From positions 1-27,200 of the IMG/VR virus record IMGVR_UViG_3300012931_000067: 27,200 nucleotides of DNA; one strand, written 5' to 3'. The DNA is from a virus. Positions 1 through 27,200 of this stretch are shown here, in pieces. Position 1 is the stretch's first letter; the number at the start of each line of letters is the position of its first letter. The position numbers were made by a program, and so were the translations under genes. The notes beneath the pieces are model-generated. The model had not been told where the DNA came from and ran no database searches. It worked only from the letters and a program-made list of their open reading frames with translations.

Positions 1-1728
1 CCGGATGCGGACTTCATCTTGATGCACAAACTGGATGGGGCGAGCATCGAGCTGGTTTATGACGCCCAGACGGGTTGCTTGCAAAAAGCGGTCTCTCGTG
101 GGGATGGGGTGGTTGGAGACGATCTGACACGCAACGTACGGCTGATGACGAACGTTCCCCTGGTGATCCCGCCCGTTCCTGGAATCCGTCTGGTGACGGT
201 GCGTGGGGAAGTTCTCATGTTACACGAAACGTACATGAAGCGCTGGCTGGGCTATGGAAAATCGTCGTCTGCTCGTAACTTGGCAGCCGGCCTCATGCGC
301 CGTATGACGGATTCGGAAGCCTGCGGGGATCTGACGGTGGTGGCGTACCAGCTCTACTTCGATGGTGATTCACTGGCCAATAAGCTGAACGAGCTGCTGA
401 CGTTGGCGAACTGGGGATTCTACATCCCTGGCTATGAACGCATCGTCGGGGACGGCAGACTTCTCGATGAGGTTGTGGACGCCATCGACACCGCCTACCA
501 ACGCTATATCGACGGTGCCCGTGGTATTTGTCCATGGGAAATCGACGGTCTGGTGCTGTCCCTGTTCTCTAAGAAACATCGGGAAGCGGGCGGGTTCCTG
601 GCCGGTCGGCCGGGTGGTGAAGTAGCGTACAAGTTCCCGTCTCCGAGCGCAGTTACCACCCTGAAAAACGTTCGCTATCAGCTGAGCGACTCGGGGCGGC
701 TTACCCCGGTGGCCGAGTTTGACCCGGTCGAGCTGTGTGGGGCCTCGGTATGCCAAGCTAGTCTTCATAACGTCGCAACGGTGGCCTCGCTCAATTCCGC
801 CCTTGGACAAGGTGATCCGACGCAACTCGGGTCTACCCTATACGTGGGTGATCGAATCATCGTGTCCCGCCGAAACGACGTTATCCCTTACGTCGAGGCT
901 GTCATCGAGCGAGGCTCTACCAGCTCCCCGCTGGCGGTCCCTACCGTCTGTGAACGCTGTAACTCTACCCTAGAGTTTGATGGCGCCTATCTGGTATGCC
1001 CGAATGACGCCTGCCCGAGTCGGACGGAGGGGGCGATCAAGAAGTGGCTCTCAGAATTGAACATCCTCTACTTTGGGGACAACATCGTCAATGCGTTGAT
1101 TGACGCGGGGTGGGTCACGGATGTGTCGGATCTATACTTCATCCAACCGGGGAATGCGAGTCGGTTGACGAACAAAGAGACTGGCCGTCGCTTGGGCGAC
1201 TCGGTCACGAAGGCGTTTGCCAACTTGCATGCGAAGAAGGAACTCACGCTGCCTGAGTTTGTCTCGGCTCTAGGAATTCCGTCTATCGGCAGGACAATCG
1301 TTCAAACTGCGATGGAGGCCGGCTTTACCTCAATCAACGACATGAAGGACACGGCTCGGTATGGCGAACTGGTCACCGCTATCGGTCCGGAACGCGCCCA
1401 CGGCCTGGTTCAGGGGCTGATGAAGCGGTCGAAGTCGATCAGCCACCTGTTGGGGGCGGCCGGAATTACATTCCGCACGCGGACCGGTCACCTCTCTGGG
1501 AAGACCTTCTGTCTAACGGGTTTTCGGGATGCGGCATTAACTGCAAAGCTTGAGGAGGCGGGGGCTATCGTGAAGGATGGCGTTTCGAAGAACCTGTCAT
1601 ATCTGGTGGCAGTTGACCCGAACGCCGAATCGAGTAAAACGAAGGCAGCTAAAAAACACGACGTCTCGGTAATCGGCGCGTCCGAGGCATATGCGCTGTG
1701 TGCGAACTCTAGCGGTGGAAATGACTAA
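1..1728 (+). CDS. ligA: NAD+-dependent DNA ligase, 5'-truncated by the window edge
   Basis: The reading frame is open from base 1, so the true start lies upstream. It would seal nicks in DNA using NAD+ during phage replication or repair. Numbering from base 1, the adenylation motif KLDG is at residues 10-13 with catalytic Lys10. An RN-x-AAG adenylation-domain motif follows near residue 94. A four-Cys zinc site is at C317, C320, C333 and C338, then helix-hairpin-helix sequence, and a C-terminal BRCT domain starts at about residue 499 (LSGKTFCLTG). In cellular LigA the catalytic Lys is near residue 115, so roughly 100 residues, including the NAD+-recognising Ia domain, should lie outside the window. 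The last Cys pair is spaced C-x4-C. The stop overlaps the next start by one base (TAATG), suggesting translational coupling. Family assignment is secure; activity is inferred. Confidence 0.95.
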   Translation, partial: PDADFILMHKLDGASIELVYDAQTGCLQKAVSRGDGVVGDDLTRNVRLMTNVPLVIPPVPGIRLVTVRGEVLMLHETYMKRWLGYGKSSSARNLAAGLMRRMTDSEACGDLTVVAYQLYFDGDSLANKLNELLTLANWGFYIPGYERIVGDGRLLDEVVDAIDTAYQRYIDGARGICPWEIDGLVLSLFSKKHREAGGFLAGRPGGEVAYKFPSPSAVTTLKNVRYQLSDSGRLTPVAEFDPVELCGASVCQASLHNVATVASLNSALGQGDPTQLGSTLYVGDRIIVSRRNDVIPYVEAVIERGSTSSPLAVPTVCERCNSTLEFDGAYLVCPNDACPSRTEGAIKKWLSELNILYFGDNIVNALIDAGWVTDVSDLYFIQPGNASRLTNKETGRRLGDSVTKAFANLHAKKELTLPEFVSALGIPSIGRTIVQTAMEAGFTSINDMKDTARYGELVTAIGPERAHGLVQGLMKRSKSISHLLGAAGITFRTRTGHLSGKTFCLTGFRDAALTAKLEEAGAIVKDGVSKNLSYLVAVDPNAESSKTKAAKKHDVSVIGASEAYALCANSSGGND

Positions 1729-2219
1729 TGAACATATACGACATCTTCGTAATAGCGATCCTAGCCCACTTCGTGGGCGACTACCTTCTCCAGCCGAAGT
1801 GGATGGCCACAAGTAAAGGACTACCTTCTATTCTGGGTCTCATAGTATGTGCGCTACACGCGCTTCTGTACTCTTGGACCCTTGGATTGTTATTGTTCTT
1901 TGCCGAAGAGTGGTACTCCAGCCAGCTGTTGATTTGGGTTGCTATTACACACTTCATAGTCGATCGCTACAGTCTCGGTCAACTCTGGCTGGACGCTATC
2001 AAAGGTCGCCATATGCACCGTGATTGGCATGAGGGCGTGGACTATATTGCGGATGCGGCGGCTAAGAGTGACGACGACGGAATGGACCTGAGACGGCTGG
2101 CCGTTCCCATACTGAGTACCAATTTCGCAGTCGTTGTCTATGTAATTGTTGACAACACCATACATATGGTGCTAACCTTCATTTGGTTAGTTTTCGCACG
2201 CCGCTTTGGTCTCCTGTAG
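1728..2219 (+). CDS. DUF3307-type integral membrane protein
   Basis: This 163-residue protein is hydrophobic over most of its length. It has the pattern I associate with DUF3307: AHFVGDYLLQPKWMA near residues 14-28, then a His in a second membrane segment (ALHALLYSW), then HFIVDRYSLGQLW around residue 80. Further hydrophobic segments lie at the C-terminus (about residues 125-158). The family is common in phages and bacteria, is predicted to sit in the inner membrane, and has no established function. Its start overlaps the ligase stop by one base and I see no separate ribosome site, so it is probably translated by coupling. The coding region contains a perfect 7-bp inverted repeat at 2156-2171, which I do not interpret. 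Confidence 0.75.
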   Translation: MNIYDIFVIAILAHFVGDYLLQPKWMATSKGLPSILGLIVCALHALLYSWTLGLLLFFAEEWYSSQLLIWVAITHFIVDRYSLGQLWLDAIKGRHMHRDWHEGVDYIADAAAKSDDDGMDLRRLAVPILSTNFAVVVYVIVDNTIHMVLTFIWLVFARRFGLL

Positions 2220-2228
2220 AGGTATAAC

Positions 2229-2414
2229 ATGCGACAACATCTCGCCGCGATCCTGGCCCTGGCTATTCTGGCGGCCTGCTTCGCACTTGTGTGGTATGGC
2301 AAAGCTGATCCATGGCTTATGGTTGCCGGAAGTGGCATGGCCACGCTAGTGGCTTTTTCTTTAACGTCTATGACGAAGGACTCACACAATGACATTGACA
2401 CCAAATCCGCTTAA
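2229..2414 (+). CDS. short membrane protein
   Basis: This 61-residue protein has two hydrophobic segments (about residues 5-22 and 30-48) and a hydrophilic acidic/basic tail. An AGAGG ribosome site lies a few bases before the ATG. The first segment contains ILAAC, which resembles a lipobox, but the second hydrophobic segment makes a two-pass membrane protein equally plausible. It follows another membrane protein. Size and topology would suit a holin- or spanin-like role, but no lysis gene is adjacent, so I give no function. Its 3' end overlaps the next gene by 26 bases. Confidence 0.6.
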   Translation: MRQHLAAILALAILAACFALVWYGKADPWLMVAGSGMATLVAFSLTSMTKDSHNDIDTKSA

Positions 2415-2979
2415 ACTTCAAATGCAGTATTTGGGAGTGCTCCAACTTCTCGGAAACTTGACAGCGTATGCGGCGGTCGCCGGAGACGAGGAGGGTGAGG
2501 AGTTATTGGACGTCGTTCCGCGAGCCATGGCCGATGCTGAGGCCCTTATTCCGGGTCTGACATGTAAAAAGGTTGGTCACCGCTGGGAGTTGGACTACAC
2601 GCCGCCTCCCATCAACCTCGACAGTGTTGAAGTCTCATCCCCTACCGTGCTACCCGACGGTTCGGCGTTTGTCACGGCCTCTTACCCGCTGCCCGCGGAT
2701 CATTGGCTGTATCTTGGAGCACCAGCCGAAGACCCGCCCGCTCCCATGCGCCTGGGAAAAGAACACCCGTTGCGCGCATTTTTTGCGCCGATACTTCGGG
2801 CGGCGGGGATGTATGCGGTGAAAGCGGCTATGTGCCATGGAAAAGAGATGGACTTCGATCCCGATGCCATGCTACAAAATTTGGAAATCGGCATGTTTGG
2901 TTACTACACCCCGGACGGGTTTAGTCATGCCGACGAGGTCCTCACCGAAGGAGACGATCATGGCGTGCAAGGGCGATAA
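2389..2979 (+). CDS. protein of unknown function
   Basis: I do not recognise this 196-residue protein. It is acidic and looks soluble. The N-terminus (about residues 5-50) should be helical. The middle has Pro-rich strands (PPPINLD, then PTVLPDGSAFVTASYPLP), and the C-terminal half is rich in His and aromatic residues. There is no signal peptide or clear membrane segment. The ATG lies inside the preceding gene with a 26-base overlap, and no other in-frame start close by is better placed. Its 3' end overlaps the 17-codon ORF that starts at 2960. The long open frame and phage gene context support a real gene. Confidence 0.6.
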   Translation: MTLTPNPLKLQMQYLGVLQLLGNLTAYAAVAGDEEGEELLDVVPRAMADAEALIPGLTCKKVGHRWELDYTPPPINLDSVEVSSPTVLPDGSAFVTASYPLPADHWLYLGAPAEDPPAPMRLGKEHPLRAFFAPILRAAGMYAVKAAMCHGKEMDFDPDAMLQNLEIGMFGYYTPDGFSHADEVLTEGDDHGVQGR

Positions 2980-3013
2980 GTCGAAGGGCGGCAAGGGCAA
3001 GAAGGGTAAATAG
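2960..3013 (+). CDS. 17-residue Lys/Gly-rich peptide
   Basis: The ATG is preceded by GAAGGAG at a 6-base spacing, as good a ribosome site as those of neighbouring genes. The product reads MACKGDKSKGGKGKKGK: seven Lys, five Gly, one Cys, and no hydrophobic residues after Ala2. It overlaps the end of the upstream gene by 20 bases and ends 21 bases before tRNA-Ser. Such a peptide could bind RNA or DNA, but that is inference from charge alone. It may also be a chance short frame; the ribosome site is the main support. Confidence 0.45.
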   Translation: MACKGDKSKGGKGKKGK

Positions 3014-3034
3014 TTCGGGCGTCATGCCCATCCT

Positions 3035-3121
3035 AGAGGTGTGGCCGAGCGGCCGATGGCGGCGGTCTTGAAAACCGCAGACCTTTCACGAGGTCCGGGG
3101 GTTCGAATCCCTCCACCTCTG
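3035..3121 (+). tRNA. tRNA-Ser (UGA)
   Basis: A full class II tRNA folds here. The 7-bp acceptor is AGAGGTG (3035-3041) with CACCTCT (3114-3120), with discriminator G at 3121 as expected for serine. The anticodon stem GCGGT/ACCGC encloses a 7-base loop with TGA at 3069-3071. The long variable arm forms a GACC/GGTC hairpin (3080-3095), and the T-loop TTCGAAT closes on a 5-bp stem with one G-T pair. CCA is not encoded. It decodes UCA and other UCN codons by wobble. Confidence 0.93.
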
Positions 3122-3144
3122 GGCTTACTTTAGAAGGAGTTCTT

Positions 3145-4003
3145 ATGCGTGTAGCGCTGTTCATCGACGGGAAGAATTTTTACTCGGGTCTCAAATTACA
3201 AGCTGCTGATTACGTGTTGGACTTTACGAAACTAGCCCAATGGCTGGTTAAGCACGTTGGCGGTTCACACCTCTGGGGCGCCTACTACTATACCGGCGTA
3301 GAGACATCTCGGCTTGGCTCGGCTACGGAGGGTCAGGGTCGCTTACTCTCGTTTTTGGGTATGCTTGAGATGCAGCCCGGCTACTTCGTCAAGCGACTTC
3401 CTCGTAAAACGGTCTCGACGACGTGCCGGCAGTGTAATGCGGAGACCGAGTTCTCGATCGAGAAAGAGATCGACACAACCATCGTCGCTGACATGTTGAG
3501 CCTGGCAGCGGTGAATGCCTATGACGTCGCTATTCTGCTGTCCGGTGACTCCGATTTAACCCCGGCTGTTACGGGTGTGAGAAGCATCGGTAAGCAGTGT
3601 TACGTCGCCACGTGGGGTAATGCCTGTCTGAGTGCTCACCTCCGCAAGTCCGCCTTTGATCATGTGAATTTGCTGGAAGGTCTCGCGGAGTTTGGGACCG
3701 TGACGGAGGTCGTAGACGGGGACTACCGCCCGGCTACGCTGGACGCCAACGGGGAGTTTGTTGAGCCCACCCCGGCAGAGGACCCGTCGCACGTCATGCT
3801 GCGTGCGATCAAGGCCGCGGTTGCGAAGTTCTCCGGCGGGTTTCTGGGGGAGAGCTACTTCCTGACGCGGTGGATATACACGGGCCTGCCTGCTGACTTT
3901 AACGTACGAAAAGCGACGCTTCAAACGTTGGTCGAGGCCGGTCTGGTGGAACGCTATCACGTGGATATGACGCCCGCATTGCGGCTCGCTACGGAGGACG
4001 GGC

Positions 4004-4020
<17 letters not shown>
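3145..4020 (+). CDS. NYN-domain (PIN-like) nuclease with C-terminal winged-helix-like region
   Basis: This 291-residue protein has the NYN/LabA-type core. The strand VALFIDGKNF carries Asp8. KEIDTTIVADM carries Asp110 and Asp116. LLSGDSDL carries Asp135 and Asp137. Acidic residues in these positions bind metal in PIN-fold RNases. A CRQC pair (C94, C97) sits in the insert before the second motif; no second Cys pair is close, so a zinc site is uncertain. Residues about 215-285 look like a small winged-helix domain (TLQTLVEAGLVERY). AAGGAG precedes the ATG. It lies between tRNA-Ser and an HNH gene that overlaps it by 17 bases. RNA cleavage, possibly of tRNA or mRNA, is inferred from the family; the substrate is unknown. 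Confidence 0.85.
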
Positions 4021-4655
<635 letters not shown>

Positions 4656-4661
4656 ACTTTT

Positions 4662-4737
4662 GCGACGGTAGCTCAGCTGGTAGAGCCCCCGGCTCATAAC
4701 CGGATGGTCGTGGGATCGTACCCCACCCGTCGTACCA
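4662..4737 (+). tRNA. tRNA with CAU anticodon (elongator Met or Ile2)
   Basis: The acceptor GCGACGG (4662-4668) pairs with CCGTCGT (4727-4733), the first pair being G-T. Discriminator A and encoded CCA (4735-4737) follow. The anticodon loop CTCATAA has CAT at 4695-4697. The outermost pair of the anticodon stem is a C-A mismatch, and the GGG/CCC pairs of initiator tRNA are absent. The T-stem GTGGG/CCCAC is perfect, but the loop reads ATCGTAC instead of the usual TTCGAAT type, so bases 54 and 58 are A and T rather than T and A. CAU can read AUG, or AUA if C34 is modified to lysidine; sequence alone does not decide. Confidence 0.85.
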
Positions 4738-4741
4738 TCAT

Positions 4742-4817
4742 GCTGACCTAGCTCAATCGGTAGAGCAGCGGACTCTTAATCCGAAGGTTGGGGGTTCGAG
4801 TCCCGCGGTCAGCCCCA
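4742..4817 (+). tRNA. tRNA-Lys (CUU)
   Basis: The acceptor GCTGACC (4742-4748) pairs with GGTCAGC (4807-4813), and encoded CCA is at 4815-4817. The anticodon loop CTCTTAA has CTT at 4775-4777, and the T-loop is TTCGAGT. Oddities are a C discriminator (A is usual for Lys), a G-A mismatch at the outer anticodon-stem pair and a G-G mismatch in the T-stem. It should decode AAG. Confidence 0.87.
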
Positions 4818-4830
4818 ATAGGAGGCAGTC

Positions 4831-5049
4831 ATGTCCAGCCATCGTGTTTGTCCGGTAGTGAAATATGATGACTCCGAACAGTGCGACCATTGCCGAACCG
4901 TCCACGAACCGCGTGGCGAATGCTGGGGATCACCGGCATTCGAGCCTATGGCGGAGTGCCCGTGTGATTTCGATCCGGACGACCCCCATTGTGACAGTTA
5001 CCTTGAAGAGGATGATGAAACCGATGGCGAAGACGAGGACTCTGAGTAA
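4831..5049 (+). CDS. small Cys-rich acidic protein
   Basis: I do not recognise this 72-residue protein. It has seven cysteines (7, 18, 21, 31, 43, 45, 54), including a CDHC pair followed by RTVH, which suggests a zinc-binding fold over residues 1-55. The last 18 residues are almost all Asp and Glu. AGGAGG ends a few bases before the ATG, which is why I prefer this frame over the N-terminal extension possible in the overlapping nuclease frame. It starts 13 bases after the tRNA-Lys CCA. Its 3' end overlaps the next gene by about 35 bases. The acidic tail could mimic nucleic acid or bind a basic protein; that is inference. Confidence 0.65.
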   Translation: MSSHRVCPVVKYDDSEQCDHCRTVHEPRGECWGSPAFEPMAECPCDFDPDDPHCDSYLEEDDETDGEDEDSE

Positions 5050-5857
5050 AAATCCACTCGGTGAGGCTGCCATAGCGGCGCTGCTGGCTAAACTGTATCC
5101 GGCTCCGGAGTATGCTTTCCTGACTCAAGTCCGGAATCAGACGGGCTATTCTCGGGCGTCCATTCGCACGGCCGACGCGGTGGCCTTTTCGCTATGGCCG
5201 TCACGGGGGCTGGCTATCCACGGCTTTGAAATCAAGTCGCATATCTCGGATCTTCGAAATGAACTAACAAATCCAGAGAAGGCCGAGGAGATCGCGCAGT
5301 ATTGCGACTACTGGTGGGTAGTTTTGGCGGCTGACTGGACGGGGCTATTGAACATTCCCCAGTCCTGGGGTGTGATGGTAGTAAACGAAGCACAAAACGG
5401 ACTCGCGGTCGTTCGACAACCTACTAAACTCGAAGATGTACAACCGATTTCACGCTCATTGGTGTTTGCTGTATTTCGTCGGGCGTCACAAACCGCTCCT
5501 GATAAGGTGGCATTGGAAGCTGCGGAACAGGTTGGCTATACGAAGGGTTACGCTGACGGGAAGCGCACTAGCACTTCGGAGTTGGAGCACACCCTACAGT
5601 TGCGCAACGAACAATGGTCCCGTCTCTGTACGATTTTCGGCAGTGACGTTATGTTGGAGTTATCGAATAACTACCGCCCCGAGGAACTCCGCAAGCGACT
5701 TACGATGGCACGCTCACTTAACTTCGAATCGTATACGCGATCTTTAGAGTATGCCCGTAATCAAGCGGCGCAATGTGCGCAGGAAATCCAGCTGCACTGT
5801 GATGCCCTGAGTGCATTGGCTAATCCGACGTCATCGGATTCTGACTACTCTATATGA
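5015..5857 (+). CDS. PD-(D/E)XK nuclease-like protein
   Basis: The core RTADAVAFS ... GFEIKSHISDL has the Asp and Glu-x-Lys of a PD-(D/E)XK nuclease fold, and YCDYWWVVLA continues the fold. The pattern resembles MmcB-like DNA-repair proteins common in phages. The second half (about residues 160-280 here) is helical and charged and looks like a coiled coil. The frame is open upstream to an ATG at 4865, but that region overlaps the Cys-rich gene, which has a much better ribosome site. GAAGAGG at 5005-5011 favours ATG 5015, or 5024 with a longer spacing; 5012 is too close. I expect DNA cleavage or repair-related activity. The fold is likely; the role is inferred. Confidence 0.72.
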   Translation: MKPMAKTRTLSKNPLGEAAIAALLAKLYPAPEYAFLTQVRNQTGYSRASIRTADAVAFSLWPSRGLAIHGFEIKSHISDLRNELTNPEKAEEIAQYCDYWWVVLAADWTGLLNIPQSWGVMVVNEAQNGLAVVRQPTKLEDVQPISRSLVFAVFRRASQTAPDKVALEAAEQVGYTKGYADGKRTSTSELEHTLQLRNEQWSRLCTIFGSDVMLELSNNYRPEELRKRLTMARSLNFESYTRSLEYARNQAAQCAQEIQLHCDALSALANPTSSDSDYSI

Positions 5858-5864
5858 TTTTTAC

Positions 5865-5893
5865 TTGCAATTAGCATATGTATGTGCTATACT
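5865..5893 (+). promoter_or_regulatory. sigma70-type promoter, extended -10
   Basis: The -35 TTGCAA (5865-5870) and -10 TATACT (5888-5893) are separated by exactly 17 bases, with TG at the extended -10 position (TGC before TATACT). It stands in the 105-base gap after the PD-(D/E)XK gene and drives the gene at 5963. The spacer holds an imperfect 16-base palindrome (AGCATATG/TATGTGCT). This is the most consensus-like promoter in the left half of the window. Confidence 0.8.
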
Positions 5894-5895
5894 GC

Positions 5896-5910
5896 ATTTG
5901 TATTACAAAT
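5896..5910. promoter_or_regulatory. perfect 15-base palindrome at the start point, candidate operator
   Basis: ATTTGTA-T-TACAAAT is a perfect 7-bp inverted repeat around one base, lying 3 to 17 bases downstream of the -10 box and so spanning the expected transcription start. A dimeric repressor bound there would block initiation. The neighbouring winged-helix-like protein at 5963 is the obvious candidate. No protein binding is shown by the sequence itself. Confidence 0.55.
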
Positions 5911-5962
5911 CATGGCCGGTGAGCCGGTCGTTCCCTCAACAGCCTAGTCAAGGAGAAGTTAC

Positions 5963-6220
5963 ATGGCTGGTGGACCGAAAGTGAAGATCATGGAGCATTG
6001 GTTTGGTGTGAGTCAGATTGACGTGCTGAAGGCTATGGCGCCTTACGCTCGCCAAGAGAAGAAGCTCACCGTTATCGAGATCATGGCTCTGAACCCGGCT
6101 TTAACGCGGGTGTCCGTGCAGCGCACTCTCACGGCTCTCGGGTTCAAGCTTGGTGGTGTCGGCTCGCGCTACTGCCTCGGGAAGCGATTCCTGAAGGAGA
6201 TGGAGTCGATGGACCTTTAA
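5963..6220 (+). CDS. small winged-helix-like DNA-binding protein
   Basis: This 85-residue basic protein is preceded by AAGGAG. Residues about 35-60 (TVIEIMALNPALTRVSVQRTL) read like a helix-turn-helix, with a recognition helix around VSVQRTLTALG. GSRYCLG then forms a likely wing, as in small MarR/IclR-like winged helices. It lies directly behind a near-consensus promoter with a palindrome at its start point and before a terminator-like hairpin. The simplest reading is a self-regulating transcription factor made early in infection. I do not recognise the exact family. A different nucleic-acid-binding role is possible. Confidence 0.6.
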   Translation: MAGGPKVKIMEHWFGVSQIDVLKAMAPYARQEKKLTVIEIMALNPALTRVSVQRTLTALGFKLGGVGSRYCLGKRFLKEMESMDL

Positions 6221-6228
6221 GCACGGCG

Positions 6229-6259
6229 GCCCCGGCGAAAGTCGGGGCGTTCGCCTTTT
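6229..6259 (+). terminator. hairpin with short T-run, probable weak terminator
   Basis: GCCCCGGC (6229-6236) pairs with GTCGGGGC (6241-6248) through a GAAA tetraloop: 8 bp with one G-T pair. A second small hairpin-forming stretch, GGCGTTCGCC, and a 4-base T-run (6256-6259) follow. The stem is strong but the T-run is short and about 7 bases away, so termination may be partial. Confidence 0.5.
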
Positions 6260-6269
6260 AGGAGGATAC

Positions 6270-6311
6270 ATGCACACCAGGCGGAGTTCCTGCTTCTTTG
6301 ACACGATATAG
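6270..6311 (+). CDS. 13-codon micro-ORF, possible leader peptide
   Basis: AGGAGG at 6260-6265 lies 4 bases before ATG. The frame reads MHTRRSSCFFDTI and ends with a TAG whose last two bases begin the AGGAGG of the next gene (6310-6315). It sits directly after a terminator-like hairpin. Translation here would run ribosomes onto the next gene's ribosome site, as in a coupled leader. The peptide itself resembles nothing I know, and it may be a chance frame. Confidence 0.35.
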   Translation: MHTRRSSCFFDTI

Positions 6312-6319
6312 GAGGAGAC

Positions 6320-6820
6320 ATGGCCGGCGTTGGTTTTATATCTCGTGAGGATGCCGAAGCTGAGGAGGCGTTGACCGCCGAGGAGGACGCCCGCGACGAA
6401 CGGGACGCGATGTCCGGACCTACGCTAACCCGAGAGGAAGTGGCAGCGAAATTGGCCCGCGCGAGGGAGAGGGCGGGTTATATGTCCACGGCACCAATTT
6501 CTGCGGCTCCGAGGACGGTCGTTAAGCACAAGCCTCATCTGGTGTTGCGTGAACGTGACATGACGACGACTGTACAGCCCCTTCACCCTGCTAAACCGGA
6601 AATCGAGGTTGCCCTGTTATCCACGGAGCCGCTCGACGAACGGGACGCGGAGTATCCGACAACCATTCGCGTGGAAACGAAACTCCATTGTGAAACCTGT
6701 GTTCACTACACGGCGTCCGAATTCGGAACCTACAAGCTGTGTGGCCGGAGCGGCGCGGAAATTCATCCTAACCATGTTCTAAGCGACTCGTTCGGAATCA
6801 TCTGCACATACCATGACTAA
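6320..6820 (+). CDS. protein of unknown function with C-terminal Cys/His cluster
   Basis: This 166-residue protein starts behind AGGAGG at a 4-base spacing. The N-terminal half is highly charged and helical (many Glu, Ala, Arg). The middle is Pro/Ser-rich and probably flexible. The C-terminus has CETCVHY, then KLCGR, then GIICTYH, a CxxCxH...C...C arrangement that often binds zinc or iron-sulfur in small phage proteins. The 16-base sequence encoding DERDA occurs twice (6394-6409 and 6634-6649). I cannot assign a function. Confidence 0.6.
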   Translation: MAGVGFISREDAEAEEALTAEEDARDERDAMSGPTLTREEVAAKLARARERAGYMSTAPISAAPRTVVKHKPHLVLRERDMTTTVQPLHPAKPEIEVALLSTEPLDERDAEYPTTIRVETKLHCETCVHYTASEFGTYKLCGRSGAEIHPNHVLSDSFGIICTYHD

Positions 6821-6829
6821 GGAGCCCTC

Positions 6830-7387
6830 ATGTCGGCTACGATTGCGCTCGATACAGACGGATTAGAAATGCTCATGCTCTTTCGCCGCGCTACTGCTGA
6901 AGGCCAACGCCTTCGCCGGCGGGTTTTGGAACCGTGGCAGACTAGCATCGTGTGTGGTGACACGGTGTGCATCCCCAACTGGGAAACGGGCCGGATGATT
7001 ATAGCCGGGGTGTATGGGGGTAAAGAACTAACCGGATCACCCGACCATTTGCTCTGTGTGGTCTACACCAACGGGCACAAATCTCAAGTTATCAAGGTGT
7101 GGCGTGGGCATGTTCTTCTTGCCGTGTCATTGTCCATCGAGGAGCTTCGCGACGTGACTGTGGAGGAGGCCGCCCATCCATACAACGGGTGGGAGCGACT
7201 CGTTCGCCAAGTCATTTTCGAGAATCGCGGCCGGTATCGCGAGGATCTATCGAACATCGCGGCTAATCTGGTCGTGTCTAAACTGGCGCTCGAAGATCCG
7301 GCGTTGCTGGACTCGATCCGGCACCTTCCTGCAAGTACACTCGACATGGCCTTTACGCTACCGGCAGAATCCACGGTCTGGAATTGA
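6830..7387 (+). CDS. protein of unknown function
   Basis: I do not recognise this 185-residue protein. It begins behind AAGGAG, ten bases after the previous stop. Residues about 35-100 alternate strands and loops (SIVCGDTVCIPNW, GRMIIAGVYGG, LLCVVYTNGHKSQVIKVW), suggesting a small beta-barrel such as an SH3- or OB-like fold. Residues 105-170 look helical. No signal peptide or membrane segment is seen. Confidence 0.6.
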   Translation: MSATIALDTDGLEMLMLFRRATAEGQRLRRRVLEPWQTSIVCGDTVCIPNWETGRMIIAGVYGGKELTGSPDHLLCVVYTNGHKSQVIKVWRGHVLLAVSLSIEELRDVTVEEAAHPYNGWERLVRQVIFENRGRYREDLSNIAANLVVSKLALEDPALLDSIRHLPASTLDMAFTLPAESTVWN

Positions 7388-7388
7388 G

Positions 7389-7583
7389 ATGCGACAGACT
7401 ATCCAAGCCACGCGTCAAACCGCCCCAGCTCAGGTGAAAGTCCATGAGAAGCAGTTGCAACACACGCACACTTGCGTATGCGGGCGGGTCATACGCGGAA
7501 ACGGCTTCTTTCACCATACAAAACACTGCCCGATATTCCAGTTACGGGCTGTGACACGTCCGAGTCTTCTGGCGGAGGGTTAA
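7389..7583 (+). CDS. small zinc-finger-like protein
   Basis: This 64-residue basic protein carries CVCGRVIRGNGFFHHTKHC, a C-x-C then His/His/Cys arrangement over residues 29-47 resembling the small C2HC zinc fingers found in many phage proteins. The ATG lies one base after the preceding stop and has only a weak ribosome site, so coupled translation is likely. Nucleic-acid binding is a reasonable guess, not shown. Confidence 0.55.
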   Translation: MRQTIQATRQTAPAQVKVHEKQLQHTHTCVCGRVIRGNGFFHHTKHCPIFQLRAVTRPSLLAEG

Positions 7584-7733
7584 ATGGCTGATGACAAACC
7601 GGCTAAACTATATGAGGCTCTACAGCGGGTGTTTGATGGCGTGTTTGTGGCAACGGAGGAGATCACGAGTCGTCCTCCTGTCCCGGCGGCACCGACGCCG
7701 CCTCCCGCAATGCGAGATGACCCATGGGGGTAA
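7584..7733 (+). CDS. 49-residue protein of unknown function
   Basis: The ATG follows the previous TAA directly and has GGAGGG about 5 bases upstream. The 49-residue product begins MADDKPAKLYEALQ with a probable short helix, then a Pro-rich stretch (RPPVPAAPTPPP) and the tail MRDDPWG. Tight packing between two genes and a good ribosome site support it, although it is short. Its last ten bases overlap the longest version of the next gene. Confidence 0.5.
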   Translation: MADDKPAKLYEALQRVFDGVFVATEEITSRPPVPAAPTPPPAMRDDPWG

Positions 7734-7735
7734 CG

Positions 7736-8314
7736 ATGCCGAGCGGGAGCCCGAAAGTAGCCCCACGAGTCCCCACCCTGACTGTGCGCGGCCCGGCTAG
7801 CGGGGATCTGTACATCTTCCGTATCCCCACTCTTGACGAGTACCAAGAGCTGCTTGAATTACATGAGACTGGCTCGTACGTCGGTGCGCGCCCGCCACTG
7901 GTTGACTGGATCGCCCGACATCTGGTTCTTAGGATCAACACGAAGCGTGAGTCGGACATTGATTTTTCAGACTTAGAACGTGATGATGCGCAAGCCATCC
8001 GCCGAGCCGTTCGCGGCATGTTGCAGCAGCGGTCGCACGGTAGGTGCTGCGTATGCGGCACTGAGACGCCGGCAACGGCTGTAACGGTTTGCGATGTGTG
8101 CTTTGGTAAAGGCTGGGCACCCGCGGGTAGCGTTGACAGTTTCCACACGGAACTTGGGACGGCCCGCATTCTGGGTACCAGTCGATGGGCGCGCCGTGGA
8201 GATGAGGTGGCGTATCTTGATCCCCAATCCCGACCCAAACTTACGACAATTGGGGATTTGCACGATCAACGAGATCGTTCAGTTACGGACCCTACCGACA
8301 CCGGGTCGTTTTGA
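7736..8314 (+). CDS. protein of unknown function with zinc ribbon
   Basis: This protein has about 192 residues. An ATG four codons earlier (7724) is also in frame; I prefer 7736 because GGGGG precedes it at a usable distance and it avoids the overlap. Residues about 30-50 contain FRIPTLDEYQELLELHETG. A Cys cluster CCVCG ... VCDVC (about residues 104-121) forms a four-Cys zinc ribbon. The C-terminal region is basic and unstructured-looking. It is the last gene before the terminase. A terminase small subunit or another packaging partner would fit by position only; I see no helix-turn-helix that would support it. Confidence 0.55.
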   Translation: MPSGSPKVAPRVPTLTVRGPASGDLYIFRIPTLDEYQELLELHETGSYVGARPPLVDWIARHLVLRINTKRESDIDFSDLERDDAQAIRRAVRGMLQQRSHGRCCVCGTETPATAVTVCDVCFGKGWAPAGSVDSFHTELGTARILGTSRWARRGDEVAYLDPQSRPKLTTIGDLHDQRDRSVTDPTDTGSF

Positions 8315-8414
8315 TAGCTAACCCACCGACGACCCACCTCACCTCCACGGCGTATTTTTGACTTGATTTTCCCGTCTCATTTCGGCAAGATACCATCTGT
8401 GGAGGTTCTTGCCG

Positions 8415-10301
8415 ATGCCCTACAAGCTTCCGAAGTCATCCGGAACGGTTGAATCCGTTGAAAATACTCGTAAACTCGATACGGTATTCATCGACAATAT
8501 TCGGGACACGGAAGAGATCGCTGAAGAGTTTATCCAGTCAGCGATTAAGGCGGAGACCTCCGCTGACCGAAACTTGCTGCTATCCGACGACGAGATTTGG
8601 GAACTTTCCATTAAGCTTCTCACGTACTGCGAAGCCCAAGCCGGTATCCAACTTTTCATATTTCAACGAGCCTTCGCCCTCCGCCTGATTTACTCCGTCC
8701 TCATCGAAGATGCCGACGAAATCTCTGCCTTGTTCTCGCGACAGTCCGGAAAAACCGAGACTGTTTCAGTCGTTGTCGATGGTCTGCTCATTATCCTGCC
8801 TATCATCGCCCGAACTGACCCGTATTCACGGGACGACCGGTTCTCCAAATTCAAACATGGCTTCTGGGTTGGTGTATTCGGTCCGACGTACGAGTTGGCC
8901 GGTATTATGTACAGTCGTATGCGGACCAATATCTTCTCGGAGCACGCCCGGCAGGTCTTAGCCGACCCGGATATTGCAGTCGATTTGAGCGCCTTCAAAG
9001 GTAAAGCTCTACGTTTCCCGAACGGATCGTTCGTTGACGTGCAGTCGGCTGGTCCTGGGGCAAAGATCGAAGGCAAAACTTACCATCTAATCATCGTCGA
9101 AGAGTGTCAGGACGTTCCCACTATCAAGATCACGAAGTCGATCCACCCGATGTTGGCCTTCAATGCGGGGTCTCTATGTAAGATCGGCACTCCAAACCCC
9201 GACAAAAACAACTTCTACACGGTGTGTACGCAGAACCGGTCGTTCGATGCGCGCTTCCTGGCGGATAACTCGGCAGAAGCGTTCGCGCGCGTGCGCCGCC
9301 ACTTCGAATACGACTACACCCATATCTGCGCCGTCAATCCGAAATACGCCAAGCACATTGCAAAAGAAAAAGAACGTCTCGGATTCGACTCGGACGAATT
9401 CCGTATGTCGTATCGTCTGCACTGGTTGACGGAACGAAACCGCTTCATCACCGAGGAACTACTGGACAAGTGCGCTATTCGGCGCGGAGTCACACTACTC
9501 TGGCGCGATGACGATGGCGAGGTTAAAGGGCAGTTCCAGATCAGTGCCCTCACACAACCTTCGTATGGCGGAACGGTAGTGGCGGCCATCGACTTTGGTA
9601 AAGTCAAGTCTGCTACCGTCGTTACTGTAGCTCAGGTCTGGTATGAACGCCCGTACTACGATGGGCAGGACGAACGCTACCGACTGCACGTGTTGGACTG
9701 GTTGGAAATCGAGGGCGACGACCACGAAGTCCAGTATCCGCAAATTCTGGATTTCCTCAGCCGCTACCCACAACTGCATAAGTTGATCTGCGACGCGACT
9801 GGCAAAGGTGACCCGATTTACTCTCGCCTCAGTGCTGACTTAGAATGCAACGACACCGTCGTTGTTCCCTTCATCTTCTCGACCCAATCCAAGCATGATG
9901 GTTACACGATTCTGGGGAAGGAATTGTATGCGCAACGGACCACGTATCCGTATGCCAAAGAGACCATGACTCGACGCACGAAACGGTTCCACCAGCAGAT
10001 GGTCGATCTGTCAAAGACCTGGAAGGGCCGTCACATGGTCGTCGAGAAGCAGGCCGACGATCCGGGGGCGCAGGATGACTACGCTGACTCCCTGATGATG
10101 CTCTGTTGGGCAGCTAACGTGGATAAGAGTGGTCATACGGAAGAAGTGGACAATCCTTTCCTGAACACGACGCGGAGAAACATCCTACTCGGCGCCCGCC
10201 GGCAGCGTGCCTTCTGGGGGACCGGCTCACCTGGGGCACCTCGTCAGGCGCGCAGCACACTCCGTAGCTGGGCTCAGTTACAACCAAACGCAATGAGGTA
10301 G
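8415..10301 (+). CDS. terL: terminase large subunit
   Basis: This 628-residue protein is the packaging motor ATPase and nuclease that moves phage DNA into proheads. Walker A is SRQSGKTE (about residue 108). Walker B is LIIVEE (about 226-231), with the catalytic Glu in the EE pair. The RNase H-like nuclease has Asp in AAIDFG (about 393), Asp in ICDATGKGD (about 460) and the DDYADS motif (about 555-558). Length is typical. GGAGG at 8401-8405 is 9 bases before ATG 8415; a TTG two codons earlier is too close to it. The portal gene starts two bases after its stop, as in most tailed phages. Confidence 0.96.
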   Translation: MPYKLPKSSGTVESVENTRKLDTVFIDNIRDTEEIAEEFIQSAIKAETSADRNLLLSDDEIWELSIKLLTYCEAQAGIQLFIFQRAFALRLIYSVLIEDADEISALFSRQSGKTETVSVVVDGLLIILPIIARTDPYSRDDRFSKFKHGFWVGVFGPTYELAGIMYSRMRTNIFSEHARQVLADPDIAVDLSAFKGKALRFPNGSFVDVQSAGPGAKIEGKTYHLIIVEECQDVPTIKITKSIHPMLAFNAGSLCKIGTPNPDKNNFYTVCTQNRSFDARFLADNSAEAFARVRRHFEYDYTHICAVNPKYAKHIAKEKERLGFDSDEFRMSYRLHWLTERNRFITEELLDKCAIRRGVTLLWRDDDGEVKGQFQISALTQPSYGGTVVAAIDFGKVKSATVVTVAQVWYERPYYDGQDERYRLHVLDWLEIEGDDHEVQYPQILDFLSRYPQLHKLICDATGKGDPIYSRLSADLECNDTVVVPFIFSTQSKHDGYTILGKELYAQRTTYPYAKETMTRRTKRFHQQMVDLSKTWKGRHMVVEKQADDPGAQDDYADSLMMLCWAANVDKSGHTEEVDNPFLNTTRRNILLGARRQRAFWGTGSPGAPRQARSTLRSWAQLQPNAMR

Positions 10302-10303
10302 CC

Positions 10304-11875
10304 ATGGCTCTTCCCGTTATGTCCCAAATTGATGCGGCGCAGTACATTCCGATGTTTGCGGCTGGAGCCGGCGCAAATCTGGCGGCTTACGGGTCGTCAG
10401 ACTACGAGAACACCGACCGAATTTCTCGCTACCTGGAATACTGGCGATTTTATAAAGGTCGTCATTGGTCGTACGACCGGGCCGCCGAGACCGGCGAGCC
10501 GACGGTGACGATTAACTACTCTGCGGCGTTGGCAGATAGACAAAACTCGTTCTTGATGAAGAATGGTTTCGACATCACGCTGCCGGATCTTCCGCAGACC
10601 GTTCAAGACGACTCCATCGACCGTATGTTTATCAAGAATGTGCTCGATGAGACATGGCAGGCAAACCACAAGGTTGTGTTCAACTTTGAACTAGCTCAAT
10701 GCGGCGGGGTGACCGGTGACGCATTCCTGTATTTCTCATGGCAGGACCGTGACCCCCTATCCGATCCGTACGTGCAGGTGGATATTCTCCCATCCCACTA
10801 CTGTTTCCCAACGCTGGGCGGACCCTATGGACGTGACAGGAAGTATGTAGAGGCGTTCACCATTGTATTCCCCGTCTACCGTGCCCGGCGCGACCGGTTC
10901 GGACGCTCGCAGCGGGGGAACGCCCAAGAGTTAGTGATGCGGTCGGAAGTCTGTACGGCTACGACTCGGACGGTGTACGAAGGAAAAGACGTAGTCCAAG
11001 GACCCGATCCAAATCCGTTCGGAGAGATTCCGATCGTTCATATTCCTAACTTTCCTGTTTCCGGTGACTACTACGGTCTGTCCGACCTGGTGAACATCGT
11101 CAGCCTTCAGCAGGAACTGAACGAGAAGTGTACCGACGTTTCGGACATCATCAACTATCACTCGGCGCCGCTGAACGTCTTTACTGGAGCACAACCGAAT
11201 CAGTTACAAGGCGGGACTAACCGCATGTGGTTCCTACCGGCCGGTGCGACCCATACTCTAGCCGAACTTCGTGGTGATCTGGCAGCGAACCTGGAGTATA
11301 TCAAGTTCATCCGGCAGTGCATCTTTGAAATGGCGAATACCCCGGAGTCGGCTCTCGGACACAGCGAGGCGAAACAGCAACAGCAAGCTGCCGCTTCGCA
11401 GTCAATGGAATACTTGCCTCTCGTAGACCGGCGGGCCGTCAAAGTCCAACTATATGGCGACGGGCTGATGCTCGCCAATCGGATGATCCTGAAGATCAAG
11501 GAGATCATGGACCCGGCATTCCGCACCCAAATGGACGCCACGGGTCTAACGGGGGCGGCCCGATACCGTACGGGCATCGTCTTCAGTGAGGCATTTGGTC
11601 GAAATGAAGACCTGGAACTGTCCCGGACACAGCAAAAGCTGACTATGGGTCTGACGACCCGCGAACGTGCTCTGCGTGACTTAGGCCATGGAGAGGCGGA
11701 CGCTAAGAAAATCGTGGCGGAGGCCCTGGCCGAAAAGCGGGCCGATGCAGAGATGCAGTTGTCGATGGCGACAGCACAAAAAGAAGCCTCCGGCAATCCA
11801 AATCCCCAGCGTCCTAATCCCAATGTGCAGAGTGAACACCGATCCACTACGGTGGAGAAGAAGGCCACATCGTAG
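10304..11875 (+). CDS. portal protein
   Basis: This 523-residue protein follows the terminase directly and precedes the capsid genes. It has portal features: an N-terminal YWRFYKGRHW stretch near residue 45, a middle region with PNPFGEIPIVHIPN, the long helix LQQELNEKCTDVSDIINYH, a conserved-looking TPESALG segment near residue 345 and a charged helical C-terminus ending in a Gln/Asn/Pro-rich tail. The portal dodecamer forms the DNA entry channel and docks terminase. Assignment rests on sequence character plus position. Confidence 0.9.
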   Translation: MALPVMSQIDAAQYIPMFAAGAGANLAAYGSSDYENTDRISRYLEYWRFYKGRHWSYDRAAETGEPTVTINYSAALADRQNSFLMKNGFDITLPDLPQTVQDDSIDRMFIKNVLDETWQANHKVVFNFELAQCGGVTGDAFLYFSWQDRDPLSDPYVQVDILPSHYCFPTLGGPYGRDRKYVEAFTIVFPVYRARRDRFGRSQRGNAQELVMRSEVCTATTRTVYEGKDVVQGPDPNPFGEIPIVHIPNFPVSGDYYGLSDLVNIVSLQQELNEKCTDVSDIINYHSAPLNVFTGAQPNQLQGGTNRMWFLPAGATHTLAELRGDLAANLEYIKFIRQCIFEMANTPESALGHSEAKQQQQAAASQSMEYLPLVDRRAVKVQLYGDGLMLANRMILKIKEIMDPAFRTQMDATGLTGAARYRTGIVFSEAFGRNEDLELSRTQQKLTMGLTTRERALRDLGHGEADAKKIVAEALAEKRADAEMQLSMATAQKEASGNPNPQRPNPNVQSEHRSTTVEKKATS

Positions 11876-11903
11876 GTCCTGGTCTGTCACGACGAAATTT
11901 TAG

Positions 11904-11932
11904 TTGACAAATCAGGGTATGTCATAGACAAT
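11904..11932 (+). promoter_or_regulatory. sigma70-type promoter before scaffold/capsid genes
   Basis: A perfect -35 TTGACA (11904-11909) and -10 GACAAT (11927-11932, four of six matches) are 17 bases apart in the 133-base gap between portal and the basic protein gene. Transcription should start near 11939. The rest of this gap holds the 12-base leader element at 11950 and nothing else I recognise. Confidence 0.7.
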
Positions 11933-11949
11933 AGGTATGTAAGTGCCGT

Positions 11950-11961
11950 CACAGATTAGAC
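11950..11961 (+). repeat. 12-base leader element, copy 1
   Basis: CACAGATTAGAC is identical to 17179-17190. It lies 47 bases before the ATG at 12009 and 35 bases before AAGGAGG. The second copy keeps almost the same distances, so I treat it as a conserved untranslated element of virion-gene mRNAs. Confidence 0.5.
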
Positions 11962-12008
11962 CTGCCTGCCGTTTCCGATAATCCAACTTCCATCACAAGG
12001 AGGCCACT

Positions 12009-12230
12009 ATGGCTACGAAACGCAGTGCCGGTAAAGTCTCGGGTAAGAGCAACACGGGTAAACGATTTCAGCAAGATCGCGGCAAAATCACCACCTTCAA
12101 CGCCTCCGACGCGTCTCGTAATACGGGCGTCGTCGGCCACGCCGGCTCGGTTCCGAACACCATTTCCTCAAGCGACGGCGCGAGTGTCTCGCAAGTTCGC
12201 AAGCTGAAGAAAGCCCCGTCGGGCCGTTAA
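12009..12230 (+). CDS. small basic protein of unknown function
   Basis: This 73-residue protein follows AAGGAGG and is the first gene behind the capsid-region promoter. It is rich in Lys, Arg, Ser and Gly with few hydrophobic residues, so probably disordered. The N-terminus (ATKRSAGKVSGKSNTGKRF) and C-terminus (RKLKKAPSGR) are both strongly basic. Position before scaffold and capsid suggests a head-associated or DNA-binding minor protein; that is inference. I do not recognise a family. Confidence 0.6.
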   Translation: MATKRSAGKVSGKSNTGKRFQQDRGKITTFNASDASRNTGVVGHAGSVPNTISSSDGASVSQVRKLKKAPSGR

Positions 12231-12269
12231 TCAGCGCATCCACCACCCTTCTACGACAAAGGAATAGAC

Positions 12270-13136
12270 ATGGCTAATCCGGGTCAGACTGACGACAAGA
12301 CTACGACTCCTGACGGCACCACCACAACTACGACAGGTCAGGGCCAGCAGACGACGACCACAACTGGGGATGATAAGGGTCCCAAACCCGAAACGGTGAC
12401 CTTGCTTCAGACCGAGTTTGACCGCATCGTCACGAAGGCGCGCACGGACGAGAAAAAGCTGCGCTATAGCATGCAGGAGCAGTACGACGCGAAGATCGCG
12501 GAGGAAGCTGCGGCGCGTGCGAAAGCGGAAGCTGAACTGTCTGCACTGAAGGCGAGTATGCAGACTACCACACCGGCCACCGGCGCGTCCTCAACTACGC
12601 AAACCGCCCCCTCGACGACGACCACGACCACTGCGACGGCTCCGACAACTACCACAACTCCAGCCGATAAAACTCCGCCTATGGTGGACATCGCGGACTT
12701 GGAGAAGCGGATGGAGGAGAAGTTCCAGCGGTCCCTGAGCGCCGTTCGAGACGAAGCGGCTTTGCGTATTACAATGGCCGAGGCCACAGCACACCGTGAG
12801 CGGGTGCTTAGGGAATCGGGTCTCAGTCCCGAGTTCGCCGAGTTTGTTGTAGGAGATACCAAGGACCAAATCGACGCTTCACTCGCAAAAGCGAAGGAAA
12901 AGCAGGACAAACTGACTCAGTCCATCGAGGCTCGGCTGCGCAACGAGAACATGCAGTACGTCCCCCGCGGTGGCCTGGCGCTGTCGGATACCACGGACGG
13001 CCGTTTTGGACCGGACCTGGGCAACTTCTCGGCACACGACCGGACCCGAGTGGCCCGCATTCGCGACGAGAAAGAATACCAGCGTGTCAGTGCGGCTCTT
13101 GACCAACGCATCATGGCGGAGTTGAAGCGCACGTAA
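12270..13136 (+). CDS. prohead scaffolding protein, Thr-rich
   Basis: This 288-residue protein precedes the major capsid protein. Helical, charged segments suited to coiled coils lie at about 45-97 and 138-228, as expected of a scaffold that guides capsid assembly and leaves before DNA fills the head. Two Thr-rich tracts separate them (about 10-33 and 99-130), with runs of five or six Thr. Different Thr codons are mixed within the runs, so they are not recent triplet slippage. The C-terminus (RIRDEKEYQRVSAALDQRI) is basic/acidic mixed and could bind capsid. Identification rests on position and coiled-coil character; no protease gene is visible beside it. Confidence 0.75.
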   Translation: MANPGQTDDKTTTPDGTTTTTTGQGQQTTTTTGDDKGPKPETVTLLQTEFDRIVTKARTDEKKLRYSMQEQYDAKIAEEAAARAKAEAELSALKASMQTTTPATGASSTTQTAPSTTTTTTATAPTTTTTPADKTPPMVDIADLEKRMEEKFQRSLSAVRDEAALRITMAEATAHRERVLRESGLSPEFAEFVVGDTKDQIDASLAKAKEKQDKLTQSIEARLRNENMQYVPRGGLALSDTTDGRFGPDLGNFSAHDRTRVARIRDEKEYQRVSAALDQRIMAELKRT

Positions 13137-13159
13137 CCCTCTGAAAGGAACACGCGCTA

Positions 13160-14122
13160 ATGGCCAATCCCATCTATACCGGTTATCAGTCGAATGGCAA
13201 TGTCGTTGCCATTCCGCAGCTGCTGCTCGACAAGTACTCGATGGAGATCGAGCATCTCGCCCTGCCGCAAATGCGTTTTGAAGAGTTCGCCGTTCATAAG
13301 GACGACTTCACGAAGGGCGACGGCGACACGATCATCTTCACGCGCTTCAGTGACATCGAAGGCGGCGGCCCCCTTCAGGAAAGCAAACCGCTTACCGAGA
13401 CCAACGCGAAGGCGTCGCAGTACAGCGTGACGGTCACTGAATACGGTAACGCGATCGGCGTGACCGAGAAGATGCTCCAGCTTTCCATGATCGACGTTCT
13501 CAAGGAGTATGCGATCCTGCTCGGCCGCAACTACTCCCGGACCGTGGACCGCATGCTGCGCGATGTCGTGTTGAGCACCTCCCACTACCTGTATGCGGGC
13601 GGCCGTGACGACCGTTCCGAGCTGGTGGGTGGTACGGACTACTTCGACGTGGAGTGCGTGCGTAATGCGGTCGAAATTCTTCAGACCAACGACGCCCCGA
13701 TGTTCAACAACGACTTCTACGTCTGTATGCTGTCCGCGCACCAAGTCGCCAGTGTCAAACGCGACCCGGAATGGGTGGCCGCTCACAACTATGCCAATGA
13801 CCGTGCCCTCTTCACCGGTGAACTAGGTCGTTGGGACAACGTGATCTTCGTGCAGACGTCGCAGATGAAATGTGGCACCCGCGGTCGCGCTGACTATGAT
13901 GCCACTCTCACCGGCGCCGCGAAGGGCGGAGCCACTCCGGCCGACGTGTTCGTTGCGTCGATCTTCGGCGACAACGCTTACGGTATCGCTCGCGCGTTGC
14001 CCGTCGAGCTGCGTCAGAAGATCGCCGAGGACTACGGCCGCAAGCACGGCTTGGCCTGGTACTCCATCATGGCCGGCGCCATGCTGAACGAGGACTACAT
14101 CATCCGTGTCGAGACCGTTTAA
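13160..14122 (+). CDS. major capsid protein, N4-gp56 family
   Basis: This 320-residue protein has the character of the N4 gp56-like family with HK97 fold. The N-terminal arm is followed by DGDTIIFTRFSDIEGGGPL and SVTVTEYGNAIGVTEKMLQLS near residues 55-110. Then comes a helical spine region (EYAILLGRNYSRTVDRMLRD) and later VASIFGDNAYGIARAL. The C-terminus WYSIMAGAMLNEDYIIRVET is typical of the family. It forms the icosahedral shell. AAAGGAA precedes the ATG. Codon choice is visibly biased to C/G at third positions, as expected for the most abundant virion protein. Confidence 0.93.
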   Translation: MANPIYTGYQSNGNVVAIPQLLLDKYSMEIEHLALPQMRFEEFAVHKDDFTKGDGDTIIFTRFSDIEGGGPLQESKPLTETNAKASQYSVTVTEYGNAIGVTEKMLQLSMIDVLKEYAILLGRNYSRTVDRMLRDVVLSTSHYLYAGGRDDRSELVGGTDYFDVECVRNAVEILQTNDAPMFNNDFYVCMLSAHQVASVKRDPEWVAAHNYANDRALFTGELGRWDNVIFVQTSQMKCGTRGRADYDATLTGAAKGGATPADVFVASIFGDNAYGIARALPVELRQKIAEDYGRKHGLAWYSIMAGAMLNEDYIIRVETV

Positions 14123-14132
14123 GGAGTAACCC

Positions 14133-14480
14133 ATGGCCGGCAAGTTCAAGTCCCAAACTGTGACACCTCTCGTAGATGCAACTGCGCGGGAGTTGGACGA
14201 ACCGGTCGTGGAGACCTCCGATAGCGAGCCCCTGGAGCAACCGTGCCTGGGGGTTTCGCTACCGGAGATCCTGCCACCTCCCGAACAGCCCGTTCCGTGT
14301 GTCGCTGGCTTTGTGGGTCTTCCATCGGCTAGTACGGCGGACTGGGTAAAGGCCGCGTGTCTGATTACGGCCCGACCAGGATACGGTGGTCGCCCCTGGG
14401 CGCTGACGAAGGGGGAGACGGTAATGCTGCCGAGGGAAGTTGGTCTGGCTCTACGCAAAGCTAAGATGGTGTCATTCTAA
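14133..14480 (+). CDS. small head protein of unknown function
   Basis: This 115-residue protein follows the capsid gene behind AAGGAG. The N-terminal 60 residues are Pro/Glu-rich and probably flexible. The C-terminal 30 (RPWALTKGETVMLPREVGLALRKAKMV) resembles the short G-E-x-V-x-LP...A...L...K-M-V module found in small proteins near head-tail connector genes of tailed phages. Position suggests a head-completion or decoration role. Its stop overlaps the next start by one base. Confidence 0.6.
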   Translation: MAGKFKSQTVTPLVDATARELDEPVVETSDSEPLEQPCLGVSLPEILPPPEQPVPCVAGFVGLPSASTADWVKAACLITARPGYGGRPWALTKGETVMLPREVGLALRKAKMVSF

Positions 14481-15304
14481 TGGCGTTTCTACCGGATATT
14501 ATTCGACAAGTTCGACGGGCCATGGGGGATACTGATCCACCCCCGTCGTTTCGCACATCCGTTCTCTATCCCGACGAGTTTTACGAAGACGCAATCCGAT
14601 TTGCTCTTAACAAATTGAAGTCCGATCTCGCGTCGCTCACCACGGATTCTCCTCCCCCACTATCGTGGACGCTCCAAACCGTTCCGGAGGTTCGAACCTT
14701 TCTCCTGGTTAAGCTCGCCATTATCCAGATGGCCCAAATCAGGGGATCAGAATCTGCCGGAAGCGTGTCTGTGCAGTCTGAGTCCTTGGTTGGCTTGACT
14801 AAGGTTCAACTGCCAAACCTGACGATCGAAGAGCGGCAAGCCGCTGATGCGACATCGGTCGGTCCGGCGTTCTGGCTCAAGCTTCTGGACCGACTACAAC
14901 GGGAATATGACCATGAGCTGGCCGGGATGGTGGCTACGAAAGCAGCCTACTATGGCCCGGCCATTTCCATGTCGATGACCCGCGTTAGCCCCCGTACGGG
15001 CGGCGTGGTCTCAAAGCAACTGGATCAAGGACTTCCACCGACAACCCTCGATGCGGCATACGTGGCCGGGACTTTGACCCTGTCATGGCAGCCCATTTAT
15101 GCGACCACCTTCATGTACTATGAGCTGCACCACATTGCCCCTGGCTCCAGGCAGTCCATCTTGGCGACGGAATGGGACAACATGGTAGCTTCGCGTGAGA
15201 TTCCAACTACGCTGGGCTCCGGGCGACACCGGTTCTATGTGTCGGTTGTCAATCGCAATGGGATCGGCGCGATCAGCAATACGGTGGAGTTAAACGTCAC
15301 ATGA
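14480..15304 (+). CDS. head-tail connector with C-terminal fibronectin-III-like domain
   Basis: This 274-residue protein starts with helical connector-type sequence (PDIIRQVRRAMGD, then YPDEFYEDAIRFALNKLK), like gp6/gp15-type adaptors that sit under the portal. Residues about 190-274 instead form a beta-sandwich-like unit, LTLSWQPIYATTFMYYELHH through RFYVSVVNRNGIGAISNTV, with the Trp and Tyr spacing of a fibronectin type III or similar Ig-like domain. Such domains decorate phage surfaces and may bind sugars or proteins. One-base overlap upstream and a 4-base ATGA overlap downstream point to coupled translation. The adaptor role is inferred from position. Confidence 0.7.
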   Translation: MAFLPDIIRQVRRAMGDTDPPPSFRTSVLYPDEFYEDAIRFALNKLKSDLASLTTDSPPPLSWTLQTVPEVRTFLLVKLAIIQMAQIRGSESAGSVSVQSESLVGLTKVQLPNLTIEERQAADATSVGPAFWLKLLDRLQREYDHELAGMVATKAAYYGPAISMSMTRVSPRTGGVVSKQLDQGLPPTTLDAAYVAGTLTLSWQPIYATTFMYYELHHIAPGSRQSILATEWDNMVASREIPTTLGSGRHRFYVSVVNRNGIGAISNTVELNVT

Positions 15305-15762
15305 ACCAATCCAGTATTGCCAACACTGTGGACAAATACCTGAGCCTGCCGCCGGCAGGCTTTGGTTCTTATGTCTCTGTCCTCAAGTTCACCGGACTGG
15401 CCCAAACGCGCGGCCACAACGGGCGTGTTCTTCCGAACGGTGTCAATGAGCACCCGGTCTACGCACCGGGGGTTCCTGTTGTTGGGTTGGTTACCTTAGA
15501 CCCCAGTCCAGAAACTGTCTCTCAATATGGTGGCGTTGTTAAGAAGTACGACATCTCGGTACTCTGGTCGGTCCTCGAATTGAAACGGCGCTTCCCCACC
15601 CTGGTTGAACCATTGTGGGTGGTCGATAACGACATCATTGAGTACGCCGGTAACACCTACCTGCTCAATAAGGTTGTACCAACTGCCCAATCCGGACTTG
15701 GATACACGCTGGTAATGGCGTTTGGCAGTACCCGACGTAGCGATACTCTGGCTGGCCCGTAA
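15301..15762 (+). CDS. head-closure/neck protein
   Basis: This 153-residue protein is mainly beta-structured (GVPVVGLVTLDPS, YDISVLWSVLEL, DIIEYAGNTYLLNKVVPTA). Its place, second after the connector and before the tail-completion genes, is where head-closure or stopper proteins lie in myoviruses. It starts within the preceding stop (ATGA). I do not recognise a specific family, so the role is inferred from order and size. Confidence 0.6.
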   Translation: MNQSSIANTVDKYLSLPPAGFGSYVSVLKFTGLAQTRGHNGRVLPNGVNEHPVYAPGVPVVGLVTLDPSPETVSQYGGVVKKYDISVLWSVLELKRRFPTLVEPLWVVDNDIIEYAGNTYLLNKVVPTAQSGLGYTLVMAFGSTRRSDTLAGP

Positions 15763-16409
15763 TGGTACGAGGACGTCAAGGACAACTCTTCTCTGGTGAC
15801 TGGGGAATAGTCGAGTCGTTCTGCGTTCGCGTTCAAGGTGGCGAGTTAGGCCGGATCGTGGGAGAGCAAATCAAGACTCTGGCTTCGGACATTCGCTCTA
15901 CACTGGCGACCTCCTTGATGAACCACATGCCGGCGTCCGGTGGGTCCTGGGATCCGGTCAAGAAAGAGACACAGTGGCGTCGTCAGAATCTTGTTATGGC
16001 GACTCTATCCGGTGCGACGTTTCCGGGAGTAAATGGTGATTTTGCGGCCCCGGCCTTCCACACCGATCCGCTCTATTTTACAGGAGCCTATGCGTCGTCC
16101 ATCGTCTTGCAGTATCACCTTCAAAAAAATGGACATAAAGGTCACATTGCAATTGCTCCCGACCCGACGGCCGTGTTAACGTACCAAGGTGGGCGAGGTG
16201 TCTTTGGAAAAATTCCGGTCACACTATTGTCCTATCTACTGGAGCATGGTTGGACTCAGCCGGACGGACGCTACGTACCGGCTCGTCCTCACTGGGTTCC
16301 GACTTTTAACATGATTCCACGCATGGAGTCATACAAACAGCTCTCGTCCATGCGTGGTATTCAACTAGCTGTCCGACAACGGATGGGTGTGACGCTGGGG
16401 ATACGGTAA
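15762..16409 (+). CDS. neck / tail-completion protein
   Basis: This 215-residue protein begins basic (MVRGRQGQLF), has a long helix around residues 30-52 (GRIVGEQIKTLASDIRSTL) and then mixed structure. It has the size and helical start of HK97 gp10-like tail-completion proteins, and it lies between the head-closure candidate and the tail-terminator candidate. One-base overlaps join it to both neighbours. Function is inferred from gene order. Confidence 0.55.
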   Translation: MVRGRQGQLFSGDWGIVESFCVRVQGGELGRIVGEQIKTLASDIRSTLATSLMNHMPASGGSWDPVKKETQWRRQNLVMATLSGATFPGVNGDFAAPAFHTDPLYFTGAYASSIVLQYHLQKNGHKGHIAIAPDPTAVLTYQGGRGVFGKIPVTLLSYLLEHGWTQPDGRYVPARPHWVPTFNMIPRMESYKQLSSMRGIQLAVRQRMGVTLGIR

Positions 16410-17158
16410 TGGGTTTGCTTCCGCATTATGATCTGATCGACGTCGATCTAGCTTGGCAAACCATCCTGTCAGGCGTGGGTCCGCTGTCGGATGGCTCGCC
16501 TGTTCCGGTGTTCATCGACGCCAACTCTCCACAACGGGCTAAAGAAGCTTGCCCGGCCATCGCCGTGAAGACGGTTGCCATGCTACCGGACTGGGATCGG
16601 TATGAGGGCATTGAGTGGGTCGCTGCGGGGCGAACGTACGACGCGAACGGAAATCCGGTAGCGGAGGTAGAGCGTCGTCCCCGAGATCACTACGTCATGC
16701 AGTATCAAATTACCACCTATGCCGGAACGAACTATGAGCATGACAAGGAACTAATGATTATGGTCGGGCGTGTTCTGACACCCCGGCCACTACTTCCACT
16801 GGATCACTTGATGGAGGGATCATTTTTGGAAGGTGTTCAACTACACGTTCCGGAGATGTCCTCGCGCATCGTGTTTCAGAACGACGATAAGATAGTTGCT
16901 GACCAAAAGACATTAGAAAAGTCCTGGTTTTACATGGTCCATGTCAGTCTATCCCATCCTGAAGTTAGGACCACCCCTGTGGCACGGTCTACATCTTGGT
17001 CATCTGGGCAATCTGCGGACTCCCCCTCGGGTGGGGTGACTCTGACGATGGAGTTGGGGCCGGCTGACCCGGCGGCCGTCAACGAAATGGATTTACCTGT
17101 TGACAAAGATCCGGACTCAGGTACAATACCACTAAAGGTCAGGATAGACGAAACCTAA
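16409..17158 (+). CDS. probable tail terminator / tail-completion protein
   Basis: This 249-residue protein is the last gene before the sheath, where the tail terminator lies in contractile-tail phages. It has mixed alpha/beta sequence with HYVMQYQITTYAGTNYEHDKELMIMVGRVL in the middle, which resembles the central strand-helix unit of terminators. A Ser/Thr-rich stretch lies near residue 195 (STSWSSGQSADSPSGG), and the tail is acidic. It is longer than most terminators (about 130-180). The sheath promoter lies within its 3' end (17100-17127). Confidence 0.6.
   Translation: MGLLPHYDLIDVDLAWQTILSGVGPLSDGSPVPVFIDANSPQRAKEACPAIAVKTVAMLPDWDRYEGIEWVAAGRTYDANGNPVAEVERRPRDHYVMQYQITTYAGTNYEHDKELMIMVGRVLTPRPLLPLDHLMEGSFLEGVQLHVPEMSSRIVFQNDDKIVADQKTLEKSWFYMVHVSLSHPEVRTTPVARSTSWSSGQSADSPSGGVTLTMELGPADPAAVNEMDLPVDKDPDSGTIPLKVRIDET
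17100..17127 (+). promoter_or_regulatory. sigma70-type promoter for the sheath gene, inside the preceding gene
   Basis: A perfect -35 TTGACA (17100-17105) and -10 TACAAT (17122-17127, five of six matches) are 16 bases apart. It lies in the last 60 bases of the tail-terminator candidate, 110 bases before the sheath ATG. Transcription should start near 17134. Confidence 0.65.
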
Positions 17159-17178
17159 CCTAAACCACTCCGCGAAGA

Positions 17179-17190
17179 CACAGATTAGAC
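17179..17190 (+). repeat. 12-base leader element, copy 2
   Basis: CACAGATTAGAC is identical to 11950-11961, here 46 bases before the sheath ATG and 34 bases before AAGGAGG. A related sequence, GATTTGACACG, lies at 20454-20464 before the chaperone gene (compare GATTAGACACG here, one mismatch), but its distance to the ribosome site differs. Confidence 0.5.
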
Positions 17191-17236
17191 ACGGGCGCGA
17201 ACATTCCCAGCCACTCACCTCAAGAAGGAGGGTCCT

Positions 17237-19885
17237 ATGGCTTATGAGGATGGCGCCCCTGGCGTTTCATTTACAGAGATCACGACATACCCGTCAACCG
17301 TCGCATTGCTCGATACCTCTACTCCCACATTCTTCGGCGTCGCTGAATGGGGGCCGCTGTTCACCCCTAAAAAACTGGTCGGCGGATTTTCTGCATACCA
17401 GAATATGTACGGTGAGCATCTGTCCTACAGCGACTTGGCGTACGTGGTGGACAACTTCCATAGCGAAGCCTCCACGATCGACACCAATGTTGGGGGCACG
17501 GTATTCATCTCGCGACTGGCGAAACTTAACCCGAGTCTGTCCGACGTGGCCGACTCCGTGGTGCGCGCCTCGGTGCCATTGACCGGTGCGACCACGCTTC
17601 CCCGTGGGGCCTACCTGTTGGGAACCACGTCTCCGGCATTGTATCTTGGTGGCTGGGCTATTCCGCGTGACACGTCGGTGGTTCTGAAGTGGACCGTGGA
17701 CGCGGACGGTGACGCGGCTTCCGCTAGTGCCCCGGTTACACAGCAGTGTGATCTCATTGGTTACGCGGCGGAGTTACTCTCCCCGTCCACTGTCACCACG
17801 ACCTTCACACCCGCCGGCGGCAGCACGTCGTTCCTGGAGATCCGTGTGGCGGAAGGTCAGAATCCCCTCCCCATCCTTTTCACGGCCGCTTCCTACACGC
17901 CGGTTCAGCTGGTGGACGCCATCAACCAGCAAGTCTCCAACTGCTCGGTTGAGCTTACCGCAGGCAACAAAGTGCGAATTATCCACGACTGCGGTGGTAC
18001 GCAGAGCTACCTGGCCATCACCAACGGTACGAGTGACATCTTGGCCTACCTGGGGTGGGACTCGGCACACCTGCCCACGGCCATCCCCTCCGGCGTCTCG
18101 AACGTCGCCAATACCATGAACGTCACCCTGGCGGAGATCAAAGCGGCCGTAACGGCGGTTTCGACGCTGGTGACGGTTTCGACCACGGTGACCCCCAAGA
18201 AGTTCAACCTGACTACGGTTGCGACCGGCGCCGCGGTGGAACTAAAATTCGACAGCACCGAGACTACCGCGATGGCGCGTACGATCTTCGGCATCTCGAC
18301 TGCGTCGGTGTTCGGTGCCAACTCGGGTACGGCTTCCCCCTCTCTGAAGGTGTGGGCGAAGTATTACGGCCTGAAGGGCAACCGCATCAGCGTGAAGACG
18401 ACCCACAATCCGATTCGGGCCTCTCAGTTGGACAGTTCCGACTCGTCGGCGACCGATCTGACTGACGAGGGCATTGTGGCGGGGCGCAACTACTTCCTCG
18501 TGCCGTCCCTGTACGGTTATGCGGTGGACATGGTTCTCCGCATTACCAGTGCGGATCAGTCCCAGGTGGAGTGGGTCGTTATCGACCGTACGGAGAGCGT
18601 CATCGACGAGAACGGCGACTACACGTATCGCCTCTATGTGACAAGTGACAACACGTCGTCCGGCGTTCTTCAGTACACCTTCGCGCAGGCCGACACCTCC
18701 ATCACCTCGATGGAATTCGACCTGGTCGTCTACCTGGATGGCGTGTCCAAGCAGACCTTCACTCAGTTGTCCATCAACGACATCGCGGACAACTATTTCG
18801 CTACCGTCATCTCGGACGAGTTTGTGGGGTCGAACCTGATCGAGGTTGAACCAGCGTCCGGTGCTGCGGAGAGACTGGCGACGCTTTTCCCGGCTGCCCT
18901 AACCACACCGGTTAAGCTGTCTGGGGCGACGTTGGAGACGGAAGACGACTACTCGATCAGCGACACGCATGCGGTCGGCTCATTGCAATACTATACGGGT
19001 ATGTACGCGATCCACAAACTGCGCTTCCAGTCGCAGCTGGTGGCCTACCCGAATGCGAGTGCCTTCTACCAGAAGAAGATGCACGCCTATCTGGCGAACC
19101 GCCGTGACATGTTCTTCGTGGCCTCCGTGCCGACGACGGATACAGGATTCGTGAGTATCAGTTCTGCCGCCGCCGCGTTTGCCTGGCGTGACCGTAACGG
19201 TTTCGACAGCAAGTACGGCGCCCTCTACTTCCCGAAGGCGGTTGTGGATGATCCGATCGGTAAAGGTCGCGCTCCACAGCGTACCATTGATCCGGTCGGC
19301 AATATCCTCGGTGTCTACTCTCGTGTTGACCATATCCCGGCTAAAGACGGCGGTGGATGCTGGTCCGCCCCGGCTGGTGACGGCGACTTCGGTCAGTTCT
19401 CGTACGTCAACAAGCTGTCCTACACCGTGGATGAGGACACCGAACTGGGAATGCTGAACAAGGCTGGTATCAACTGCCTGTTGGCGCGCCCGGGCGTGAT
19501 CCAAATCTGGGGAACTCGTACGTTGTCGTCCAACATAAAATGGCGCTACATTCCGGTCACGCGCTTGTTCATCATGGCCGAGCAGAGCGTTCTGCTGGGA
19601 ACCCGTTTCGCGGTCTTCCGTGGGAACTCGAAGCGGTGGTGGGATCTCCAGAAGGAGATGGTCGGCAACATGATGTACGACTTGTGGCGTAACGGCGCCT
19701 GGGTCGGTGACACAGCCGAGGAAGCCTACTACGTCAAGATGGGTATCAGCGACGGTACGATGACCGCGGCGGACAGGGTCAATGGGCGTGAACTCGGCGA
19801 GTTTGGTGGGGCTCCGGAACGTCCCGGCGAGTTCATTCATTGGAACGTCAACCAGTTGACCGGCGGCGACGTCGTCATCGTCTAA
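17237..19885 (+). CDS. tail sheath protein
   Basis: This 882-residue protein is the contractile sheath that drives the tail tube through the host envelope. The N-terminus GVSFTEITTYPSTVALLDTS followed by FFGVAEWGP matches the start of sheath proteins. The C-terminus has RYIPVTRLFIMAEQSVLLGTRFAVF and WWDLQKEMVGNMMYDLWRNGA, followed by the terminal strand that links subunits. T4 gp18 has 659 residues, so about 220 more lie here, mostly in the region after residue 120, probably as surface-exposed inserted domains. GAAGGAGGG precedes the ATG. Codon choice is strongly G/C-ending, as in the capsid gene. Confidence 0.95.
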   Translation: MAYEDGAPGVSFTEITTYPSTVALLDTSTPTFFGVAEWGPLFTPKKLVGGFSAYQNMYGEHLSYSDLAYVVDNFHSEASTIDTNVGGTVFISRLAKLNPSLSDVADSVVRASVPLTGATTLPRGAYLLGTTSPALYLGGWAIPRDTSVVLKWTVDADGDAASASAPVTQQCDLIGYAAELLSPSTVTTTFTPAGGSTSFLEIRVAEGQNPLPILFTAASYTPVQLVDAINQQVSNCSVELTAGNKVRIIHDCGGTQSYLAITNGTSDILAYLGWDSAHLPTAIPSGVSNVANTMNVTLAEIKAAVTAVSTLVTVSTTVTPKKFNLTTVATGAAVELKFDSTETTAMARTIFGISTASVFGANSGTASPSLKVWAKYYGLKGNRISVKTTHNPIRASQLDSSDSSATDLTDEGIVAGRNYFLVPSLYGYAVDMVLRITSADQSQVEWVVIDRTESVIDENGDYTYRLYVTSDNTSSGVLQYTFAQADTSITSMEFDLVVYLDGVSKQTFTQLSINDIADNYFATVISDEFVGSNLIEVEPASGAAERLATLFPAALTTPVKLSGATLETEDDYSISDTHAVGSLQYYTGMYAIHKLRFQSQLVAYPNASAFYQKKMHAYLANRRDMFFVASVPTTDTGFVSISSAAAAFAWRDRNGFDSKYGALYFPKAVVDDPIGKGRAPQRTIDPVGNILGVYSRVDHIPAKDGGGCWSAPAGDGDFGQFSYVNKLSYTVDEDTELGMLNKAGINCLLARPGVIQIWGTRTLSSNIKWRYIPVTRLFIMAEQSVLLGTRFAVFRGNSKRWWDLQKEMVGNMMYDLWRNGAWVGDTAEEAYYVKMGISDGTMTAADRVNGRELGEFGGAPERPGEFIHWNVNQLTGGDVVIV

Positions 19886-19902
19886 CGAAAGGGAGGTCCA
19901 AT

Positions 19903-20421
19903 ATGGGTACTGATCGAATCGCTGGGGCGTCGTATGACGACTACTCGCGTATCCCGGCCTTCCGGTTTACCGTGACCATCGGAAAAGATGAGATCGGGAT
20001 GCACAAGGTTGATGGCCTGGAAAACACCACTGAGGTCGCGGAATACCGCGAAGGTAACGAGGTCGAGGTCTTCCACAAAATGCCCGGTCTGACGAAGACG
20101 GGCAACGTGACGATGGAACGTGCCCTGATGCCGAAGTCCGCCGGTAGCCAAGCGACCGGCTGGGACTACTTCAAAAATTGGCGGAAGTTGGTCATCGACG
20201 TTGAGTCCGGCAACTCCGAAGAAGGTTTTCGTCGGAAGATGAAAGTCTGTGCCTATGATCGGCCGGTCACGTTCCCCTACGTCAACTCGACGGCCTCGGC
20301 CACGTGGTCATGTCTGGGTTGCTGGCCTGTTAAACAACAGTTCTCGAACCTGGATGCCACCGCTAACGAGATCGCGAAGGAGACGATCGAACTGGCGGTC
20401 GAACATATCATCTACACCTAG
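19903..20421 (+). CDS. tail tube protein
   Basis: This 172-residue protein follows the sheath after 17 bases with AGGGAGG before ATG. The frame is open further upstream to 19840 inside the sheath gene, but that part has no ribosome site, so 19903 is the start. It has the T4 gp19-like tube pattern: FRFTVTIGKDEIGMHKVDGLENTTEVAEYREG, then a positive-charged KMPGLTKTGNVTMERAL loop, then IELAVEHI at the C-terminus. Stacked hexamers form the inner tube. Confidence 0.92.
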   Translation: MGTDRIAGASYDDYSRIPAFRFTVTIGKDEIGMHKVDGLENTTEVAEYREGNEVEVFHKMPGLTKTGNVTMERALMPKSAGSQATGWDYFKNWRKLVIDVESGNSEEGFRRKMKVCAYDRPVTFPYVNSTASATWSCLGCWPVKQQFSNLDATANEIAKETIELAVEHIIYT

Positions 20422-20475
20422 TCGTGGGGACTGGGTCGTAATTGCCACAACCTGATTTGACACGAGGAGTTAACC

Positions 20476-21252
20476 ATGATCGGTACGGAAGTCCTTCTGC
20501 CTGTCGGCATTGAAGTGGGTGGGCAGCGTTACAAGCGCCTGATCGTTGATGAAATGTGCGGATTCGACGAGGAGAACCTTTCTTCGCAGGAAGTGAAGGG
20601 GAATGCCTCGAAGGCGAACACTGCTCTTCTGCGCCGCATCATCCAGTCCATTCCTGGGTACGTGGAAGCTAAGTCCTCTCGCTACGGAATGCTCGATGAG
20701 ATGCTGGTTCGTAACATGTACCAGGTGGACCGCGATGCGGCCGTCACGGGCATGCTGAAGAACTCCGACGATCCGACAACCACGGTGAAGTTGATCTGTC
20801 CGGATTGCGGCCTCACGCAGGCTCCCATTAAGGTGGACCTGCGTGAGGTTCCGTTTATCGACTTCCCGGAGACGTCCGAGCCGGGATTCAAGTTTACCCT
20901 TCCTCATGGAATTCAAGAAGGTGCTAACCTGTACCGTGAAGGCTTCTTTAGATTCCCCCGCGGGGCGGACATCGAAGCCACGGCCCCTACGGCAGCCGTT
21001 AACGTTTCGGCCGCCCAAACCCACCTCCTCTTCCTATGCGTCACCATGGACGCCGACGAGTTGGTGCTGGATCGCGAACTGATCAAGCGCATGCCGAAGC
21101 GGGATCGCGATTACCTAATGTGGATGCTGTCGAAGAAACTCCCGGGCTACGCAACGAAGGTTGAACAGACCTGTTTCCACTGTCAAACGGAAATCACGGG
21201 ACATGTCGATCTTCAGAGTTTTTTCGATTCGACGAAGGGCTTCAAAGAATAG
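20476..21252 (+). CDS. tail-assembly chaperone, zero-frame product (zinc-type Cys pairs)
   Basis: This 258-residue protein lies between tube and tape measure. Two Cys pairs, CPDC (C108, C111) and CFHC (C233, C236), probably bind zinc separately or together. The segment DYLMWMLSKKLPGYATKVEQ followed by the Cys pair and then D-L-x-S-FF resembles T4 gp26-type baseplate-hub or tail-assembly proteins, which end in a Cys pair and FF. The FF codons at 249-250 are also a slippery site. A -1 shift there makes a 311-residue fusion with the 21225-21410 frame. GAGGAG precedes the ATG. The chaperone role is inferred from position and frameshift. Confidence 0.8.
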   Translation: MIGTEVLLPVGIEVGGQRYKRLIVDEMCGFDEENLSSQEVKGNASKANTALLRRIIQSIPGYVEAKSSRYGMLDEMLVRNMYQVDRDAAVTGMLKNSDDPTTTVKLICPDCGLTQAPIKVDLREVPFIDFPETSEPGFKFTLPHGIQEGANLYREGFFRFPRGADIEATAPTAAVNVSAAQTHLLFLCVTMDADELVLDRELIKRMPKRDRDYLMWMLSKKLPGYATKVEQTCFHCQTEITGHVDLQSFFDSTKGFKE

Positions 21253-21259
21253 TCCTTCG
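21219..21259 (+). promoter_or_regulatory. -1 programmed ribosomal frameshift site with downstream hairpin
   Basis: The heptamer T TTT TTC (21219-21225) fits X XXY YYZ in the reading frame of the chaperone (AGT TTT TTC). Seven bases later CGAAGG (21233-21238) pairs perfectly with CCTTCG (21254-21259), a 6-bp stem at the spacing usual for a frameshift stimulator. The zero-frame stop is at 21250-21252, inside the loop. Confidence 0.75.
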
Positions 21260-21410
21260 AGCACTGGAAGACCACATAGAGTTACTGGCCGAGAGGTACC
21301 GATGGACTCCGACTACCGTCTTGGAGCTGACTTCCAAACGTCGCCTGGCCTTTGCTGACCGGGCATTGGATCGGTACAAGAAGGAAGAAGAAGCCATGAC
21401 GAAACGGTAA
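21225..21410 (+). CDS. -1-frame extension of the tail-assembly chaperone
   Basis: This 61-residue reading frame has no plausible start of its own: its only ATG is four codons before its stop. It is therefore read as the end of a -1 frameshift fusion, join(20476..21225,21225..21410), giving 311 residues. After the two Phe codons it reads RFDEGLQRIVLRAL, later LLAERYRWTPTTVLELTS, and ends in a charged helix EEEAMTKR. The Y-x-W-x-P-x-x-(V/I)-L-x-L pattern resembles small proteins found at this place in phages and contractile injection systems. Two-product chaperones by -1 shift are the rule before tape measure genes (lambda G/GT). Confidence 0.75.
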   Translation, partial: RFDEGLQRIVLRALEDHIELLAERYRWTPTTVLELTSKRRLAFADRALDRYKKEEEAMTKR

Positions 21411-21442
21411 AAGCTCGGCTGGGAAACCGGCCGGGCTTTTTT
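21409..21442 (+). terminator. strong intrinsic terminator upstream of the tape measure gene
   Basis: AAAAGCTCGGCTGG (21409-21422) pairs with CCGGCCGGGCTTTT (21427-21440), 14 bp with two G-T pairs, around a GAAA tetraloop. Six T bases (21437-21442) end the structure. It begins inside the stop codon of the frameshift product and ends 13 bases before the tape measure ATG, too close for a new promoter, so some transcripts must read through. Confidence 0.85.
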
Positions 21443-21455
21443 GATGGAGACTTGA

Positions 21456-24400
21456 ATGGCCAACAAACTGGAAATGCAAATCCTGCTGACGATGATGGTT
21501 GATGAGGCCGTTATCTCTGCGAAGCAGGTTGCACAGGCCATCAAGGGTGTTAAAGTATCCGCGCAAGACACTGATAAAGCCGTCAAGACGGCGTCTGCCT
21601 CTATCGTCAAATCCGAAAAACAACTTCAATCTGCTGCCCGAGAAACTGAGCGAGCGGAGGCACGAGCCGCCGCGGCTGCGAAGAGGGCGGCAGCGGACCG
21701 TGAGCAAGCTTCGCGACGGGCTGCCGCAGCTATGGCTAACGAACGGCGGGAAGCGGAACGCCTATTTCAGGTCTTCGCGCGCAATGCCCGGTCGTCGCGT
21801 AACTCAAGTGCCGACCGGTACGCTGCTCCGTATGGCTCAGCCTGGCACGGAAGTGCCCAGCAGTCGGCGGACGCCTTCCGGCAGCACTACTTGGCTCCGA
21901 TGTTGGCCCGTGAGGAAGAGGGGCGCCGCGCGGCGCAACGGGCCGCATCCGGACAAGCATTCTGGAATTCGTGGGCAGGTGTGGGATCGGGCAGTGGGAA
22001 GAGCGCACGTGACTCGGCGTCGGTCTTCAAATCTGGTTTTGCTACCCAAGCGGAGTCGGACGCCAAACTCCGAATGTTACGGGCTCACGAGGATCGTCAG
22101 CGGGTAGCGCAGGAGCGTGAGCAGAAGCGAAATGCACGCATGGAAGCCGAGCGCCGGGCTAACGCCAGTCGTGAGCAGTGGCAACAAGCTCTCGGTGTGA
22201 CGACTACCGGCCTCGCGGTCTCTATGGGTCTGGCGAGTGCCGGCGACTTTGCCATTAACAGTGTCCTTAAACCTGCTCTGGACGCCGCCGGTAAATTCGA
22301 GAGTCGCATGGTGGACATCGGTTTCATCATCGGCGATTATACCGGTACGAAGTTTAAGGAAGCTTCCAAGCACATTAAACAGTTCTCTATGGACTCGACA
22401 TGGTCTCTGCGTCAGACTCAAGACGCCATCTATCAGCTGTTGTCTGCTGGGTTACAGTTACGTGATGCCCAAGCTGTGTTGCCGTCAACCTACGCCTTTT
22501 CGCTCTTTACTGGTGGCCGTCAATCTACCGAGTCCATCAACAAGATGTTCACGTCAGTGTATAATAAGTTTTCTCCCACCACGGGGTATCTAAAAAATGC
22601 GGGTTTGGGGAAAGCCTATTCCATCATTGGCGACCAACTTGCCAAGATGGTTAACATATCAAAATTCGATCCCGAAGAAGTTGCCCCATTTGTAAACTCG
22701 CTTGGTATGGCGCCAACGCGTTATAACATCCCACTCCATACGGTCTTAGGTATGGGTGCGATGATTAAGCAGTTCGGTAACCAGCCGGCGGAATCCGGCG
22801 AGTTTGTGAACATCCTCTTTAGGCGCACCGCTGAAATTGAGAAGATGTACAAACGCGGCCAAGCTGGCGGGGATATTACTAAGTTTTTGGGATCACTGAA
22901 TCCGAGTCAACCGGAGTACTTACAGCGGGCCATGAAAGCTATGGCACGGGACGGTACTGGCGGTAAAGGAAAAGGTCGCGGAACTATAGCTGCAAAAACT
23001 ATCTATGGTATGATGTCAATGCTGGACATCAACCCATTCGATGAGACCAAGAAAGGTCGTCCTATGAAGGACGGTCTTGAGTTCGTTACAGACGTGGTAG
23101 GAAAACTGGATAAGTATAATGACGAGTTGGGCAAAACCGTCATTATGAATACGTTATTTGGTGAGATCGGCGGTCAGGTTCTGGCCATGGTGAAGAACTT
23201 CCACCTGGAGGTGGAACGTGGCGGGAAGATCGTTACTCTTTATGGTGCGCAAGCTCTGAAGGAATACACCCGGCAGATTAAAGAATCCGGTGGAGAACTG
23301 GAGAAATTCAAACGAGAGGTCTTTGAAACCTGGGAAAAGACAATAGACCGGTTCAACAATTCACTCACCGCATTAGCTACTAGTATGGGGGCGACGTGGA
23401 AACCGTTAGTGCAGCCATTCATCGAGGCACTGACGACGCTGCTTAATAAAGCCTCCACGTTTGCGGATAAGTATCCAGTTATCGGTCACGGAATTGGGAT
23501 GCTGCTGATCGGCTTCGGATCGTTGGCCGTCGTGTTAGGTAAAGTCGGTACCGCCTTCTTTGGGTTCACGTCAGCTCTTGGTCTTACATACTACTTCACT
23601 CGTCAAGTGGCCGGTGAAGTGGGTATGTTCCGCGGAATCCTGATCCTGTTGCGTAAATCGTTCGAGCCCTTAATCAACACCATTCTCAAACCGTTTGGGA
23701 TGTCGCTATCAGCGGTAGGTTGGATTCTAAAAGGTACCCTGATTGGGGCACTTATTATGGCCGTCCTCTATATCACGAATTTGGGTGGGGCGGCTGAGTG
23801 GGTGAACGAAAAATTACGAGCCACGAAACTGATATTCCACGCACTGCGGGAGTACTTCTCAACCGGGCAGAATAAGGGTTCAACTCTGATGGCCTTACTC
23901 GGGGTAGACGAGAATGGGCAGCAGAAGTATGCTAACGTTCTCGGTATCTACGAAGACATCCTGTATGTTGTGCAGATTTTGAAAGTCGCCTGGCTTGGCC
24001 TGAAGATGGGGGTTGACGACTTCCTGCAAGCCGTCAATCCAGCGGCCAAATCTATCGGGAAGCTACTCGGGATAGTTTTGAACATCGCCGCCGTTGCTCT
24101 GGGCGTGTTCTTTCCCGGAGTCAGGAAGGGGAGTAGCTCTCTGGAAACTTTCACAAACATCGTGTACGGACTCACCCGAGTGTTCCTGGGTCCACTTGAG
24201 ATGTTTGCCAGGTTAGTTGGAGTTATCGCGGATGTGGTGAGTTACGTTTCCCAAATAAATGGGGTAGCTCAGGCTCTACAAGCTGTAGCTACTGCCCTGA
24301 CAGCAATTTGGCTGGCACGCTTTGGGATGAGAGTTTTACGTGGAGCTGCGAAGGTAGGTGGGAAGGCAGTGGGCGTCGGTGGAGCGGATGCCGTGGGCGG

Positions 24401-25364
24401 AAGCGGCATACTGGGAACCATTGCTTCGTTTGCGTTATGGGACGTGGTAGTTAAAATGTTTTCGACGGCTTTCAAGTTCTTTTTGGCAAATGGTCTACGC
24501 GGAGGACTGCGTATGATGTTTGGAACGGTAGCTCGGTTTTTTGTTACCACTGTTATCGGAGGACTCGCCACATTCTTTACGGTGACTGTACCAATGTTCT
24601 TTAAGGGTCTGCTGGTTCCTGTGTTATCGTCCCTCGGAGAGTCCCTCGGTGTTGGTGCCCTTACTGGGGGATTATGGGGAGCGATCGGTAGCTTGTTCAT
24701 ATGGATCGGTACCTACATCATTGCCCCGTTTGTCACTGGTTTAAGTATAGGTATCGGTCTGGTAGCTCAGTGTGGTGACGTGTTTGGGCGTCTAATGCTC
24801 GGATTCCGGGGATTGTGGATTGACTTCCAACACGCGTTGCCTAGTTGGATGGGTGGGACTACGGATAAGGAGTATGCGGAAAAACAGAAGGCATTCTATA
24901 AGGACATTGGTGAGTTCGATCAGCGGAATGAGGAACGGAAAGCTCGGTATGACAAATACGGTGCACTTGCCGGATGGCGTCAGGATCTTTACAGCTCCGG
25001 ATTTACGACTCTGGGGAAAAGTCAGGGCGATTATGATCGCGACAACCAACTGAAAAATACCCGTGGGTCCGGTATCGCAACGGACTCTAAAGGGAACATC
25101 ATTGACATGGCGAAGGGGACTAAAACTTCTCCGGACGGTAAAGTCACGAGTATCCGAACTGCGCGCACGAAGGAAGAATTGTCGGCCTTACACCAACGGT
25201 CCGCGGTTGGTGGCGAGGCGCCGGGCGCGTCAATCGGGCACATCTCTAATCAGTTTACGTTCAACGTGGATAAGCCCTTGTCGGAAGCCCAACTGCGCCA
25301 AATCATCAACTGGATACGCGACCATGCGGACGAATTCGGTGCTGCTACCGTTGGGAGGCAATGA
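21456..25364 (+). CDS. tail tape measure protein
   Basis: This 1302-residue protein is the largest in the window and sits after the chaperone, as tape measures do. Residues about 30-100 and 205-245 are Ala/Arg/Glu-rich coiled coil. A TP901-type core follows at about 280-380 (FIIGDYTGTKFKEASKHIKQFS, then TQDAIYQLLSAGLQLRDAQ). Several long hydrophobic stretches occupy about 680-780 and 880-1110 (for example HGIGMLLIGFGSLAVVLGKV), consistent with parts that contact the host membrane. At roughly 1.5 angstroms per residue, tail length would be near 195 nm. Codon use is more A/T-ending than in the capsid and sheath genes, fitting lower expression. GGAG is 6 bases upstream of the ATG. Confidence 0.93.
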   Translation: MANKLEMQILLTMMVDEAVISAKQVAQAIKGVKVSAQDTDKAVKTASASIVKSEKQLQSAARETERAEARAAAAAKRAAADREQASRRAAAAMANERREAERLFQVFARNARSSRNSSADRYAAPYGSAWHGSAQQSADAFRQHYLAPMLAREEEGRRAAQRAASGQAFWNSWAGVGSGSGKSARDSASVFKSGFATQAESDAKLRMLRAHEDRQRVAQEREQKRNARMEAERRANASREQWQQALGVTTTGLAVSMGLASAGDFAINSVLKPALDAAGKFESRMVDIGFIIGDYTGTKFKEASKHIKQFSMDSTWSLRQTQDAIYQLLSAGLQLRDAQAVLPSTYAFSLFTGGRQSTESINKMFTSVYNKFSPTTGYLKNAGLGKAYSIIGDQLAKMVNISKFDPEEVAPFVNSLGMAPTRYNIPLHTVLGMGAMIKQFGNQPAESGEFVNILFRRTAEIEKMYKRGQAGGDITKFLGSLNPSQPEYLQRAMKAMARDGTGGKGKGRGTIAAKTIYGMMSMLDINPFDETKKGRPMKDGLEFVTDVVGKLDKYNDELGKTVIMNTLFGEIGGQVLAMVKNFHLEVERGGKIVTLYGAQALKEYTRQIKESGGELEKFKREVFETWEKTIDRFNNSLTALATSMGATWKPLVQPFIEALTTLLNKASTFADKYPVIGHGIGMLLIGFGSLAVVLGKVGTAFFGFTSALGLTYYFTRQVAGEVGMFRGILILLRKSFEPLINTILKPFGMSLSAVGWILKGTLIGALIMAVLYITNLGGAAEWVNEKLRATKLIFHALREYFSTGQNKGSTLMALLGVDENGQQKYANVLGIYEDILYVVQILKVAWLGLKMGVDDFLQAVNPAAKSIGKLLGIVLNIAAVALGVFFPGVRKGSSSLETFTNIVYGLTRVFLGPLEMFARLVGVIADVVSYVSQINGVAQALQAVATALTAIWLARFGMRVLRGAAKVGGKAVGVGGADAVGGSGILGTIASFALWDVVVKMFSTAFKFFLANGLRGGLRMMFGTVARFFVTTVIGGLATFFTVTVPMFFKGLLVPVLSSLGESLGVGALTGGLWGAIGSLFIWIGTYIIAPFVTGLSIGIGLVAQCGDVFGRLMLGFRGLWIDFQHALPSWMGGTTDKEYAEKQKAFYKDIGEFDQRNEERKARYDKYGALAGWRQDLYSSGFTTLGKSQGDYDRDNQLKNTRGSGIATDSKGNIIDMAKGTKTSPDGKVTSIRTARTKEELSALHQRSAVGGEAPGASIGHISNQFTFNVDKPLSEAQLRQIINWIRDHADEFGAATVGRQ

Positions 25365-26284
25365 TGGCGTATACTACTACGGCACACCGATTTCTGAAAG
25401 ATTCCGCCAATACCGATCTAGCCGCTGACGGGGCCGTCTACGTCGATTCCCCTGAAGGTGACTCCGCAGCTGCGGCTAGAGGGGTGCAAGATGCACAAAT
25501 ACAAACGACAAAAGTAGCCAAGCAAGCCGCGGCCGACGAATTAGCTCTGGAGACCCTCTACGATAAAAGTTCTCCTAGTTATGAGGGCGGCTCTTTAGTG
25601 CGCGGGGACTTTCAACACGGGGTAATTGTCAAAGACGTTAAAACCCGAATGTCCTATTACACTTTCCAGTTTAACCCGTCGGAAATGAGTGGAGGAACAC
25701 AAGCCAATTGGAAACTGTACTCGGGCGCCAGCGGGATCTTACCGATCGCGTCGTTCCTTCATATGAATTCACCGACCATGGAGCTGGAACTGTTTGTGGA
25801 CTGTACAGACATTAGTAAACGGCGTCCTGGCGGTGAGAACGACAGCAGTCCATTAAAAGTTGGCGGTGAGTTCTTGGGCGTATGGGCCGACATTCTAGCG
25901 GTACTAATGTTTGTCAACCCGAATGTACTGGAGGACGTGCAGTTCCAAGCACAAGGTCGTTATTGTGCCCCTGCTCCGGTTATAGTGTGTATGGGTCCAG
26001 TTGTAACGCGGTCGGTCCTGACGGCGGTGGACTGGAAGATCGTCCAGTGGTTTCAGAATTTAGTTCCTTCTCGGGCCACAATTAAAGTCTCCTTTACTGG
26101 GATAACTTCTACGTTTGAAGGAGATTTTGAAAATCTGAAAAATACGCAGAAGGATCTACAAGCCAGTGGCCTTGTCCCAGCTGCCAAAGACGCCAGTACA
26201 CTCTATAAAGAATTGTCTACAAAAAATGCGGGACACTCTTTGCAGAAGTACGGAGACCGCCTGTTTTTAGCGGATACGGTATAA
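25364..26284 (+). CDS. baseplate tube/hub protein resembling contractile-injection-system tube proteins
   Basis: The tape measure ends in TGATG, overlapping this start by one base. GGGAGG is five bases before ATG 25364, against two before an ATG one codon earlier. The 306-residue product has a Lys/Ala-rich N-terminal helix, then YYTFQFNPSEMSGG near residue 102. That FQFNP strand is characteristic of the CIS-tube family (Afp7/Pvc7-like), which joins the inner tube to the baseplate spike. Strands TMELELFVDCTD and ATIKVSFTGITSTFEGDF follow. A LysM-like protein is encoded next, as in injection systems. Family assignment is good; exact place in the baseplate is inferred. Confidence 0.75.
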   Translation: MAYTTTAHRFLKDSANTDLAADGAVYVDSPEGDSAAAARGVQDAQIQTTKVAKQAAADELALETLYDKSSPSYEGGSLVRGDFQHGVIVKDVKTRMSYYTFQFNPSEMSGGTQANWKLYSGASGILPIASFLHMNSPTMELELFVDCTDISKRRPGGENDSSPLKVGGEFLGVWADILAVLMFVNPNVLEDVQFQAQGRYCAPAPVIVCMGPVVTRSVLTAVDWKIVQWFQNLVPSRATIKVSFTGITSTFEGDFENLKNTQKDLQASGLVPAAKDASTLYKELSTKNAGHSLQKYGDRLFLADTV

Positions 26285-26286
26285 CC

Positions 26287-26553
26287 ATGGGCGACATTAC
26301 AAACACGGGAAAACTACATCACATCTCGGTTCTCGGGGAACCGTCCGAGATGCGTGACCTGATGCAGCCGCCGCCGGTCTCCCCGGCGGTGCGACCGATT
26401 AAAATCCGACCTGGCCTAAACATCGTGGCTCTGGCCCAAATTCGCTACGGTAATTCAGAGGACTGGTGGAAGGTTCTGGCGTTTACGCCGGACATCATGT
26501 ACCCACTGGACCTTGAATTGCATGTTGGGGAATCTATCCAGATTGCGGAGTAG
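26287..26553 (+). CDS. LysM / gp53-like baseplate protein
   Basis: This 88-residue protein starts two bases after the preceding stop with no strong ribosome site, so coupling is likely. Residues about 37-88 follow a LysM-like pattern: IRPGLNIVALAQIRYGN, then WWKVLAFTPDI, and the final VGESIQI. Small proteins of this kind (gpX or T4 gp53-like) lie beside hub genes and help join hub and wedge or hold the tail tip. The N-terminal 35 residues are Pro-rich and variable. Confidence 0.75.
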   Translation: MGDITNTGKLHHISVLGEPSEMRDLMQPPPVSPAVRPIKIRPGLNIVALAQIRYGNSEDWWKVLAFTPDIMYPLDLELHVGESIQIAE

Positions 26554-26555
26554 AG

Positions 26556-27200
26556 ATGGGATTTATAGACCCTCAGTTAATGCAACAACGCTACTGGTCA
26601 ATTCAGATCGGATCTAAAGAACTTCCGCCTCAGTTGATGGGTTTAGTACGTGACGTTCATATCGACGAGTCGCTATCCAAAAAGAACGAAGGACACATCA
26701 CATTTGCCGATCCGGCCAACTATCTGTTTAACACTGACGGCAGTATGATGGAATCTATCGCCGACTGGCGCGACACCTCCCTTCATGGATATTTCTTCGA
26801 GGCGGGACGCAAAGTTATAATTGCGATGGGTTATGGGGCTCCCGGGAGACCGATTGTTGTAGACGTATTTAAGATGGTGATTTCCTCGGTGACCTGCACT
26901 TACCCGGAAGCTGACGATCCGTCGATGACACTTCAACTGCGTGATCAATCCTTCGTCATGCAGTGGGGTAAAAGCTATAAGGCACCGAAGTCCATTCAGA
27001 AGATTAGTGATCTGGTTATTCCGTTGGCACAGTATTATCAGTTCGGATACTACATCGAAGATACACCGATCGTGATGGATATTACCCAGGGTAGTAAGAA
27101 CGACGCGCAACTACTTCAGAGGGTATGTGAGAAAGCGAATCGGGTATGTAAGATTGTTGACAACTCGGTGTGGGTGCTTAACCAGTCGTCCGTCCTAATC
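26556..27200 (+). CDS. baseplate hub protein, gpD/gp27-like, 3'-truncated by the window edge
   Basis: The frame is open from ATG 26556 to the last base, 215 codons with no stop. It begins two bases after the previous stop. It contains GHITFADPANYLF, then GRKVIIAMGYG (near residues 85-95), VISSVTCTYPEADDPSMTLQLRD and the helix KISDLVIPLAQYYQF. This matches the N-terminal beta-barrel part of phage late-control gpD / T4 gp27-type hub proteins, which form the ring below the tube. The C-terminal part is outside the window, so a lysozyme or spike fusion cannot be excluded. Confidence 0.8.
   Translation, partial: MGFIDPQLMQQRYWSIQIGSKELPPQLMGLVRDVHIDESLSKKNEGHITFADPANYLFNTDGSMMESIADWRDTSLHGYFFEAGRKVIIAMGYGAPGRPIVVDVFKMVISSVTCTYPEADDPSMTLQLRDQSFVMQWGKSYKAPKSIQKISDLVIPLAQYYQFGYYIEDTPIVMDITQGSKNDAQLLQRVCEKANRVCKIVDNSVWVLNQSSVLI

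Follow-up and report, generated by a model that had tools for sequence, protein, structure and literature searches.

The chaperone locus and its gene neighborhood

The locus described here lies in an IMG/VR record of an uncultivated, contractile-tailed phage. The whole 27.2-kb stretch, referred to as the window, is a metagenomic contig and possibly a fragment. Its genes are ordered terminase, portal, scaffold, sheath, tube, chaperone, tape measure and a CIS_tube-like gene. The features from the sheath gene to the tape-measure gene are all on the plus strand. The tail sheath gene (17237-19885) matches phrog_23 (E 2.4e-28), the tail tube gene (19900-20421) matches PF06841 Phage_T4_gp19 (E 1.4e-25), and the tape-measure gene (21456-25364) matches PF10145 (E 1.7e-10) and phrog_1272 (E 2.1e-12). 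The chaperone gene sits between the tube and tape-measure genes, which is the place expected for a chaperone of the lambda G/GT kind. A ribosome-binding site, GAGGAG, was seen in the sequence at 20464-20469. The zero frame runs from 20476 to 21252, ends with a TAG stop at 21250-21252 and encodes a protein of 258 amino acids, the short form. Elsewhere in the window are four tRNA genes (Ser, Pro, Met and Lys; 3034-4817) and a gene for an NAD-dependent DNA ligase with OB-fold and BRCT domains (19-1728).

Relatives and family of the chaperone

The comparison set consists of the window and 19 relatives, with near-identical contigs counted once. The relatives are metagenomic contigs, and their proteins mostly share about 30% identity with the window protein. 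They were reached first through sheath and terminase searches and afterwards through an alignment, the chaperone gene being the one before the tape measure. A search with the chaperone alone found no close relatives among viral contigs or known phages, and a scan of prokaryote genomes and a plasmid search found no relatives.

The sequence-only reading had called this type of protein less familiar. That description needs softening, as Pfam, a gp26 profile and fold matches all place the chaperone within the T4 gp26/gp51 family (Pfam T4_baseplate), though as a distant member. The window protein matched PF12322 with an E of 1.5e-4 and 21.9 bits, which is under the gathering threshold of 24.5. It also matched a PHROG baseplate-hub family. 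Of the 18 sequences in the alignment, 16 gave a PF12322 match at E <= 0.01, the best being 2e-12. When a profile of the chaperone alignment was compared with a T4 gp26-family profile using hhalign, the probability was 91.7% and the E 7.7e-7. This alignment spans both CxxC motifs of the chaperone (C108/C111 and C233/C236) up to the Phe-Phe that ends gp26. T4 gp26, the short form in that phage, likewise stops just past Phe-Phe. A PF12322 scan of the 27.2-kb record for another, in-frame long copy of the T4 kind gave no match at E <= 0.001, with the known chaperone itself also missed.

The AlphaFold2 model of the short form (pLDDT 86.6) is confident through a short helix bearing the Phe-Phe, and the zero-frame stub that follows (residues 252-258) is disordered. 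Fold matches to predicted structures in BFVD start from an E of 2e-25, and several of these are named T4-like hub assembly. Among solved structures, a fold search gave no significant match to the chaperone model and a sequence search gave no chaperone relative. The HK97 tail chaperone turned up in the fold search and was set aside as not significant (E 4.2).

A slippery heptamer where the shared domain ends

The heptamer T TTT TTC lies on the two Phe codons at 21219-21225. As the sequence-only reading had proposed, it is in the right phase, with agT TTT TTC gat as the zero-frame reading, and it falls on the Phe-Phe that closes a domain shared by the zero-frame and fused proteins. The confident part of the model ends at the Phe-Phe helix, and both forms share the domain. 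In all 20 sequences, an in-phase X XXY YYZ heptamer was found where the shared domain ends. It is T TTT TTC in 11, G GGT TTT in six, and T TTT TTA, T TTT TTT and A AAT TTT in one each. G GGT TTT, in its six sequences, is one codon upstream of the T TTT TTC-type site. At the Phe-Phe and Phe-Leu sites the preceding codon always ends in T, though the residue it encodes is Ser, Ala, Gly or Asp. The type of heptamer thus varies among proteins that are mostly ~30% identical, and it is lost in none. A relative that keeps the -1 frame open after losing the heptamer, the case that would have spoken against the sequence-only reading, was sought among the 19 and none was found.

Given the S-F-F residues and local codon usage, the chance of a slippery heptamer in the window is ~0.10. 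For the relatives (n=19), synonymous recoding with local codon usage gave a chance of 0.01-0.33 per sequence for an X XXY YYZ at the site; these values stand singly and are not to be multiplied into one probability, because the sequences share ancestry. Synonymous change was also followed along the gene in the six contigs that have G GGT TTT. It is 0.34-0.70 (about 0.5) along the gene and 0.09 and 0.07 in two blocks beginning at the heptamer. A drop from the heptamer onward is the mark expected where two frames are read.

These comparisons bear on two explanations in which the ribosome plays no part in the change of frame. One is an assembly or sequencing indel, with both frames truly belonging to one intact gene, which would fit the homopolymer at the site and the origin of the window as a metagenomic contig. 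The same frame break occurs in the same place in ~20 distinct contigs, a comparison by which the artefact is already refuted, and the synonymous suppression from the heptamer onward indicates that both frames matter. We give an indel virtually no credence. The other is slippage of RNA polymerase on the six-T run. The run is T6 in the window and as long as T8 in L020, which is in favor of this explanation, but six T is a short run for polymerase slippage. Where the heptamer is G GGT TTT or A AAT TTT, the T run is only five or four long and the layout is unchanged, and the sites are phase-locked heptamers. Polymerase slippage is highly improbable. Both explanations were rejected because the heptamers varied and the distinct contigs were many.

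The -1 frame encodes a conserved domain

The -1 frame extension (21225-21410) is open for 61 codons and ends at a TAA (21408-21410). Conceptual translation bore out the proposed fusion length of 311 residues. This predicted long form carries the entire folded domain of the short form plus a helical C-terminal domain. The -1 frame passes the zero-frame stop in every relative. It extends for 43-71 codons except in contigs that end sooner, such as L031, where the frame runs to the contig end. Across the relatives it encodes one domain, with an invariant W and R and the pattern (A)ERW.W..D.LSLP..R..Y. Three helices are predicted for this domain. Past the zero-frame stop, substitutions are distributed according to -1 codon position, with values of 0.29, 0.20 and 0.47 at the three positions.

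The segment might instead be a small gene in its own right, with an independent start, expressed by coupled translation or reinitiation past the zero-frame stop. Annotators do list a small separate gene here in relatives, such as Streptomyces phage LuckySocke. The only start-like -1 codons in the window, for which no usable start had been claimed, are two TTG within the domain, neither with a Shine-Dalgarno match, and one ATG four codons before the end. The second case that would have spoken against the sequence-only reading, a second part provided with a ribosome site, was also looked for. In 18 of the 20 sequences there is no ATG that follows a Shine-Dalgarno match of >=5 bases upstream of the W motif, and the two exceptions are consistent with a separate gene. 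L035 carries AGGAGG followed by an ATG in the -1 frame, and the GC-rich L058 has weaker candidates. In the G GGT TTT clade, the -1 frame is without any ATG, GTG or TTG. A separate gene would also leave the heptamer unexplained, and overall we judge it quite improbable compared with a ribosomal slip.

A presumed stimulatory hairpin

A spacer of exactly 7 nt (21226-21232) separates the heptamer from a presumed stimulatory hairpin, which has a 5' arm, CGAAGGGCT, at 21233-21241 and a 3' arm, AGTCCTTCG, at 21251-21259. The perfect 6-bp stem (CGAAGG/CCTTCG) that had been noticed seven bases past the heptamer is present, and RNAfold lengthens it to 9 bp with one G-U (-12.8 kcal/mol). The zero-frame stop was said to lie in the hairpin loop. 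This is true of the 6-bp stem, but two of the TAG bases are paired in the 9-bp version, so that only part of the stop lies in the loop when nine pairs form. The z-scores for the window fold are -2.97 for 45 nt and -0.88 for 75 nt, and about 2-4% of window 32-mers match the stability of the hairpin. The predicted hairpin is plausible. By itself it is weaker evidence than the heptamer and the frame, and it is the weakest part of the frameshift reading.

In L016, the nearest relative, a 5' arm is found at the same 7-nt spacing and the 3' arm 9 nt further on, so the base pairs are not homologous to those of the window. A covarying hairpin common to the two was considered and rejected on account of this displacement. 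In the G GGT TTT clade a different hairpin, GGGTC/GACCC, lies eight nt downstream and varies in its loop, and little structure is predicted past the heptamer in L034, L033 and L028. The sequence-only reading had suggested checking by alignment whether heptamer, 7-base spacer and stem are kept. A heptamer is kept in 20/20, but the spacer and stem are positioned alike only in the closest relative. Since the lineages differ in their hairpin or have little structure, the presumed stimulator is lineage-specific, unlike the conserved heptamer and frame. An Rfam search gave no match reaching a family threshold.

A second hairpin, which is terminator-like (-24.6 kcal/mol, with a T run after it), occupies the gap between the chaperone and tape-measure genes (21411-21443). 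A simple terminator scan of the window did not pick it up. It may reduce tape-measure expression relative to the chaperone. Terminator-like hairpins are also seen before the tape measure in L016, L020 and perhaps L035, and in most other relatives only 2-14 nt separate the -1 stop from the tape-measure start.

Proposed synthesis of two chaperone forms

On the comparative evidence, a -1 programmed frameshift very probably yields two tail-assembly chaperones, one short and one long, from this one gene. The sequence elements, their phase and conservation, the gene order and the protein family are observed here. Whether and how efficiently ribosomes slip, whether the hairpin stimulates this and what the two forms bind are inferred, as follows. 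Most ribosomes would translate 20476-21252 and release the 258-residue short form. A minority would be paused by the hairpin 7 nt past the heptamer and slip back one base, with tRNA-Phe on T TTT TTC re-pairing to TTT TTT. The slipped ribosomes would then read 61 further codons to give the 311-residue long form with its added helical domain. By analogy with lambda gpG/gpGT, the shared domain might serve as a coat for the tape-measure protein, the product of the next gene, and the C-terminal domain, which is rarer, might recruit tube subunits.

Comparison with known chaperones

Frameshifted tail-assembly chaperones are a textbook feature of phages, and those of the lambda gpG/gpGT type were reportedly described by Xu et al. 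2004. The window resembles lambda in having overlapping frames right before the tape measure, an X XXY YYZ site and a shared N-terminal domain. As in the lambda G/GT kind, the second frame in the window family is coding, overlapping and without its own start. Unlike the lambda protein, the window protein is T4 gp26/gp51-like, has two CxxC motifs and is about 250 aa long.

The hub-assembly chaperones of T4 are gp26 (short) and gp51 (long). The domain aligns through both CxxC motifs to the Phe-Phe of gp26, and a weak alignment (E 0.019) places the C terminus of gp51 against the -1 domain in the right register. In contrast to the window, gp26 and gp51 are two genes that are divergently placed. 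A passage in PMC10885494, citing Vladimirov et al. 2022, describes this two-gene solution as a short copy and a fused long copy, and Vladimirov et al. 2022 may anticipate part of the clade finding. According to a review, long-tailed phages "except T4" share a conserved G-T frameshift (PMC5009743). The clade with the very probable -1 frameshift belongs to the family of that stated exception, and its interest is comparative.

In Pakpunavirus/Vandenendeviridae, the chaperone gene that precedes the tape measure has a T-rich site, GTTTTT, for a -1 frameshift (PMC12846349). The T-rich -1 site and its place are as in the window, but the protein is a different, smaller one, and the PAK_P1 homologue is Pfam Phage_TAC_15. 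In a Pfam search, DUF6760 (PF20546) was weakly matched by 9 of 18 -1 domains at E <= 0.1 (best 3.4e-4), and it was not matched by the window's own -1 domain.

The chaperone family is also found before the tape measure in Streptomyces phages BRock, LuckySocke and pSt2308, Bacillus phage SP-15 and Streptococcus phage GXN1. The three chaperones tested from this group matched Pfam with an E of 7e-11 to 1e-28. A similar short segment follows each chaperone. Unlike that of the window, it is open in the +1 frame and is without the -1 heptamer. It was judged similar to the -1 domain by eye and from its position, and profile searches did not confirm homology. A +1 layout has been reported for haloviruses of the HF1 group (PMC7230728).

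It is about an even bet that T4-type chaperones make short and long forms in at least three ways at one junction, namely a -1 slip, a +1 slip and two genes. The -1 clade would then have replaced its heptamer at least twice, the +1 slip would be that of the Streptomyces, Bacillus and Streptococcus phages, and the two genes those of T4. If this is true, small orphan genes beside such chaperones, DUF6760 members included, would often be mis-annotated frameshift extensions. The -1 clade, the relatives that seem to use another frame and the two-gene T4 form a tractable series for studying how and why phages switch between ways of setting the ratio of short to long chaperone. For gene callers there is a correction to make, as the second half of the chaperone is usually missed or called as a separate small gene.

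In the five cultured phages with +1 segments, these are at 5885-6142 in L039 and near 3211 in L063, 3214 in L064, 2730 in L071 and 3750 in L061. That of LuckySocke (L039) is annotated as a separate small protein with its start within the conserved motif. A 595-kb uncultured phage (LR756511, unannotated; L062:2501-3430) also has this chaperone, with T TTT TTC as its heptamer and the -1 frame open.
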